64,000 bases of DNA from an uncultured Spirochaetales bacterium (GTDB lineage Bacteria > Spirochaetota > Spirochaetia > Sphaerochaetales > Sphaerochaetaceae). A program made the position numbers and the translations under genes. How positions within the stretch are numbered: the stretch's first letter is position 1; each line of letters starts with the position of its first letter. Of this stretch, positions 1 to 64,000 are shown one piece after another. Under the pieces are notes generated by a model that did not search any database, had not been told where the DNA came from, and saw only the letters and a program-made list of their open reading frames with translations. The stretch is from positions 1-64,000 of the forward strand of contig CASFTW010000009.1 of NCBI GenBank assembly GCA_949297785.1. The letters are read 5' to 3'.

Positions 1-54
1 GTGGGTCTTCTCACATACTATGCTGCCGTATTCCGTTTCCAGTTCATCTGTCAA
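1..54 (-). CDS. Partial CDS running off the left edge; resembles part of a C_GCAxxG_C_C redox protein
   Basis: Eighteen codons are visible from a TTG at 54, with a perfect GGAGGT six bases upstream, reading LTDELETEYGSIVCEKTH. The pattern 'D-E-x-E-x-x-Y/F-G-S-x-x-C' is what I know from the C-terminal half of C_GCAxxG_C_C family proteins. The frame stays open upstream to a TAG at 136-138, and a second TTG at 117 has a weaker AAGGGA before it. The visible part may therefore be a truncated gene rather than a true start. The 3' end of a ygeW copy lies immediately upstream, which fits a gene cut by rearrangement. Function cannot be assigned from so short a piece. Confidence 0.3.
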   Translation of the reverse strand, partial: MTDELETEYGSIVCEKTH

Positions 55-167
55 TGCGGCACCTCCGCTGTTATATAAAGATTCGGAACTCTTTTTGTGT
101 TCCTTATCTCTATACAAGAAAATGTCCCTTTCCGGCTAACAATTGAAGACGGGAAAGCAGAAAAAAG

Positions 168-271
168 GCTGCCGGACGAATCCCGGCAGCGGTGATTTAA
201 ATCAGATATTGTGTTGTGACCTGTTGCTTTACTTCACTCTCGGCTTTGAATCAGCAAGAACCTCGGCAAGC
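168..271. repeat. Direct repeat copy 1: ygeW 3' end plus terminator
   Basis: These 104 bp match 3259-3362 with only two mismatches (179 and 259). On the minus strand they encode the last 13 codons of YgeW (LAEVLADSKPRVK, stop), followed by the same terminator hairpin (CTGCCGGGAT...CCGGCAG and a T run). Nothing upstream of the repeat (272-360) continues ygeW, so this is an orphan fragment. The pair of repeats brackets the Ig-like lipoprotein gene. Confidence 0.9.
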
Positions 272-299
272 CACTGTTAATGGTAATTTAAATAACACA

Positions 300-345
300 A
301 CAAGGAAGAGTCCCTCCTTTATCTGCGAAGGGACTCCCTTTTTAG
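300..345. terminator. Terminator hairpin downstream of the Ig-like lipoprotein gene
   Basis: GAGTCCCT (308-315) pairs with AGGGACTC (329-336). The flanking AAGG and CCTTTTT extend the stem, which can act in both directions. It lies 16-60 bp past the stop codon of the minus-strand lipoprotein gene. Confidence 0.7.
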
Positions 346-360
346 ATATACAACCGATTA

Positions 361-3129
361 TCATTTTGTATAAGTAGCATCATACAACGTATGATTATAC
401 ACGAAATAACCAGTTTGTTTCATATGATACATATCGTCATCATCATAATACGTCACCTGCTTAACATCAAAATAGAACTCATGTGTTTCACCCTCATTGT
501 CCTCATATGTTAGTGGACCTCTCAAAAATGCCTCTTCATATGACGCTGTAAATCTCAATCCTTTTGATGAATATGTCTTTTCGGCATCTGGAGCGCCGGG
601 GGCTCCATCAATAACCTTATAATTATCAAGCGCAGCAACAGCATCAACTTCTGAAGTATCCAGATTGAGTTTTGAAATTGAAATTACGGCATTCCCTGGT
701 ATATAAATATTATTAATTTCAATTGGACCTTTACCTATAATCTCATCATTTAGGATTACAGTCATAACCTTAAGCATCCACAATCCAGATACACTACCAA
801 TCATGGATGAAATGCCTTCCCAATATATTGGCTCCCCTGAATTATCTGTAACAACAAATTGTCCGTCAGTATCTGTTGATACATTATACTCATCCCCATC
901 AAACTCTACCGATGTTTCAATAATTCTAGCACCACCAACAAAGCTAGTTGACATCCAGCCACCGGACTTGAGCACGATCTGAACTTCATAACCGCTCCCG
1001 TATGCCGGTTCAAACGCAATCACGATATCCTTGACTGCAGTCATTTTTATCCCATCACTCTCCACTTCAAATCTGGTATCAGCATACACACCTGGATTCT
1101 TCATTGCATATGTCGTTGCTGCCAGATTTGGGATGTCAGAATAAAGAAGATGTCCTGCGTCATCTAAAACAGTTGAAATCATTTCCTGAAGTGCTGTGTC
1201 GGCATCTGTAAATTGCTGAATATCACTATAATCATCCGGATTAATTCCTTCGGGCTCAATGATGCCACCTGAAACAGGAGCATTTACAGTCACCTCACAT
1301 GATGCGGTTTTATCACCGGCCTTTGCAGTAATTGTTGCTTTACCTGTAGCTTTTGCTATGATTTTTCCATTTGAATCAACAGATACAATGCCATCATTGC
1401 TTGAAGACCATTCTATGCTGACATCAGTTGCATTATCTGGCTCAACAGTTGCTTTCAAAGTTGCACTCTCACCAACAGACAAAGATACTGAGGTTTTGTC
1501 TATTGTTATTTTATTCACAGGAATATAGGCAAGCTTTACTGTGACTTCACAAGTTGCCGATTTATCGCCTGCCGTTGCTGTGATTGCAACTTTGCCTTCG
1601 CTTACTGCAGTTACAACACCGTTATTGACAGTAGCAACGAATTCATCACTTGTTGTCCATACCAAATTTGTATCTGTAGCATCTTCAGGAAGTACAGTTG
1701 CTTTTAACGTTTCTTTTGTACCGACAGTAAGTTCAAGCGTCTGTCTATCAAGAATTACAGAGGTAACAGCGATCGGTTTAACTTCAATGGTAACAGAATC
1801 AGAGGCAGCACCATTACTGTTTGAAGTTACTGTAACATTAGCAGTACCAACACCTACAATCTCAACTTTGCCGTCATCAACGACTGCAACTCTTTCATTA
1901 TCTGAAGACCATCTAACTGTTTTATCAGTTGCATTTTCAGGTTCAATTAATGCAGTAAGAGTGAAAACATCACCTATTTTAAGGTTTTCAGGTTGTTCTG
2001 CTGCATTGATCTTAATGGTTGATACTTCAACCGCTTCAACAGTTACTATACAAGAAGCGGTGGCACCTTCAGCAGTAGATGCAAATATAATTGTCTCTCC
2101 TACTCCAACTGCAGTAACAACGCCGTTGGCATCAACTGTTGCAACTTCTGTGTTGCCAGAACCCCATTCCACCGTAACGCCATCAGGAGCAGTCAAAACA
2201 ATGTTTTCAGATTTACCAGGTGTCAACGTCATTGAGGTTTTATCAAAGCTGATATTTACAGTTTCAGAACCTTCCTCGACGATAACTTCACATGAATCTG
2301 TGACTGTAATATCTCCTGCGATTGCGGTTGCAGTCACTTTTGTTGTGCCAGCTTTAACAGCTTTCACCAATCCATTTTCATTGATAGTTACAATAGACTC
2401 ATCTTCTACAGACCATTTAATATCTGCGCTTGCGCCTGCAGGATTAAGAACTGCTACAAGCTGTCCCTCTCCATCGACATCCAGAAGAAGTTTTTCCGGA
2501 CGGATACTGATTTCCTGAAGTTTAACTGCCGGAACTTTAACTACAACCGTACAAGTTGCACTCTTGTCACCAGCGGTTGCTGTGATTTCTGTTTCACCAG
2601 CAGAAACAGCTGTCACTACACCTTCTTCATTCACAGTTGCAACTGAGGATGAGGACGATCTCCAAATTACACTATATGTTGCATCATCAGGATTGACTGT
2701 TGCAATCAATGAAAAAGCCTGACCTTCTATTAGTTCAATCCTTGATTCATTAAGGGTAATGTATTCAACTGTAATAGGCTTATCAACAACTTTAATTTTT
2801 AAAGGATCAGATTCAACAGATCCAGCTTTTGCAGTGATACTTACTTCGCCTGCAGCTAATGCTGTCACTTCTCCATTTTCGACAATAGCAAGATTGTCGT
2901 CACTTGAAGACCAAATAACCGTTTTATCTGTCGCATTATCTGGTCTAACCACTGCATTCAACTGCAGAGTCTCACCTACAGCAAGTGTTGTTCTCTCTGG
3001 TTTCTGGATTTCAACGCTAGAAACTGCCACAACCGAAGGAGTTTCATTATTACATCCAGCAAAGAGTGTAATTACGGTGAGTAAAACGACTGTAATGAGT
3101 TTTGTTATAGGCGTTTGCCTTTGTTTCAT
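361..3129 (-). CDS. Large lipoprotein with seven bacterial Ig-like (BIG2) domains
   Basis: This 922-residue protein starts with a lipoprotein signal peptide (MKQRQTPITK..., lipobox LFAGC about residue 26). Seven consecutive BIG2-type domains of 75-85 residues follow, from about residue 35 to 620. Each has the pattern 'L-x-V-G-...-A-T-V-x-P-x-x-A-T-...-W-S-S-...-V-A-T-V-x-x-x-G-x-V-T-A-V-x-x-G-...-I-T-A-x-A-G'. The last 300 residues form a domain I do not recognise. BIG2 arrays are known from surface adhesins and envelope proteins, so an extracellular or periplasmic role is an inference. ATG at 3129 has a good AGGAGGGG Shine-Dalgarno. The gene is more AT-rich than its neighbours and sits between two copies of the ygeW 3' end. 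A poly-G run lies in its promoter. Confidence 0.85.
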   Translation of the reverse strand: MKQRQTPITKLITVVLLTVITLFAGCNNETPSVVAVSSVEIQKPERTTLAVGETLQLNAVVRPDNATDKTVIWSSSDDNLAIVENGEVTALAAGEVSITAKAGSVESDPLKIKVVDKPITVEYITLNESRIELIEGQAFSLIATVNPDDATYSVIWRSSSSSVATVNEEGVVTAVSAGETEITATAGDKSATCTVVVKVPAVKLQEISIRPEKLLLDVDGEGQLVAVLNPAGASADIKWSVEDESIVTINENGLVKAVKAGTTKVTATAIAGDITVTDSCEVIVEEGSETVNISFDKTSMTLTPGKSENIVLTAPDGVTVEWGSGNTEVATVDANGVVTAVGVGETIIFASTAEGATASCIVTVEAVEVSTIKINAAEQPENLKIGDVFTLTALIEPENATDKTVRWSSDNERVAVVDDGKVEIVGVGTANVTVTSNSNGAASDSVTIEVKPIAVTSVILDRQTLELTVGTKETLKATVLPEDATDTNLVWTTSDEFVATVNNGVVTAVSEGKVAITATAGDKSATCEVTVKLAYIPVNKITIDKTSVSLSVGESATLKATVEPDNATDVSIEWSSSNDGIVSVDSNGKIIAKATGKATITAKAGDKTASCEVTVNAPVSGGIIEPEGINPDDYSDIQQFTDADTALQEMISTVLDDAGHLLYSDIPNLAATTYAMKNPGVYADTRFEVESDGIKMTAVKDIVIAFEPAYGSGYEVQIVLKSGGWMSTSFVGGARIIETSVEFDGDEYNVSTDTDGQFVVTDNSGEPIYWEGISSMIGSVSGLWMLKVMTVILNDEIIGKGPIEINNIYIPGNAVISISKLNLDTSEVDAVAALDNYKVIDGAPGAPDAEKTYSSKGLRFTASYEEAFLRGPLTYEDNEGETHEFYFDVKQVTYYDDDDMYHMKQTGYFVYNHTLYDATYTK

Positions 3130-3163
3130 AACAAATCCCCTCCTTTTTATTTGTTTTTTTTAC

Positions 3164-3194
3164 AAACTACCCCCCCCCGAAGACATTTTGTCAA
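3164..3194 (-). promoter_or_regulatory. Candidate phase-variable promoter with poly-G spacer
   Basis: On the minus strand a perfect TTGACA (3189-3194) is followed by a 19-bp spacer and TAGTTT (3164-3169). The last nine spacer bases are an uninterrupted G run (C9 at 3170-3178 on the plus strand) that abuts the -10. Loss of one or two G would bring the spacer to the optimal 17-18 bp. Slipped-strand change of this tract would therefore tune transcription of the BIG2 lipoprotein. Confidence 0.6.
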
Positions 3195-3249
3195 CAAAAA
3201 TCTACATACCGTTTGAAATATTAAATATGTAAAATGTCTAAACTCGTAT

Positions 3250-3281
3250 GAAAAAAATGCTGCCGGACGGATCCCGGCAGC
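3250..3281 (-). terminator. ygeW terminator
   Basis: On the minus strand CTGCCGGGAT/ATCCGTCCGGCAG forms a strong stem, followed by CATTTTTTTC. It starts about 40 bp past the ygeW stop. Confidence 0.85.
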
Positions 3282-3362
3282 GGTGATTTAAATCAGATAT
3301 TGTGTTGTGACCTGTTGCTTTACTTCACTCTCGGCTTTGAATCAGCAAGCACCTCGGCAAGC
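3259..3362. repeat. Direct repeat copy 2: native ygeW 3' end plus terminator
   Basis: This is the partner of 168-271 (104 bp, two mismatches, offset 3091 bp). Here the sequence is continuous with the intact ygeW gene, so this is the original copy. Confidence 0.9.
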
Positions 3363-4519
3363 TTGGCTGAAGGATTGCTGAACTTTGACAGGAAGATCAT
3401 TGCAGCAATGACGTACGGTTTGTAGCTTGCTTCCTTGTAAAGAGGAACAAGATAGCGGTCGAATACAGACTGCTCGACCTCGCCTTCCTTGCAGCTGAGT
3501 CCCGTGATATCAGCAGGGAGACAATGCATGTAGAGAGCCTTGCCGTCCTTTGTCGTCTTCATGAGCTCTTCGGTGCATGTCCAGTCCTTGAACTTTGCAT
3601 TGTTCTCAAGACACCTCTTCTCAAGGTCCTTGAGCTCATCGAACTTTCCTTCTCCGACAAGCTTTGTCCTCTCTTCCATCACTGCATACGGTGCCCATGA
3701 CTTCGGATATACTATGTCGGCATCCTTGAAGGCCTCTTCCATTGTGTTGACTTTCCTGAATGAACCGCCTGCCTTCTTTGCATTCTCTGCGGCGACATCC
3801 TCGACATCCTTCATGATCTCATAGCCTTCCGGATGTGCAAGCACGACTTCCATACCGAAACGTGTGAAGAGACCTATGATTCCCTGAGGAACGGAAAGAG
3901 GCTTGCCGTAAGAAGGAGAATAAGCCCATGTCATTGCAATCTTCTTGCCCTTGAGGTTCTCCACGCCGCCGAAATGATTGATCACATGAAGCGCATCTGC
4001 CATTGTCTGTGTCGGGTGATCGATATCGCACTGGAGATTGACAATTGTAGGCCTCTGCTCAAGAACGCCGTCCTTGTAGCCTTCCTCGACACTGTCGGCA
4101 ACAGTCTTCATGTATGTGTGGCCCTTGCCAATGTACATATCGTCCCTGATACCGATGACATCAGCCATGAATGAAACCATGTTTGCCGTTTCCCTTACAG
4201 TCTCACCGTGTGCGATCTGGCTAACTTTCTCATCAAGGTCCTGAACCTCAAGACCGAGAAGGTTGCAGGCAGAGGCAAAAGAGAAACGTGTGCGGGTTGA
4301 GTTGTCACGGAAGACGGAAATGCCAAGACCTGAATCAAATACCTTTGTAGAGATGTTGTTCTCTCTCATTGCCCTCAGTATTTCAGCCACCTCAAATACT
4401 GCAGCCAGCTCATCATCGCTTTCCTTCCATGTGTGGAAAAAGTCATTGAGATACATTCTGCTTGTATCTTTCTTTGAAAGCTCTTCAATCATGCTCCTGA
4501 TTTCTTCTTTTGTCTTCAT
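3320..4519 (-). CDS. ygeW: YgeW, knotted carbamoyltransferase of the purine-degradation cluster
   Basis: The 399-residue protein is a transcarbamylase of the YgeW/UTCase type. It has the carbamoyl-phosphate loop S-T-R-T-R (residues 74-78), the HPTQ motif (168-171) and HCLP (332-335). YgeW belongs to the gene set that gut anaerobes use to degrade purines and urate, acting on a carbamoylated breakdown intermediate. The exact substrate is not settled by sequence. ATG at 4519 has AAGGAG seven bases upstream. The gene is monocistronic, with its own promoter and a shared 19-bp operator-like element upstream. Its 3' end has been duplicated 3.1 kb away. Confidence 0.92.
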   Translation of the reverse strand: MKTKEEIRSMIEELSKKDTSRMYLNDFFHTWKESDDELAAVFEVAEILRAMRENNISTKVFDSGLGISVFRDNSTRTRFSFASACNLLGLEVQDLDEKVSQIAHGETVRETANMVSFMADVIGIRDDMYIGKGHTYMKTVADSVEEGYKDGVLEQRPTIVNLQCDIDHPTQTMADALHVINHFGGVENLKGKKIAMTWAYSPSYGKPLSVPQGIIGLFTRFGMEVVLAHPEGYEIMKDVEDVAAENAKKAGGSFRKVNTMEEAFKDADIVYPKSWAPYAVMEERTKLVGEGKFDELKDLEKRCLENNAKFKDWTCTEELMKTTKDGKALYMHCLPADITGLSCKEGEVEQSVFDRYLVPLYKEASYKPYVIAAMIFLSKFSNPSAKLAEVLADSKPRVK

Positions 4520-4560
4520 AGATCAACTCCTTGTTCCGGATAAATTTTGCTTACAAGTGA

Positions 4561-4612
4561 ACTCTATCATGTAAAACCGCACATGACAAGCGATTTTGTT
4601 GCGCTTTGTTGC
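4561..4612 (-). promoter_or_regulatory. ygeW promoter with tandem TTGTTGC operator
   Basis: On the minus strand TTGTCA (4584-4589), a 17-bp spacer and TAGAGT (4561-4566) make a sigma70-type promoter. Four bases upstream of the -35 lies a 19-bp element (4594-4612) that reads TTTTGTTGCGCTTTGTTGC on the plus strand: two TTGTTGC units with a 10-bp period. Similar elements precede xdhA (18197-18215) and ygfK (24124-24142). The orientation here is opposite to those two relative to the promoter. The position just upstream of the -35 suits an activator. Confidence 0.6.
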
Positions 4613-4614
4613 GT

Positions 4615-4857
4615 TCAGTCTTTCCCCTCCAGAAGAAAAGAAGGGACCTCGCTTCCGTCAAGTTCATGACCGATGTAAAGCTCGACATCTTCCTCGCTGA
4701 TCTCATATCCATGTTCCTTCGCATATGGAATGAGGACATCACGTGTGATTAAACGAGCCTCCCCCGGGTAATTCATGATTCTGGAATCAAGCTCTTCTCT
4801 CACTTCATCATCGCTTCCGACGAAAAGCAGGAAGTCGTCCATTATGTTGTCAGCCAT
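4615..4857 (-). CDS. Small acidic protein of unknown function at the end of the selenium operon
   Basis: Eighty residues (MADNIMDDFL...), with ATG at 4857 preceded by AAGGAGATAAGC, a strong ribosome-binding site. It has no signal peptide, membrane segment or cysteine. The layout of a short helix (FLLFVGSDDEVREELDS) and a later 'AKEHGYEISEEDV' stretch is vaguely like Nif11-type leader proteins, but I would not assign it. It follows selD on the same strand after an 87-bp gap and lies just upstream of ygeW. A TAGACT box at about 4875-4880 could give it a separate promoter. Confidence 0.7.
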   Translation of the reverse strand: MADNIMDDFLLFVGSDDEVREELDSRIMNYPGEARLITRDVLIPYAKEHGYEISEEDVELYIGHELDGSEVPSFLLEGKD

Positions 4858-4944
4858 GCTTATCTCCTTTTCTACAGTCTAGCGCCTGAGGTAAAAAACC
4901 GGAAGAGAAAAGAGTGGCAAATGGATAAAGAAGAAAACATCTTT

Positions 4945-5964
4945 CTATCTGACATCAATCACGCTGCCGCCTCTGGTTGTGAAACATCCTATAATCGCCG
5001 CAGGCTCTCCGAATTCCCTCACAAACGAAAGTGCGTCATCCTCACTCATTGCAAGACACAGAGGACCAGATGTCTGAGGATCGAACATTATGTCGGAAAG
5101 CTCTCTCACAACTGATGATGCGAAGTGCACCTTGTCCTCGATGTAATCCCTGTTGTGGTATGCGCCTTCCGGTATGAGTCCAAGACGGGCAAGCTCAAGG
5201 GATGCAGGGAAATACGGAAGGGAGGAAGAATCAAGACGGACGGAAAGTGATGCGGCTTCTGCCATTTCATACAAATGACCCAGCAGGGAGAAACCGGTGA
5301 TGTCTGTTGCAGCGTGGATATCATAGCGGCAGGCAGTCTCAAACGCCTTTTTGTTGAGAGTTTTCATGCTCTCAAGGGCTACTTTCACATCGCATTCATC
5401 TGCCATTTCCGCCTTTGCGGCAGTATTGATTATTCCGACTCCAAGCTTCTTTGTGATGACTATCACATCCCCTTCCCTTGCACTTTTATTTGTCCACAGC
5501 CTTTTTTTTGTCGTGAAGCCTGTAACTGCAAGGCCGAATTTGATTGTCGAGTCGGCAATGGTATGTCCTCCTGCGATCACGCATCCGGCCTCCCTTGCCT
5601 TATCCTGTGCACCGAGGAGGATGTCCTTCATGATGGAGAGATCCATGCAGGATGGAAAACACATTATGTTCATCGCGAGTTTGGGCACTGCCCCCATGGC
5701 ATAAAGATCGGACAGTGCGTTTGCCGCAGCCACCTGTCCGAACTCATAGGGATCATCGGCGACAGGAGGGAAGAAATCCACGGACTCGACAAGAAGATTC
5801 TCTCCGTCCAGATCATAAACCAGTGCATCATCACTGGTCTCGAATCCCACAATCAGATTCTCATCCTCCATGAGAGGAAGAGATGAGAGTATTTCATTCA
5901 GAGTCTTTGAGGGAAGCTTTGCGGCACAGCCGCTTGTCTTCACACTTCTTGTAAGCCTGACCAT
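4945..5964 (-). CDS. selD: Selenide, water dikinase
   Basis: SelD makes selenophosphate from selenide and ATP. The 339-residue length is typical. The catalytic pair is visible as S-G-C13-A-A-K16 (the Cys17/Lys20 pair of the E. coli enzyme), so this is a cysteine rather than a selenocysteine form. The Asp-rich ATP/Mg sites (TSDDALVYD, SVDFFPPVADDP, ANALSDLYAMGA) and GGHT are present. Start 5964 has GGAGGAC five bases upstream and overlaps the preceding DUF3343 gene by 25 bp. No selA, selB or tRNA-Sec is in the window. The neighbours point to selenium supply for a labile Se cofactor of molybdenum hydroxylases. Confidence 0.95.
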   Translation of the reverse strand: MVRLTRSVKTSGCAAKLPSKTLNEILSSLPLMEDENLIVGFETSDDALVYDLDGENLLVESVDFFPPVADDPYEFGQVAAANALSDLYAMGAVPKLAMNIMCFPSCMDLSIMKDILLGAQDKAREAGCVIAGGHTIADSTIKFGLAVTGFTTKKRLWTNKSAREGDVIVITKKLGVGIINTAAKAEMADECDVKVALESMKTLNKKAFETACRYDIHAATDITGFSLLGHLYEMAEAASLSVRLDSSSLPYFPASLELARLGLIPEGAYHNRDYIEDKVHFASSVVRELSDIMFDPQTSGPLCLAMSEDDALSFVREFGEPAAIIGCFTTRGGSVIDVR

Positions 5965-6188
5965 TTGTCCTCCTGGAATATGTACGCACCTTCAATCGAA
6001 TCAATAAGAAGAGATGCATCAAAGTCCGCTCTGTCCATCATCAGCGCGGTTCCGCAGCTTGATGACAGAGAGCGCGGGACAGGAACAAGAGAGGCTTTGA
6101 GGCCGCAGCCTTCAAGCCTTCTCTTCTGTTTTACAGCATCATAGTGCGAATGGAATGTGATGACTACCTTGTCAGAGAAAGAATCCAT
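5940..6188 (-). CDS. DUF3343 protein, putative Se/S carrier
   Basis: The 82-residue protein has the family signature P-V-P-R-x-L-S-S-S-C-G-T-A-L around residues 37-50, with a single conserved cysteine. DUF3343 proteins are repeatedly found beside selD, yedE and yedF and are thought to carry selenium or sulfur. That role is inferred from context. It overlaps both the TusA-like gene (6164-6188) and selD (5940-5964), so the chain is translationally coupled. Confidence 0.85.
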   Translation of the reverse strand: MDSFSDKVVITFHSHYDAVKQKRRLEGCGLKASLVPVPRSLSSSCGTALMMDRADFDASLLIDSIEGAYIFQEDKWSGLQEV

Positions 6189-6370
6189 TTCCCGTCCTTG
6201 TCAGTCCTCTTTACATTATAACCCACAGCTTCAGCATAACGCGTGACGTTCTCACGGCTTGCGACGTTATCGACAATGACATCTAATGACGCAGGTCTGT
6301 CTTTTAAGGCTTTTTTCGTCATTATGACCGGTTCAGGACAGCTGAAACCGGAAGTGTCCAGCATATTCAA
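6164..6370 (-). CDS. TusA/SirA-like sulfurtransferase (YedF N-terminal type)
   Basis: The 68-residue protein carries the Cys-Pro-x-Pro motif of TusA-fold proteins (S-C-P-E-P, residues 10-14). In many selenium users this domain is the N-terminal half of YedF, fused to a DsrE-like domain. Here it stands alone and is followed by the DUF3343 gene. It probably relays persulfide or selenide sulfur from the transporter or aminotransferase towards SelD or the hydroxylase. It overlaps the transporter gene by 4 bp. Confidence 0.85.
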   Translation of the reverse strand: MNMLDTSGFSCPEPVIMTKKALKDRPASLDVIVDNVASRENVTRYAEAVGYNVKRTDKDGKWILSLTR

Positions 6371-7446
6371 TTCTCTTTCCTCCTGTTCATGTATATCGAA
6401 ATCGCTGCAACCGCTGCGAAGAAAAGCAGGATAAGCATCACCGCAGCCTTTCCGCCGTCTGTAGGTCCGTCTGTCGAGGATGCCAGCGAGAAGTTATGTG
6501 CAATTGCACCGCCTGCGACGAGACCGAGGACTGTCACCGCACTGTCGCTGTTGCCTTCCCCTGCCAGGATGAGCTGTCTGAGAGGACATCCGCCAAGAAG
6601 CACCGAACCGAACCCCACTACAACCATTCCCATGATGTTCCATAAGGCATCCGTATGGGCAACAGGCTGTCCTTCAAAACCGAGAATGAATTTCCCCCCT
6701 GCAATGTTGAGGACAAGTGCAGTAAGAAACACTGCTATGAAGCCAGTTATGAGGGTTGTGTCCTTTATGAGGAAAAGATCCCTCAGTCCGCCGGCAAAAC
6801 ACATTCTTGAACGCTGGGCGAAAACACCCACAAGAAGACCCGCTGCAAGTGACGCTGCAACCGGGGCCCTCATGCTGCCCGGTCCTGATGTGCTGAAACG
6901 CAGCAAGGATGGTGCGGCGACAAGAATTATGAGCAGAATTATGCTTATAATGCTTATCGCACTGCCCTCAAGACGGGTTGTCTCTCTTGTGCGTCCGAGC
7001 GAAAAGCCCAGATGCAGGCATACGGATCCCGCCGCGACCCCCATCACGAATCCGATAAGCCCCATGAGTGCGTTTAGATCCCCTGCCGCAAGACGGAGGA
7101 CCATGCGCAGAGGACAGCCGAGGAACACAAGTGCACCGATTGAAACACAGGCTCCCATCAGGAAACGGATCACGGGAGATGAACCGGAACGTGGATTGAA
7201 TTCGCCTTTTATTACCGAAATGATGAATGCACCGAGTACGAGACCGAGGATCTCAGGTCTCAGGTACTGCACGGTGGCCGTGCTCTGCAGCCCGAGGCTT
7301 CCCGCGATGTCACGTAGGAAACAGGCAATGCAGAAGCCCATGTTGCCGGGATTGCCGAAAAGCACGAGAACAAATGCCGCAGCTCCCACAACAGCACCTG
7401 TGAGAATCAGGTTTCTTCTTTCTGCTGATATTTTCATGTCTTTCAT
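6367..7446 (-). CDS. yedE: YedE-family selenium/sulfur transporter
   Basis: A polytopic membrane protein of about 359 residues, with two YeeE/YedE repeats. Each has the signature G-C-P-L-R (FLGCPLRMVLRLAAGD and LLGGCPLRQLILAGEG). An R-S-R-M-C-F-A-G-G motif lies in between. Homologues import thiosulfate, and those next to selD are annotated as putative selenium transporters. I chose ATG 7446 (MKDMKISAERR). It has no Shine-Dalgarno, but a perfect TATAAT lies 6 bp upstream, so the mRNA is probably leaderless. It is the first gene of the operon that ends at selD or at the 80-residue protein. Confidence 0.88.
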   Translation of the reverse strand: MKDMKISAERRNLILTGAVVGAAAFVLVLFGNPGNMGFCIACFLRDIAGSLGLQSTATVQYLRPEILGLVLGAFIISVIKGEFNPRSGSSPVIRFLMGACVSIGALVFLGCPLRMVLRLAAGDLNALMGLIGFVMGVAAGSVCLHLGFSLGRTRETTRLEGSAISIISIILLIILVAAPSLLRFSTSGPGSMRAPVAASLAAGLLVGVFAQRSRMCFAGGLRDLFLIKDTTLITGFIAVFLTALVLNIAGGKFILGFEGQPVAHTDALWNIMGMVVVGFGSVLLGGCPLRQLILAGEGNSDSAVTVLGLVAGGAIAHNFSLASSTDGPTDGGKAAVMLILLFFAAVAAISIYMNRRKEN

Positions 7447-7517
7447 GCTACCATTATATTTTTCAAAATACAATGAATTTCATGCATTTTCATCCATCTT
7501 CTGCTATAATACCGTCC
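7447..7517. promoter_or_regulatory. Divergent promoters with -10 boxes abutting both start codons
   Basis: For the minus-strand transporter gene, TATAAT lies at 7453-7458, six bases from ATG 7446. For the plus-strand aminotransferase gene, the extended -10 TGCTATAAT (TATAAT at 7505-7510) lies seven bases from ATG 7518. Neither start has a Shine-Dalgarno. Both transcripts would begin at or within a few bases of the start codon. Confidence 0.6.
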
Positions 7518-8654
7518 ATGAGAAGGATTTATTTTGACAACGGTGCGACAAGCTATCCGAAAGCCCCGGGAGTCAGCAGGGCTGTCAGCCGGTTTCTTGA
7601 TGAAGAGTGCGTGAACGTCAACAGGACATACGGCAGCAGCGGAAAAAAAGAAGAGGAAAGCCTGTTTTCAATACGGGAGAAGACAGCAGATGTATTCGGT
7701 GCACATGGCAGGATACCGGTCTTCTCTTCCGGCCTCACAGAAAGCATGAACACAATCATCGCAGGATTTCTTACCGACAGGGATCATGTGATCACAACCT
7801 CATTTGAGCACAATGCAGTGCTGAGAGCTCTCACCCTTCACCGCATATCTTTCTCACTGCTGCCGGATGACGGCAGAGGCAACACGCTTTTTGACGGCTT
7901 CCACACTCTTGTCCGGAGCAATACCAGAGCACTTATAATAAACGCGGCCTCGAACGTCAGCGGAATGACTGCAGACCTTGAAAAAGCTGCCGAGTGTGCA
8001 TCATCGAATGGTCTGGCACTGATAGTTGACAGCGCACAGGCATCTCCGTTCTGCAGCATAGACTTCAATGCACTTGGCACAAGCGCACTGGCTTTCACCG
8101 CGCACAAAGGCTTCATGGGACCGGAAGGTCTTGGCGGCATGATACTCAGCGATGATTTCGCAAAACGTCTAACTCCTCTCATTGCCGGAGGAACGGGAAG
8201 CATCTCGGACAGCCTGGATATGCCATCCTTCCTTCCCGACAAGTTCGAGGCCGGAACTCTGAACATTCCGGCCTTATGCGGGTTTGAGGCCGCACTGGAT
8301 TATTACACCGCAAACAGAGATGCACTCATACAGCGGCTCAATGATATAAAGACAGCTCTGTACGAAAAGCTGAGAGGCATAAACGGAATATCTGTTGCCG
8401 GTGAATTTGTGCCTGAGCGGCATACAGCTCTTTTCTCCATCATCACGGAACACAAAGATCCGGCACAGGTATGCTGGTCTCTCAGCGAGAAAAGAGGAAT
8501 TGAGACAAGAGTCGGCCTCCACTGCGCTCCTCTTGCACACAAGGCACTGGGTACTTACCCGCAGGGAACAGTGCGCATCTCCGCATCTCCTTTCACGAGT
8601 GACGAGGAGATAGAAATACTTGCAGCAACATTGAATGAGGTGATCAATGAGTGA
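7518..8654 (+). CDS. Class V aminotransferase, cysteine desulfurase/selenocysteine lyase type
   Basis: A PLP enzyme of 378 residues that begins MRRIYFDNGATSYPKAPGV, as the SufS-like group does. The PLP lysine lies in FTAHKGFMGPEG and the catalytic cysteine in GLHCAPLAHKALGTYPQGTVRIS near the C-terminus. Such genes accompany selD, yedF and xdh genes in bacteria that use a labile selenium cofactor. Delivering Se or S to the hydroxylase is the likely role. Start 7518 fits the family N-terminus. An upstream in-frame ATG at 7473 would add 15 unsupported residues and would include the -10 box. The stop overlaps xdhC by 8 bp. Confidence 0.88.
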   Translation: MRRIYFDNGATSYPKAPGVSRAVSRFLDEECVNVNRTYGSSGKKEEESLFSIREKTADVFGAHGRIPVFSSGLTESMNTIIAGFLTDRDHVITTSFEHNAVLRALTLHRISFSLLPDDGRGNTLFDGFHTLVRSNTRALIINAASNVSGMTADLEKAAECASSNGLALIVDSAQASPFCSIDFNALGTSALAFTAHKGFMGPEGLGGMILSDDFAKRLTPLIAGGTGSISDSLDMPSFLPDKFEAGTLNIPALCGFEAALDYYTANRDALIQRLNDIKTALYEKLRGINGISVAGEFVPERHTALFSIITEHKDPAQVCWSLSEKRGIETRVGLHCAPLAHKALGTYPQGTVRISASPFTSDEEIEILAATLNEVINE

Positions 8655-9549
8655 ATACACGAATATCTATGAGGAAATTGAAAAAAAACTTGCCTATGAG
8701 CAGGTGACTATCTCTGTCAGCATTGATGCTGACGGCAATGCACATGAATACATCGGACAGGATGGAGAATTCACAAGCACATTCACCTATCCTGTCCATC
8801 TTGTTCTCTTCGGAGGCGGTCATATAGCACAGTCGCTTGCTCCGCTTGCACTGCACTGCGGTCTTGCTGTGACAGTCATAGATGACAGAGTAGAGACTGA
8901 ATCCTGTTTCCCGCCTTCAGTTGAATTCATACATGCATCATTTGAGAAGCTTCCTGTCCAGAGACTCAGCAGAATAGTGAATCCGTATTTCTGTATTTTC
9001 ACGCACGGACATTCCCATGACAGTGAATGTTTGTACTACTGTCTTAAAAGAAAAAGCTCCTATATCGGAATGATAGGTTCAAAAAACAAAATAAAATACT
9101 GCTTTGAACAGATGAAAGAGAAAGGAATAAGTGAAAAGAAGCTTTCAAAGGTGCACAGCCCGATCGGCCTTGCAATAAATGCAGTCACCCCGCAGGAAAT
9201 TGCAGTATCGATCATGGCAGAAATAATTTCTGTATATAGGAAAGAGAAGAATGCCTGCATAGTCAGCCCTTCCCTTATAAAGACTCTTGCATCTGAAAGG
9301 AACTGCGTGATCTGCAGAGTGCTGAAGGCCTCAGGCTCAACTCCTGCCAGGGAAGGACAGATCCTTATTGTATATTCACCTTCCCTGACATGCGGAACAA
9401 TAGGAGGAGGTGCGCTTGAAGAGGAAGCAAGAAAGGAGGCAACGCGGTGCACAGGCTCATACGTGAAGACATATGACCTCAGCAGGAACGGAGAACTCGG
9501 CATGACATGCGGCGGAGAGGTGACAGTACTTTTCAGTTATCGAGCATGA
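8647..9549 (+). CDS. XdhC-family molybdenum hydroxylase maturation factor with swapped domain order
   Basis: XdhC proteins bind molybdenum cofactor and help insert the sulfurated or selenated form into xanthine dehydrogenases. Here the Rossmann XdhC_C domain comes first: VLFGGGHIAQSLAPLALHC about residues 53-72, then GMIGSK and PIGLAINAVTPQEIAVSIMAEI. The XdhC_CoxI domain comes last, about 217-300: S-G-S-T-P-A-R-E-G, C-G-T-I-G-G-G-A-L-E, G-M-T-C-G-G. In the usual family order CoxI precedes XdhC_C. Both halves look intact. A GAGGTG site lies within the end of the aminotransferase gene, so the two are coupled. The 3' end overlaps the convergent cyuA-like gene by 17 bp. Confidence 0.88.
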   Translation: MSEYTNIYEEIEKKLAYEQVTISVSIDADGNAHEYIGQDGEFTSTFTYPVHLVLFGGGHIAQSLAPLALHCGLAVTVIDDRVETESCFPPSVEFIHASFEKLPVQRLSRIVNPYFCIFTHGHSHDSECLYYCLKRKSSYIGMIGSKNKIKYCFEQMKEKGISEKKLSKVHSPIGLAINAVTPQEIAVSIMAEIISVYRKEKNACIVSPSLIKTLASERNCVICRVLKASGSTPAREGQILIVYSPSLTCGTIGGGALEEEARKEATRCTGSYVKTYDLSRNGELGMTCGGEVTVLFSYRA

Positions 9550-10807
9550 TCTTCAGGATTTCAGCATCGGTCTCCTTCATGCCCTCACGTCCGACTCTTC
9601 CGAAACTCTCGATCGTCTTCTCAATGTCGGAATTGACAAGACCTTCACCGCCTTTGAAACAGTTGCCTTCCTTTGTCATCTCATAACTCAGTATCGCAGC
9701 TTCAAGTGCTGAAGATATTTTTGCAGCGCAGCTGGGTTTCGCACCATCGCATACAATGCCGCCTACATTGGCCAGCACATCCGTGATCGTCTGACTTATT
9801 TCCTCATCGCTGCCGCCGAGAAGGAAGCATATACCCGCAGCTGCGCCTGTAGCGGCATTCACCGCACCACAGAATGCGGACAAGGGCCCTATATATCTTT
9901 TCTGATGCACGGCAATGAGGTTTGAAAGTGCGAGGGCTCTCACAAGCTCCTCATGACTTTTCTTATATTCCTTCGCATATTCTATGACGGGAAGCGAAAC
10001 GGTAAGTCCCTGATTGCCAGAACCCGAATTTATTATTACAGGCAGAGAACAGCCAGACATTCTGGCATCGGAACCGGCAGCAGCCATTGCACGTGCCCTG
10101 ATCCTGACATCAGAGGCATCGTAGTGAGTCAGCAGCGTACGGCCGACAGAAACACCGTACTTTCTTGACAGACCTTCCTTTGCAATTGCACTGTTGTATT
10201 CAATCTGACGGGTTATCACCTTGTCTACAACAGCCAGCGAAACATTCTTTGCAAAGTCTATGATGCGGCAGACTGAAAGGGAACTCCTGTCAGTCTTAAC
10301 CTCATTCTCGTTTGCACATGACTTCTTGTCTATTATTATATTTCCATCCTTCTCCAGTCTGGTAATATTCGTGTGTTCCCCGGAGACTATGCACAGGGCA
10401 GAATGTCCGTCCTTTTCTCCTGTGATTTCTATATAAAGAGAAGGAACGCCTGTTGCAAGCTGCACAGATGCATAGCCGTCCCCGATAAGCCTTTTTGTCT
10501 CTTCTATCTGGTCCGCTGTGATACAAGACAGGACCTCCAGCACAAGATCTGCACGGCCGCCGAGAGTACCCAGTATTGCAGCTGCCTCAATACCTTTCAT
10601 TCCTCCTGAATTCGGAACTGTGACAGCCTTGACGTTCTTTATTATGTTCCCGCTCGTCCTTATCTTTATAAGGGATGGAATACTGCCAAGGGTCTGTCTC
10701 ATCATGCTTGCCGCATAGGCAATCGCGATCGGTTCGGTACAGCCCAGTGCAGGCTGAAGCTCTTCATTCAGAATTTCACAAAAAGTATCGAAATATTCCT
10801 GACTCAT
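9533..10807 (-). CDS. L-cysteine desulfidase / serine-dehydratase-alpha-like protein (CyuA/YhaM, UPF0597)
   Basis: The 424-residue protein matches the CyuA/YhaM family throughout. GCTEPIAIAYA (about 22-32) and VCDGAKPSCAAKI (about 350-362) hold the expected iron-sulfur cysteines, and NSGSGNQG is also present. Characterised members convert cysteine to pyruvate, ammonia and sulfide with a 4Fe-4S cluster. Sulfide release next to a Se/S cofactor locus may be meaningful, but other C-S or C-N lyase activities are possible. ATG 10807 lacks a Shine-Dalgarno. A TGtTAGAAT box ends six bases upstream, so it may be leaderless. Confidence 0.85.
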   Translation of the reverse strand: MSQEYFDTFCEILNEELQPALGCTEPIAIAYAASMMRQTLGSIPSLIKIRTSGNIIKNVKAVTVPNSGGMKGIEAAAILGTLGGRADLVLEVLSCITADQIEETKRLIGDGYASVQLATGVPSLYIEITGEKDGHSALCIVSGEHTNITRLEKDGNIIIDKKSCANENEVKTDRSSLSVCRIIDFAKNVSLAVVDKVITRQIEYNSAIAKEGLSRKYGVSVGRTLLTHYDASDVRIRARAMAAAGSDARMSGCSLPVIINSGSGNQGLTVSLPVIEYAKEYKKSHEELVRALALSNLIAVHQKRYIGPLSAFCGAVNAATGAAAGICFLLGGSDEEISQTITDVLANVGGIVCDGAKPSCAAKISSALEAAILSYEMTKEGNCFKGGEGLVNSDIEKTIESFGRVGREGMKETDAEILKIMLDN

Positions 10808-11036
10808 AAATGAATTCTAACATAAATGGAAAGTAATATTTAAGATGATTTTTCTCTTTTTGCATCAGGCAGTCCATCAGGATACAAAAGGAACAGAAGC
10901 GGGGCATCAGCAGCATTTTGTAAGGCACAGATACTAATCACATTATTCATTGTATTTTATGGAATAAACTGCATACAAACAGGCCGGATGATTTTCTCAT
11001 CCGGCCTTAAGTCAAAGTTCCTTACAATGTCGTCCC
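10808..11036. other. Intergenic region with cyuA promoter and xdhD terminator
   Basis: The cyuA-side extended -10 (TAGAAT at 10814-10819, minus strand) is at one end. At the other, GGCCGGATGA/TCATCCGGCC (10982-11006) makes a strong hairpin that can end the xdh operon. No gene is seen in the 160 bp between them. Confidence 0.6.
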
Positions 11037-13913
11037 TCAGATTTTTCCAAGAGCGCGGAGTATCTTTTCCGGTGTGATCGGCCAGCTGCGGACCCTCGCA
11101 CCCACCGCATCATATATTGCATTGGCAATCGCGGGTGCCGCCCCGTTTGTGGCGATCTCCGAAATGCTCTTCGCACCGAAAGGACCATACTGGTCATTGA
11201 CATCAATGAGGACCGCCTTGAAATCTTCCGGAGCTTCCTCAATCATGGGCACGCCGTAGTCCGTGAAATCGGCACTGATGCACTTGCCGTTCTCATCAAG
11301 CACCATATCTTCATAGAGTGTGTGCCCGATACTCTTCTGGGCCGCACCGTACATCTGACAGAGGGCAAGCTCGGGATTGATCGGAGTTCCTGCATCCTGA
11401 AGTGCATAGAATTTCTGGACCTTGATCTCACCGGTAACCTTGTTCACCGCAACCTGTGCGAAATGCGCACCGTAAGGGATTGCGGAGTTGCCGGTTGCAA
11501 AACTGCCGGTTCCTATGATGGCACCCCTTCCGTCCCCTGCAAGGGAATCGTGGCTGAGCTTCTCATAGCTGAGTCTTGCGCCGCTCTTTGCAGAGACTAC
11601 AAAACCGGGTGCCTCGACATCCAGATCCTTAACATCCTCATTCATCTGAAGAGCTGCCTCGGCAAGCATCTTCTCCTTCAGATCCTTCACCGCATTGAGA
11701 CTGGCATTGCCTGAGAAATACGTACCGCTTGATGCGTATGCACCTGTGTCGAAGAGACAGCTGTCGGTATCGCCGGAGACAACAGTCACGCGGGAAGGAT
11801 CCACCTTCAGAAGCTCGCATACTATCTTCGCAGAAATGGTATCAAGCCCTGTTCCGATATCAGCACCGCCTGAAAGCAGGACTATGCTGCCATCCGGCAG
11901 GAGCTTGCACTGTGCATTTGACTGATCAAGACCCGGCAGTCCGGAACCCTGCTGGATCATGGCAAAACCTTTTCCGATTTCCCAGTCCGTATCCGGTGAC
12001 TTCTCCCTGACTCCCCATCTGATCATCTCTGCACCTTTCTTCAGCGCTTCCTTCACACCGCAGGAGCCGACAGGAACAACCGTGCCTTCCCTTCCTTCGC
12101 CCAGACCTTTCAGGATTTCAAGCATGTAGCCTTCATCGACAACATTCTTAAGTGCCATCTCAAGCGGATCAACACCGAGCTTGTGTGCAAGCTCATCCAT
12201 TGCACTCATGATTGCGAAGTAACCCTTGGGAGCTCCGTATCCCTGATACGCACCGGCCGGCGATATGTTGGTGTAATAGGTTGTCAAATCGTAATACATG
12301 TTCCCGACCTTGAAGAGAGGCAGAGTCTTGCTGCTTGCATTCATCGGAACAGTGAGGCAGTGATTGCCGTAAGGACCTGTATTTGCCCTGACATCCATAT
12401 AGATGCCTGTTATACTGCCATCCTTGTTCCCAGACATCTTCACCGTAAGTCTCATCGGATGACGGGTGGAATTGGCAATGAACTCCTCTTCCCTTGTATT
12501 GCGGTAATAAATGTTCTTCCCGGTCAGCCATGTCGCATAGCCGCACAGATCCTCCACCAGGATATCCTGCTTTGAACCGTAGCCGCCGCCGACTCTTTCC
12601 TTTATGACGTGGACCTTGTTTTCCGGAATCTGGCATACAGTGGCGACAATTCTGCGTACATGGTATGGAACCTGCGTTGAGCAGTGAAGCACAAGACGGC
12701 CGTTCTCCATCCTGCTATAGCATACATGCGGCTCCAGAGGCGTGCACTGCACCTGGCTGGTCTGGTATGTAGCCTCGACAACAGCGTCGCTTTCACGGAA
12801 AGCCTTCTCCACATCGCCGATTCCACCGTGGGCACCGGCCGCGATGTTGTGTCTTATATCCCCATGCAGAGGGAACTGGTAAATTACCTGACCATCCCTT
12901 TCATCCGCATTCCTGTTGTACTCATCAAGATTATCGGGAGCGCCGGAAACATAGGACACCTTGCCGTTATGCACTAGCGATGCACCATCTGCCATCGCTT
13001 CCTCCACCGTGAACACAGGTTTCAACGGCTCATATTCCACATGTATCAGCGACAATGCCTTAAGCGCTGTCTCCTCATCCTTTGCGACTACTGCGGCAAC
13101 TCTGTCGCTCACATGGCGCACCTTGCGGTTAAGGAGTCTTCTGTCATAAGGGCTGGGCTCGGGGTTTCCCTGACCGGCCTGCATGTAATATACATCAGGA
13201 CAGTTCTCATGAGTGATGACAGCTTCCACACCTTCAAGCGCCTCGGCTTCCTTCGTGTCGATTTTCCTTATATAAGCCATGGCGTATGGAGAGCGGAGGA
13301 CCTTGAGGACATATGCTCCCGGTTCAACCTTGTCTTCCACAAACACCTTGTCACCCGAGACAAGAGCATAGCCGTCGACCTTGTCCATCGGCTTTCCGAT
13401 GTAACTGAGGTTATCGCGGAAGGTGGGACTTACAGCACTCTGGTACATGCCGGTTTTTCTCTTCTCCTGCACAAGGCGGACAGCAAGATAGAAATGCTCA
13501 TAGCCCGCATCCCTTATGAAGAGGGAGGAAAGAGCCTCCTTCACATCATTTCTTGTCGCATCGGGCTTGTTCTCAAGCAGATGAGTGAGGATGAGGGCCG
13601 CTGTCGGGGAATTGTATGCACTCTGGACGACACCGGCTTTTATCATGGCCTCCTGCACGTCATTCAGCGCCTTTCCCTTCTTCAGTGATTCAGCAGTCCT
13701 AATATCCGCGCCTTCAAGCTGGAAGCAGAGCATGAGATTTGAAGAACGCGGCATTCCGTTGTAAATGATTATGTCACTGCCTGTGAAACCTTCGCCGTCA
13801 TCGCTGTCGCGCACCGTGACACAGCCGTGCGCATACAGGGCTTCACGGACGCGCTGATCCGGCTCAAGGTTCCATGTTACTTTCTTATTATTGAGGGTGA
13901 AGGAAATATTCAT
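11037..13913 (-). CDS. xdhD: XdhD, molybdenum-binding hydroxylase with degenerate ferredoxin domain
   Basis: The 958-residue protein aligns end to end, from memory, with E. coli XdhD (956 residues), a putative (hypo)xanthine oxidase used in purine catabolism. Residues 1-150 have the ferredoxin plus 2Fe-2S helical fold (VRDSDDGEGFTGSD, GVVQSAYNSPTAALILTHLL), but the cluster cysteines are missing. The Mo-pterin part follows (KERVGGGYGSKQ, GAYQGYGAPKG, GGADIGTGLDT, SSGTYFSGNA) with the catalytic-type Glu in FGAKSISEIATNG. Electrons must leave through a separate Fe-S partner. It overlaps the upstream FAD gene by 4 bp (ATGA). Confidence 0.95.
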   Translation of the reverse strand: MNISFTLNNKKVTWNLEPDQRVREALYAHGCVTVRDSDDGEGFTGSDIIIYNGMPRSSNLMLCFQLEGADIRTAESLKKGKALNDVQEAMIKAGVVQSAYNSPTAALILTHLLENKPDATRNDVKEALSSLFIRDAGYEHFYLAVRLVQEKRKTGMYQSAVSPTFRDNLSYIGKPMDKVDGYALVSGDKVFVEDKVEPGAYVLKVLRSPYAMAYIRKIDTKEAEALEGVEAVITHENCPDVYYMQAGQGNPEPSPYDRRLLNRKVRHVSDRVAAVVAKDEETALKALSLIHVEYEPLKPVFTVEEAMADGASLVHNGKVSYVSGAPDNLDEYNRNADERDGQVIYQFPLHGDIRHNIAAGAHGGIGDVEKAFRESDAVVEATYQTSQVQCTPLEPHVCYSRMENGRLVLHCSTQVPYHVRRIVATVCQIPENKVHVIKERVGGGYGSKQDILVEDLCGYATWLTGKNIYYRNTREEEFIANSTRHPMRLTVKMSGNKDGSITGIYMDVRANTGPYGNHCLTVPMNASSKTLPLFKVGNMYYDLTTYYTNISPAGAYQGYGAPKGYFAIMSAMDELAHKLGVDPLEMALKNVVDEGYMLEILKGLGEGREGTVVPVGSCGVKEALKKGAEMIRWGVREKSPDTDWEIGKGFAMIQQGSGLPGLDQSNAQCKLLPDGSIVLLSGGADIGTGLDTISAKIVCELLKVDPSRVTVVSGDTDSCLFDTGAYASSGTYFSGNASLNAVKDLKEKMLAEAALQMNEDVKDLDVEAPGFVVSAKSGARLSYEKLSHDSLAGDGRGAIIGTGSFATGNSAIPYGAHFAQVAVNKVTGEIKVQKFYALQDAGTPINPELALCQMYGAAQKSIGHTLYEDMVLDENGKCISADFTDYGVPMIEEAPEDFKAVLIDVNDQYGPFGAKSISEIATNGAAPAIANAIYDAVGARVRSWPITPEKILRALGKI

Positions 13914-14620
13914 GCATTCACCTCCTGCATGAGACGCCCGGCTTCCTCCAGGGCAAGGTATTTCTTGTATTCTCCGCTGCCGGTTATATCATCCCTGTAT
14001 TCAAGTTTTTCAAGCTCATCCAGAGACAATGCGATCCCTGATGATTTCACACAGGCGAAAACCCCGCGGGAAGATGCGGCGATGTTGAGCGCGCTGTGAC
14101 TTGATGCGCTGCGTGAAAAACGCTTCAATGCCACTTTCACATCACAGGGTATGCTCACTGAAAGGATAAGACAGCTGCAGCCGCCTTTTCTCACATAGTC
14201 CTCAAGGGGAATGGAATTAAGCCCCTTCGCACCATAGACAGTGAGGGACGCACCGGATGCGAGCAGAGACGGAATGAGATAGCTGTCATCCCTCATGCAT
14301 GCTATGTTCCCTCCTATCGTGGCCTGATTCCGCAGTGCCTGGCTTGCCATCAGATGTACAGCCTTCTTCAGCCATTCGGGAGAAAAGCCGTACCCGAGGA
14401 TCTCCTGGAATGTCACAGCTGCCCCGATGACGAGAAAGCCTCCTTCCTTTTTTATCTCATGTGAAAGAATTGTGTTCACATCAATAAGTGACCTGTCCTT
14501 GTCCACACTGCTGCCAAGGCGCAGTATCTCACTGCCGCCTGCAAAGTAGACAGCTCCTTTTTCCTTCAGGCTGAAAGCTTCCTGAAGCTCTGCGGCTTTG
14601 AAGATTTCCCTCACATCCAC
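13910..14620 (-). CDS. ygfM: YgfM-like FAD-binding subunit
   Basis: A 236-residue CO-dehydrogenase-flavoprotein-like subunit with the FAD motifs A-G-G-S-E near residue 27 and A-T-I-G-G-N-I-A near 100. It is shorter than the other FAD subunit (14632-15495). It sits directly before xdhD with a 4-bp overlap, the same arrangement as ygfM-xdhD in E. coli. It is probably the flavin partner of XdhD. Confidence 0.85.
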   Translation of the reverse strand: MDVREIFKAAELQEAFSLKEKGAVYFAGGSEILRLGSSVDKDRSLIDVNTILSHEIKKEGGFLVIGAAVTFQEILGYGFSPEWLKKAVHLMASQALRNQATIGGNIACMRDDSYLIPSLLASGASLTVYGAKGLNSIPLEDYVRKGGCSCLILSVSIPCDVKVALKRFSRSASSHSALNIAASSRGVFACVKSSGIALSLDELEKLEYRDDITGSGEYKKYLALEEAGRLMQEVNA

Positions 14621-14631
14621 CTCCTTGATCT

Positions 14632-15495
14632 TTATTCGATGATCTGGTTTTCCGGCATTCCGGCTGCCGTCAGGATGAAATGTTCAAGCATGCGCCTTGT
14701 GGTATTGCGTCTGTACTGCGGCATTGCATGCGGACTGATCGCATCATTCCAGGAATCAAGGAATGATGGAAGCACATCCTCCACCTCATCTATTCGCTTG
14801 CCTTTCAGTATGTTCTCGCTTTCCCTGCTGCGTATCACCCTGGGACCTGCGGCACCTGATGCGGCACGGAAGTCAGTGATCACACCGTCTTCAATTCTGA
14901 TGAGGGAAGACAGGGACAGCTTGGAGATCGCATTCGCCTTTCTTGTTCCGATCTTCCTGTAATAGGCATACGAATAGCTTACCGGAGGAATTATGATCTT
15001 GTAGATGATCTCGTCATCCCTCAATGCGGTTTTCTTTGAACCGAGAATGAACTCGTCAAGCGGCATTACGCGCTCTTCATCACAGTTTCTGAGAACGATT
15101 TCGGCATCAAGCAGGATGAGAGGCTGCGGGAGATCTCCCTTTGGAGATGCATTGCCTATGTTTCCTCCTATCGTGGCGGTGTTTCTCAGTGCGATGGCAC
15201 CCATACGGGAGGCGGCATTCTTCACATGCCATGGCATGAACGGACACTGTGCGATCTCATCCGGTGTCGCAAGTGCCATGATCTCTACGGATCCGTCATC
15301 CTTCTGCCTTATGCCTCTGAGCTCCTCAAGTTTTGAGATGATCATGACCGGGAACGGGAATGAGGGTGTGATGCCGATTCCCTGTTTGTACTGGACCATC
15401 AGGTCGGAACCTCCTGCAAGAGGACGGGCCCCGGTTTCCCTTCTTATCTTCAATGCTTCCTCAAGAGAGGACGGAATATAACATTTTTCTACCAT
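14632..15495 (-). CDS. xdhB: Xanthine dehydrogenase FAD-binding subunit
   Basis: A 287-residue FAD_binding_5/CO_deh_flav_C protein: A-R-P-L-A-G-G-S-D-L-M near residues 23-33, then T-A-T-I-G-G-N-I-G-N-A-S-P-K-G-D near 104-119. It overlaps the 2Fe-2S subunit gene by 7 bp and is translated with it. It would pass electrons from the Fe-S clusters to NAD+ or another acceptor. It is one of two FAD subunits in this operon. Confidence 0.92.
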   Translation of the reverse strand: MVEKCYIPSSLEEALKIRRETGARPLAGGSDLMVQYKQGIGITPSFPFPVMIISKLEELRGIRQKDDGSVEIMALATPDEIAQCPFMPWHVKNAASRMGAIALRNTATIGGNIGNASPKGDLPQPLILLDAEIVLRNCDEERVMPLDEFILGSKKTALRDDEIIYKIIIPPVSYSYAYYRKIGTRKANAISKLSLSSLIRIEDGVITDFRAASGAAGPRVIRSRESENILKGKRIDEVEDVLPSFLDSWNDAISPHAMPQYRRNTTRRMLEHFILTAAGMPENQIIE

Positions 15496-15956
15496 AAGCC
15501 CTTTCCCTTCTTTGCTGCGAGTAAAATTGAATCGACAATCAGGTCATAACCCGTACAGCGGCATATATTCCCGCTGATGGCCGCTCTGACCTCATCCTCA
15601 TCAGGATCGCTGTTGACAAGCAGCAGAGCCTGGGCAGCCATGACCATGCCGGGAATGCAGAAACCGCACTGCACGGCCCCGCCTTCGGCAAACGCATCGA
15701 TTATGCACTGGCCCTGAGGCGTATCACGCAGACCTTCGATCGTTATGATCTCATCTCCCGCAACCGCTCCTACCGGAATGATGCAGCTTGTGACAAGCTT
15801 CCCGTTCCTCAGCACGGAACACGCACCGCACTCGCCTTCTCCGCAGCCTTCCTTGGTACCGGTGAGGCTGAGATCTTCCCTTATGACATCTATAAGTCTT
15901 GTCAGGGGATTGCCTTCAAACCTGACAAGTTTTCCATTCAGCTTGAATTCTATCAT
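15489..15956 (-). CDS. xdhC: Xanthine dehydrogenase 2Fe-2S subunit
   Basis: The 155-residue protein has all eight cluster cysteines in two sets: C38, C43, C46 and C58 (plant-type ferredoxin), and C97, C100, C132 and C134 (helical domain, QCGFC...NICRC). It is the only cysteine-complete Fe-S subunit in the operon, so it probably serves the 15953-18079 Mo subunit and perhaps XdhD. It overlaps the Mo-subunit gene by 4 bp. The symbol follows E. coli usage for the Fe-S subunit and is distinct from the XdhC maturation factor at 8647. Confidence 0.93.
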   Translation of the reverse strand: MIEFKLNGKLVRFEGNPLTRLIDVIREDLSLTGTKEGCGEGECGACSVLRNGKLVTSCIIPVGAVAGDEIITIEGLRDTPQGQCIIDAFAEGGAVQCGFCIPGMVMAAQALLLVNSDPDEDEVRAAISGNICRCTGYDLIVDSILLAAKKGKGLW

Positions 15957-18079
15957 CTTCTAACCCCCTCGATATCTTCCACAGGCATCGGGATCTTGGT
16001 GATTGTGGTGTCAAGCGCCCTTTCAAGCGCATCGATATAAGCGGCATCAGCGCCGTTGAAGACCAGCTCGCCCATGCCTTTTGCACCGAAAGGTCCCCAT
16101 TCGTACGGGTTGTCGACAAGTCCCCATTCCTGACGGGGGAAGTCCATGCTGGTCGGAATCACGTAGTCGGACATGCTTGTCTGGCGGAAGAAACCGTTCC
16201 TGTTCTCCATCTTCTCCATTGAGGCATAGCCCAGCGACTGGATGATTCCGCCGTTGACCTGACCGTGGACGATGAGCTCATCAATCGCCTTTCCGATATC
16301 ATGGCTTGACCATATGCCGGCAACCTTGACCTCATTGGTGAGCGGATCGACTTCAACTTCCACGCAGCATGCACCCCAGCCGTAGCCGAGATACGCATCG
16401 CCCTTGAATGTCGACTGATCCCACGGATGACCCTCAGGATGCTTGTATTCCGTCTCGACTTCCGCCTCATCCTCATCAAGATGATCCTTCATGAGAGTTG
16501 CGGCCTCTTCGGCAAGGCGTCCTACGATCATTGTTGAGCGGCTTGCCGCAGTCGGACCGGAATCAGGAACAAGCGATGTATCCGGGTTGTAGTAGAGGAC
16601 ATTGTCAATATCGGTTTCAAGGACAGCTGCAACGATCTTTCTGAGAATCGTCATGAACCCCTGTCCCATTTCCGTCTGGCCGCACAGGATGGTGAACTTG
16701 TCACCTTTCTTTCTGAGTTTCAGATGTGCCTTGATTATAGACTGCTCTCCGTTTCCGGTGAATGCGCCGCCGTGGTTGTAGAAACTCATGCCGATGCCGC
16801 GGCCGGATCCTCTTTTGTATTCGGCTGCCTTGCGGTAGTAATCGGACTTTGCCGCAATCTGCTCAAGCATTTCGTTCAGCACGACTTTTTCAACTATGTG
16901 GCCCTGTGTGACAGTCTCATCTCCCTGTCTGAGGAAGTAACGCTTCTTGTATTCGACAGGATCGATTCCGAAATGGGCTGCGATATGATCCATATGGGTC
17001 TCTATTGCGAAAAGCGTCTGAGGCGCGCCGAAACCGCGGAAGGCGTCAGAGGGGAATGTGTTTGTCGCCATGCCATAACCGCGGATTCTTGTGGACGGGA
17101 AGTTGTAAACGCCGTTTGCATGGAACACCCCGCGCTGCAGGACAACATAGGAGCTTGAAAGGTATGCACCCACGTTGTAATAAACCTTTATGTCGCTGCC
17201 GAGAATGTTTCCCTCCTTGTCAACACCGGTTCTGAAAACGATCTTCGAGGGATGTCTCTTGACTGAGAACTGCATGTCCTCCTCTCTGTCAAAAACCAGC
17301 ATGATCGGCTTCTTTACCACGCTTTCAGCCACGAGAAGCGGACCTGCAAGCACATCAGGGAAGTGTTCCTTGCCTCCGAATGCACCGCCTGTGGTCGTCT
17401 GCTTTACGACAATGTCATCAGGAGTCAGGCCGAGAAGACCGCAGATGCTCTTTCTTATGTAGAAGGGACACTGAGCGGATGCGTAGATCGTGTATTTACC
17501 GTCTTCGATCGTGCACATTGCTGCATTGGTCTCCATGTGGACATGTTCCTGGAAGCCGGTCTCGATCGTTTCCTCGATGATTCTGTCAGCCCTCTCAAGG
17601 ACATCATCGACAGGCTCGCCCTTTTCGCTTACCAGAGAGCAGTGAACATTGTCCTCTCCGAGAATCGCCCCTCCTTTGAGGGCAATAGAGTCATCAATGC
17701 TTATGCACGGTTCCTCTTCCCTGTATGTGATTCTTATCGCATCATCAAGCGCCTTGAGAACCGCACGGCTTTTACCGACCAGCAGACCTATGGTCTCACC
17801 GACATAGCGCACATCGCCGTCTGCGAAGCATCTCCAGTCGCCTGCGATCATCACAAGGGAATTCTTTCCGTTTTCGGGAATATCCTTCGCGCTGATGAAA
17901 TAATAGCCTTCAGGAAGAACCGGCATCTCAATATTCTCGATCCTGCCCCTTGGAATGGTCGAACGTACCATGCGGGCATAGAGCATGCCCTCGCGTCTCA
18001 GGTCGGAAAGGTACTGTGCCTCTCCCCTGGCCTTTGCTACGGCATCAACTCTCTTTATTCTGTCATCAATTCTGATCAA
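15953..18079 (-). CDS. xdhA: Xanthine dehydrogenase-type molybdenum-binding subunit
   Basis: A Mo-pterin subunit of about 708 residues, with the family motifs T-T-G-G-A-F-G-G-K-E, F-R-G-F-G-A-P-Q, G-Q-T-E-M-G-Q-G and the catalytic Glu in AKGMGELVFNG near the end. Oxidation of purines (xanthine or hypoxanthine) is the expected role in this context. I prefer the TTG at 18079: GGAGG lies seven bases before it, and the product then begins IRIDDRIKRVDAVAKARG, as homologues do. The frame is open to a TTG at 18112. It is the first gene of the xdhA-Fe/S-FAD-ygfM-xdhD operon. Confidence 0.92.
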   Translation of the reverse strand: MIRIDDRIKRVDAVAKARGEAQYLSDLRREGMLYARMVRSTIPRGRIENIEMPVLPEGYYFISAKDIPENGKNSLVMIAGDWRCFADGDVRYVGETIGLLVGKSRAVLKALDDAIRITYREEEPCISIDDSIALKGGAILGEDNVHCSLVSEKGEPVDDVLERADRIIEETIETGFQEHVHMETNAAMCTIEDGKYTIYASAQCPFYIRKSICGLLGLTPDDIVVKQTTTGGAFGGKEHFPDVLAGPLLVAESVVKKPIMLVFDREEDMQFSVKRHPSKIVFRTGVDKEGNILGSDIKVYYNVGAYLSSSYVVLQRGVFHANGVYNFPSTRIRGYGMATNTFPSDAFRGFGAPQTLFAIETHMDHIAAHFGIDPVEYKKRYFLRQGDETVTQGHIVEKVVLNEMLEQIAAKSDYYRKAAEYKRGSGRGIGMSFYNHGGAFTGNGEQSIIKAHLKLRKKGDKFTILCGQTEMGQGFMTILRKIVAAVLETDIDNVLYYNPDTSLVPDSGPTAASRSTMIVGRLAEEAATLMKDHLDEDEAEVETEYKHPEGHPWDQSTFKGDAYLGYGWGACCVEVEVDPLTNEVKVAGIWSSHDIGKAIDELIVHGQVNGGIIQSLGYASMEKMENRNGFFRQTSMSDYVIPTSMDFPRQEWGLVDNPYEWGPFGAKGMGELVFNGADAAYIDALERALDTTITKIPMPVEDIEGVRR

Positions 18080-18158
18080 AGTATCAACCTCCATGCCGAG
18101 ATCATTATTCAAATCTTTGTATAATGGTCAATTACCACAAAAGATTTCACCTGAGAAA

Positions 18159-18215
18159 AGTATACACCCTCAAGGTGTTTTTGACAAACAGAAAAAGCAA
18201 CAAAATGCAACACAA
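18159..18215 (-). promoter_or_regulatory. xdh operon promoter with tandem TTGTTGC operator
   Basis: On the minus strand TTGTCA (18182-18187), a 17-bp spacer and TATACT (18159-18164) form a good promoter. Nine bases upstream of the -35 lies the 19-bp element (18197-18215), reading TTGTGTTGCATTTTGTTGC on the minus strand. A second, weaker promoter (TTGACC 18126-18131, 16 bp, AATAAT 18104-18109) lies closer to the gene. Confidence 0.6.
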
Positions 18216-18220
18216 AGAAA

Positions 18221-18247
18221 GGCGCTCCCCTCAAGGAAGCGCCCCGC
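18221..18247 (-). terminator. ygeY terminator
   Basis: GGCGCT (18221-18226) pairs with AGCGCC (18238-18243). On the minus strand the stem is followed by TTTCTTTG. It separates the ygfK-ssnA-ygeY operon from the xdh promoter. Confidence 0.7.
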
Positions 18248-18267
18248 TGTTTTTATTTCTGTTATCG

Positions 18268-19488
18268 TCAGACTTTACCTTCGATGCAGTACGGAAGTAG
18301 CGCATAGAAGCCCGCACAGATCACAAGATCCTCGACCCTGTTGATCTCGTTCGGGGCATGTGCCTGGGCCTCATCGCCCGGTCCGAAACCGATGGCAGGA
18401 ATCTTATGGCGGCCTGTTGTGGCGACAAGGTTTGTACTGAATGTCCACTTGTCGACTACAGGTTCCTTGTTGTAGAGGGTCTCATAATCCTTCACGGCGG
18501 CCTTCACTAGAGGATGATCGGCATCAAGCTTCCATGTCGGGAAGTAAAGCTCCTGTGAGTATTCCTTGTTCGTCCAGCCTGTCTTTCCGTAATCCGGCAT
18601 CTCGACGATGATTGAATCAGGATCATCTCCCGTAGCCTTTGAAACATACTCCCTTACCTGCCTGATTGCAAGATCGGCATCCTCACCCCATGTGAGACGT
18701 CTGTCGCAGTAAAGCATGGCGTAATCGGCAACTGCACACTGGCTGGGTCCCTTCACATCCATCTGGCTGACGGTGATGGTTCCCTTTCCGAGGAAGTTGT
18801 CCTCATCCGGCTGGAGATCCTTGTTGAGCTGCTCGATGGCAAGAGCCGCACGGGCTGCCTTGTATGCGGCACTGACGCCTCTCTCAGGCGCTGAGCCGTG
18901 ACAGGAGATTCCGCGCAGGATGATTCTTATCTCCATTCTGCCCCTATGACCACGGTAGATCCTGCAGCTTGTGGGCTCGGTGGAGACGATGAGATCCGGT
19001 TTGAACTTCTCTTCCTCGATGAGGTATTTCCAGCACATGCCGTCGCAGTCCTCCTCCATGACGGTGAAGGTGAAATAGATGGAGTATTCACCGCCGTAGC
19101 CAAGTTCCTTGAGGATGCGTCCTGCAGTGATCATGCTTGCAGCACCGCCTTTCTGGTCGGAGGCTCCGCGTCCGTATACAAGACCGTCCTTGATCTCACC
19201 GGAGAATGGATCAAAATTCCAGTTCTTGATATTCCCCACCTCAACGGTGTCTATGTGGGCATCAAATGCCATTGTCTTCGGACCGTACCCCACACGGGCG
19301 ACAACGGATCCGAGGCCGTCAATCCTCACTTCATCGAATCCCGCTTCCTTGCAGAGCTCAACGATAAGGCGGCAAACATCCTCTTCTTTTGAGGAATAGC
19401 TCTTTGTCTTTACAAGCTTGCTGAGATTCTCTGCCGTATAGTCACGGTATTTTTCAGCCAGCTCACGAATCTGATCCTGAATCTTCAT
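18268..19488 (-). CDS. ygeY: YgeY, M20-family metallohydrolase
   Basis: The 406-residue M20/ArgE-type amidohydrolase is close to E. coli YgeY in size and motifs. The metal-binding and catalytic elements are A-F-D-A-H-I-D-T, G-R-G-A-S-D-Q-K-G-G, M-E-E-D-C-D-G and S-T-E-P-T-S. YgeY is part of the purine/urate degradation gene set and is thought to hydrolyse a ring-opened or carbamoyl intermediate. It is the last gene of the ygfK-ssnA-ygeY unit, 10 bp after ssnA. GGAGAAGG lies before the ATG. Confidence 0.93.
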   Translation of the reverse strand: MKIQDQIRELAEKYRDYTAENLSKLVKTKSYSSKEEDVCRLIVELCKEAGFDEVRIDGLGSVVARVGYGPKTMAFDAHIDTVEVGNIKNWNFDPFSGEIKDGLVYGRGASDQKGGAASMITAGRILKELGYGGEYSIYFTFTVMEEDCDGMCWKYLIEEEKFKPDLIVSTEPTSCRIYRGHRGRMEIRIILRGISCHGSAPERGVSAAYKAARAALAIEQLNKDLQPDEDNFLGKGTITVSQMDVKGPSQCAVADYAMLYCDRRLTWGEDADLAIRQVREYVSKATGDDPDSIIVEMPDYGKTGWTNKEYSQELYFPTWKLDADHPLVKAAVKDYETLYNKEPVVDKWTFSTNLVATTGRHKIPAIGFGPGDEAQAHAPNEINRVEDLVICAGFYALLPYCIEGKV

Positions 19489-19498
19489 AAACCTTCTC

Positions 19499-20842
19499 CT
19501 ATGATCTTATTTTGTCGACAGTCTTCCACACTCTCTGTGCAACAGAAGCTGCCTGTCTGTAAATCCTGTCTGCATCAATATTCCTGAATTCATGGTTCTC
19601 AAGAATGATCTTTCCATCCACCAGCACCGTATGCACCGCATTCGAACTCATGCCCCAGACAAAGTGTGTGGCACCGTTGGCATTCACAAGCGGTGTCGGA
19701 TTCTTGTAGTCAAGAAGCACGAGATCGGCTGTGTATCCGGCCTCGATGCGGCCCCATCGCCGTCCGTCGCAGAAGATGCGCTCAACAAGCCTGTTGCCGC
19801 GTGAGAGGGCCTTGAGGAAATCAGCAGGCCAGAACGGTCCGCCCTCATCCTTATGCTTGAAGAAACCTATCTTGATCTCTTCGAACATATTGCCGCCGCA
19901 CCCGTCAGTGCCGAGCACAAGGTTGTCCACCTTCGCTATGTTCTTCAGATACCCCACATGGTTGTTCATGTTGGAGCGCGGGTTATGTGCAAGGAACGCA
20001 CCGGCCCTGTTTATCGCATCAATCTCGCTTTCACTGAGGTGCAGGCAGTGAACCATAAGGCTCTTCTCATCAAGAAGTCCGTGCTCCTCCAGACGTGCGA
20101 CGATGTCCTTGTTGTAGATATGGTGTGAATGAACCACATCATACTTATCCTCAGCCGCATGCAGGTGAATGCCGCGTCCTGTCTCGTCACATGCGCCCTT
20201 CATCAGGGACAGAGCTTCATCAGGCAGTGTGAAGGGAGCATGTCCGCCTATCATGGCTTCGACAAGAAGAGGACCGTTTTTCTTCTTCCTGTCACACTCC
20301 TTTGCGAACCTTATGTTCTCCCCGACACCTTCCTCAACCTCGTTCATACCGCGGTTCCTGTCAGTCACCTCGTAACAGGTGGCGCCTCTTATTCCAACTT
20401 CTTCCATGCCTCTGGCAATGGCTGAGAGGCTTCCCTTTATGTATGAGGGAGAGGCATGATGATCTATCGCACAGGTCGTGCCGCTTGCAATTGCATCAAG
20501 CGAGCAGATCAGGGAGGAATAATAGCAGGCCTCCTCGTCAAGGCCCCTGTCAAGACGCCACCACCATTCTTTCAGGACCTGGATGAAATCCGTCTGGGGC
20601 CCTGCGCTGATCAGCATGCCGCGGCTCAGACCTGAATAGTAGTGATGATGGGCACATACATTGCCGGGTATGAGGGTCTTGCCGCTGCCGTCGATCACGA
20701 CATCCGCCTTCACGTCATTTCCGATTCCCGGTGCGACTGCGCTTATGGTGCCGTCAGTGATGACGACATCCATATTCTCAAGAACCTCAACCGGCTCCAT
20801 TGTCTGCATTATGCGGACATTCTTTATAACAGTTACTGCCAT
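19499..20842 (-). CDS. ssnA: SsnA, putative aminohydrolase of the purine cluster
   Basis: An amidohydrolase-superfamily protein of 447 residues. The metal ligands are visible in V-C-A-H-H-H-Y-Y-S, H-L-H-A-A-E-D, H-C-L-H-L and G-T-D-G. It resembles guanine and chlorohydrolase-type deaminases. SsnA is one of the genes needed for anaerobic urate and purine breakdown, but its substrate is not clear from sequence. I chose ATG 20842, where GGGAGG is four bases away and the product begins MAVTVIKNVRIM. A GTG at 20857 overlapping the ygfK stop is the alternative. Confidence 0.92.
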   Translation of the reverse strand: MAVTVIKNVRIMQTMEPVEVLENMDVVITDGTISAVAPGIGNDVKADVVIDGSGKTLIPGNVCAHHHYYSGLSRGMLISAGPQTDFIQVLKEWWWRLDRGLDEEACYYSSLICSLDAIASGTTCAIDHHASPSYIKGSLSAIARGMEEVGIRGATCYEVTDRNRGMNEVEEGVGENIRFAKECDRKKKNGPLLVEAMIGGHAPFTLPDEALSLMKGACDETGRGIHLHAAEDKYDVVHSHHIYNKDIVARLEEHGLLDEKSLMVHCLHLSESEIDAINRAGAFLAHNPRSNMNNHVGYLKNIAKVDNLVLGTDGCGGNMFEEIKIGFFKHKDEGGPFWPADFLKALSRGNRLVERIFCDGRRWGRIEAGYTADLVLLDYKNPTPLVNANGATHFVWGMSSNAVHTVLVDGKIILENHEFRNIDADRIYRQAASVAQRVWKTVDKIRS

Positions 20843-20853
20843 GGCACCTCCCC

Positions 20854-23800
20854 TCACTCGGCATCAACCGCACCGAGCAGATAAGGATAAGAGATGAACA
20901 CCTCGCTGATCATTGCAAGGATCCTTTCATCAATGTCGATCTCAAGATCCCTGCTCTCATCGATCACTCCGGTCTTCACTTCACCTTCAATTCTCACAAC
21001 AACCTTGTTGCCTGCTACATAGAAACCGTCATTTGTGCTGTCTCTGAAATCTCCTTCACTGGAGAAGAGAGTGAACTTCTTCCTATACGGGCCGCCGGAA
21101 TACGGGCAGAAGGTCTCACAGTTTCCGCATTCATTGCAGTATGCATCAATGTGAAGAATCTGGAAGGGATCCTCAAACAGTCCGCACTCCCTCATGTCAA
21201 GCGCGACATTGGCCCTGTTCGGACATACATCAACGCACTTGTTGCACAGGTACGAGCACTCAAGACAGCGTCCGGCTTCTCCTTTGAGGAATGAAGCGGT
21301 ATCACCCTGTTTTTCTTCCCTTATAACACTCTTCTTTGTGACAAGCTCCCTGAAATAGGCATCTTCCTGACTGCGGTATTCCTCGTCGCTCATCTCATCC
21401 TCATCATGATCCTCATGATCATGGCAGCCGCAGTCACAGTCCTCATCGTGTTCATGATGGTGATGCTCATGGTCATGACATGAACATTCCTCATCCTCAC
21501 ACTCATCATCCTCATCGCCGTCGGCGATTTCATCAAGAGTGAGGTCAATGCATCTGTTGACAGCATTCTGCGCTGATGCGATTGCCCTGACAACGGTGGA
21601 TGGACCGGTGACAGTGTCGCCGATGACAAACACATGAGAGCCAATGCTGAAATTGTCCTCCCTTTCCAGCTCAAGGCCTTCAAGCAGGACGCTGTCTGCT
21701 TTTTCACCTATGGCGCTGATGACAAGGTCGACATCAAGAGAGACCTTCTCGCCCGACGGAACGGGACGGGGTCTTCCAGAGGAATCCTTCTCACCGAGCT
21801 TCATAATGTCAGCAGTAAGCACGCCGTCAGTGAAAGTTGCAGGATTTGTGAGGAAGCGGAATGCAACACCGTCATTCAGGGCCTCTCTGTACTCCTCTGC
21901 ATCACAGGGCATTTCCTTACGGCTCCTTCTGTAGATGACAGTGACATCACAGCCGGCCTTCTTAGCTGCGCGGGCCGCATCCATTGCAGTATTGCCGCCG
22001 CCCACCACGATAACCTTTGAGCCGGCAGCAGGAAGGACGCCTTTCTTGTAGTCCTTGAGGAATGAAACTGCGGAAACTATCTTTCCGTTTCCCTCTATAC
22101 CGCTGTCCCTTGCCTTCTCCGCTCCCACAGCATAGAAGATCCAGTCAAAACCTTTCTTCCTGAGTTCTTCCACAGTCAGGGCTGAGGCATCCTGACTGAA
22201 ATGTGCCTTGACACCGTATGACAGGATGAAATCGACATCTTTCTGCACCACTTCTTCCGGAATGCGGAATTCCGGAATGACGTTTTCCACAACACCTCCG
22301 GCCTTCGCCTCCCTTTCGAAAAGCGACACATCGTAACCGGCACGTGCAAGGAAGTAGCTTGCCGCAAGTCCTGCAGGACCGGCACCGACTACGGCTGCCT
22401 TCACATCGGAGGGCGCCTCAATGCCTGACCAGATTTCACTGAGGTATTCAGCAAAACCCAGCTCGCCGGCAAGCCGCTTGATCTCACGGATCGCGATAGG
22501 CCCTTCATAATCCATTCTGGTACAGTGATGCTGGCACTGATGATCGCAGATCCATCCTGTGATGTTCACAAGAGGATTCTTCTCGAGGATCACGGCAAGA
22601 GCCTCGGCATAGCGGCCTTCTCCCATGAGATATACGTATTCAGGGATGTCCTGATGAATCGGACAGGCAGTGACACAAGGTGCCACATAGCAGTCCGTGA
22701 GAGGAAGAGCCTTTCCTATCTTCACACTGTCTTCCCCTCTTCTGTCCTTATGGAAAGCAGATGTGGGAGACACAGCCTTGTCATTAAGGGCCTCAAGCTT
22801 TTTCACATCTATGCGGTCCATTGACCATGCATCGCTTGAGTCGAGGATCTCTGCCATCTGCTTAAGTTTGAGATATCCGCCCGGATGCAGAAGGTCGGTT
22901 GCCACGGTTATGGGTCTTATTCCGGTTTCGAAAAGCTCCCTGATATTTAATGCGCTGGCACCGCCTGAGTAGGAAACCGGAAGCTTTCCGTCAAAGACTT
23001 CCGAAAGCCTTCTTGCGACACTTGTCGAGAGTGGGAACAGTGCACGGCCGGACATGTAACGCTCATCACCGGGAAGTTCATCTCCGTTGTTCACGTTGCC
23101 GAGAGTGTTGGTGAGCTTGACACCGAAACCTTTTCCTTCCGAGGCAGCTTTCTCTCTAAGCCTTGTCAGCATCGCAATGGCATCATCCCACTGAAGATCA
23201 TGCTCGAAACTCTCACGGCGCAGTTCGATATAATCATAACCGAGATCGTCAAGAATCCTGCGCACCGTATCATAGCCCAGCAGTGTCGGATTGAGCTTCA
23301 CGAAAGTGTCGACCTTCTTCTCAGTGAGCATGTAGGTGCAGATCGCCTCTATCTCATGCGGCGGACAGCCATGCATGGTGGAAATCGTGACGGAGGGGGA
23401 AATGCACTTGCTGATGAGGGAAAGCTTCTTCCTTGCCTCTTCCTGCCTGTCCTCAAAGACCGTCCCGTTGAAGATTCCACCGGCAAGGGCTTTGTCGAGA
23501 GACGCGATATAACCGTCGAAACGGCCGTCCACATCAGCATCAAGCATGCTGTTGATGAAATGCTGCATCCTGTCGGTCTTTATTCCCTCAAGATTGTAGC
23601 CGACTGACATGTTGAAGATGAATGAAGGCTTTTTCCAGTCCTCATTCATGAACATGTCGAGAAGATGGACAATTATCCAGGCTTTCAGGTACTCATCGTA
23701 TGCCTTTGGCAGAGTGTATTCTGTGGACCACTCGACGTTATAGCCTTCATCGCGTGCGTCAATGCACGGCTTTGCTATCTCAAGTGTGTCCATTATCTGT

Positions 23801-24054
23801 ACTGTTTTCAGCTCAATGAATCTTGCACCTGTAAGATATGATGTGATTATGTTCTGTGCAAGCTGGGTATGAGGACCTGCCGCAGGTCCGACCGGCGTGG
23901 CAGCCTCCTGAGTGAAAACCTTTATGCTGTGCTTCCCCTCACTCCTGTAGAAGCTGTATTCAGGTATTGAAAAGATACTCTTCTGCCCTTTCAGCTCGCC
24001 GCTTATCCTTTCAAGCAGCCCGGTGAAAGGAACGCTTCTCATTTTGTCACCCAT
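20854..24054 (-). CDS. ygfK: YgfK, multidomain FAD/Fe-S oxidoreductase with His/Cys-rich insert
   Basis: About 1066 residues, colinear from memory with E. coli YgfK (1032). The N-terminal part is dihydroorotate-dehydrogenase-like (TPVGPAAGPHTQLAQNI, STMHGCPPHEIEAI). The middle has the GltD-type cysteine cluster (CVTACPIHQDIPEY...CDHQCQHHC) and two dinucleotide folds (GAGPAGLAASYFLARAG, VVGGGNTAMDAARA). The C-terminus has ferredoxin cysteines (CLECSYLCNKCVDVCP, CNECGNCETFCPYSG). It is annotated as putative selenate reductase but is now linked to reductive steps in purine/urate catabolism. A stretch at about 845-893 holds ten His and six Cys among acidic residues. ATG 24054 has AAGGAG five bases upstream. 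Confidence 0.95.
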   Translation of the reverse strand: MGDKMRSVPFTGLLERISGELKGQKSIFSIPEYSFYRSEGKHSIKVFTQEAATPVGPAAGPHTQLAQNIITSYLTGARFIELKTVQIMDTLEIAKPCIDARDEGYNVEWSTEYTLPKAYDEYLKAWIIVHLLDMFMNEDWKKPSFIFNMSVGYNLEGIKTDRMQHFINSMLDADVDGRFDGYIASLDKALAGGIFNGTVFEDRQEEARKKLSLISKCISPSVTISTMHGCPPHEIEAICTYMLTEKKVDTFVKLNPTLLGYDTVRRILDDLGYDYIELRRESFEHDLQWDDAIAMLTRLREKAASEGKGFGVKLTNTLGNVNNGDELPGDERYMSGRALFPLSTSVARRLSEVFDGKLPVSYSGGASALNIRELFETGIRPITVATDLLHPGGYLKLKQMAEILDSSDAWSMDRIDVKKLEALNDKAVSPTSAFHKDRRGEDSVKIGKALPLTDCYVAPCVTACPIHQDIPEYVYLMGEGRYAEALAVILEKNPLVNITGWICDHQCQHHCTRMDYEGPIAIREIKRLAGELGFAEYLSEIWSGIEAPSDVKAAVVGAGPAGLAASYFLARAGYDVSLFEREAKAGGVVENVIPEFRIPEEVVQKDVDFILSYGVKAHFSQDASALTVEELRKKGFDWIFYAVGAEKARDSGIEGNGKIVSAVSFLKDYKKGVLPAAGSKVIVVGGGNTAMDAARAAKKAGCDVTVIYRRSRKEMPCDAEEYREALNDGVAFRFLTNPATFTDGVLTADIMKLGEKDSSGRPRPVPSGEKVSLDVDLVISAIGEKADSVLLEGLELEREDNFSIGSHVFVIGDTVTGPSTVVRAIASAQNAVNRCIDLTLDEIADGDEDDECEDEECSCHDHEHHHHEHDEDCDCGCHDHEDHDEDEMSDEEYRSQEDAYFRELVTKKSVIREEKQGDTASFLKGEAGRCLECSYLCNKCVDVCPNRANVALDMRECGLFEDPFQILHIDAYCNECGNCETFCPYSGGPYRKKFTLFSSEGDFRDSTNDGFYVAGNKVVVRIEGEVKTGVIDESRDLEIDIDERILAMISEVFISYPYLLGAVDAE

Positions 24055-24087
24055 AGACACTCCTTATTCATTGTTTCTTACACTTCA

Positions 24088-24142
24088 ATTGTACCTCACA
24101 ATGGCAGGAAGTCAACAGAATTGGCAACAAGTTGCAACAAAA
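24088..24142 (-). promoter_or_regulatory. ygfK promoter with tandem TTGTTGC operator
   Basis: On the minus strand TTGACT (24110-24115), a 16-bp spacer and TACAAT (24088-24093) form the promoter. Eight bases upstream of the -35 lies the 19-bp element at 24124-24142, reading TTTTGTTGCAACTTGTTGC. This is the cleanest of the three related sites. Confidence 0.65.
24123..24133. repeat. 11-bp direct repeat, left copy (GGCAACAAGTT)
   Basis: Identical to 25320-25330. The two copies flank the AT-rich orphan gene. The left copy overlaps the ygfK operator. Confidence 0.55.
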
Positions 24143-24247
24143 CTAATTAACATTGATTCACAATCAGTACATTTGATTCATTGAGAATAAAATCTTCAAC
24201 ATTATATTGTCTTAAATAAAAAATTAACAAAATTATTACTGAAAAGC

Positions 24248-25273
24248 CTATTCAACCACCTTCACAATCTGAATTCCATCTTTCTTCCATGCTTTGGATT
24301 CATGAGCTTCAATATAAATGATTCTATGGTCTGACCACCCTGGTCCATATGCCTGATTTCTTAAATGACCGGTAACATTTACAACACGTAAAGTCTTGCC
24401 TTCTTTGTCAAGAACAGTATGACAGCCTGCAGACTCAATCTCTTTCATTTTTGTTTTGAACTCATGAGTAAGAGAAATCTTTCTGTATGAAATATTCCCA
24501 TATATTTTCTTTTCTTTCTCAGGTGTACTTTTTGCTTTCGGTTTATAGAGAGGTTCAACAATGACCGGTTTTTTATCAGCATGAAGCAAAAGAATGAACT
24601 TGACGATATAAATAAGAGCTGCATGAGCTTTTTCTCTGCGGGATTTGTCAATCACATATCCATTTTCCAATACATATTCCTCTCCATTTTCATCAGAGAA
24701 TGAGGGCTCAACTATATTAGCCTCATCTTTTAAATCGATATTCTGGATCAGCTCTCCTCCATCAATTGTCTCAATATGACAAGTCAGATATCCATAGTCA
24801 TCAGCGTATAAAATTATAGAAACAACATCATCGAACAAGGTAAAGCCATCACCAGAATAAACAAAATATGGATGAGGAAGATATGTCTTACAAAAATCAG
24901 CATCAATATTTATTGTAAGTCTGGTTGTCTTTATGATTGAAACTGCTTCCTTTGTAATCAGGTACAATGGTTTTGGATTCGGCATCTTGAAAAATGCATA
25001 CAGATTACTGCCCATCAAATCCGCTTCTGTTCCTAATTCTTCAATATTTTTTTCTGCAAAATCCTGAGGCAGAGAATGATATGTAAGCATAAAATAGGCT
25101 TGTGCAAGTTTTTTATCCAAAGGGGTGTTGGTATCAGAAATAGCTGTCCCTGGAGGAATTTCATATCCTTTCTTTTTAACAATGGAAAGATATTCTTCGG
25201 GATTACTGAAGTCTTTAAGCTCAATATACTTTTTTAATATTCCAAACATAAAAGAATTATCATTTATTTTCAA
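24248..25273 (-). CDS. Orphan hypothetical protein, weakly AcrVA2-like
   Basis: The 341-residue protein has no signal peptide or membrane span, and its DNA is much more AT-rich than the neighbours. The C-terminal pattern V-x-G-H-L-R-N-Q-A-Y-G-P-G-W-S-x-H-R-I-I-Y-I-E-A resembles the ending of AcrVA2-like proteins. A helical block before it (AALIYIVKFILLLHADKKPV) and a basic linker also fit that family's layout. AcrVA2 itself is an anti-CRISPR against Cas12a, but chromosomal relatives are common and uncharacterised. This is a resemblance, not an assignment. The start is uncertain: TTG at 25273 or ATG at 25249, neither with a Shine-Dalgarno. An 11-bp repeat brackets the gene. Confidence 0.75.
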   Translation of the reverse strand: MKINDNSFMFGILKKYIELKDFSNPEEYLSIVKKKGYEIPPGTAISDTNTPLDKKLAQAYFMLTYHSLPQDFAEKNIEELGTEADLMGSNLYAFFKMPNPKPLYLITKEAVSIIKTTRLTINIDADFCKTYLPHPYFVYSGDGFTLFDDVVSIILYADDYGYLTCHIETIDGGELIQNIDLKDEANIVEPSFSDENGEEYVLENGYVIDKSRREKAHAALIYIVKFILLLHADKKPVIVEPLYKPKAKSTPEKEKKIYGNISYRKISLTHEFKTKMKEIESAGCHTVLDKEGKTLRVVNVTGHLRNQAYGPGWSDHRIIYIEAHESKAWKKDGIQIVKVVE

Positions 25274-25319
25274 ATTATTCTTAATTTATCAGTTATCTAT
25301 AGATAAATGACTTTGTATA

Positions 25320-25330
25320 GGCAACAAGTT
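25320..25330. repeat. 11-bp direct repeat, right copy (GGCAACAAGTT)
   Basis: Identical to 24123-24133. It is followed by CAACAGAAT, which also occurs next to the left copy (24113-24121). The right side may therefore be a remnant of the same operator region. Confidence 0.55.
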
Positions 25331-25378
25331 CAACAGAATGAGGCAGGATCACCTGCCCCATGAATAAAGCATATCGCC

Positions 25379-26899
25379 TCACTCTTCCTCAATGAGGAAC
25401 TCATCCTTGAGGAAATCAAGATCAAGCTGCGGGTAAAGCGGGAATGCCCTTAGGAGAGACGAGACTCTCGAACGGGCCTCTTCAAGCACTGCGGATGGAA
25501 CCTTTGCTTTGTTTTTGCTCTGCTTTCCTGCGTTCTCACCCTTTGTGAGGATCACTGGTTTCGCATTCTTCAGCACCATGGCGATTATGGAGGCAATCTC
25601 CTTCATTTCCTTCTCTCCCATACCGAGAGTCGTAAGTGCCGGTGTGCCGAGTCTGAGTCCTGAAGTATACCATGGACCGTTCTTGTCAAAAGGAAGGGCA
25701 TTCCTGTTCAACGTTATGCCGCACTCCCTCAGCAGGCTTTCCGCCTGACGTCCGTTAAGACCGAACGGGCTCACATCCAGCAGCATGAGATGGTTGTCAG
25801 TACCTCCTGTGAGGATAGGGCAGCCCTCCTCTCTCAGAGCCAGGGCAAGATCCTGGGCATTCTCCACAATCTTTCTTGCGTAATCCCTGTATTCGGGAGT
25901 CAGGGCCTCGATGAAGCAAAGAGCCTTCGCAGCCATCACATGTCCAAGCGGGCCTCCGATCACCAGAGGACATCCTTTGTCCACAGATTCCCTGAACTCC
26001 TCCTTGCAGAGGATCAGACCGCCGCGGGGACCGCGCAGTGTCTTGTGCGTGGTGCTTGTCACTACATCGGCCCACGGTACAGGGTTGTATTCATCAGTGA
26101 AAACTCCTCCTGCGACAAGACCGGCGAAATGAGCCATGTCAACCATGAATACGGCTCCGTTTTCATGCGCGATCTCGCCAAGACGGCGGAAGTTTATTTT
26201 TCTTGGGTATGCAGAGTAGCCTGCAAGAAGGATCAGCGGCTTTATTTCCTTCACCTTCGCTTCAATGTCATCATAATCCAGAAGGAATGTCTTCTCGCTG
26301 ACTGTGTAGGAATATGCGTCGAAAAGCTGTGCGGAAATATTCTGTCTGTAACCGTGTGTCAGATGACCGCCCGAGTAATAGTCAAGGCCGAGGAGACGCT
26401 GGTTGTGGCAGGCTGTCCTTATCCTGTTCCAGTCTTCCCTGCTGAGAGACGAGACATTGGTTATCCCCATATCCTCAAGAAGCGGCATCTGGACTTTCGT
26501 ATTGAGAATCGCCCAGTATGCACACAGGTTGGCATCGGCTCCGCTGTGGGGCTGGACATAGGCATGCTCGGCGCCGAAAAGCTCCTTGGCCTTCTCAACG
26601 GCAAGCGTCTCAACCGCATCCACATTGTCACATCCTGCATAGAAGCGGTGATAAGGGTATCCTTCTGCATATTTATCGGTAAGAAGATTGGCCATTGCCG
26701 CCTGTACGGAAAGAGATGAGAAATTCTCGCTCGCGATAAGCTTCAGATAATTGCAGCGCTGATCCTCAAGCTCCTTTACAATGTAAGAAGCAGTCTCAGG
26801 ACTGACCTTTTTCACAAGAGAGAGGGAAGACAGATAATTGATCATCTCCACATTTGCACCGCCACCTGCTTTTTTCAGGTATTTCTCAATAATATGCAT
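25379..26899 (-). CDS. glyA: Serine hydroxymethyltransferase, long form
   Basis: SHMT interconverts serine and glycine with tetrahydrofolate. The protein has 506 residues, longer than the usual 415-430, with an insert around residues 110-170 (LNTKVQMPLLEDMGIT...) seen in spirochaetal and chlamydial enzymes. The PLP lysine is in VTSTTHKTLRGPRGG. The N-terminal ASENF and the GYPYHRFYAGC motif are intact. I chose ATG 26899, with GGAGGTGTATAAGT before it. The frame is open far upstream, but that part is antisense to the XRE gene. A purine-degradation locus next door yields glycine in known pathways, so proximity may be functional. Confidence 0.93.
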   Translation of the reverse strand: MHIIEKYLKKAGGGANVEMINYLSSLSLVKKVSPETASYIVKELEDQRCNYLKLIASENFSSLSVQAAMANLLTDKYAEGYPYHRFYAGCDNVDAVETLAVEKAKELFGAEHAYVQPHSGADANLCAYWAILNTKVQMPLLEDMGITNVSSLSREDWNRIRTACHNQRLLGLDYYSGGHLTHGYRQNISAQLFDAYSYTVSEKTFLLDYDDIEAKVKEIKPLILLAGYSAYPRKINFRRLGEIAHENGAVFMVDMAHFAGLVAGGVFTDEYNPVPWADVVTSTTHKTLRGPRGGLILCKEEFRESVDKGCPLVIGGPLGHVMAAKALCFIEALTPEYRDYARKIVENAQDLALALREEGCPILTGGTDNHLMLLDVSPFGLNGRQAESLLRECGITLNRNALPFDKNGPWYTSGLRLGTPALTTLGMGEKEMKEIASIIAMVLKNAKPVILTKGENAGKQSKNKAKVPSAVLEEARSRVSSLLRAFPLYPQLDLDFLKDEFLIEEE

Positions 26900-27097
26900 A
26901 CTTATACACCTCCTGAAGATTCTCAGATTATCGCAGTTTGCATGACTTAAGGCAATATGAGAAAGCAAATTGTTCCTGCTCGCTCCAAGCGAGCTTATAT
27001 ATGGATTCAAGTATATACTTCTGATGGTTTTCCATTCTATTTTTCTTCCTGCAATGTGCTCGCTCACAGCAGTTGCTGGTGACTCACAGGAGGAAAA
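26900..27097. other. Divergent intergenic region, SHMT/XRE
   Basis: It contains a GC-rich hairpin (GCTCGC...GCGAGC, about 26978-26994). A second GCTCGC unit lies at about 27059. The SHMT ribosome-binding site is at one end and AGGAGG for the XRE gene at the other. No known riboswitch consensus was recognised. Confidence 0.4.
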
Positions 27098-27451
27098 ATG
27101 CCGAAGAAAAAACAGAATCCGAATAATCCGGACGTCATAAAGGAGCCTTATGATGCCGCGGCCGTGTTCAGTTTCAACCTGAGGAAGTACCGCTACATGC
27201 TGAATCTCACTCAGCGGGAGTTCGGTGCCCTGACAGGCTTTTCCCATGGAATGATAGGAGATCTCGAGAGAGGCAGCAAGAGCGTGACAATGGACTCCCT
27301 GTCCAGAATATGCGCCGCAATAAAGATTCCCCTTTCCGATATGTTCGAGCTTCCTGACGGGCTTTTTGCAATCCGCAATGAGATGGCGACCAGCGACAAG
27401 GAGCTCCTTTTCTACATAAAGGAATTCGTGGATAAGAAAGTAAAGCGTTAA
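27098..27451 (+). CDS. XRE-family DNA-binding protein
   Basis: A 117-residue protein with one Cro/C1-type helix-turn-helix at about residues 27-82 (N-L-R-K-Y-R-...-L-T-Q-R-E-F-G-A-L-T-G-F-S-H-G-M-I-G-D-L-E-R-G). A short C-terminal helical tail follows. The ATG has AGGAGG six bases upstream. It is divergent from SHMT and upstream of infA. Its targets are unknown. It is the nearest regulator to the purine cluster, but that alone does not make it the operator-binding protein. Confidence 0.85.
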   Translation: MPKKKQNPNNPDVIKEPYDAAAVFSFNLRKYRYMLNLTQREFGALTGFSHGMIGDLERGSKSVTMDSLSRICAAIKIPLSDMFELPDGLFAIRNEMATSDKELLFYIKEFVDKKVKR

Positions 27452-27552
27452 TTTCTTGTAAAACAATGAGTTAATATATTTGTTGACGAAAATGCGCCAC
27501 CTGCACTATAATCTTCAAAGTCATATAAATCAAGAAATTAAGAGGAGTAAAC

Positions 27553-27771
27553 GTGGCTAAGGAAGAAGCAATTGAAGTGGAAGGAGTTGTCAAGGAAGCG
27601 CTCCCGAATACAAGATTCAGAGTTGAGCTGCAGAACAAGCTTGTCGTGCTTGCCCATCTTTCCGGCAAAATGAGAAAGCACTATATCAGGATCGTCCCGG
27701 GTGACATCGTGAAAGTCGAGCTTTCACCCTACGATCTCACGAAAGGCAGAATCGTATACAGAGAACGCTGA
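27553..27771 (+). CDS. infA: Translation initiation factor IF-1
   Basis: The 72-residue S1-fold protein ([20 protein letters not shown]..., ending RIVYRER) has the standard IF-1 length and sequence. IF-1 binds the 30S A site during initiation. The start codon is GTG at 27553 behind AGAGGAG. A terminator follows directly, so it is transcribed alone or with the XRE gene. Confidence 0.97.
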
Positions 27772-27776
27772 GAAAA

Positions 27777-27816
27777 CAAAAGCACTTTGACGACAAGTGC
27801 TTTTATTTTTTCTTTT
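27777..27816. terminator. infA terminator (bidirectional)
   Basis: AAAAGCACTT pairs with AAGTGCTTTT, followed by ATTTTTTCTTTTT on the plus strand. The A run upstream lets it also serve the convergent Smr gene. Confidence 0.85.
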
Positions 27817-27838
27817 TGCATTCACAGAAGTTTTGTTT

Positions 27839-29422
27839 TCAGTCCCGGATGGTGTTGTCACCGCTTTCAGGACTTTCCTTTTTCCTGAGAATCACCCAGA
27901 GAACGCCCTGCCCTCCGTATGCAGGCTTTGCGGCGCACATTTCCCTGCAGCAGGAAAGCTCGTTGAGAGTCTTTATGCTCACATCACGCAGTATTCCCAC
28001 TCCGTCTGCCGAATGCAGTCCCTTGCCGTGGATTATCGCGACTTTCCCGATTCCGGCATCAAGCGCATCGCCGATGAACCTTCTGATCGCACTTTCAGCT
28101 TCAGCTGAGGTCATGCCGTGAAGATCGAGCGTGGCTTCAGGCATCATCAGACGCAGTTCACTGATCGTTTTCTGACGCTTCACCGGCTTCAGATCGCCTT
28201 TTTCCTTAAGAATATCCTCAAAGCTTTTCACGTCATCGTCAAAATGACGCACGAAAGCCCGAGACGGCTTTGCCTTCACATGCTTCCTCACGGGAAGGCT
28301 ACTGTTCCCATTCTCCGGCACACAGGCCTTCTCAGGGGAACTTCCGTTCTTCCTTTCAATCTCACGGGCACCTGAGAAGACGGACCAGGAAACATCCGAC
28401 GGGATCTCATCGTCTTCCTCCATCTCTCTGAAGAGATTTGAAGACACAATATCCGGCTCTTCTGTTTTCGATGGCTGTAAAGGACTCACCTCTGCGGTTT
28501 TACCGGCAGCACTGCTCTCGTATTCACTGAGTATGGAAGCAAAGGAACGGCTAGGTTCATAGATCGGTTTCTGATGGACAGCAGCGGGCTCTTCTTCTGT
28601 ACCCTTCTCTGCGTGAACACTGTCATCCTCTTTTTCCCTCACGATCTCCTGAGCACCTGAGAAGACGGACCACGAGACGTTTGACGGGATCTCGTCATCT
28701 TCCTCCATTTCCTTGAAAAGATTTACGGTAGGACTGTCAGCTTCTCTTGTCTCAGCGGGCTGTCTGTTCTCAGTATGGGATGAAACATCAGGCACATCAC
28801 TCTTTCTGCCCCGGCCTTCCGCTTCATCAAGGATTTCGGCAAAGGAGCGCGTGGGCTTATATGCCTTGCTTGCTCTTTTATACTCAACCGGGCCTTCAGC
28901 CTTCACGGCATTCTCCGCTGCTTTCCCTTCATCTTCCTCATACAGTGCCGGATTCTTTATGTCGACATGGGCTTTCTTCACCTTTAGCCCGGCATTTTCC
29001 CCTTCATAGGAAGAAAGTATATCGGCGAAAGAACGTTTCGGCTTATAGGCTTCGCTGGCCCTCCTGTATTCACCCTTTCTCTCCGGTGCCGCGGTTTTCT
29101 TCTCCCACTGTGAGAAAATATCGGCAAAGGAGGTTCTGCTGTTCTTTATCTCCTCATTTCTGCTTTTCTTCGGCAGGGCATACGGATTGCCTGTATGTTC
29201 ATAATTATAAAGGATGTCGGCAAAGGAAGCGCCGGGATCATAGCCCTGCACGATTTCAGAAGGCTTCTTCGGCTTCTGCTGTGTCTTAACGGCCTTTGCT
29301 GCCTTTTCTTCTTTTTTTTCTTTTAAGGTGATCGAAGCAAAGGGAGAGGATGCAATATCCTCTCTCTCCTCCTCTTTTCTGTTTATGGTTTTAAAATTCC
29401 TGCTATTTTTCTTCTTTCCCAA
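27839..29422 (-). CDS. Smr-domain protein with repeated SFADIL linear motifs
   Basis: The last 90 residues of this 527-residue protein are an Smr domain (LDLHGMT and IHGKG), the small MutS-related fold of some RNA or DNA endonucleases. The rest is charged and low in complexity, but ordered by repeats. The motif (R/K)-S-F-A-(D/E/S)-I-L-x-x-x-E occurs about six times between residues 60 and 410. A 27-residue block N-L-F-(K/R)-E-M-E-E-D-D-E-I-P-S-x-V-S-W-S-V-F occurs twice. Such spaced identical motifs suggest multivalent docking to a partner. The start is TTG at 29422 with a weak GAGAAG. It follows the CBS gene almost without a gap. Confidence 0.85.
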   Translation of the reverse strand: MGKKKNSRNFKTINRKEEEREDIASSPFASITLKEKKEEKAAKAVKTQQKPKKPSEIVQGYDPGASFADILYNYEHTGNPYALPKKSRNEEIKNSRTSFADIFSQWEKKTAAPERKGEYRRASEAYKPKRSFADILSSYEGENAGLKVKKAHVDIKNPALYEEDEGKAAENAVKAEGPVEYKRASKAYKPTRSFAEILDEAEGRGRKSDVPDVSSHTENRQPAETREADSPTVNLFKEMEEDDEIPSNVSWSVFSGAQEIVREKEDDSVHAEKGTEEEPAAVHQKPIYEPSRSFASILSEYESSAAGKTAEVSPLQPSKTEEPDIVSSNLFREMEEDDEIPSDVSWSVFSGAREIERKNGSSPEKACVPENGNSSLPVRKHVKAKPSRAFVRHFDDDVKSFEDILKEKGDLKPVKRQKTISELRLMMPEATLDLHGMTSAEAESAIRRFIGDALDAGIGKVAIIHGKGLHSADGVGILRDVSIKTLNELSCCREMCAAKPAYGGQGVLWVILRKKESPESGDNTIRD

Positions 29423-29423
29423 T

Positions 29424-30068
29424 TTAGACTTCTCTTACATCCAGAATTTCTTTTACCATCGGGCGCAGAAGCTGTACCAGATCATTCTGGCCGCAGCCTT
29501 CCACCTTTATGGTGCAGATGGCATTTGACGGGTCTGTGCCCATGAAAGTTCCAAATGAGATGATGTCCCATCCTTTTTCGGCAACGGCTTTTGAAATGGC
29601 GGCAATCGTACCGGGCTTGTCATCTACAAGGAATGAAAGACGTGTTCCGAAATGTCTGGCGCCGAAAAGCTCGAGAAGGATCTTGAACATGTCGCTCTTT
29701 GAGACGATGCCGACAAGCTTGTCGCCTTCCACAACAGGAAGACAGCTGAGATCCTGGTCAACCATCAGGCGGGCAGCTTCCTCAACTGTCGTGTCCTTGG
29801 TGATCGTCACGGGATCTTTTGTCATGAGCTTTCTCACAGTGAGCTTTGAAAGCAGATAAGCCATTTCATGGATGGAAAGAGAAGAAGCCGGAGACGGAGA
29901 TGCGAAAAGGATGTCCTTTTCCGAAATGACGCCGACAAGCTTTTTGTCCTTGTCAAGAACAGGCAGACGGTGGACCTTCTCCTTCTTCATAAGCTCGGAA
30001 GCTTCAACAACATTGGCATCTGGCGAAATGGTGACCGGATTCTTTGTCATTCTTCTCTCTATGATCAT
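29424..30068 (-). CDS. CBS-domain protein, AcuB-like
   Basis: The 214-residue protein has two tandem CBS domains (about 7-60 and 75-130: RRMTKNPVTISPDANVVEASELM and KLMTKDPVTITKDTTVEEAARLM). A C-terminal ACT-like domain with LSFLVDDKPGTIAAISKAVAEKG follows. This is the AcuB architecture, which senses adenine nucleotides. The target is unknown. GGAGGAATCG lies before the ATG. It is transcribed towards the Smr gene. Confidence 0.88.
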   Translation of the reverse strand: MIIERRMTKNPVTISPDANVVEASELMKKEKVHRLPVLDKDKKLVGVISEKDILFASPSPASSLSIHEMAYLLSKLTVRKLMTKDPVTITKDTTVEEAARLMVDQDLSCLPVVEGDKLVGIVSKSDMFKILLELFGARHFGTRLSFLVDDKPGTIAAISKAVAEKGWDIISFGTFMGTDPSNAICTIKVEGCGQNDLVQLLRPMVKEILDVREV

Positions 30069-30136
30069 TTTTCGATTCCTCCAATTGAAACCTTGTGTCT
30101 ATTGTAGCATAAAAGACAAAAGATAATATAGTTTTT

Positions 30137-30877
30137 TCATTCTCCAAGGTATGCCGCCCTGACTCTGTCATTGCTGAGCAGTGCCTGAGATGAATCGGCA
30201 AGCACGATGGATCCGTTTTCAAGGCAGTAGCCCTTGCTGCTGGCTTTCAGTGCAAGACGGGCATTCTGCTCGACAAGGAACACCGTAACCTTCTCTTCCT
30301 CGTTGATGAGCTTTATCTTCTGGAAAATATCCTGAACGATAAGAGGCGCAAGACCGAGACCGGGCTCATCAAGAAGGATCATATGCGGAGAACTCATCAG
30401 CGCCCTGGCGATCGCCATCATCTGCTGCTCGCCGCCTGAAAGGGAACGGGTCTTCTGCTTTCTTCTGGCGCCGAGGATGGGAAAGAAGTCATACATCTCC
30501 TCTTTCTTCTTGTCTATCGCCTCCTGATCACGGACAAGGAAGGCTCCCATGTCAAGATTTTCCTCAACAGTCATGTCTGCAAATACATGCCGTCCTTCAG
30601 GAACAAGCGCTATGCCTTTGGCCGCAAGGAGATGGGTGGGAACGCTTTTTTTGTGCTTCGCGCTTGTGCACACCTCCTCTCCCTTGAAGCTGATCGATCC
30701 GCCGGCAAGGGGAACCTGTCCGACAATTGCCTTGAGGAGAGTGCTCTTTCCTGCGCCGTTTGCTCCGATAAGGGCAACGACATCGCCTTCATCAATACTC
30801 ATCGATACCTGATGCAGAGCCTCGATGGCTCCGTAGCGGACTGTAATATTTTCAATACTGAGCAGAGGTGCCATCAC
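30137..30877 (-). CDS. livF: Branched-chain amino acid ABC transporter ATPase LivF
   Basis: The 246-residue ABC ATPase has Walker A G-A-N-G-A-G-K-S-T, signature L-S-G-G-E-Q-Q-M and Walker B M-I-L-L-D-E-P. The LivF-type ending (FLVEQNARLALKASSKGYCLENG) is clear. It is the last gene of livKHMGF and overlaps livG by 4 bp. Confidence 0.93.
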   Translation of the reverse strand: MMAPLLSIENITVRYGAIEALHQVSMSIDEGDVVALIGANGAGKSTLLKAIVGQVPLAGGSISFKGEEVCTSAKHKKSVPTHLLAAKGIALVPEGRHVFADMTVEENLDMGAFLVRDQEAIDKKKEEMYDFFPILGARRKQKTRSLSGGEQQMMAIARALMSSPHMILLDEPGLGLAPLIVQDIFQKIKLINEEEKVTVFLVEQNARLALKASSKGYCLENGSIVLADSSQALLSNDRVRAAYLGE

Positions 30878-31656
30878 TCTTCATCCTCCTTTCCAAGGTA
30901 AGCCTCAATGACAAGCGGATTGCTTCTGATCTCCTCAGGAGTGCCTTCAGCGATCTTCTGCCCGAAACTGAGAACCGTTATGTTGTCACATATGTTCATG
31001 ACAAGCTTCATGTCATGTTCGATGAGCACGACAGTGATGTCCTTGTTCCTGATCATCTCTATGATCTTCATAAGATGAGCAGTCTCTGCAGGATTCATTC
31101 CGGCAGCCGGCTCATCAAGGAAAAGGATCTTCGGATCAGCGGCGAGAGCTCTTGCGATTTCGAGCTCTCTCTGGTTTCCGTAGGGCAGATTGCGTGCATA
31201 TTCATCCTTGAGGTGGGTAAGGTCGAAGAAATCAAGCCACTCTAGAGCCTTGACATAAAGCTCCCTGTTCTCCTTTCCAGCCTGGAAATAACTCTTCACA
31301 GCCTGGATGAAACGTCCGTGGAACGGATCGGAACCGACTTTTGAATGCAGTCCCATCATGACGTTCTCCACAACAGTCAGATCATTGTAAAGACGGATGT
31401 TCTGGAATGTTCTGGCAATGCCGAGACGGCTGATCTTCCATGCAGGAAGTCCTGTTATGTCCCTGCCGTCAAACATGATCTTGCCGCTGGTGGGCACATC
31501 CATGCCCGTGATCTGGTTGAAAAGAGTCGTCTTGCCCGCACCGTTCGGTCCGATAAGACCGTTCACGAGGCCCTTCTCCACATTGAAATTAACCTGGTTG
31601 ACGGCAACGACGCCGCCGAAGGCTCTTGTTACTTCCTGTGTTTCGAGAATTCTCAT
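30874..31656 (-). CDS. livG: Branched-chain amino acid ABC transporter ATPase LivG
   Basis: The 260-residue LivG-type ATPase has Walker A G-P-N-G-A-G-K-T-T, and the signature region is Y-G-N-Q-R-E-L-E-I-A. The LivG-specific insert (RTFQNIRLYNDLTVVENVMMG) is present. I placed the start at ATG 31656 (MRILETQEV), where GGAGG lies six bases upstream. A longer open frame to 31743 would run into livM. Confidence 0.93.
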   Translation of the reverse strand: MRILETQEVTRAFGGVVAVNQVNFNVEKGLVNGLIGPNGAGKTTLFNQITGMDVPTSGKIMFDGRDITGLPAWKISRLGIARTFQNIRLYNDLTVVENVMMGLHSKVGSDPFHGRFIQAVKSYFQAGKENRELYVKALEWLDFFDLTHLKDEYARNLPYGNQRELEIARALAADPKILFLDEPAAGMNPAETAHLMKIIEMIRNKDITVVLIEHDMKLVMNICDNITVLSFGQKIAEGTPEEIRSNPLVIEAYLGKEDEE

Positions 31657-31657
31657 T

Positions 31658-32590
31658 TCAGGCCTCCTTCTTTGACGGTCTCTTGAAAGAGTCCCTGATC
31701 TTTTCCTTAAAGCTTCTCGGGTCCCCGTAACGGTAGTTGTCACGGCCGAGAATTCCCTGAGGACGGCAGATCATCATGATTACGAGAACAAGGCCGTAAA
31801 TGATCTGGCTGGCCTGTGCCGGAATGACGGATGAAAGTCCGACAAGCTGGGGGAAATACTGGATGAACTCGATGATGAAGGCACCGAGTATGACGCCTTT
31901 GAGATTGCCCATGCCGCCGAGGACGACCATGCAGAGCACCATGACAGAAACCATGAATGTGTATGAACCCGGCTGCACGGTCAGCGTGTAGGCAGTTGCG
32001 AAACAGCCTGCGGTACCGCCGATTGCCGCACCGAGCGTGAACGAACCGATCTTGTACTTCGCCACATTGATTCCGTTTGACTGTGCTGCAACCTCGTCTT
32101 CCCTGACTGCTATCATTGCCCTTCCGATTCTTGAATGTGCAAGCTGGCGGAAAAGGAAATAAGCGATGAGGACGAAGAACCAGACAAGGATTATGAACGT
32201 GATCTTGTTCCTTGATGAGAACTGGTAGCCGAAGAGCTCCGCCCTCGGGATGGCCATCATGCCGACCGGGTTCACGTTTGTCGCGATGTTCCTGATGATT
32301 TCCCCCAGTCCCAGTGTTGCGATGCACAGATAGTCACCTTTCAGTCTGAGGGTGGGCACGCCGATAAGGAAACCCACAGCAGCAGAACACAGCGCGGCGA
32401 CGGGAAGAGAGAACCAGAATGAAAGCCCCAGTGTCTTGCAGATGATGCCTGTCGCATAGCTTCCGATACAGAAGAAGCCTGCATGGCAGAGGGAAAGCAT
32501 GCCTGTGTTTCCCGTGATGCAGTTCTGTCCGATTGCCATAAGGGCGTATATGCCGGCATAAATTATTATAAGTTGGAAGAAATTCAGCAT
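31658..32590 (-). CDS. livM: Branched-chain amino acid ABC transporter permease LivM
   Basis: A 310-residue inner-membrane permease with the LivM pattern: GNTGMLSLCHAGFFCIGSYATG near residue 27 and AVREDEVAAQSNGINVAKYKIGSFTLGAA near 180. About eight or nine membrane helices are expected. Its ATG overlaps the livH stop by one base. Confidence 0.93.
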   Translation of the reverse strand: MLNFFQLIIIYAGIYALMAIGQNCITGNTGMLSLCHAGFFCIGSYATGIICKTLGLSFWFSLPVAALCSAAVGFLIGVPTLRLKGDYLCIATLGLGEIIRNIATNVNPVGMMAIPRAELFGYQFSSRNKITFIILVWFFVLIAYFLFRQLAHSRIGRAMIAVREDEVAAQSNGINVAKYKIGSFTLGAAIGGTAGCFATAYTLTVQPGSYTFMVSVMVLCMVVLGGMGNLKGVILGAFIIEFIQYFPQLVGLSSVIPAQASQIIYGLVLVIMMICRPQGILGRDNYRYGDPRSFKEKIRDSFKRPSKKEA

Positions 32591-33510
32591 TATACCTTCT
32601 CCCTCTCGTTCTTGCCGAGAATTCCATCCGGCTTTACAAGCAGGATGATGATCAGAGCCGCAAAGGCTATTGTATCCCTCAGTGCGCTGGGAATACCCAG
32701 AAGCGGTGCACCTATCGATTCAAGTATGCCAAGAAGCAGTCCGCCGAGCATGGCTCCCTGAATGTTGCCGATGCCTCCGATGACGGCTGCGACGAAGGCC
32801 TTCAGGCCTGTCATTGTGCCCATCGAGGCGTAAACGCGGAAATCGAAAGCCGCAAGGATACCGCCTACCGCGGCAAGCGCGCTTCCCACTGCGAATGTGA
32901 GGGATATCACCTTGTTGACATCGATGCCCATCAGCTCGCTTGTTGACTGGTCAAGACTGGTTGCCCTCATTGCCTTGCCCATTCTGGTCTTGTTCACAAA
33001 CACTGTGAGGACGACCATCATGACAACTGAAACGAGGACTGTGAGTATCTGATGAGGAGTTATAGCTAAACCCGCAATTGAAATCGGGGTATCGTCAAAT
33101 GGATATGGGAATCTTCTGCTCTGTGCACCGAAAAGCCATGCGGCACCGTTGCTGAGAATGAAGGAAACACCGATTGCCGAAAGCAGAGGAGCCAGGCGGT
33201 TCGCGTTTCTCAGCGGCTTGTAGGCGACACGTTCGATGAACATGCCCAGCAGGGCGCAGAATGCCATGCTGAGGAGCATTGCAATGAAGAAGGCGATGAG
33301 CATCCATGCCGCATTCGTGCTTTCCCCGAGCAGGAATGTGAAAATGAACAGACCGGCATATGCGCCGACCATGAGGATGTCGCCGTGTGCGAAATTGATG
33401 AACTTCAGGATACCGTAAACCATGGTGTAACCCAGTGCGATAAGCGCATAGATGGCTCCCAGGGTTATACCGTTGAGAAGGTATTGAAGATATTGAATGA
33501 GGGTAGTCAA
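32590..33510 (-). CDS. livH: Branched-chain amino acid ABC transporter permease LivH
   Basis: A 306-residue permease with LivH hallmarks: ALIALGYTMVYGILKFINFAHGDILMVGAY near residue 21 and the EAA-like stretch RATSLDQSTSELMGIDVNKVI near 180. It forms the channel with LivM. It lies 90 bp after livK, with a hairpin between them. Confidence 0.93.
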   Translation of the reverse strand: MTTLIQYLQYLLNGITLGAIYALIALGYTMVYGILKFINFAHGDILMVGAYAGLFIFTFLLGESTNAAWMLIAFFIAMLLSMAFCALLGMFIERVAYKPLRNANRLAPLLSAIGVSFILSNGAAWLFGAQSRRFPYPFDDTPISIAGLAITPHQILTVLVSVVMMVVLTVFVNKTRMGKAMRATSLDQSTSELMGIDVNKVISLTFAVGSALAAVGGILAAFDFRVYASMGTMTGLKAFVAAVIGGIGNIQGAMLGGLLLGILESIGAPLLGIPSALRDTIAFAALIIILLVKPDGILGKNEREKV

Positions 33511-33544
33511 GACACTTCCTCCGCAAAAAGATTATACACTAGCA

Positions 33545-33579
33545 TAAAAGACAAAGCTGTCCCTTGAAAAGAGGACAGC
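33545..33579 (-). terminator. Intra-operon terminator between livK and livH
   Basis: GCTGTCC (33556-33562) pairs with GGACAGC (33573-33579), followed on the minus strand by TTTGTCTTTT. Partial termination here would keep the binding protein in excess over the permease, as in many binding-protein operons. Confidence 0.6.
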
Positions 33580-33599
33580 CGTTGTCACTACATTGTTTT

Positions 33600-34772
33600 T
33601 CAGTCGACCTGGACGATGTGGCCGTCTACAACCTGGAAGCTTCCCAGATAAACAGGTGTTGTTCCATCTACTTCGTAGACACCCTGTGATGCAACCATGT
33701 CACCGTTGGCGGCGAAGTTGATGATGCCGTTCGCACCGCTGAAGTCGTCAGTTGCCTTCACTTCCTGATTGATAAGATCCCTGTCTGCGGAACCTGCCCT
33801 GTCAATTGCCTGTGCGAGGATGTATGTCGCATCATATGCGTTTGTCGCAAAGCTGTCCGGCATGTCGCCGTTATAAGCAGCACTGTAAGCTTCCTGGAAA
33901 TCGGCAAGGAGTGTGCTGGCCTCGGCCTGTGCGGGACCTACATAGATGACACCGTCGGTGAAGTCACCTGCGAGGTTGTAGATCTCGGGATCGGAGAAAC
34001 CGTCTGATGAAAGGAATGGAAGATTCATGCCGAGCTGGTAAGCCTGCTCGAGAATCTGAGCATCCTCAACTGTATAGTTAGGAATGTAGATTGCTTCTGC
34101 ATCTGTGTTTGCAATAACACCGAGCTGTGTTCTGAAATCCTTGTCGCCTACCATACATGTCTCCATTGCGCTCACTGTACCGCCGAGCTCAGTGAAGATC
34201 TCCTCCACACCTGTTGCAAGGCCCTGACTGTAATCGTTCATGGCATAAAGACATGCGATGTTTCTGTAACCGAGGACCTCATAGAAGTAATGAGCAGCGA
34301 CTTCTGACTGGAGAGAATCGGAAGGAACTGTTCTGTAGACATAGTCGCCTACTGCAGTGACATCCTTGTGTGTGGCACTCGGAGAGACCATGACAATGCC
34401 GTCCTCATAGCAGCGCTGGGCAACTGCAAGAGCCGGAGATGTGAATACAGGTCCGATGATTGCACATACGTTATCTGAATAGACAAGTTTCTCATATGCT
34501 GCGATTGCACCGTCAACAGTACCGAGGCTGTTCTCTGCGATCAGTGCAAGCTGCTTGCCGTCGATACCGCCGGCCGCGTTGATCTCGTCAATAGCAAGAC
34601 GGGCAGCATTTGAACATCTGATACCATAGTTGGCATTGTCTCCTGTGAGAGGTCCGATGAAACCGATTGTGTAAGTATCGCTGGATGCGCTTGTTGATTC
34701 GGAACCGCCGGCGGCGAATACACTGCACATGGCGATAAGAGCAACCAGGACTAAAGCTAAAGTTTTTCTCAT
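33600..34772 (-). CDS. livK: Branched-chain amino acid ABC transporter substrate-binding protein LivK
   Basis: The 390-residue type I periplasmic binding protein begins with a signal peptide (MRKTLALVLVALIAMCSVFA) and then AGGSESTSAS. The Cys at residue 16 is not in a good lipobox, so signal peptidase I cleavage is likely. The mature part has IGFIGPLTGDNANYG and later ligand-binding motifs of the leucine/isoleucine/valine family. AGGAGGG lies before the ATG. Related proteins bind leucine, isoleucine, valine or other small amides, so the ligand is not certain. Confidence 0.93.
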   Translation of the reverse strand: MRKTLALVLVALIAMCSVFAAGGSESTSASSDTYTIGFIGPLTGDNANYGIRCSNAARLAIDEINAAGGIDGKQLALIAENSLGTVDGAIAAYEKLVYSDNVCAIIGPVFTSPALAVAQRCYEDGIVMVSPSATHKDVTAVGDYVYRTVPSDSLQSEVAAHYFYEVLGYRNIACLYAMNDYSQGLATGVEEIFTELGGTVSAMETCMVGDKDFRTQLGVIANTDAEAIYIPNYTVEDAQILEQAYQLGMNLPFLSSDGFSDPEIYNLAGDFTDGVIYVGPAQAEASTLLADFQEAYSAAYNGDMPDSFATNAYDATYILAQAIDRAGSADRDLINQEVKATDDFSGANGIINFAANGDMVASQGVYEVDGTTPVYLGSFQVVDGHIVQVD

Positions 34773-35140
34773 TTTTTGTTTGCCCTCCTGTAAGTCAAAC
34801 TAATTGATTTGTCTTATACAACCTTTTGTATATTGTTGCAATATTCATTCACCATAAAACAAAAGAAATTTTTACATTCGTTTTCTTTTCTCTGGTAACA
34901 GAAGGAAATGACAGTGAGAAAACGCACATTTTTCACATAAGGTCAATTTTCCGGAAAATATAACGGCCCCGGTTTCAGAACAAAACCAGATCTGCTATAA
35001 ACGCACACAGTGAACAGGAGTTAGTGAAAATGCTGGCAGTTGACTCTCCATAATTCTAATGTTTATTTTTTAAACAATAGTTCTATGCAAGTCTCTCACT
35101 ATGATGCTCATTTTGGCATAGGCAGTCTGAGGGGGCTTCT
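34773..35140. other. Intergenic region upstream of livK, no gene seen
   Basis: An AT-rich stretch that holds the livK 5' region. A lone TTGTTGC at about 34833-34839 is not a convincing tandem operator. A GAGGGGGC Shine-Dalgarno for the Abi fragment ends it. No hairpin or small gene is convincing. Confidence 0.4.
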
Positions 35141-35260
35141 ATGAGGAAGCTCCCCTATTTTAAACCTTTCCTCACATTTGAAGAACAAGCCAGACTGCTG
35201 GAAGAAAGAGGCCTTCTTGTCACCACTGATGAGAACAGAAAGCTCCTTGCTATTTCCTCA
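35141..35260 (+). pseudogene. Remnant of an Abi_2 family abortive-infection gene
   Basis: The first 25 or so residues (FKPFLTFEEQARLLEERGLLVTTDENRKLLAIS) match the N-terminus of Abi_2/AbiD-F proteins (K-P-x-L-T-F-E-E-Q-x-x-L-L-x-x-R-G-L). The expected N-Y-Y-R-x-S-G-Y motif and the remaining 250 residues are missing. The frame continues to 35452 as non-homologous sequence that overlaps proC. ATG 35141 has GAGGGGGC before it. This is a decayed phage-defence gene. Confidence 0.5.
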
Positions 35261-35420
35261 GGAGTGACAAACCGCAAGATCACAGTTTTAAGACTTTGTG
35301 AAAAACCATTGACTCATATCCATGTGTTCATATATCAGTTACTTTCCTCAGATTTCTGTTTTCATCTTTATACAAAAACCGAAATTTGCTATTCTGCTGT
35401 AAAAGCAACGGAGGATACTC

Positions 35421-36221
35421 ATGATTACAGTTTCCATCATCGGATGCGGTAATATGGGAGGTGGAATAATCACGGCGCTCAAGGAGAGCGGCGGCTATTC
35501 CCTCACCGTATATGACAGCGACAGGGAAAAGGCCGAGAAATTCAACCTCAATACAGCCCCCACCCTTGAGGCCGCACTTGAAAAATCCGATGTGATCATA
35601 CTTGCGGTCAAACCCCAGATAATAAGCGAGCTGTACGACACTCTCAGCGAATACAAGCACAAGAGTTTCATCTCGATTCTCGCAGGCGTTCCGCTTGAGG
35701 TTCTGGACTACAAGATCGGATGCGACAATCTCGCACGTTTCATGCCCAATCTCGCGGCAAGATCCAGAAAGGCAGTGACCGCAATCGCATACAGCAGTGA
35801 ATGCAGCGAGGATTTCAGGAAGACAGCATTCGGCATCGCTTCAGCTTTCGGAAGCGCATTCATCCTGAAGGAAAGTCTCTTCCCTGCTTTCATAGGCCTT
35901 TCAGGCTCGGCAATCGCATATGTATTCCAGTTCATACACTCTCTTGCAATGGGTGCGGTTGAGAAAGGAATCCCGTACAGCCGTGCGGTTGAGATAGCCG
36001 CGGATACGATGGAGAGCGCATACAGCCTTCTGAAGGATTCGGGAAAGAATCCCGTTGAACTGGCGACAATGGTCTGCTCTGCCGGAGGAACGACCATCGC
36101 AGGCATGAACGCACTGAGCGAGAACGGATTCGACAACGCCTGCATCAAGGCGGTATGTGCCGCTACCGATAAAAGCATAGAATTAGAGAAAAACGCTTTG
36201 GAGAATAAAGAAGATGATTGA
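35421..36221 (+). CDS. proC: Pyrroline-5-carboxylate reductase
   Basis: ProC makes proline from 1-pyrroline-5-carboxylate with NAD(P)H. The 266-residue protein begins MITVSIIGCGNMGGGI (Rossmann GxGNMG). It ends with the family motif region (GLSGSAIAYVFQFI...ATMVCSAGGTTIAGMNALSENGF). GGAGG lies before the ATG. It overlaps serS by 8 bp, and serS overlaps pncB, so the three form one operon. Confidence 0.94.
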   Translation: MITVSIIGCGNMGGGIITALKESGGYSLTVYDSDREKAEKFNLNTAPTLEAALEKSDVIILAVKPQIISELYDTLSEYKHKSFISILAGVPLEVLDYKIGCDNLARFMPNLAARSRKAVTAIAYSSECSEDFRKTAFGIASAFGSAFILKESLFPAFIGLSGSAIAYVFQFIHSLAMGAVEKGIPYSRAVEIAADTMESAYSLLKDSGKNPVELATMVCSAGGTTIAGMNALSENGFDNACIKAVCAATDKSIELEKNALENKEDD

Positions 36222-37494
36222 CATCAAAGAACTGAAAACACGCTATGAAGAGATCAGGAAGAACATTCAGGACCGCTACATGAATGTCGATCTCGACAAG
36301 ATCATTGCCGATCAGGAGAAGCGCGCCGCCCTCCTGCTTGAGGTTGAGGAGCTCAGGGCAAAGAGAAATGAGAATGCCTCAAAGATGAAAGGCAAGCTTG
36401 ATCCTGAAGCAAGGCAGGCTCTCATTGCAGAAGGCAAGGCACTCAAGGAGACTCTTGCACAGAAAGAGGCTGAATTCAATGAGATAGATGCCGTCTTCAG
36501 CCAGGAGGCAAGGACGATCCCCAACTACGTGCATCCTGATGCACCCGTGGGAAAGGAAGACAAGGACAGCCTTGCCATAAAGTTTCATCTCGAGCCGAAG
36601 AAATTCCCGTTCAAGGCAAAGGATCACGTACAGCTCGGCGAGGAGCTTGACATACTTGACTTCGACAGCGGTGCAAAAGTTGCCGGCCAGAAGTTCTATT
36701 ACATAAAAAACCAGCTCGTAATCCTGCAGATGGCCCTTGAACGCTATGCGATGGACATCGTGGTGAAGCACGGTTTCACACCGTTCATCACACCGGATAT
36801 CGCAAAGGAGGAGATCCTTGCCGGCATCGGCTTCAACCCGAGGGGAGAAGAATCAAACATCTATACCCTTGAAGGGACGGGAACCTGTCTTGTGGGAACG
36901 GCGGAGATCACGCTTGGCGGCTATTACCAGAACACAATTCTCGACAAAGCCGATCTGCCGATCAGGATGACAGGACTTTCACACTGCTTCAGAAGGGAAG
37001 CCGGCGGCGCAGGACAGTATTCAAAAGGACTCTACAGAGTGCATCAGTTCAGCAAGCTTGAGATGTTCATCTACTGCCTGCCGGAAGAAAGCGAGAAATA
37101 CCATCAGGAAATTCTCTCCATCGAGGAGGAGATTTTCTCCGGACTCGGTCTTGCCTACCGCATCGTCGATACGGCAACCGGCGATCTCGGTGCACCTGCA
37201 TACCGCAAATTCGATATCGAGGCATGGATGCCGGGACGTGGGGAAGAAGGAGAATACGGAGAGGTCACAAGCACAAGCAACTGCACAGACTACCAGGCAC
37301 GCTCCCTCAACATCCGCTACAGGGATGATGACGGCAAGATCAGATTCGTGCACATGCTCAACGGAACGGCTGTCGCCCTTTCAAGAGCGATCGTTGCCAT
37401 CATGGAAAACTACCAGAATGAGGACGGCAGCATAAGCATCCCGCCTGCCCTTGTTCCTTATACAGGTTTTGACAAGATAACAAAGAGGAAATGA
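36214..37494 (+). CDS. serS: Serine--tRNA ligase
   Basis: The 426-residue class II synthetase has an N-terminal coiled-coil arm (about 25-105) that contacts tRNA-Ser, and a catalytic core. Motif 2 is F-R-R-E-A-G-G-A-G, with motif 3 near the end (LNGTAVALSRAIVAIMENYQNEDGSI). The length is normal. It is the second gene of proC-serS-pncB. Confidence 0.96.
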   Translation: MIDIKELKTRYEEIRKNIQDRYMNVDLDKIIADQEKRAALLLEVEELRAKRNENASKMKGKLDPEARQALIAEGKALKETLAQKEAEFNEIDAVFSQEARTIPNYVHPDAPVGKEDKDSLAIKFHLEPKKFPFKAKDHVQLGEELDILDFDSGAKVAGQKFYYIKNQLVILQMALERYAMDIVVKHGFTPFITPDIAKEEILAGIGFNPRGEESNIYTLEGTGTCLVGTAEITLGGYYQNTILDKADLPIRMTGLSHCFRREAGGAGQYSKGLYRVHQFSKLEMFIYCLPEESEKYHQEILSIEEEIFSGLGLAYRIVDTATGDLGAPAYRKFDIEAWMPGRGEEGEYGEVTSTSNCTDYQARSLNIRYRDDDGKIRFVHMLNGTAVALSRAIVAIMENYQNEDGSISIPPALVPYTGFDKITKRK

Positions 37495-38933
37495 ATATGA
37501 CTTCAGCACTGATCACCGACTTTTATGAACTGACTATGATGCAGGGTTACTTTCTCAAGAAACACAACCCGAAAGTGGTATTTGATGTTTTCTACCGCAC
37601 AAACCCGTTCAGCGGCGGCTATACGGTATTCACAGGTCTGGAAGAGGTGATCGACAAGCTGGAGAACTTCGCCTTCTCTGAAGACGATATCCGGTATCTC
37701 AGAAGTCTGAACACCTTTGATGAAAGCTTCCTCGAGTATCTTTCCTCTTACCGCTTTTCAGGAAACATCTATGCCTTCGATGAAGGCACAACCGCTTTCC
37801 CGGGGGAGCCACTCGTAAGAGTCGAATCCTCCCTGATGGATGCCCAGCTGATTGAATCCTTCATCCTCAACACGCTCAACTTCCAGACTCTCATTGCAAC
37901 AAAGGCAATGAGAATGACTTATGCGACAAGGGGAAAAGGTGCGATCATGGAATTCGGACTGCGCCGTGCACAGGGTGAGAACGGTGCCCATGCGGCAAGC
38001 CGCGCCTCCTTCATCGGGGGAACCAAGGTGACAAGCAACACATATGTGGGAAAGAAATACGGCATACCGGTATCCGGCACGATGGCTCACTCCTGGATCA
38101 TGTCATTTGACAGCGAGGAGGAGGCTTTCCGTGAATTCGCAGCCATCTATCCTGACAATGCAGTTCTGCTCATCGACACTTATGACACGCTCGGCTCCGG
38201 CATTGAGGCCGCAATAAAGATCGGTCTTGAACAGAAAGCAAAGGGAAAGAAGATCGGTGTCAGGATAGACTCAGGGGACCTCAGCTATCTGCCGCGCGTG
38301 ATCCGCGACCGTCTTGACAAGGCTGGCCTTGAAGATGCCACCATCTGCATCTCAAACGACCTTACGGAAGAGATCATCTCCACCCTCGTCAATGACGGTG
38401 TGCCGATAGACAGCTGGGGGATCGGAACCCATCTTGTGACAGGAGGAAGCCAGGCATCGCTGAACGGTGTATACAAGCTTGCCGCAAAAGAGGAGAACGG
38501 CGAATTTGTCCCCACTCTCAAGCTGTCAAACAGCTCGGAGAAGACGACAAACCCGGGCATCAAGCAGGTATACCGTTTCTTTGACGAGCATGACAATGCC
38601 CTTGCCGATCTCATAACGCTTGATGACGAGACAGTTGATGAAAGCGTGAACCACACATTCTTCCACCCCTTCTCTCTCGGGGACTTCTTCGTAATGAAGA
38701 AAGGGGCATACAAATACGCAAAGCCCCTGCTCTCCCTCAAGATGAAAGACGGAAAGAGAGTAAGTCCGGCAAGGGAGCTTGGGGAAATACAGAGCTTTGC
38801 GGCTGACAGCTTCGCCCATTTCCACAAAAGCTACAAAAGACAGATCAACCCGCACATTTACAAAGTGTCGCTTTCCAGAAAGCTGAAAGATCTCAAGCTT
38901 GACCTCATGCTGAAGGCCAGAGGCGAGAACTGA
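37491..38933 (+). CDS. pncB: Nicotinate phosphoribosyltransferase
   Basis: PncB makes nicotinate mononucleotide for NAD salvage. The 480-residue protein begins TSALITDFYELTMMQGYFLK and has EFGLRRAQGENGAHAASRASFIGGTKVTSN. The phosphoribosyl site lies in GVRIDSGDLSYL and the GIGTHLVTG loop. It overlaps serS by 4 bp. A strong terminator follows. Confidence 0.95.
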   Translation: MNMTSALITDFYELTMMQGYFLKKHNPKVVFDVFYRTNPFSGGYTVFTGLEEVIDKLENFAFSEDDIRYLRSLNTFDESFLEYLSSYRFSGNIYAFDEGTTAFPGEPLVRVESSLMDAQLIESFILNTLNFQTLIATKAMRMTYATRGKGAIMEFGLRRAQGENGAHAASRASFIGGTKVTSNTYVGKKYGIPVSGTMAHSWIMSFDSEEEAFREFAAIYPDNAVLLIDTYDTLGSGIEAAIKIGLEQKAKGKKIGVRIDSGDLSYLPRVIRDRLDKAGLEDATICISNDLTEEIISTLVNDGVPIDSWGIGTHLVTGGSQASLNGVYKLAAKEENGEFVPTLKLSNSSEKTTNPGIKQVYRFFDEHDNALADLITLDDETVDESVNHTFFHPFSLGDFFVMKKGAYKYAKPLLSLKMKDGKRVSPARELGEIQSFAADSFAHFHKSYKRQINPHIYKVSLSRKLKDLKLDLMLKARGEN

Positions 38934-38940
38934 GGAAAAA

Positions 38941-38975
38941 CTGCCGCATCCGCGTGATGCGGTTTTTCATTTTTG
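38941..38975 (+). terminator. pncB terminator
   Basis: CCGCATC and GATGCGG form the stem around CGCGT, followed by TTTTTCATTTTT. Confidence 0.85.
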
Positions 38976-39044
38976 CACACCGCATGCAGTTTTTTCTTGA
39001 CGGGCGGAGGCTGACGTTGTTCACTGTAAGAGAAAGGAGCAGCT

Positions 39045-39320
39045 ATGAAAGCATATGACGATGATGATTTCTTCATCAATGACAGAGACGAAGATGACGA
39101 CACTCTGGACAGTCTGATCGATGAGGAATACAACACTTTCAATCCATCCGAGTTCGATGCCGAGGATGACGATGCCCAGTGGTATGACGACGAAGATGAA
39201 GATGAGGACCTTGAGTCTCAGGGGTACTCCATCGAAGATGAGGATGATGATTTCTATGATGAGGATGAAGAAGATCAGTATCAGGACGAACCTGACGAGA
39301 TTTTCGACATAGATTTCTGA
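39045..39320 (+). CDS. Extremely acidic small protein
   Basis: Of 91 residues, about 47 are Asp or Glu, with only Lys2 and one Arg as basic residues. About sixteen Tyr, Phe or Trp are spread evenly among them. AGGAG lies before the ATG. No signal peptide or known domain was recognised. The composition suits a nucleic-acid mimic, a metal or polycation binder, or a disordered RNA-polymerase-delta-like tail, but none can be claimed. It lies alone between the pncB terminator and the ABC transporter promoter. Confidence 0.75.
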   Translation: MKAYDDDDFFINDRDEDDDTLDSLIDEEYNTFNPSEFDAEDDDAQWYDDEDEDEDLESQGYSIEDEDDDFYDEDEEDQYQDEPDEIFDIDF

Positions 39321-39361
39321 AATATTCATTAATTTTGTATTAATATTCACTTCTTTGCATA

Positions 39362-39391
39362 TTGCTCATAAATATTGCTTCGTGGTATATT
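39362..39391 (+). promoter_or_regulatory. Promoter of the PF04392-type ABC transporter operon
   Basis: TTGCTC (39362-39367), an 18-bp spacer and TATATT (39386-39391) lie about 40 bp before ATG 39432. Confidence 0.5.
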
Positions 39392-39431
39392 CTCCACATA
39401 TTCCATCGCAGGAATTACAAGGAGGTACATC

Positions 39432-40439
39432 ATGAAGAAACTGGCTCTCACCGTTCTTCTCATTCTTTCAGCACTCACATTCGTTTTTGCAGGCGGCAGC
39501 AGTGAAAGCGCAGCGGCAGATGACGGTGCAATCAAAATCGGCATTTCAAAACTCATGGCCCACCCCGCACTTGATGCGACAGAACAGGGTTGTATGGATT
39601 ATCTGAACTCAACAGGACTCAATGTCGTCTTCGAGAATCAGAATGCAAACGGAGACATCTCCACTTCCGCATCCATAGCACAGCAGTTCAGAAGTTCAGG
39701 CTGTGATGTCGTGCTCGGTATCGCAACGACAACCGCACAGGCACTTGCAAACGTATTCACAGATATTCCCGTGGTATTCGCAGCTGTCACTGATCCCGTA
39801 GATGCAGGACTTGTACCTTCAATGGAAGGCAGCAGCGATACAAATGTATGCGGCGTTTCCGATATGAATCCGGTTGAGGAGCAGATCAGGCTTCTTGTCG
39901 ACATCACGGGTGCAAAGACAATCGGCAACATCTATGCATCGGGAGAGGCCAACGGTGTCACTCTCATGGAACAGGCAAAGGCCGCATGCGAGGCCATCGG
40001 TGTCGGTTTCGTGGAGGTTGCAATCTCCAACTCATCAGAAGTAAGGCAGGCAGCACAGTCCATCATTGACAGGGTCGATGCCATCTATATCGCAACAGAC
40101 AATGCCGTTATTTCGGCTCTTCCTGCAGTGGATGCAGTCTGTTCAGATGCCGGCAAGCCCCTCATGTCGGCAGATCCGACAGCAATGGACGGCCTTGACT
40201 GCATGATCGGCTGGGGCTTCGACTACTACAGTCTCGGCACCGCAACAGGCGAAATGATCGAGAAGATCATCAACGGCGTCGAGCCGGGACCGCTTGGCAC
40301 GGTTATTCTTGAGGACCCGGCAGATTTCGAACTCTGGTTCAACCTCGACACCGCAGCTGAACTGGGTATCGAAATCCCGCAGAATTACCTCGACATGGCA
40401 AGCGTCATCATTGAAAACGGCGTGGAAGTCGAACTGTAA
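39432..40439 (+). CDS. ABC transporter substrate-binding protein, PF04392 (TrpX-type)
   Basis: The 335-residue protein starts MKKLALTVLLILSALTFVFA with a signal peptide, then GGSSESAAA. The mature domain (KIGISKLMAHPALDATEQGCMDYL, GIATTTAQALANVF, PVVFAAVTDPVDAGLV) is the ABC_sub_bind family. A member in streptococci binds tryptophan, but others may take different ligands. ATG 39432 follows AAGGAGGTACATC. The permease and ATPase genes follow. Confidence 0.9.
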   Translation: MKKLALTVLLILSALTFVFAGGSSESAAADDGAIKIGISKLMAHPALDATEQGCMDYLNSTGLNVVFENQNANGDISTSASIAQQFRSSGCDVVLGIATTTAQALANVFTDIPVVFAAVTDPVDAGLVPSMEGSSDTNVCGVSDMNPVEEQIRLLVDITGAKTIGNIYASGEANGVTLMEQAKAACEAIGVGFVEVAISNSSEVRQAAQSIIDRVDAIYIATDNAVISALPAVDAVCSDAGKPLMSADPTAMDGLDCMIGWGFDYYSLGTATGEMIEKIINGVEPGPLGTVILEDPADFELWFNLDTAAELGIEIPQNYLDMASVIIENGVEVEL

Positions 40440-40506
40440 TAATAAAACTAAATAACATCATAATGGAGGAGGTTTCTCCTCCATTTGGTGCATAAAGGCA
40501 GTAATT

Positions 40507-41439
40507 ATGATAGAAGGTATTTTCGTAGAAGGTTTGATCTTTTCCGTAATGGCGCTGGGAATCCTCATAAGCTACAGGATTCTGGACATTGCGGATCTGA
40601 CATGCGACGGCTCCGTCGCGACAGGCGCAGCCGTTGCTGCGATATGCATCACGAACGGCTGGTCCATACCGGCGGCGATGGCGCTGGCATTCATCGCAGG
40701 TGTGCTGTGCGGACTGTGTACGGCGGCAATTCACAATCACCTGCATATTCCCGGACTTCTTGCAGGTATTCTCACAATGACGATGCTCTATTCAGTCAAC
40801 CTGAGAATACTGGGAAACAAGGCAAATGTTCCTCTCGTAAGAGTCGACACAATGTATGACTTTTTCCATCAGGTTTTTGCCTTCATGCCGCAGGCCTTCG
40901 CATCCCTTGCAGGAACCCTTCTTATGGTGCTTGTCGTCAAGGTCATCTTCGACCTTTTCTTCCGCTGTGACATGGGTGTCGCAATCGGTGCACTGGGCGG
41001 CAATGAGCAGGTTGTAATAAGCCTGGGCATGAACGTTTCAACGCTCAAATACATCGGACTCGGCCTTTCAAACGGTCTGATTGCACTCTCAGGTGCAATG
41101 CTGGCACAGTACCAGGGTTTTGCCGATGCGAACCTCGGACAGGGAATGGTCGTTCAGGGACTTGCGGCGATCATGCTCGGCGAATTCCTCTTCAGGAGCA
41201 ACAGGATATCGCTGATCACACTGCGCGTCATCCTGGGATCCATAATCTACAAGGGTCTCATGTTCCTCGGTCGCCGTTACGGCTACCTTGTCGGAATCAC
41301 ACCGAACGATTTCAAGCTTCTCACAGGACTCCTGGTCATCATCTCACTCATCGTTGCATCAACAAGAACCAGGATGGCTGAGGACAAGGCGAGAAAAGAA
41401 GCGGTTGCCCGTGTAATGGAGGATAAGAAAAATGCTTGA
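40507..41439 (+). CDS. ABC transporter permease of the PF04392-type system
   Basis: A 310-residue membrane protein of the BPD_transp_2 (LivH/rbsC-like) group, with eight or so hydrophobic segments and an ILDIADLTCDGSVATGAAVAA stretch typical of this subfamily. Its stop overlaps the ATPase gene by 8 bp. The hairpin-like stretch at 40460-40490 may modulate read-through from the binding-protein gene. Confidence 0.9.
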   Translation: MIEGIFVEGLIFSVMALGILISYRILDIADLTCDGSVATGAAVAAICITNGWSIPAAMALAFIAGVLCGLCTAAIHNHLHIPGLLAGILTMTMLYSVNLRILGNKANVPLVRVDTMYDFFHQVFAFMPQAFASLAGTLLMVLVVKVIFDLFFRCDMGVAIGALGGNEQVVISLGMNVSTLKYIGLGLSNGLIALSGAMLAQYQGFADANLGQGMVVQGLAAIMLGEFLFRSNRISLITLRVILGSIIYKGLMFLGRRYGYLVGITPNDFKLLTGLLVIISLIVASTRTRMAEDKARKEAVARVMEDKKNA

Positions 41440-42226
41440 CATCAGACATGTGACGAAAGTCTTCTTCCCGGGAACCGTCAATGAAAAGGTTGCCCTTCAG
41501 GATATAAACCTGCATATAAATGAAGGTGATGTTGTATGCGTGATCGGTTCGAACGGAAGCGGAAAGTCCACCCTTTTCAACATGATCGCCGGAACCTTCC
41601 CCGTTACCGCGGGAACAATAACACTTGACGGCAAGGACATCACGAAAGCCCCTGAGTACAAGAGGGCATTCGAAATCGGCCGTATCTTCCAGGACCCGAC
41701 AAAAGGCACCAGTGCCAACATGTCGATTCAGGACAACATGGCACTCTCCCTCAAAAAAGGCATGAGAGGACTGAAATATTCGCTCAATCAGGAAAAGAAG
41801 AACTTCTTCCGCCAGATTCTCGAACCGGTTGGACTTCAGGACAGGCTTGAAGACAACGTAGGTCTTCTCTCCGGTGGCCAGAGGCAGGCTCTGACTCTGA
41901 TCATGGCATGCATGTCCCATCCCAAGCTTCTGCTGCTTGACGAACATACAGCGGCACTCGATCCCGCAAATGCCAGAATCGTAATGGAGCTTACGGAAAA
42001 ATACATTGCACAGGAAAAGTTCACTGCAATGATGATCACCCACAACATGCAGTTCGCAATCGAGTTCGGAAACAGGCTCATCATGATGGATGAGGGAAAG
42101 ATAATCCTCGAAGCCAGCGGAGATGAGAAGAAGAACCTCACCGTTCCCGATCTCATAGCCCGTTTCAGGGAAATAAGGAACAAGGACTTCACTGATGATG
42201 AAGGCCTTCTCACCGAAGGAAACTGA
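41432..42226 (+). CDS. ABC transporter ATPase of the PF04392-type system
   Basis: The 264-residue ATPase has Walker A G-S-N-G-S-G-K-S-T, signature L-S-G-G-Q-R-Q-A and Walker B L-L-L-L-D-E-H, with His after Glu where most ABC proteins have Pro. That DEH variant is usual in this subfamily. It is the last gene of the three-gene operon and is followed by a terminator. Confidence 0.92.
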   Translation: MLDIRHVTKVFFPGTVNEKVALQDINLHINEGDVVCVIGSNGSGKSTLFNMIAGTFPVTAGTITLDGKDITKAPEYKRAFEIGRIFQDPTKGTSANMSIQDNMALSLKKGMRGLKYSLNQEKKNFFRQILEPVGLQDRLEDNVGLLSGGQRQALTLIMACMSHPKLLLLDEHTAALDPANARIVMELTEKYIAQEKFTAMMITHNMQFAIEFGNRLIMMDEGKIILEASGDEKKNLTVPDLIARFREIRNKDFTDDEGLLTEGN

Positions 42227-42235
42227 CAGAGGAAA

Positions 42236-42265
42236 GCGTCCGGATGAAAAATTCCGGACGTTTTT
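42236..42265 (+). terminator. ABC operon terminator
   Basis: CGTCCGGA pairs with TTCCGGACG around TGAAAAA, followed by TTTTTC. Confidence 0.85.
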
Positions 42266-42316
42266 CATTTCACATGGTTTTCACAATTCATAAATGAGGA
42301 TATTATCTTCAAACAT

Positions 42317-43669
42317 ATGAATAAGATACCGGCAGCAGAAAGGCTTTTCACCCCATCATATCTGAGAGCCCTGATCATCCCGCTTCTATTTGAGCAGATT
42401 CTCACAATAACCATAGGCATGGCGGATACCATCATGGTTGCTGCCGTCGGCGAAGCCAGCGTCAGCGGCATCTCGCTTGTTGACAGCATCTCCAATCTTT
42501 TCATACAGCTTTTCAGTGCTTTTGCGACAGGAGGTGCGGTTGTTGCATCCCAGTACATGGGAAGACGTGACAAGATATCCGCATGCAAGGCGGCAAAGCA
42601 GCTTGTATACATAACAGTCATTTTCTCGGGTGCAGTTGCGGCAGTGCTGCTTTTCGGCAACAGACACCTGCTGCGTCTCCTCTTCGGTTCAATTGAGGCT
42701 GATGTCATGACGGCTGCCGAGAACTATTTCATCTTCATCGTATTGAGCTACCCCTTCCTCGCACTTTGCAACAGCTGCAACGCACTGTGCCGCAGTATGG
42801 GTAAAAGCAAGATAACGATGACGGTGAGCCTCATCATGAACATAATCAACATAGGTGGCAATGCGATCCTCATCTACGGTGTCGGACTTGGTACTGCCGG
42901 TGCAGGAATCGCCTCCCTCGCCTCCCGTATCGCCGGTGCCGTGATAATGCTCATCGTAGTGTGCAACACCAGGCTTGAGATACATGTAGACAGGCTGTTC
43001 AAGCTTGAATGGAACGGTGCGATGGTGAAAAAGATTCTGAGAATAGGACTTCCTTCCGGTGTCGAGAACAGCACATTCCATATCGGAAAGATACTGGTCC
43101 AGTCCCTCGTCTCAACTTTCGGTACCGCATCAATCGCGGCAAATGCCGTTGTGAACAACATCACGACATTCGCGAACATACCGGGTTCCGTCATCGGACT
43201 TGCGTCAATAACAGTCATAGGACAGTGCTGCGGGGCAAAGAAAATAGATCAGGCAAAGTATTATGCCCGCCTGCTCATGATTCTCACTTATGTGATGATG
43301 GCGCTCACCTGCCTTGTCTTCTATATACTGACACCGCAGCTCAGCAGTCTTTACAACCTATCGGATGAAGCACTGGGGATATCTGTCAAATGCACCCGCA
43401 TGCTGCTCATCCAGACTGCGATATTCTGGCCGCTTTCCTTCACGCTGCCCAATTACCTGAGGGCGGCAGGTGATGCACGTTATACAATGATCGTCGCCAT
43501 GGCAAGCATGTGGACATGCAGAATCGGTTTCTCATATCTTCTGGGACTGTTCCTGGGCATGGGCCTTTACGGCGTAAGCTGGGCCATGGTGATCGACTGG
43601 TACTGCAGAATAATCTTCTTCACCCGCCGCTGGCTTAAGGGCGGATGGAAAACAAAAAGCGTTATCTGA
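42317..43669 (+). CDS. MATE-family multidrug/organic cation exporter
   Basis: A 450-residue polytopic membrane protein with twelve predicted helices in two MatE repeats (FEQILTITIGMADTIMVAAVGEASVSGIS; GLPSGVENSTFHIGKILVQSLVSTFGTASIAANAV). It is an Na+ or H+ coupled exporter, and its substrates cannot be told from sequence. ATG 42317 has no near Shine-Dalgarno. TATTAT at 42301-42306 is ten bases upstream, so a very short or absent leader is possible. The 3' end overlaps the convergent rsfS gene by 8 bp. Confidence 0.9.
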   Translation: MNKIPAAERLFTPSYLRALIIPLLFEQILTITIGMADTIMVAAVGEASVSGISLVDSISNLFIQLFSAFATGGAVVASQYMGRRDKISACKAAKQLVYITVIFSGAVAAVLLFGNRHLLRLLFGSIEADVMTAAENYFIFIVLSYPFLALCNSCNALCRSMGKSKITMTVSLIMNIINIGGNAILIYGVGLGTAGAGIASLASRIAGAVIMLIVVCNTRLEIHVDRLFKLEWNGAMVKKILRIGLPSGVENSTFHIGKILVQSLVSTFGTASIAANAVVNNITTFANIPGSVIGLASITVIGQCCGAKKIDQAKYYARLLMILTYVMMALTCLVFYILTPQLSSLYNLSDEALGISVKCTRMLLIQTAIFWPLSFTLPNYLRAAGDARYTMIVAMASMWTCRIGFSYLLGLFLGMGLYGVSWAMVIDWYCRIIFFTRRWLKGGWKTKSVI

Positions 43670-43994
43670 TACCGCTCCAGAGTTTCTCAAGATCGTAAAA
43701 GCTTCTCAGTTCCTGGCTCATGAGGTGGATGACGATATCTCCCGTATCAATAAGGAGCCATCCGTCCTCAGCCGGGTTCTTGTGACGGTTGCTGACAGAC
43801 AGGCCGAGCTCATTGAGAAGCCCCCATATCTGATGGACAACACCTTTCAGATGACCGACGGAATTGACGGTTCCGATTACGAAACAGTCCGTCCATGAAC
43901 ATTCATCAAGCGGCAGGACAACAACGTCCTTGCAGCTGTGCTCTTCAAGGAAAGCAGCAATCTTCCTGCTGTTTTTCTCAACGCTTTCTTTCAT
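43662..43994 (-). CDS. rsfS: Ribosomal silencing factor RsfS
   Basis: A 110-residue RsfS/Iojap protein (DVVVLPLDECSWTDCFVIGTVNSVGHLKGVVHQI...EDGWLLIDTGDIVIHLMSQELRSFYDLEKLW). It binds L14 and blocks subunit joining in starved cells. It closes the obgE-nadD-yqeK-lipoprotein-rsfS cluster, the usual position for this gene. GGAGAGA lies before the ATG. Confidence 0.95.
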   Translation of the reverse strand: MKESVEKNSRKIAAFLEEHSCKDVVVLPLDECSWTDCFVIGTVNSVGHLKGVVHQIWGLLNELGLSVSNRHKNPAEDGWLLIDTGDIVIHLMSQELRSFYDLEKLWSGIR

Positions 43995-44009
43995 AAAACA
44001 ATCTCTCCA

Positions 44010-44537
44010 TTACGCCAGGGCTGAAGCCAGCCAGAGCGTGAAAAAGTCTTTAAGTGACGCACCGTCGGTATGTTTCCTCAGTGCCTTGAAGTCATAAGTA
44101 TAATATTCTTCCGCTTTTTTCAGAACATCTGCAAAGGCTTCTTCGTCAAACCCTGTTGAAAAAGGCTGAAGTGTCTTGAAGAACTCACTTGAGTCCAGCT
44201 CTTTTATATGCCGTGACGCGGCTTCAACCGGATTGTCCACCCCGCTCACGGAAGCAAGGGATGAATAGAAACTGTCACGCAGGATGAAAGAAGAAGCCGT
44301 TGCTGTCCCGTAGTTCACTTCATCACAGTCAAAGAGGGACCTGAGTGTGTTCCCGCCCTCCGCAACAAATGAAAGGTCATCCCCGTCAAGCCGTATCTCA
44401 AGAAGCCTCTCTTCCTTTGCAAGATACACAACGGCTTCATCTCCGCTTTCAAGGATGAATGCCTTTGTGCTGTCGCTGCTGCAGGATGTGAAAGAGAAAA
44501 GCAGTGCAAGTAAAAGAAGAAAGAGGCTAATGCGCAA
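44010..44537 (-). CDS. Small lipoprotein in the obgE-rsfS cluster
   Basis: The 175-residue protein has a signal peptide and lipobox (LRISLFLLLLALLFSFTSC). TTG at 44537 is the best start, with a perfect AGGAGG five bases upstream. Longer starts would read deep into yqeK. The mature part is acidic and not recognised. By position it occupies the place of the LytR-type gene often found between yqeK and rsfS, but it is not one. It has no poly-G tract. It overlaps yqeK by 11 bp. Confidence 0.75.
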   Translation of the reverse strand: MRISLFLLLLALLFSFTSCSSDSTKAFILESGDEAVVYLAKEERLLEIRLDGDDLSFVAEGGNTLRSLFDCDEVNYGTATASSFILRDSFYSSLASVSGVDNPVEAASRHIKELDSSEFFKTLQPFSTGFDEEAFADVLKKAEEYYTYDFKALRKHTDGASLKDFFTLWLASALA

Positions 44538-45105
44538 ATTTTCCTCCTTCAAGCAGGAAAGCCTTGCAGTCAAGTGTAATTTCCGCAACCTCCCTGTTGA
44601 TTGAATAGGAATACTCTTCTTCCCTATGGATCACATCAAGAACCATCTCTTCAAGATTTGCCTTTCCCCAGATCACAAGCCTGTCATTGTCGTCAATATG
44701 ACGGCGTCCCTTCTCTGAGTAGTCAGCGATATAGAGTACGGCGCCAAGGGCCCCCATATCGCGGCTTGCAAGCGTATGATGCCTGATCGCAAGCTGCGCT
44801 TTCTCATTCCAGTTGTTGGTTATACGGGGAAAATACCATGCAGCGACTGCACCGTGAAGCAGCATAGGATTTTCTTCTTCCTCTTTCTGTATGACGATAC
44901 CCCGCTTCCTGCAGAAAGAAAGCATGTCATCCCCGTCCATATATCTGTTGTAATCATGGAAGATACCGATCATCCTGCTGAGTTCCACATCCAGACGGAA
45001 CCGCCTGGCAAGAACCTCGCTTACTTCTACAACCCCGAGGGAATGTTCAAAACGGGACGGTTTTTCCCTTTCCTTCACGATTTTCTCAAGAGTTATATAA
45101 TCCAT
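44527..45105 (-). CDS. yqeK: YqeK, HD-domain diadenosine tetraphosphatase
   Basis: The 192-residue HD protein has R-F-E-H-S-L-G-V near residue 18 and I-F-H-D-Y-N-R-Y near 48, then a third His in IRHHTL. YqeK enzymes split Ap4A symmetrically to ADP. It overlaps nadD by 20 bp. Confidence 0.92.
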   Translation of the reverse strand: MDYITLEKIVKEREKPSRFEHSLGVVEVSEVLARRFRLDVELSRMIGIFHDYNRYMDGDDMLSFCRKRGIVIQKEEEENPMLLHGAVAAWYFPRITNNWNEKAQLAIRHHTLASRDMGALGAVLYIADYSEKGRRHIDDNDRLVIWGKANLEEMVLDVIHREEEYSYSINREVAEITLDCKAFLLEGGKFAH

Positions 45106-45688
45106 GCTCTTCTATGTACCTTCTCACATCAGTTGTAAGTTCGCTGTAGTCCCCGCCTCTGACATCAGTGCTTGATGCTTTATAGGGCGGGACATCGTAA
45201 AAGATTATATCAGCATCGCCTGGATAAGTTAAGCTGTCTCTGCCGCGTGTGAAACAGACGAAAGTCACCAGATCTTTCAGTGCATCGTAGTTGTACCAGC
45301 GGTCAAGATCATGAAGCAGATCATCACCCATCAGGAAACCAAGCTTTCCCTTCAGTGCATACTCATCATAAACATGCCTGACGGTGTCGTATGTATAGCT
45401 TATGCCCTTCTTCTCTATCTCATAAGAAGAAAGAACGATCTCTGCATCACGCGGCAATACAAGGTCGGCAAGTGCTATGGAAAGCATCTCATAACGCTCT
45501 GCGGCGCTTGCCGGTTTTGTTCCTCTTTTGAAATTCGACTTGTATGCCGGCATGATTATGATGCGCTCATAATCTGTAAGCTCACAGGCCTTCTCTATGA
45601 TGTAGAGATGGCCTTTGTGAACCGGGTCGAAACTCCCGCCGAAGAGAAGAGTCTTCTTCTCAGTACTCGTCCCGGTAGTACGCATCAT
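45086..45688 (-). CDS. nadD: Nicotinate-nucleotide adenylyltransferase
   Basis: NadD transfers AMP to nicotinate mononucleotide in NAD synthesis. The roughly 200-residue protein has the nucleotidyltransferase motif G-G-S-F-D-P-V-H-K-G-H near residue 17 and the C-terminal S-S-T-D-V-R. I chose ATG 45688 (or the next codon), preceded by AAAGG. It overlaps obgE by 29 bp. With pncB at 37491 the window carries two consecutive steps of NAD salvage. Confidence 0.93.
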   Translation of the reverse strand: MMRTTGTSTEKKTLLFGGSFDPVHKGHLYIIEKACELTDYERIIIMPAYKSNFKRGTKPASAAERYEMLSIALADLVLPRDAEIVLSSYEIEKKGISYTYDTVRHVYDEYALKGKLGFLMGDDLLHDLDRWYNYDALKDLVTFVCFTRGRDSLTYPGDADIIFYDVPPYKASSTDVRGGDYSELTTDVRRYIEEHGLYNS

Positions 45689-46718
45689 TGTCGACCTTTG
45701 TCGTGAATCCGCCGTCTTTGTCATCTTCGACAATACCGCTTGTGCTCACCATATGGATGAAGATCTGCTTTACATCTTCAATGGTCTCATCCATATAAAT
45801 TGAAAGCGGATGGATTTCCCTGCCGGCAAACTGTTTTTTCAGTTCGGCAAGGCGCTCCTCTGCACCGTCCTCATCATACTTTGATGCAATGATCACCTGC
45901 GGTTTTTCCAGAAGAGACGGAGCGAAAGTCTTCAGCTCATTGCACAGGATATCATAGCTTGACAGATAATTCTCATCGGCAAGATCGATGAAGAATGCAA
46001 GGCCTTTTGTGCGGGAAATATGGCGCAGGAACTTGAATCCCATTCCCGCGCCTTGGCTTGCGCCTTCTATGATACCGGGAATATCTGCAAGGATGATGTC
46101 CTGCCCGTCATATCTCATGGCACCGAGCTGCGGTATCTTTGTTGTGAAAGGATAGCCTGCAACCTTGCTTCTGGCATTCGTGAGAAGGTTCAGAAGAGAA
46201 CTCTTTCCAGCATTCGGAAATCCTACGAACCCGATATCTGCAATTACAAGGAGCTCAACGCCGATACGCATCTCAACACCCTTCTCGCCCGGCTGTGCAA
46301 AACGCGGAGTCTGCCTTGTCGAGCTTCTGAAATGCCAGTTGCCGAGTCCACCTTTTCCGCCTTTGAGGAAAACCCATCTCTTCTCTCCGGTAAGATCCTT
46401 TATGATCTCACCGGTTTCGGCATCCTTTATGACCGTTCCCGGTGGAACCGGTATTTCCACATCTGCACCCGAGCGGCCGAAACAGCGGTCGCCCTGTCCG
46501 GGTCGTCCGTTCTCAGCTTTATATACACGAACTATCTTCAGGTGTCCCAGCGTGCGCAGGTTGTCCTTTACTACGAATACGACATCACCGCCTTTGCCGC
46601 CGTCCCCTCCGTCAGGTCCGCCTTTTGGTATGAATTTCTCTCTATGGAATGACACACAGCCGTTACCGCCGTTACCGGAGGCAACGTCAATATAGGTCTC
46701 GTCAGAAAATCCGAACAT
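45660..46718 (-). CDS. obgE: Obg-family GTPase ObgE/CgtA
   Basis: The 352-residue protein has the glycine-rich Obg fold (about 1-160: GNGGNGCVSF, PKGGPDGGDGGKGG). The G domain (about 160-330) has G1 G-F-P-N-A-G-K-S-S and G3 D-I-P-G-I-I-E-G-A. The C-terminal tail is short. It acts in 50S ribosome assembly and stress response. It heads the obgE-rsfS operon. Confidence 0.96.
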   Translation of the reverse strand: MFGFSDETYIDVASGNGGNGCVSFHREKFIPKGGPDGGDGGKGGDVVFVVKDNLRTLGHLKIVRVYKAENGRPGQGDRCFGRSGADVEIPVPPGTVIKDAETGEIIKDLTGEKRWVFLKGGKGGLGNWHFRSSTRQTPRFAQPGEKGVEMRIGVELLVIADIGFVGFPNAGKSSLLNLLTNARSKVAGYPFTTKIPQLGAMRYDGQDIILADIPGIIEGASQGAGMGFKFLRHISRTKGLAFFIDLADENYLSSYDILCNELKTFAPSLLEKPQVIIASKYDEDGAEERLAELKKQFAGREIHPLSIYMDETIEDVKQIFIHMVSTSGIVEDDKDGGFTTKVDNDAYYRDEY

Positions 46719-46970
46719 TACTACTCTGCTCCAAACTTTTAAGTATAATGCTTATACATTATTTCATCATTTTTGTCGAGTCGTTGTAATGTAAGAAATT
46801 AAGTAAACACGTATTCACTGGAAAGTTAAAGCGTATGAATAATAAAAACAAAAGATTACATGCCTAATTCATGTGTGGAAACTAAACAACGTTTTACAAA
46901 CACAATAACGTATAAATATAAGAAAGCCGGGCGCAAAAACCCGGCAGAATGATAAATTAAGCTCCTTCTA
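46719..46970. other. obgE upstream region and lipoprotein terminator
   Basis: An AT-rich stretch with the obgE promoter side at 46719-46800. GCCGGG and CCCGGC (46926-46945) followed by TTTCTTAT on the minus strand end the lipoprotein gene. No gene is seen. Confidence 0.6.
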
Positions 46971-47726
46971 TTACCAAGGGATATCAATTTCATCTGAAAT
47001 AATGAAAACAGCGTTTTCCACTATATAGTTGTTACTACCATCGTAGCTGTATACAACACCAGCAATTTCAATACAATAGCTATGTGTTGATGCTCCATCT
47101 CCATAATAATATTCTTCATAGATAGCAAAGTTGCTGATACCGTTATATTCAGAACTGAGGGTAATCGATATTTTCTTGACATCTGAGTCATCAGCACCTG
47201 TGCAATTATACACTATATCCAAAGTATAAGATTTTCCATCTATAGTATAATTTTCAACTTTCGATGTTCCTCTGACAGAACTTTTTGTAGTTACAGCACC
47301 GACAGAATACATCATATTCATAGCTGTTTCAGAAGAAATACTATTTCCATTATAGGTAAATGTCATTTCTCCGTTATCAGGCTCAGTGACAACAAGTCTA
47401 TCACCAGCCTTGAAACTTCCGGCGGAAGAAACAAACTCATAAACCATTGAGTCACCTTCAATATGTATAGCTGCAACAAGTTTGCTACCAGAATACAGGT
47501 ACTGAACGTCTTCTATAACATTGGAATTTGAGAATTGAGTCTCCCATGTTATTCCTTCAAGAATAGTTTCAATACTTGTTAAGGCATCTCCTTCCAAGAC
47601 GCCACTTGCTTCCGGCATCTGAATGAGATCAACTCCTTCTGCATCAGAGATACTCGGAGTGTCATTACTACATGAAACGGCGAAAACCAGCATAACTGCG
47701 GCCAAAATGCAAATTAATTTTTTCAT
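46971..47726 (-). CDS. Putative lipoprotein with poly-G promoter
   Basis: The 251-residue protein begins MKKLICILAAVMLVFAVSC, a lipoprotein signal peptide with lipobox VFAVSC. The mature domain is rich in beta-type strands, Ser, Thr and Tyr and is not recognised. ATG 47726 has GAGGGGG six bases upstream. The frame opens further to 47858, but only through the promoter. The AT-rich gene sits with the next one between rpmA and obgE, genes that are normally adjacent. Confidence 0.8.
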   Translation of the reverse strand: MKKLICILAAVMLVFAVSCSNDTPSISDAEGVDLIQMPEASGVLEGDALTSIETILEGITWETQFSNSNVIEDVQYLYSGSKLVAAIHIEGDSMVYEFVSSAGSFKAGDRLVVTEPDNGEMTFTYNGNSISSETAMNMMYSVGAVTTKSSVRGTSKVENYTIDGKSYTLDIVYNCTGADDSDVKKISITLSSEYNGISNFAIYEEYYYGDGASTHSYCIEIAGVVYSYDGSNNYIVENAVFIISDEIDIPW

Positions 47727-47818
47727 TGCATTCCCCCTCAATAAAACTAAGAATAGACGGAAATACCTTCCGACAAGCAGGGGATTAAACACAGATTTTA
47801 CCTCCCTACCTGAAACGG

Positions 47819-47845
47819 ATTCTATACCATCCCCCCCCCTGTCAA
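47819..47845 (-). promoter_or_regulatory. Candidate phase-variable promoter with poly-G spacer
   Basis: On the minus strand TTGACA (47840-47845) is followed at once by nine G (47831-47839), then ATGGTA and TAGAAT (47819-47824). The spacer is 15 bp, so gain of two G would give the 17-bp optimum. The start codon is about 93 bp downstream. Confidence 0.65.
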
Positions 47846-47989
47846 TAGGAACGAGCATGAATGAGTGAAAAAATTATTTTTTAACTTGAATTTTATTTGT
47901 AATTTATTTTATATAAATAAAATATTTTATTTTATAGATAATTTAGCGATTCTAATAAAAGATAATATCAGACAATGTATTAAATGAAC

Positions 47990-48018
47990 AAAAAAACAGG
48001 GACTGCAAAACAGCCCCC
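47990..48018 (-). terminator. Terminator of the Pro/Gly-rich lipoprotein gene
   Basis: On the minus strand GGGGCTG and CAGTCCC form the stem (one G-U pair), followed by TGTTTTTTTG. The 47846-47989 stretch beside it is very AT-rich, with no gene seen. Confidence 0.75.
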
Positions 48019-48045
48019 TTAAGAGAGAATACCGCTTATTAATCT

Positions 48046-48678
48046 TTATTCAACAGCTTTTCTAGTAAACTCAATAATTAACGGCTCTGTCCCAATAATC
48101 CCCTTTGCAACTAATATAATAGTATTTTCATCTTTTTGGGTAAAAACAAAACTTGCTGTTTTAGGATCTTCTCCCAATATAGAAATAATAATTTGGCAAT
48201 CCAAGTTATATTCTGATTTATTCTCACTGTTCATACTATCAGTCTGTTTTGTAATACTACCAGGAACTATATTCTCAGTTGAAACAGGTATGGTGCCCAA
48301 TGCTAACACTGAAAAACCACCATTTTCCACATTCAAAGTTCCCATAGAACTAGTGTAATTGCCATTCGCCCATTCAGGAACTTTCACAGCATCAGTTCCA
48401 AGATTACCAGATTCCTCATCTCCAGGTTCTTCTGGTTTAGGATCATTTCCTTCACCAGGATTCTCTGTACCTTCTTCACCACCCGGTTCTTCACCTGTAC
48501 CAGGATTATCTATATCTGGATTCTCTTCATCTCCACCAGGCACATCTGTACCAGGTTCTACTACTGGAGGATTACCTTCCGCCCCCCCCGGAGCCTTGTT
48601 TGAGTTGTCACATGATACTCCGAAAACAAGCACCATTGACACAAGGAGTGCTAACAACACATAAAACATTTTCTTCAT
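48046..48678 (-). CDS. Lipoprotein with in-frame poly-G tract and Pro/Gly/Glu-rich stalk
   Basis: The 210-residue protein begins MKKMFYVLLALLVSMVLVFGVSC (lipobox VFGVSC, Cys23). A run of eight G (C8 at 48582-48589) encodes residues 30-33 (P-G-G-A). A change of one base would shift the frame seven residues after the lipid anchor. A low-complexity stalk (about 34-85: PGTDVPGGDEENPD...EEPGDEESGN) follows, then a small C-terminal domain I do not recognise. ATG 48678 has GGAGGG eleven bases upstream. In this sequence the frame is open (ON). Confidence 0.8.
   Translation of the reverse strand: MKKMFYVLLALLVSMVLVFGVSCDNSNKAPGGAEGNPPVVEPGTDVPGGDEENPDIDNPGTGEEPGGEEGTENPGEGNDPKPEEPGDEESGNLGTDAVKVPEWANGNYTSSMGTLNVENGGFSVLALGTIPVSTENIVPGSITKQTDSMNSENKSEYNLDCQIIISILGEDPKTASFVFTQKDENTIILVAKGIIGTEPLIIEFTRKAVE
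48582..48589. repeat. C8/G8 homopolymer inside a lipoprotein gene
   Basis: Eight consecutive C on the plus strand lie in the coding region for residues 30-33. This is a candidate translational phase-variation tract. Confidence 0.8.
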
Positions 48679-48810
48679 AGTTTTCTGACCCTCCAAAAGT
48701 CATTTGAATTTATGTTAATCTAAACACATATTCTGTAAATAAAGAAGAGTTTGCGAACAAAAATATGTAAAATTGTTCGATAATTCCTAATTTTAATCAT
48801 TTTTCATGTT

Positions 48811-48840
48811 AAAAAAATCACCACGGTCTCCCATGGTGAT
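48811..48840 (-). terminator. rpmA terminator
   Basis: ATCACCA pairs with TGGTGAT. On the minus strand it is followed by TTTTTTT. It cuts the ribosomal protein operon from the lipoprotein genes. Confidence 0.85.
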
Positions 48841-48869
48841 CTCAAGTACAAATCAAATTGTATTAAAAC

Positions 48870-49124
48870 TTACTCTTCTGTAACGATGGTTGCATACTTT
48901 CTGTTGTTTCTGTTGATGTAAGCAACAGTGCCTGCAGCCTTTGCAAAGAGTGTGTAGTCAGTGCCGAGTCCGACATTCTTACCCGGGTGGATAACTGTAC
49001 CGCGCTGGCGGACAAGAATCTCGCCTGCCTTTACAACCTGACCGCCGAAACGCTTAACACCTAAGCGCTGTGCATTGGAATCGCGTCCGTTACGTGATGA
49101 ACCGCCACCTTTCTTATGTGCCAT
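48870..49124 (-). CDS. rpmA: 50S ribosomal protein L27
   Basis: The 84-residue protein begins [16 protein letters not shown], so the mature N-terminus is encoded directly. There is no cleavable extension, and accordingly no Prp-type protease gene lies between rplU and rpmA. Confidence 0.97.
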
Positions 49125-49136
49125 TTCTGCGCCCCC

Positions 49137-49448
49137 TTATGCGTTGATCTTATTGATTGTGATCATTGTATACTGCTCTCTGTGACCCTGAGTTCTTCTG
49201 TAACCCTTTCTTCTGTGGAACTTGTATACCTTGACCTTCTCACCTTTGACTTCACTGCCTACAGTTGCAACAACCTTTGCACCTGCTACGTATGGAGTAC
49301 CGAACTTTGCATTCTCTCCATCGACAACAGCGAGAACCTTGTCTGTCTCGTAGGAAGCACCTTCTTCCATATTGAGCAAGTCGACCTGAAGTGTCTCACC
49401 TTCAACAGCCTTATACTGCTTGCCCTTGATTTCAACGAGTGCGTACAT
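49137..49448 (-). CDS. rplU: 50S ribosomal protein L21
   Basis: The 103-residue L21 begins MYALVEIKGKQYKAVEG and contains the basic F-H-R-R-K-G-Y-R-R-T-Q-G-H-R-E-Q-Y-T motif. It is 12 bp upstream of rpmA in the same operon. Confidence 0.97.
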   Translation of the reverse strand: MYALVEIKGKQYKAVEGETLQVDLLNMEEGASYETDKVLAVVDGENAKFGTPYVAGAKVVATVGSEVKGEKVKVYKFHRRKGYRRTQGHREQYTMITINKINA

Positions 49449-49556
49449 TTTAAATCCTCTGCATTAATTGAATTTACAAAGCGAATGATAAGTAAAGGAA
49501 CGCTGATGATCAATCAGCATTTCTGAACATGATTCAAATATTCGCAAGTTTCATGT

Positions 49557-49579
49557 TTTTCTACCTTCCGGTTGGTAGA
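49557..49579. repeat. 23-bp repeat, left copy, at the hicB stop codon
   Basis: It matches 49880-49902 at 20 of 23 positions. The core CTACCTTCCGGTTGGTAG is an imperfect palindrome that includes the hicB stop. Confidence 0.6.
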
Positions 49580-49812
49580 TTATCCGGATTGGTGAAAAAT
49601 TGTATGCATCCACCATCTTCATAAGTTTCCGGATTCGGCATTGCTCCTCTTTCTTTCATATACTCAAGGTAAAGAGCCAAGGCCTCTTCTGCATTACGAA
49701 GAGCATCCTCAAAATCAATGCCGTATGTCATACAGCCGTCCATTCCTTCTCCGAGAAAGAATACCGAGTATTTTCCATCTTCCTCTCTGACAATTCGTGC
49801 AGGGTAATACAT
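49561..49812 (-). CDS. Orphan HicB-like antitoxin
   Basis: The 83-residue protein has the HicB fold pattern: Y-P-A-R-I-V-R-E-E-D-G-K-Y-S-V-F-F, then D-G-C-M-T-Y-G-I-D-F-E-D-A-L-R-N-A-E-E-A-L. It lacks an obvious C-terminal DNA-binding helix. No HicA-sized toxin gene fits on either side. It may be a domesticated antitoxin or a stand-alone HicB-like protein. Imperfect 23-bp repeats lie at both ends. Confidence 0.8.
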   Translation of the reverse strand: MYYPARIVREEDGKYSVFFLGEGMDGCMTYGIDFEDALRNAEEALALYLEYMKERGAMPNPETYEDGGCIQFFTNPDNLPTGR

Positions 49813-49879
49813 AACTGTAAAAATCTTCCTCCTCTTGTAATCTATCGTTTGCGTTTATGATGGTCAAATGAAAATTGTG

Positions 49880-49902
49880 TTTTTTACCTTCCGGCAGGTA
49901 GA
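49880..49902. repeat. 23-bp repeat, right copy, in the tetR promoter
   Basis: Partner of 49557-49579. The palindromic core TACCTTCCGGCAGGTA (49885-49900) overlaps the -35 region expected for tetR. It is a plausible TetR operator. Confidence 0.55.
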
Positions 49903-49917
49903 AAACTGTGTTATTCT
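49889..49917 (+). promoter_or_regulatory. tetR promoter, probably leaderless
   Basis: The extended -10 TGTTATTCT (TATTCT at 49912-49917) ends six bases before ATG 49924. No Shine-Dalgarno is present. The palindrome at 49885-49900 covers the -35 position. Confidence 0.5.
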
Positions 49918-49923
49918 CAAGTC

Positions 49924-50463
49924 ATGGACAGAAAAGAGGAAATCATAATCAGGGCGGCGGAGATAATACGTGATGAAGGATATGACAGGCTCACGCTTTC
50001 ATCGCTTGCCGCAAAGATGAACATGCAGAAGGCAAGTCTTTACTATTATTTTGACAGCAAGGATGACTTGATGGATTCCATATACACATACTTTGAGGAA
50101 GACTGCCTCCATCTCGGATTCTCTGTCGATTTCTCCCTCTCACCTGAAGAAATATTCTCCACGGCACTCTCACACTGGAAAAGCATCTTCTCAGACAGGA
50201 AGAGAAGCTGTTTTATTTCCCTCATAGAGCAGAGAAAGGAAATAGATGAAAGGGCATTCGATGATGCCAATGCTTTCTATCTCATGATTCAGAGCCAGAG
50301 TGAGGCTGTAATATCAATACTGGGAGAAAGGCATCTGCTGGATGTCCCGTCAGTCAAAACTGTAAGCACCATGTTCTCAAACACCATCTACAATGCACTT
50401 GTGAATGAAAGCCTTGATGCAGAGGTCTTCATCCGTGATTTTCTCTCCGCATTCTCATTGTAA
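49924..50463 (+). CDS. TetR/AcrR-family transcriptional regulator
   Basis: The 179-residue protein has an N-terminal TetR helix-turn-helix (about 6-52: IIIRAAEIIRDEGYDRLTLSSLAAKMNMQKASLYYYFDSKDDLM). The C-terminal ligand domain is variable. It probably represses its own gene through the palindrome upstream. No efflux gene is adjacent, so its inducer and targets are open. Confidence 0.9.
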   Translation: MDRKEEIIIRAAEIIRDEGYDRLTLSSLAAKMNMQKASLYYYFDSKDDLMDSIYTYFEEDCLHLGFSVDFSLSPEEIFSTALSHWKSIFSDRKRSCFISLIEQRKEIDERAFDDANAFYLMIQSQSEAVISILGERHLLDVPSVKTVSTMFSNTIYNALVNESLDAEVFIRDFLSAFSL

Positions 50464-50468
50464 ATAGT

Positions 50469-50500
50469 AACGGGAGCACTCCGGCTCCCGTCATGTTGTT
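50469..50500. terminator. Terminator between convergent tetR and argS
   Basis: ACGGGAGC pairs with GCTCCCGT around ACTCCG, followed by T-rich sequence on the plus strand. Confidence 0.75.
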
Positions 50501-50529
50501 TTGCTTTCTTTTTGTTTGCTGTTTTCAAA

Positions 50530-52359
50530 TCACATTGCGGAAAGGAAGGGAATTCCGACAATTGCAAATGCGTTCTTAAGAAGCTGCAACACCATCCTTG
50601 AAAGCTCAACGCGGGCAACAACGAGCTGTTTTGTCTCTGCCTTGAGTATCTGGTTGTCATGGTAGTAATGGCTGAATGTCTTCGCAACTTCATAAAGCAG
50701 TGCGCAGATATCAGCAGGGTTGTAACTCTTTGCAGCCTTTGACAGCACTTCAGGATAGGATGCGATGAGCTTGATGAGCATCTTCTCATCATCTTCCCTG
50801 AGGAGCGAGCCGTCGAAGGAGATACCACTGTATTCATCTTTTACGGCTTCGAACTTTGAGAGCATTGAGGAAAGACGAGCACCCATATACTGAAGATATG
50901 GACCTGTGTTGCCGTTGAAGCTGATGGACTCAGCAGGATTGAAGATCATGTCTCTTTCCGGTGTGACCTGAAGGAGGTAATAGTTCAGTGCGGCAAGTGC
51001 GATGTCATGAGCTGTCCTGCCGACATCTTCAAGAACAGCCTCCCTTTCCTTCTTGACAATCTCTTCCCTTGCAAGGGATGCAAGATTCTCAAGAAGATCA
51101 TCGGCATCGACAACAGTGCCCTCACGGCTCTTCATCCTGCCTGAAGGCAGGTTGACCATGCCGTAGCTGAGATGATGGAGCTCATCAGCCCACTTGTAGC
51201 CAAGCACCTTGAGACAGTGGAAAAGCACCTTGAAGTGGTACTGCTGCTCGCTTGCAACAACGTAGATGAGGGAGTCGAACGGCCAGTCCTCATGACGGCT
51301 GACCGCAGTGCCGAGGTCCTGTGTGATGTAGATGGAAGTGCCGTCCTTTCTCAGAAGGACCTTCTTGTCCAGCCCGATATCTGCAAGGTCGATCTGCACG
51401 GAGCCGTCTTCAGCCCTGTAGAAGACCCCCATATCAAGGCCTTTCATGACTTCACTCTTGCCGAGTTTGTATGTATCGGATTCGTAATAGTACTTATCAA
51501 ATGAGATACCCATATTCCTGTAGCTTTCGGCAAGACCGTCAAGAGTCCAGTCATTCATCTTCTTCCACAGCGCGACAGTCTCCGCATCTCCCTGTTCCCA
51601 TTTGACAAGCATCTCCTGCGGAGCCCTGTTGGCTTCAGCCTCAGCCTCAGCTGCGATTCTCTTCTTTTCTTCATCGCTTGCATCGGGATGTGCGGCAAGT
51701 GCCTTTGCAATGCAGTCTTTCTCATACTGTGCATAGCGCACATAATAACGGCCGACGAAATGATCACCTTTCTCTCCGCATGACTCTGGAGTCTCGCCGC
51801 CGCCGAATGTCTTGTATGCCCACATGCTCTTGCAGATATGGACGCCGCGGTTGTTGATGAGGTTCACCTTCATGACCTCAGCTCCCTGGCTTTTCAGCAT
51901 CTCGCTCACAGCCATGCCGAGACTGTCGTTCCTCATATGACCGAGGTGAAGCGGCTTGTTCGTGTTGGGACAGGAGAACTCGATCATTATCCTGCGGCCT
52001 TTCATATCATCGCTTCTGCCGTAAGAATCTCCTTCGGCAAGGATCCTGTCATGAAGCAGTGATGATAAAACACTGCTGTCCACCCTTATATTCAGATACG
52101 GTCCAAGTGTCAGGATCTCTCCTGCGGGAAGACTGTCCTTTCCATCGAGACGTTTCTTTATCTCACCTGCGATCTGTGCCGGATTCATGCCGAAAGCCTT
52201 GGCAAATGTGAACATTGGATATGCGAAATCTCCCTGTTCGGCCTTCGGCGGCTTGCCGACCTGTATCTGTGAGGGGATCTCCACACCTTTCTCGGTGGCA
52301 AAAGCCTTAAGTTCATTCTGTATCAGATCAGTCCATTCATTTCTTATCTGCTGTAACAT
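50530..52359 (-). CDS. argS: Arginine--tRNA ligase
   Basis: The 609-residue class I synthetase has an N-terminal Arg-tRNA-synthetase domain (about 1-90) and the HIGH motif as HLGH (residues 138-141). A KMSKS-equivalent lies in SGRMKSREG, and a DALR anticodon-binding domain forms the last 120 residues. GGAGAATA lies before the ATG. The length is slightly above the usual 560-590. Confidence 0.96.
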   Translation of the reverse strand: MLQQIRNEWTDLIQNELKAFATEKGVEIPSQIQVGKPPKAEQGDFAYPMFTFAKAFGMNPAQIAGEIKKRLDGKDSLPAGEILTLGPYLNIRVDSSVLSSLLHDRILAEGDSYGRSDDMKGRRIMIEFSCPNTNKPLHLGHMRNDSLGMAVSEMLKSQGAEVMKVNLINNRGVHICKSMWAYKTFGGGETPESCGEKGDHFVGRYYVRYAQYEKDCIAKALAAHPDASDEEKKRIAAEAEAEANRAPQEMLVKWEQGDAETVALWKKMNDWTLDGLAESYRNMGISFDKYYYESDTYKLGKSEVMKGLDMGVFYRAEDGSVQIDLADIGLDKKVLLRKDGTSIYITQDLGTAVSRHEDWPFDSLIYVVASEQQYHFKVLFHCLKVLGYKWADELHHLSYGMVNLPSGRMKSREGTVVDADDLLENLASLAREEIVKKEREAVLEDVGRTAHDIALAALNYYLLQVTPERDMIFNPAESISFNGNTGPYLQYMGARLSSMLSKFEAVKDEYSGISFDGSLLREDDEKMLIKLIASYPEVLSKAAKSYNPADICALLYEVAKTFSHYYHDNQILKAETKQLVVARVELSRMVLQLLKNAFAIVGIPFLSAM

Positions 52360-52489
52360 ATTATTCTCCAGTAAACGCTTAATATTAACAATATTGACAG
52401 CGGGGCTTCAAGCTGTCTTCCGTGTCATTGATTTCCACTTCTTTACCATGATTGTGGATGAAATCATCAGCCGGAATCATTCTTATCAG

Positions 52490-53434
52490 TCACTTCTCGA
52501 GAGCGGGCCTTATCGTCACTTCCCCGCTTGAAAGACTTTCCCTGCTGCCGTCACTGTAGCGCACGACAAGATGCGCATCCCTGTCGATATCCAGTGCACG
52601 GGCCTCCCTTGTACCCTTCGGCGTGATCACATTCACATCCATGCCGATGATGAAGCATTTCTTCCTGTATTCATCGATATAAGCCTCATCAGACAGGGAT
52701 GAAAGCACATTTCCAATTTCAAGTGCGGCGAACTGAGCTCTTCCCATAGCTGGTTTCCCGTCAGGATACAGGGATGTCACGATATCCCTGAGCTCAGGTG
52801 GGAAATCCTTTGTGGTGTAGTTCACGCCGATTCCTATCACGACATCGCTGACAGAGAAGTCCTCCATGCTCACGACACCTTCGCACAGGATTCCGACCGC
52901 CTTCTTTCCGTTAAGGTAAATGTCATTGACCCACTTTATCCGGGACTCGAAACCGAGACTGTCGATTGTCCTTGCGACACCGAGGGCAGCAGCGGTAGTT
53001 ATGTGCTCTATGTTCATGCCGTCTCTCACATGGATGACGATTGAAAGATACACACCGCCTTCAGGAGAAGAGAATGAACGGCCCCTCCTTCCCTTTCCCC
53101 CGCTCTGACGTGCGGCGACAACGGCAAATGGAGGCTTCTCTCCGCTGTTCACAAGTCTTCTCGCCTCATCGTTCGTGGATGAGATCTCATCATAAAAAAA
53201 CACCTTAATCGGGGACAGACGGCTGAGGGAAAGTTCATTGTAATCATCGCAGGGAGTCATCCTGTAGCCGTGATGCTTCTTCGTCTCTATCTCATAGCCT
53301 TTCTCCTGAAGAGCTGAGACGGCCTTCCATACCGCGGCGCGGCTTACGCCGAGCGACGAGGCAAGACTTTCTCCGGAGATGAAATTCCCCTCTCCTTCCT
53401 TCAGCATCCTGTAGACATTCTCAAGTGTGGTCAT
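52490..53434 (-). CDS. birA: Biotin--protein ligase BirA with DNA-binding domain
   Basis: The 314-residue bifunctional enzyme has an N-terminal winged helix (about 1-62: SGESLASSLGVSRAAVWKAVSALQEKGYEIE), then the ligase core (G-K-G-R-R-G-R-S-F, KWVNDIYLNGKKAVGILCE). Its C-terminal domain is short. It attaches biotin to carboxylases and represses biotin genes. I placed the start at ATG 53434 (MTTLENVYRML). It has no Shine-Dalgarno, but TATAAT lies nine bases upstream. The open frame beyond it is antisense to cysE. Confidence 0.9.
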   Translation of the reverse strand: MTTLENVYRMLKEGEGNFISGESLASSLGVSRAAVWKAVSALQEKGYEIETKKHHGYRMTPCDDYNELSLSRLSPIKVFFYDEISSTNDEARRLVNSGEKPPFAVVAARQSGGKGRRGRSFSSPEGGVYLSIVIHVRDGMNIEHITTAAALGVARTIDSLGFESRIKWVNDIYLNGKKAVGILCEGVVSMEDFSVSDVVIGIGVNYTTKDFPPELRDIVTSLYPDGKPAMGRAQFAALEIGNVLSSLSDEAYIDEYRKKCFIIGMDVNVITPKGTREARALDIDRDAHLVVRYSDGSRESLSSGEVTIRPALEK

Positions 53435-53510
53435 AGCGGTGAAATTATAGATTGGCATATGACAAAGTGCAAGGCAGACGGAAACACCGTTTCCTGCTAT
53501 ACTTTCCTTC
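53435..53510. promoter_or_regulatory. Divergent birA/cysE promoters with adjacent -10 boxes
   Basis: For birA (minus strand) TATAAT is at 53444-53449, nine bases from ATG. For cysE (plus strand) the extended -10 TGCTATACT (TATACT at 53498-53503) is seven bases from ATG 53511. Neither start has a Shine-Dalgarno. Confidence 0.6.
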
Positions 53511-54395
53511 ATGGACAGCAATAAACACCTCGATTCATATCTTTCATCCTTCTCCCGGGCAAATGACGGAAGAAACATGATGCAGTATCTTTCGACACTT
53601 CCCTCAATGGAAGACATACGGACACTGGAAACCAGCCTCATGAACCTGCTTTATCCCGGCAGGAGCAGCAATGTGAGCGACAAGACGCTGCGCGATGCGG
53701 TGCGCTTTGAGATGGAGTTCTTCAGTTCCCTCCTCAGAAGGTGCATATACTATGCCCTCTCATCTGAAGGCTGCGCTGATGCGGACAGAAAAGCGGAAGA
53801 GGCTGTTGACAGCACGCTTTCAAATCTGGGGGAAATAAGGAAGATGCTGAAAGAGGATGCGGAAGCCGGACTTGAGGGGGACCCCGCAGCAACAAGCCTC
53901 AGCGAGGTCATAATCTGCTACCCTGCATTCAAGGCCCTTGCAGTCCACAGGGTAGCCCATCATCTGTACAATCTCGGCATACCTCTCATTCCCAGAATGA
54001 TGAATGAATACATACACACGCTGTGCGGGATAGACATCCATCCGGGAGCCAGCATCGGCCGCCGTTTCTTCATCGACCACGGCACAGGTGTCGTCATAGG
54101 ACAGACCTGCGTCATCGGTAACAACGTGAAGCTTTATCAGGGAGTGACGCTCGGTGCGCTTTCATTTCCCCGCAATGCATGCGGCGAGCTTCTGAAGGAT
54201 GCCAAAAGACATCCCACAATAGAAGACAACGTCACTATCTATGCGAATGCGACAATACTGGGTGACATAACAATCGGAGAAAACTCGACAATAGGTTCAT
54301 CCTGCTGGATCAAGAGTGACATTCCGGCAAACACCCGTGTTATGAACCGGGACCCCGAGATCATACTGAAACCGAAATCAGTCAAGCACCAGTAA
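53511..54395 (+). CDS. cysE: Serine O-acetyltransferase
   Basis: The 294-residue protein has an N-terminal helical domain and a C-terminal left-handed beta-helix of hexapeptide repeats ([44 protein letters not shown]). It makes O-acetylserine for cysteine synthesis. The architecture is that of the EpsC/SrpH-type long enzymes. It starts at the ATG seven bases after the -10. The 3' end overlaps the convergent mtaB gene by 18 bp. Confidence 0.93.
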
Positions 54396-55664
54396 GCCCG
54401 GCTTTTCGAGTCTGCCTGAGAGTATCTGGCCGCGGGAGGAGAATGCAGGGGCATTGGCGATTTTCACCTTCAGATAGTTTCCAGTGGTGCCGTACCAGTA
54501 TCCGTCCTTCCTTGTCTCGAGCAGGACTTCAAGAGTGCGCCCTTTCTGCCGTTCGGCGTATTCACCGCTCAGCTGCTTTGAAAGCTCCCTCAGCAATTTT
54601 GCCCTTTCATCCCTCACTCTCTCCTCAGCCTTGTCCCTTGCTCCCCAAAGCGGCGTGTCGGGACGCGGTGAGAACGGGAACACATGCATTGCGGCAAACC
54701 GGTTGTCCCTGAGGAATTCATAGGTCTCACGGAATTCATCCTCCCCCTCGGCAGGCAGCCCTGCAATAACATCACAGGCGATGAAAGGATCATCCTTGAC
54801 GCGCCTGAGCTCGGAGAGGACCCATTCAAGATGACTCCTTGAATATTTTCTGCTGCTTCTCCTGAGCACTTTATCGCTTGCACTCTGAAGCGGTATATGG
54901 AAATGAGGATGGACCTTATGACTTGAACATGCCTCGATGAGAGCCTCATCTATATGGTCAGGCTCCATTGAGGAAAGGCGCAGTCTCGTCGTATCCCTGA
55001 GACGGGGAATGAGGGAGAGCATCATGCCGCCGAGTCCTTCCCCTTCATGATCGTACATCGTGAGATTCACACCGGTGAGGACTATTTCATTGAATCCTCT
55101 CTCCTCAAGCTCAAGAGCCCTTTCGATAACGAGATTCCTGTCCAGGCTTACTGATTTTCCCCTTGCCACATGGACACGGCAGTAGCCGCATTCATTGTCG
55201 CAGCCGTCCTGAACCTTGAGATAGGCTCTTGAGTGATACGAGAATGAAGATGCCTCATAATCAAAGACACCGGAATCCGCCTCGGTAAATGAGGAAAGGG
55301 CCTCGCCCAGGTCCATGCCGCCGGCAAAGGCGCTGTTTATATGTTTTGCAAGCTGAAGAAGTGCGGCCTTCTTTACAAGCGGTACAACAAGAACCCTGTC
55401 AGACAGTTTTTCAAGCTCTTCCTGTGCCATCTGGGCATAGCAGCCGGTGACGACGACATAGCTGTCCCTTGCTGCGAAAAGACGTATCATCCTCCTCGCC
55501 TTCTGCTCGGCCTTTCCGGTCACGGTGCATGTATTGACAATATAAAGCTCAGCACTTGAGTTCTCATCCACGACGGTGAAACCTTCGCTGACAAATGAGG
55601 ATGCGATAGCCTCGCTTTCGCACTGATTGAGGCGGCATCCGAGAGTATATACGCAGATATTCAT
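54378..55664 (-). CDS. mtaB: tRNA t6A37 methylthiotransferase MtaB
   Basis: The 428-residue radical-SAM enzyme has an N-terminal UPF0004 domain with cluster cysteines ([33 protein letters not shown]). The radical-SAM motif is C-D-N-E-C-G-Y-C, and a C-terminal TRAM-like domain is present. It adds a methylthio group to t6A37 of tRNAs that read ANN codons. Confidence 0.93.
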
Positions 55665-55708
55665 ATGCAGGGCAACTATATATTAATCAGATGAAAAAGA
55701 AAAGCCTT

Positions 55709-56455
55709 TCAGCCTTCCTCGCTTTCCCTCAGCTTGTTTAGGATTTTCTCCGTGGCATACTGAAGGGACAGCCTCATTTCCTTCGCATATGGATTGAACC
55801 GCTGGAGATCATAGAAAAGCTGGAGTGGATCATTGCATGTCTGATCCACAATGGTCATGAGGGCCTTGTAGCCGCTGGTGGCAATCTCGGTGTCCCTGAG
55901 ATCCATTTCCCTCAACGTGCGGCCGACAAAGTGCGTCACACCCTGCGAATATGCCGCCTCCTTGTCATGGACAAGAGGGGTCATTCTCAGGACCTTGAGT
56001 CCCCAGGATGCAAATTCATCCGTGAAACACTGCACTGTCTTCTCATCGGCATTCAGAGGACAGAGCACGATGGGAAGACCTTTAAGCCCGTTCTTTGCAC
56101 TGTCCGGTCCGAACATCGGATGACTTGCGATGAGAGTGTAATCATCCCCGAGGTATTCTTTCATCCACTGTGCAGGATAGGTTTTCACAGAGCAGGTGTC
56201 GAACACCACTGCCCCCTTCTTTATCCTGCCGTTCATGTTTTTGAGAACACTTTCAAAAGAGGAGATGGCAACACAGAAGAAAAGAACATCGCATGTTGCG
56301 AAAAGCTCATCTTCCTCAAGGAAGGCGACCCCTTCTGGCACCGGGTGGGGATGCCGGGAAGATGCCACGACCTCAATGTCATCACGTGTGTTGCGTCTGA
56401 CCGTATCAGCCCAGAAAGAACCGAATCTGCCAAGTCCGTAAATTCCAACTCTCAT
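55709..56455 (-). CDS. tyrA: Prephenate dehydrogenase
   Basis: The 248-residue protein begins MRVGIYGLGRFGSFWA (Rossmann NAD site) and has HPMFGPDSAKNGLKGLPIVLCP, typical of TyrA. It oxidises prephenate to hydroxyphenylpyruvate in tyrosine synthesis. I placed the start at ATG 56455, because the open frame to 56515 adds 20 residues before the Rossmann fold. It lies downstream of aroB on the same strand. Confidence 0.88.
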   Translation of the reverse strand: MRVGIYGLGRFGSFWADTVRRNTRDDIEVVASSRHPHPVPEGVAFLEEDELFATCDVLFFCVAISSFESVLKNMNGRIKKGAVVFDTCSVKTYPAQWMKEYLGDDYTLIASHPMFGPDSAKNGLKGLPIVLCPLNADEKTVQCFTDEFASWGLKVLRMTPLVHDKEAAYSQGVTHFVGRTLREMDLRDTEIATSGYKALMTIVDQTCNDPLQLFYDLQRFNPYAKEMRLSLQYATEKILNKLRESEEG

Positions 56456-56718
56456 GGTTGTGAAGATTAACCTAAATGGATGAAATAGACAATTGAACGG
56501 AAAGAAATTCCGCATGGCAGCATCAGAAAACAGGAAAAGAAGCCTGCCTCAGCATTTTCCGTGTGCTTTCCTTCATTCAAATCGCACATCCTGCTGACAG
56601 TCAGCTTCTTTTGCTCGTTTCATTTAAGGCTTCCGCCTTTCGTTTTCTGCTTTCAATATAGAGGCCGTTCAAGAAGATTTCAGGAAGATGGTGTGAAATT
56701 TCAGTGAAACCGTCTTTT
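56456..56718. other. Intergenic region between aroB and tyrA, no gene seen
   Basis: About 260 bp without a convincing coding frame, hairpin or promoter consensus. Confidence 0.4.
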
Positions 56719-57786
56719 TCATGAAATCCTTGACGGAGCGCTGATGACTGCGCTTCTCACGAGGTTCTGATCAAGGTCCCTGAGCACCGGATGCCCCTGT
56801 GCCCCGAGCAGGACGAACTTCACACCCCCGTGAAGCCTTTTCTTGTCCTTGCCGACAGATGAGTAGAAGTCAAGCCACTCGCCGCGCCCGATCCTGTATG
56901 AAATATCATAGGAATAAAGGGAGAGAAGACTGTCTATCTTCTCCTGCAGCTCACGGCTTGTGATCCCGAGTTCGGCGCCGCAGTATGCCGCACGGGAGAG
57001 CCCCCATGCGACGGCAATGCCGTGCTTGATTGAGAAATTGGCTGTTGTCTCCAGGGCATGTGCAAAGGTGTGACCGAGATTGAGAGCCTGCCTGATGCCG
57101 AGTTTTTCCTCCGGATCCCTCTCGATATAGGAAGCCTTCACCTTCAGCGACATACCGACCATTTCAGAGACTGTTTCCCTGTCCTTTTTCAGTATCGCGT
57201 TTCTGTTCTCTACCAGAAAATTGTAAAGCTCATCATCCTCCGTGAGGAAGGCGTGCTTTATGACTTCCCCCATTCCGCTGATGAATTCCTGCTGGGGAAG
57301 GGTTCTCAGGCATGCGCTTGAGATCAGCACGTCCTTTGCCGGATAGAATGTCCCGATCAGGTTCTTTCCTCCCTTGAAGTCAATCGCGCTCTTTCCTCCG
57401 ATCGAGGCGTCGACCATGCACAGGAGAGTTGTCGGCACAAGAATGAGGGAACATCCCCTCATGAATACAGAAGCCGCGAACGCCGTCATGTCGCACACCA
57501 CCCCGCCGCCGAAGCCGATGAACACGCTGTCGCGTGAAAGATGCGCATCCAGAGCCGCCGAGATTATCTTCTCAATCGAGGAGAAGGTCTTGTTCTTCTC
57601 TCCGCTTGGAAGGATCACACTGTTTGCCGGCAGGCTTGTGAAAAGAGATGCGCTGTTGGAATCGAAAACCCACAGCACCCTTCTGCCGTAAGCTGAAAGC
57701 TTTGCGGAAAGCTCTTTTATCGTCGAAAGGAAATATACATCTGTCTTTCTGCCGTTAAGCAGTGTCACCGTGAAATCTGCACCCAT
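56719..57786 (-). CDS. aroB: 3-dehydroquinate synthase
   Basis: AroB converts DAHP to dehydroquinate in the shikimate pathway. The 355-residue protein has the NAD and substrate motifs: PSGEKNKTFSSIEKI, FIGFGGGVVCDMTAFAASVFMRGC, VPTTLLCMVDASIGGKSAID and the metal His in LNLGHTFAHALE. ATG 57786 lacks a Shine-Dalgarno. TACAAT at 57794-57799 lies seven bases upstream, so the mRNA may be leaderless. Confidence 0.95.
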   Translation of the reverse strand: MGADFTVTLLNGRKTDVYFLSTIKELSAKLSAYGRRVLWVFDSNSASLFTSLPANSVILPSGEKNKTFSSIEKIISAALDAHLSRDSVFIGFGGGVVCDMTAFAASVFMRGCSLILVPTTLLCMVDASIGGKSAIDFKGGKNLIGTFYPAKDVLISSACLRTLPQQEFISGMGEVIKHAFLTEDDELYNFLVENRNAILKKDRETVSEMVGMSLKVKASYIERDPEEKLGIRQALNLGHTFAHALETTANFSIKHGIAVAWGLSRAAYCGAELGITSRELQEKIDSLLSLYSYDISYRIGRGEWLDFYSSVGKDKKRLHGGVKFVLLGAQGHPVLRDLDQNLVRSAVISAPSRIS

Positions 57787-57940
57787 AACCGGAATTGTAT
57801 GAAATATGAAAAGTTTTTAACAGAGGAGCGGAGATTTTTTTCAAATTAGCAGGCAGGGAAGCTGCAGCCTTTCAATGCGGCATCCGACATTGCCTTGATA
57901 CTTGCATATGAGTCATGATCTGCGGCAGAATAGGCAGGTA

Positions 57941-59053
57941 ATGAACGATTTCCACTATTTCGACAATGCGGCAACCACGAAAATCTGCAAAGAAGCTCTC
58001 GATGAATATGTGAATATATCCCGGAACCATATGGCAAACCCTTCCGCTGTATACAGCGAAGGAAGACAGAGCAAGGCCATACTTAATTCCTCAAGGGAGA
58101 AGATTGCAGACTATCTTGGAGTAAAGCCCTCGGCACTGTTCTTCACGAGCGGTGCCAGCGAATCCATAAGCATAGTGCTCTCATCGCTCCTGTGGGCAAA
58201 GCGGAGCGGTGAAGTCATATTCTCGTCAATCGAGCATGAGGCCGTTTCATCTTTTGAGGGCCTTCTCAGTGAAAAAGGATGGAAGGTGAATTACCTCGGG
58301 GCAAAAGGCGGTTTCGTTTCCCCCGATGAGCTGGAAGCCAGGATCACTCCCGACACAAGACTTGTCGCCGTCATGGCCGTAAACAATGTGCTGGGCACGA
58401 TACAGGACATAAAGTCGCTTGTGAAAGTCGTAAGGCAAAAGGAAAAGGAATACGGAAGGAGCATTTTCTTCTTCTCCGACTGCGTGCAGGCTCTCGGAAA
58501 GACCGGTTTCTCTCTGACTGATATGGATGTGGACGGAGCATCCTTCTCCGCCCACAAGATAAACGGACCGCGCGGAACGGGCCTTCTGTACCTTAAAAAA
58601 GGCCGGATACAGGTTCTCAGCCATGCAGGAGGTCAGGAAAGCGGAATCAGGGGCGGTACGGAGAATCTTCCCGCGATTGCCGCTTTCGCAAAGGCGGTTG
58701 AGCGCCTTAAGACATGGGATGAAGAAAAAATACACGGCTTCAACATCATGATGAGACAGGCTCTTGAAGACTCGAAGATAAAAATACTCTCCCCCGATCA
58801 TGACACAACTGACTACATACTCTCACTCTCATCCCCGCTTCCAAGCGAAGTGGCGATCAGGATGCTGCAGGACAAAGGCTACCTCGTCTCATCGGGTTCT
58901 GCCTGCTCCAACAATGCGCGCGGCAAGGCGGAGGCGATCTTCCGCGCTGCCGGTCTCGCACCTTACGCAGGAGGGGCAATACGTGTATCATTCTCATGTG
59001 ACAATACACAGGAAGAAGTCAGCGGACTGATCCGGGCACTTAAGGAATTATAG
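57941..59053 (+). CDS. Cysteine desulfurase, NifS/IscS type
   Basis: The 370-residue class V PLP enzyme begins MNDFHYFDNAATTKICKEAL. It has the PLP lysine in FSAHKINGPRGTGLLY and the mobile catalytic Cys loop VSSGSACSNNARGKAE. It supplies persulfide sulfur, here almost certainly to ThiI, whose gene starts three bases after its stop. This nifS-thiI pairing is common in bacteria without a rhodanese domain on ThiI. Confidence 0.92.
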   Translation: MNDFHYFDNAATTKICKEALDEYVNISRNHMANPSAVYSEGRQSKAILNSSREKIADYLGVKPSALFFTSGASESISIVLSSLLWAKRSGEVIFSSIEHEAVSSFEGLLSEKGWKVNYLGAKGGFVSPDELEARITPDTRLVAVMAVNNVLGTIQDIKSLVKVVRQKEKEYGRSIFFFSDCVQALGKTGFSLTDMDVDGASFSAHKINGPRGTGLLYLKKGRIQVLSHAGGQESGIRGGTENLPAIAAFAKAVERLKTWDEEKIHGFNIMMRQALEDSKIKILSPDHDTTDYILSLSSPLPSEVAIRMLQDKGYLVSSGSACSNNARGKAEAIFRAAGLAPYAGGAIRVSFSCDNTQEEVSGLIRALKEL

Positions 59054-59056
59054 AAA

Positions 59057-60280
59057 ATGGCAAAACAGCTTTATCTGATAAAAGAAGGTGAAATCTCCCT
59101 GAAAGGTCTCAACAGGGGCCTTTTCGAAAAAAGACTCAAGAACAACATAAAGGACAAACTGCGTCCTTACCACTCCACGACCGAACGTCAGAAGGGACGC
59201 CTCTTCCTTTTCGTTGAGGAATCATGTCCGAAGGAAAGGATCGAAGAGGCTCTTTCCACCACATTCGGCATCGTTGGATACGCTCCTGCACTGATGTGCG
59301 AGAAAAAAGTCGATGTGATAAAGGAAAAGGCACGCCGGATGCTCTCATCAATGGACCTTTCTGAAGCGAAGACCTTCAAGGTCATCACAAAAAGGGAGGA
59401 TAAAAGCTTTCCCGTACACAGCTATGATCTCACATGCATTCTTGCCGAAGTCGTCCATGAAGTGGCAGATCATCTTACCGTGAACCTGAAGAATCCGGAT
59501 GTGGTCCTTCACTGCGAGATCAGACAGCAGGCCTTCCTGTACACAAATGATGCTGAGGGCGTGAACGGACTTCCGGTCGGCACGGCAGGACGCGGTCTCC
59601 TGCTCCTCTCCGGCGGCATAGACAGCCCGGTTGCAGGTTATGAGATGGCAAAGCGCGGCCTCAAGATGGACTGTCTGTATTTCCATGCATACCCATACAC
59701 AAGCGACGAGGCGCTTGAGAAGGTGAAGACTCTTGCAAAGGAGATCGCCCCCTACCTCAACGGCACAAGGCTCTTTGTCGTGCCTTTCACCGAAGGTCAG
59801 CTCAACATAAAGGAAAAGGCGGCAGAAGATGCCACCACTCTCATGTTCAGGGCAGGCATGATGAAGACTGCGGGTCAGGTAGTTTCAAACGAGCAGATGA
59901 CCTGCATCGTCACGGGAGAGGCGCTGAGCCAGGTCGCATCCCAGACGCTTGCGGCAATGAGCTTCACGGACAGCATATCGGACTACCTCGTGCTCCGTCC
60001 TCTTGTTGCCTTCGACAAGCAGGAGATCATAAACATCGCTAAGAGAATCGGCACATACGACACATCCATCCTTCCCTATGAGGACTGCTGTGTCATATTC
60101 TCCCCGAAGCATCCCCTCACCAATCCCGACAAGGACGAGATGAAGAAGCAGTATGAGTCGCTTGGGATGGAAAGTTTCATCACTGAAGCCCTTGAAAACA
60201 CGAAGATCTATTCGTACAACGCAAGGGGTGAGGAGACAGGCGTATGGAACTACGGGGAGAGGACAGATGAAAACGTATAG
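59057..60280 (+). CDS. thiI: tRNA 4-thiouridine synthase ThiI
   Basis: The 407-residue protein has a ferredoxin-like NFLD, a THUMP domain (about 60-165) and an adenylation domain with the PP-loop L-S-G-G-I-D-S-P-V-A-G-Y near residue 190. It ends at about 400, so there is no rhodanese domain. It makes s4U8 in tRNA with sulfur from the upstream desulfurase. Confidence 0.94.
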   Translation: MAKQLYLIKEGEISLKGLNRGLFEKRLKNNIKDKLRPYHSTTERQKGRLFLFVEESCPKERIEEALSTTFGIVGYAPALMCEKKVDVIKEKARRMLSSMDLSEAKTFKVITKREDKSFPVHSYDLTCILAEVVHEVADHLTVNLKNPDVVLHCEIRQQAFLYTNDAEGVNGLPVGTAGRGLLLLSGGIDSPVAGYEMAKRGLKMDCLYFHAYPYTSDEALEKVKTLAKEIAPYLNGTRLFVVPFTEGQLNIKEKAAEDATTLMFRAGMMKTAGQVVSNEQMTCIVTGEALSQVASQTLAAMSFTDSISDYLVLRPLVAFDKQEIINIAKRIGTYDTSILPYEDCCVIFSPKHPLTNPDKDEMKKQYESLGMESFITEALENTKIYSYNARGEETGVWNYGERTDENV

Positions 60281-60389
60281 CAATGTTTTGCTATATTGGG
60301 AAAACAGAACGAATTAGATCAAAAATACAGCATTTGTAAATAATATTTTTTTGACTTTTTAAAAACATTTTTGCCACATTTTTCGATAG

Positions 60390-60414
60390 GGGCTTTCCCT
60401 GCCAAGCCCTTTTT
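60390..60414 (+). terminator. thiI terminator
   Basis: GGGCTT (60390-60395) pairs with AAGCCC (60404-60409), followed by TTTTT. A second small hairpin (TATAGCA/TGCTATA) lies at 60277-60294. Confidence 0.7.
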
Positions 60415-60432
60415 GATTATTTTATCTTGTGT

Positions 60433-63354
60433 ATGTATCGAGTGGGTATAGATATCGGATCTACAACTATTAAAGTTGTAGTCCTTGATGAAAACGGGAA
60501 TATTGTTTTCTCGGTATATGAAAGACATTTATCAGAAATCATCGATAAGACAAAGGAAATGCTGGAGAGGATTCTTCCGATCACGGGAGATGAGAAAGTC
60601 AGCATAGCCATTTCAGGCTCCGCCGGCATGGGGCTTGCCACAGACTGCCGCATTCCCTTTGTTCAGGAAGTATATGCGACGCGCAATGCGGCAAAGCATT
60701 ACATTCCCGATACCGATGCAATCATAGAGCTCGGCGGAGAAGATGCGAAAATACTCTTCCTCACAGGCGGGCTTGAAGTCAGGATGAACGGCAGCTGTGC
60801 CGGCGGAACCGGTGCGTTCATCGACCAGATGGCAACCCTGCTGGGCATCGGACGTGATGATATCGAGTATTATGCAGGCAAGGCGACTCAGACCTATACT
60901 ATCGCAAGCCGCTGCGGCGTATTCGCAAAGACGGATGTCCAGCCTCTCATAAACCAGGGTGCGAAAGTTGAGGACATAGCGGCATCGATCCTCGAGGCTG
61001 TCGTGAACCAGACAATCGCAGGACTCGCACAGGGACGCAGGATCAGCGGAAAAGTTGTCTACCTCGGCGGACCGCTCACATTCATCCCGACTCTGAGGAA
61101 GAAGTTCGATGAGGCGCTGCACACAACGGGAATCTGTCCGGAAAACTCCCTTTATTACGTCGCACTCGGAACCGCACTGACAAAGAACTATGATCTTCTC
61201 ACAGTGCAGGAATGCATTGACAGGATCGAATCCTATTCAGGAGAAGGCAAATACGTCCAGTTTGATCCCCTTTTCAGGGATGATGACGATTACAGGGCTT
61301 TCAAGGAGCGTCATGACAGGGACTGCGTAAGGTCAATCGATCCGGCATCATATGTCGGCAAAGGCTATCTGGGAATAGATTCCGGCTCGACCACCATCAA
61401 GATGTGCATCATCTCGGAGAACGGGGAGCTGCTGGTGTCAAGATACAGCCCGAACAACGGAAATCCCGTACAGGCGGTGAAATCATTCCTGACATCTTTC
61501 TATGAGAATTTTCCTTACATAAAGCTTGCAGGAGCAGCTTCCACCGGTTACGGTGAGGATCTCATGAAGGCGGCTTTCCGTCTTGACTGTTCTCTGGTAG
61601 AAACACAGGCCCATTTCATAGGTGCCCGTTTCTTCCTCCCTGAAGTCGATTTCATCATCGACATCGGCGGTCAGGACATGAAATGCTTCAAGATAAGGGA
61701 CGGCAACATCGATGACATCTTCCTCAATGAGGCATGTTCATCCGGTTGCGGTTCGTTCCTCCAGACTTTCGCTGTAGCACTTGGAAAATCAGTAAGCGAC
61801 TTTGCAAATGAAGCCATAAAGTCACAGCACCCTGTCGATCTCGGCTCGCGCTGTACCGTATTCATGAATTCATCTGTCAAGCAGGCCCAGAAAGACGGTG
61901 CCCTGCTGAGCGACATTTCCGCAGGACTTGCCATTTCAGTCGTGAAGAATGCGATCTACAAGGTCATAAGGGCAAGTAGCGCAGAGTCGCTGGGCCGCCA
62001 CATTGTCGTTCAGGGCGGAACATTCCTCAACGATGCTGTCCTCAGGGCTTTCGAGAAAGAAATCAAAGCTGATGTCATAAGACCGAACATCGCGGGACTG
62101 ATGGGTGCCTTCGGAGCCGCGCTTTATGCGAAGAGACACAGCGAGGTTGAGGGAAAGAACGAATCCACGATCCTCACTGAGGGAGAGATAGAGGAACTCA
62201 CCCATGATGTTAAAAGCGTCAAGTGTCAGGGATGCACCAACCACTGTCTCCTGACAATAAACACCTTTGCCGGAGGCAGAAGACTTGTCAGCGGCAACCG
62301 CTGTGAAAAGCCAGTCACGAAGACGAAGGTCGTGGACGCCGAGGAAAGAGACATATATGCATACAAGCAGGAATTGTTTGATGAATATGCCGCAGCGAGG
62401 AATCCTGGTGCAAAGCGGGGAACGATCGGTCTTCCCATGGCGCTCGGAATGTGGGAGCTTCTGCCATTCTGGCACACACTCTTTACAAAGCTCGGCTGGG
62501 ATGTCGTTGTTTCCGACAAGTCAAACAGAGAGCTTTACGTAAAAGGCCAGGGAAGCATTCCCTCCGACACGGTGTGTTTTCCCGCAAAGCTGATGCACGG
62601 CCACATAGAGAATCTTCTGGACAAGGGAGTGGATGCGATCTTCATCCCGTGTTCAAGTTACAATGTGGATGAAGAGAAAGGCACGAACCATTTCAACTGT
62701 CCTGTCGTCGCTTATTACGCGGAGGTTGTCCATTCCAACATGGACATGAGGGGGAAAAAGCTTTACTACCCCTACCTCAGTCTTGAGAATGAGAAGCATC
62801 TTGCAAAACGCATAAGCGAAACATTCTCAATACCGAAGAGAGAGGTCGTCAAAGCCATACGCTGTGCCTTTGACGAACTGGAAGCGTACCACAGGAAAGT
62901 CGTGAAGAGAGGCGAGGAAATCGTGGAGAGAGCACACAGGGACGGCAAGAGAGTCATCGTCCTGTGCGGAAGGCCGTATCATGTGGACAATGAGATCAAT
63001 CACGGAATCGACCGCCTCATCCTCTCCCTTGATGCCTATGTCATCAGCGAAGACAGCATCAGCTACAAGGAGGAAAAGCACGATGTGAGAGTCCTCAACC
63101 AGTGGACATATCATGCCCGTCTTTACGATGCAGCTTATTATGTGAGGGAACGTGATGATATGGACCTTGTCCAGTTCATTTCCTTCGGCTGCGGCCTTGA
63201 TGCTGTCACAAGTGATGAAGTCAGGGAGATCCTCAGGGAAAAGGACAAGATATACACAATGGTGAAGATTGATGAAATCACGAACGTGGGTGCAGTGAAG
63301 ATCAGGCTCAGAAGCCTCTTCGCCGCACTTGAGGAGAAGAAGTCAGATGCCTAG
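60433..63354 (+). CDS. Large 2-hydroxyacyl-CoA dehydratase activase-like protein
   Basis: About 973 residues with two BcrAD/BadFG-type ATPase modules: VGIDIGSTTIKVVVLD at the N-terminus and LGIDSGSTTIKMCIIS near 315. Each has a C-x-x-G-x-G type motif (NGSCAGGTGAFID and NEACSSGCGSFLQ). A C-terminal part of the DUF2229 kind follows, with cysteines CQGCTNHC and an HgdB-like region. Such proteins are annotated as CoA-dehydratase activases of unknown substrate. ATG 60433 was chosen, with TTG 60427 also possible. There is no Shine-Dalgarno, and TATTTT lies about nine bases upstream. The stop overlaps the next gene by 8 bp. Confidence 0.88.
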   Translation: MYRVGIDIGSTTIKVVVLDENGNIVFSVYERHLSEIIDKTKEMLERILPITGDEKVSIAISGSAGMGLATDCRIPFVQEVYATRNAAKHYIPDTDAIIELGGEDAKILFLTGGLEVRMNGSCAGGTGAFIDQMATLLGIGRDDIEYYAGKATQTYTIASRCGVFAKTDVQPLINQGAKVEDIAASILEAVVNQTIAGLAQGRRISGKVVYLGGPLTFIPTLRKKFDEALHTTGICPENSLYYVALGTALTKNYDLLTVQECIDRIESYSGEGKYVQFDPLFRDDDDYRAFKERHDRDCVRSIDPASYVGKGYLGIDSGSTTIKMCIISENGELLVSRYSPNNGNPVQAVKSFLTSFYENFPYIKLAGAASTGYGEDLMKAAFRLDCSLVETQAHFIGARFFLPEVDFIIDIGGQDMKCFKIRDGNIDDIFLNEACSSGCGSFLQTFAVALGKSVSDFANEAIKSQHPVDLGSRCTVFMNSSVKQAQKDGALLSDISAGLAISVVKNAIYKVIRASSAESLGRHIVVQGGTFLNDAVLRAFEKEIKADVIRPNIAGLMGAFGAALYAKRHSEVEGKNESTILTEGEIEELTHDVKSVKCQGCTNHCLLTINTFAGGRRLVSGNRCEKPVTKTKVVDAEERDIYAYKQELFDEYAAARNPGAKRGTIGLPMALGMWELLPFWHTLFTKLGWDVVVSDKSNRELYVKGQGSIPSDTVCFPAKLMHGHIENLLDKGVDAIFIPCSSYNVDEEKGTNHFNCPVVAYYAEVVHSNMDMRGKKLYYPYLSLENEKHLAKRISETFSIPKREVVKAIRCAFDELEAYHRKVVKRGEEIVERAHRDGKRVIVLCGRPYHVDNEINHGIDRLILSLDAYVISEDSISYKEEKHDVRVLNQWTYHARLYDAAYYVRERDDMDLVQFISFGCGLDAVTSDEVREILREKDKIYTMVKIDEITNVGAVKIRLRSLFAALEEKKSDA

Positions 63355-64000
63355 CGTACCATTCACGAAGGAGATGAAGAAGGACTACACCATCCTTATT
63401 CCCAACATGTCTCCCATACATTTCAATATCATGAAGCAGCCCTTCCAGCTTTACGGCTACAAGGTCATCCTGCTGGAGAACTCTTCCCACACAGTCATTG
63501 AGGAAGGTCTGCGTTATGTCCACAACGACATGTGCTACCCCGCCCTTCTCGTGATCGGACAGATGATCGACGCCATTCACAGGGGAATATGCGATCCGGA
63601 CAAGTGTGCGCTCGTCATCAGCCAGACTGGCGGCGGCTGCAGGGCAAGCAACTACTATTTCCTCCTGATAAAGGCACTGGAAAGAGCCGGCTATCCGCAA
63701 ATACCGGTAATCTCGCTCAACCTTCAGGGAATGAACAAGAACCCTGGCTTTGAAATAAAGCCGCAGATGCTCCTTCAGGTTCTCTCCGGCCTCATCTACG
63801 GCGACATGCTCATGCTGCTGTCTCATCAGGTCAGACCGTATGAGGTCAGCAAAGGCGACACTGACAGACTTGTGGAGAAATGGACTGAGTATCTCGGGGA
63901 ATGCTACAGAAAGAACAAAGGTTATCTCGGGCATTACATGAAGAAGAATGTCAACCAGATCTCCGATGATTTTGCGGCAATCAAGGTTGACAGAAGCAGG
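63347..64000 (+). CDS. 2-hydroxyacyl-CoA dehydratase-like subunit (partial, runs off the right edge)
   Basis: The reading frame is open from ATG 63347 to the end of the window (218 codons), overlapping the activase stop as ATGCCTAG. The protein (MPSVPFTKEMKKDYTILIPNMSPIHF...) has NDMCYPALLVIGQMIDAI and SQTGGGCRASNYYFLLIKALERAGYP. This is the HgdB/HgdC-like domain seen at the C-terminus of very large activase-related proteins in other bacteria. Here it is a separate, coupled gene. Confidence 0.85.
   Translation, partial: MPSVPFTKEMKKDYTILIPNMSPIHFNIMKQPFQLYGYKVILLENSSHTVIEEGLRYVHNDMCYPALLVIGQMIDAIHRGICDPDKCALVISQTGGGCRASNYYFLLIKALERAGYPQIPVISLNLQGMNKNPGFEIKPQMLLQVLSGLIYGDMLMLLSHQVRPYEVSKGDTDRLVEKWTEYLGECYRKNKGYLGHYMKKNVNQISDDFAAIKVDRSR

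Follow-up and report, generated by a model that had tools for sequence, protein, structure and literature searches.

A poly-G promoter of a Sphaerochaetaceae lipoprotein gene: probable membership in a class-wide family of putatively phase-variable promoters and mobile-element targets

In a stretch of 64,000 nucleotides from an uncultured Spirochaetales bacterium of the family Sphaerochaetaceae (in the following referred to as the window), a run of nine G lies between the two hexamers of a putative promoter (47819-47845, minus strand) upstream of a lipoprotein gene. This raises the question whether the arrangement arose by chance, represents a promoter of fixed spacing, or serves as a switch that is tuned by changes in the length of the G tract.

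The promoter and the gene that it precedes

Read on the minus strand from 47845 to 47819, the site consists of the -35 hexamer TTGACA (47840-47845), the G9 tract (47831-47839), the hexanucleotide ATGGTA as the remainder of the spacer (47825-47830), and the -10 hexamer TAGAAT (47819-47824). The -35 hexamer is a perfect consensus, and its TTGAC recurs 5′ of poly-G tracts across the genus; the -10 hexamer matches the consensus at five of six positions and is conserved in the sister species G001. The composition given in the first-pass annotation, namely TTGACA directly followed by nine G and TAGAAT with a spacer of 15 bp, is exact when counted on the minus strand. As is characteristic of promoters of the tp0126/porA type, a homopolymeric G tract separates recognisable -35 and -10 hexamers. 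A sister promoter within the window (TTGACA-N10-G9-TAGTTT; 3164-3194, minus strand; spacer 19) lies 5′ of another lipoprotein gene.

The promoter is situated approximately 110 nt upstream of an orphan gene (46971-47735, minus strand) encoding a protein of 254 amino acids (MKKLICILAAVMLVFAVSCS...). Its annotation as a lipoprotein gene was borne out; the reading frame has its own Shine-Dalgarno (SD) sequence (GAGGGGG) 5′ of the start and the product, a predicted lipoprotein, carries a typical signal peptide with the lipobox AVSC. Searches against Pfam and NCBIfam assigned the protein to no family; its orthologue in G001 is 93% identical. Terminator-like hairpins are found on both sides, that of the upstream lipoprotein gene at 47998-48018 and another one 3′ of the gene, before obgE, at 46926-46945 (both minus strand), so that the gene appears to be transcribed singly, from a promoter of its own. 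The former hairpin in particular argues that the region containing the poly-G promoter must drive its own gene.

The G tract might also act on translation, as an open reading frame starting with the ATG at 47858 crosses it in frame and continues into the lipoprotein (295 amino acids). Although this frame is open in the window, it is broken in G001, where the distance between tract and ATG is shorter by one base. The DNA upstream of the tract in that species is part of an IS-like element (see below), the N-terminal extension is not conserved, and the signal peptide of the lipoprotein, preceded by its own SD sequence, begins at 47735. Translational phase variation was therefore rejected as very improbable.

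Both lipoprotein genes are inserted between rpmA and obgE (46719-48869), which are directly adjacent in most relatives. Relatives carry none or one of the two genes, the close relative L073 having only the upstream one, with a different C-terminal part. The coding sequence of this upstream gene contains a G8 run (48582-48589) that is kept as G8 in three species; the L073 protein diverges directly after this run and lacks the Pro/Gly-rich linker. According to its Obg matches, the host genome falls among uncultured Spirochaetales metagenome-assembled genomes (MAGs) adjoining Sphaerochaeta.

Recurrence of the design from the window to the phylum

Within the window, the pattern TTGACA-N15-20-TANNNT occurs twice, with 2.5 copies expected by chance, and these two copies (3164-3194 and 47819-47845) contain the only two G9 tracts of the window. 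Registers of the form GGGGGGGG were found five times versus 1.0 expected, a number that was reached by 2 of 100 shuffles. A chance meeting of a G run with a chance promoter is thus only mildly unusual on the scale of a single window, and this count by itself would not exclude it. The genome-wide count does: in the host genome, 8 of the 21 tracts of at least G7 have a TTGAC 0-14 nt upstream, compared to about 0.3 expected according to our own arithmetic from 5-mer odds.

The same holds for the genus, whose 16 genomes contain 46 distinct TTGAC-N0-14-G7+ sites versus 11 sites in the orientation control (TTGAC-N0-14-C7), with a control using the reversed pattern giving two matches only. At 37 of these 46 sites, a lipoprotein-type start with SD sequence follows within 150 nt, as it does at 16 of 20 sites in the genus g31. 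The corresponding values were 1.06% for random positions and 1 of 12 for G tracts without TTGAC; this lipoprotein association was counted in the genus and in g31, i.e., in Sphaerochaetaceae. On the family level, TTGAC-N0-14-G8 is present in 64 of 139 genomes, and carriers of the design include avian MAGs of Candidatus Ornithospirochaeta. The stricter pattern TTGAC-N6-14-G8-TANNNT was detected in 60 of 297 sampled Spirochaetota genomes, nearly all of them belonging to the class Spirochaetia, while its reversed control matched once over all 297 genomes. The nameable close relatives in these comparisons are uncultured metagenome bins, and one genome per species was compared.

The poly-G promoter design is hence far more widespread than the window shows. 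The enrichment at genus, family and phylum level, the orientation bias and the association with lipoprotein genes contradict a chance origin, which was rejected with practically no probability left to it. The proposal that the same design on unrelated lipoprotein genes is no coincidence agrees with the genus and phylum controls.

Spacer, tract length and the proposed switch

Two layouts can be distinguished, one in which the tract adjoins the -10 hexamer (as in 3164-3194) and one in which it adjoins the -35 hexamer (as in 47819-47845). The latter was also found as TTGAC-G7/8-N8/9-TANNNT in three further genomes (G012, G002, and G008) and as TTGAC-G10-N8 in another one (G015). According to the site listing, spacers of this layout are mostly 15-16 bp long in the genus, so that the 15 bp at 47819-47845 are ordinary and no outlier. 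For sites of the first layout in the family, the spacer length peaks at 19 bp (25 of 52 sites); in other families, most sites have spacers of 15-16 or 18-19 bp, and 17 bp was found at 10 of 92. As assembled genomes give the majority tract length only, these spacers cannot tell which state is the ON state. A promoter spacer composed of two homopolymers, T9 and then G9 (TTGACAATAC-T9-G9-TATCTT), was observed at locus L178 (G010:C1:16012-16038).

Runs of nine G are intrinsically slippery. We consider it about 80% probable that 47819-47845 is the sigma-70-type promoter of a single-gene lipoprotein unit, with its spacing partly set by the G9 tract and its transcription tuned by slippage. Slipped-strand mispairing at the tract would add single bases to the spacer or remove them from it, and the altered distance between -35 and -10 would turn transcription up or down, i.e., cause phase variation, as was shown for tp0126 of Treponema pallidum. 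The direct basis of this reading consists of the anatomy of the site, its recurrence, orientation and lipoprotein association, and the unequal lengths of other tracts that are orthologous or near-identical; slippage of 47831-47839 within populations and the ON or OFF state of the promoter at G9 are what we infer.

The closest known case is tp0126, which encodes an OmpW homologue and in which a poly-G tract between -35 and -10 likewise sets the spacing, with an optimum at 17 nt (PMC7864442). At the present site, by contrast, the gene belongs to a gut bacterium of the Sphaerochaetaceae and encodes a lipoprotein that matches no known family, and the tract abuts the -35 hexamer. The earlier suggestion of an OFF or low state that two additional G would correct is right in its arithmetic (15 + 2 = 17); by the tp0126 rule, G11 would be best and G9 weak at this promoter. 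Promoter-proximal poly-G tracts, as at the present site, are also known from the surface-protein genes tprE/G/J and tprL of T. pallidum, where they vary in vivo (PMC7864442). The tract of tprL, however, overlaps the -10 region, and the output of this promoter, high at G8, drops almost to background at G10 by a mechanism other than spacing (PMC7864442). Mechanisms therefore differ even among known poly-G promoters, and the spacing rule of tp0126 may not carry over. A spacing mechanism with a poly-G spacer between -35 and -10 is also described, in the account given in PMC7864442, for porA of Neisseria meningitidis, an unrelated organism in which a single porin gene rather than a lipoprotein repertoire is concerned.

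The main alternative, which we regard as unlikely, is a fixed promoter in which the G run is a conserved structural spacer or a regulator-binding element whose length has no functional variation. It would account for the fact that G9 predominates by far among the tract lengths of the family (33 of the 52 sites of the first layout) and that orthologous TTGAC-type tracts agree between species: the tract at 47831-47839 is G9 in both the window and G001, the only other species in which an orthologue was found, and the two other TTGAC-type tracts that can be paired are G9 in both species as well (three pairs in all). Against it, tracts of G7 to G13 are found in otherwise similar promoters, and other orthologous tracts are unequal between species (G8 versus G11, G8 versus G7). 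Near-identical paralogous promoters within one genome also differ, from G8 to G10 in G002 and from G9 to G11 in G055. Furthermore, of 17 poly-G tracts tested in T. pallidum, 76% vary within isolates (PMC7864442). The length differences seen elsewhere fit slippage and are no proof of switching at 47819-47845.

One orthologous G tract (G000:C1:161156-161163, L016, and G001:C1:128538, L216) is G8 in the one and G11 in the other species. It lies about 9 nt before the ATG of a lipoprotein gene, i.e., at the ribosome site and not in a promoter spacer.

An IS-like element beside the tracts

In G001, homology 5′ of the orthologue of 47831-47839 extends no further than the tract, its place being taken by a repeated element. 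Its insertion point corresponds to 47840-47843 (minus strand), where G001 reads TTGAC-element-GACA-G9 with a 3-bp duplication of GAC, and where the window is uninterrupted. At a second insertion locus in G001, the target duplication is CTA (3 bp), and the orthologue in the genome of the window is again uninterrupted. These joins rest on paired contig ends together with the empty orthologue, without spanning sequence; contig ends within the element are what a collapsed repeat would produce.

The transposase-side end (TGAACTGACCCCCTGAAGGTAGACA...) is present in four copies in G001, always at a distance of exactly 4 nt from G9 (contigs C1, C4, C6, C9, C13, and C18; loci L240, L244-L247, L251, and L252). 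Of the 14 distinct ends of the transposase side known from several species, 12 are separated from a G run by 0-4 nt, including one at the orthologue of 47819-47845 and one inside an interrupted tract; the remaining two appear to be remnants. In G088, two more ends, of the other type, adjoin G9-G10, and ends of related elements in the genus g31 adjoin poly-G as well (L262, L265, L267, L277, L292, L294, L296, L298, L269, and L299). At several opposite ends, TTGAC lies no more than 25 nt away, which is what an insertion into poly-G promoters would produce. A short MITE-like copy beside G9 was observed at L297.

The short (3-4 bp) target duplications at two G001 sites and the terminal inverted repeats of the TG..CA type (ends TGARCTGACCCCCTGAAGGTAGACA on both sides) are as in IS3-like elements. 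Of the OrfA/OrfB pair with a DDE integrase core that such elements encode, the assembled coding part covers a short, N-terminal OrfA-like helix-turn-helix fragment of 76 amino acids, which gave weak Pfam matches to helix-turn-helix families below the cut-off and no NCBIfam transposase above it. The TG..CA ends together with this fragment suggest an IS3-like element; as no complete copy was found, the longest stretch (G088, C13) holding only about 115 bp of it, the IS family is not proven. Scans of viral collections for the element ends or the OrfA fragment yielded no match, and tblastn searches of plasmids gave marginal matches only. Mobile elements that home to repeated sequences are known from the REP-targeting ISs (ISPsy8, ISPpu9/10, and others), which use a repeated extragenic sequence (PMC1525189); the present element, in contrast, enters promoters beside a G homopolymer, at a near-constant offset. 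Neither for an IS seeking poly-G tracts nor for poly-G promoter switching in Sphaerochaeta did the literature searched, with most subscription journals outside reach, contain a report.

Altogether, 47819-47845 genuinely belongs to a class-wide family of promoters that are probably phase-variable and that are also targeted by a mobile element. Among spirochaetes, the literature covered here reports poly-G promoter switching from the syphilis treponemes alone. Genomes from many genera of the Spirochaetia share this architecture, which in the Sphaerochaetaceae examined is mostly found at lipoprotein genes; its carriers are commensals and can be studied without a pathogen. The element next to the tracts provides a natural experiment on how much promoters tolerate, as well as a candidate for a homopolymer-directed transposase. 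We lean towards the view that many Spirochaetia keep a genome-wide lipoprotein repertoire under poly-G switches, and that an IS-like element has evolved to land there, repeatedly parting the -35 hexamer from the G run. If true, a transposon would have phase-variable promoters as its dedicated target niche, and cells would gain a second, longer-lasting route to silence or rewire the same lipoprotein genes.
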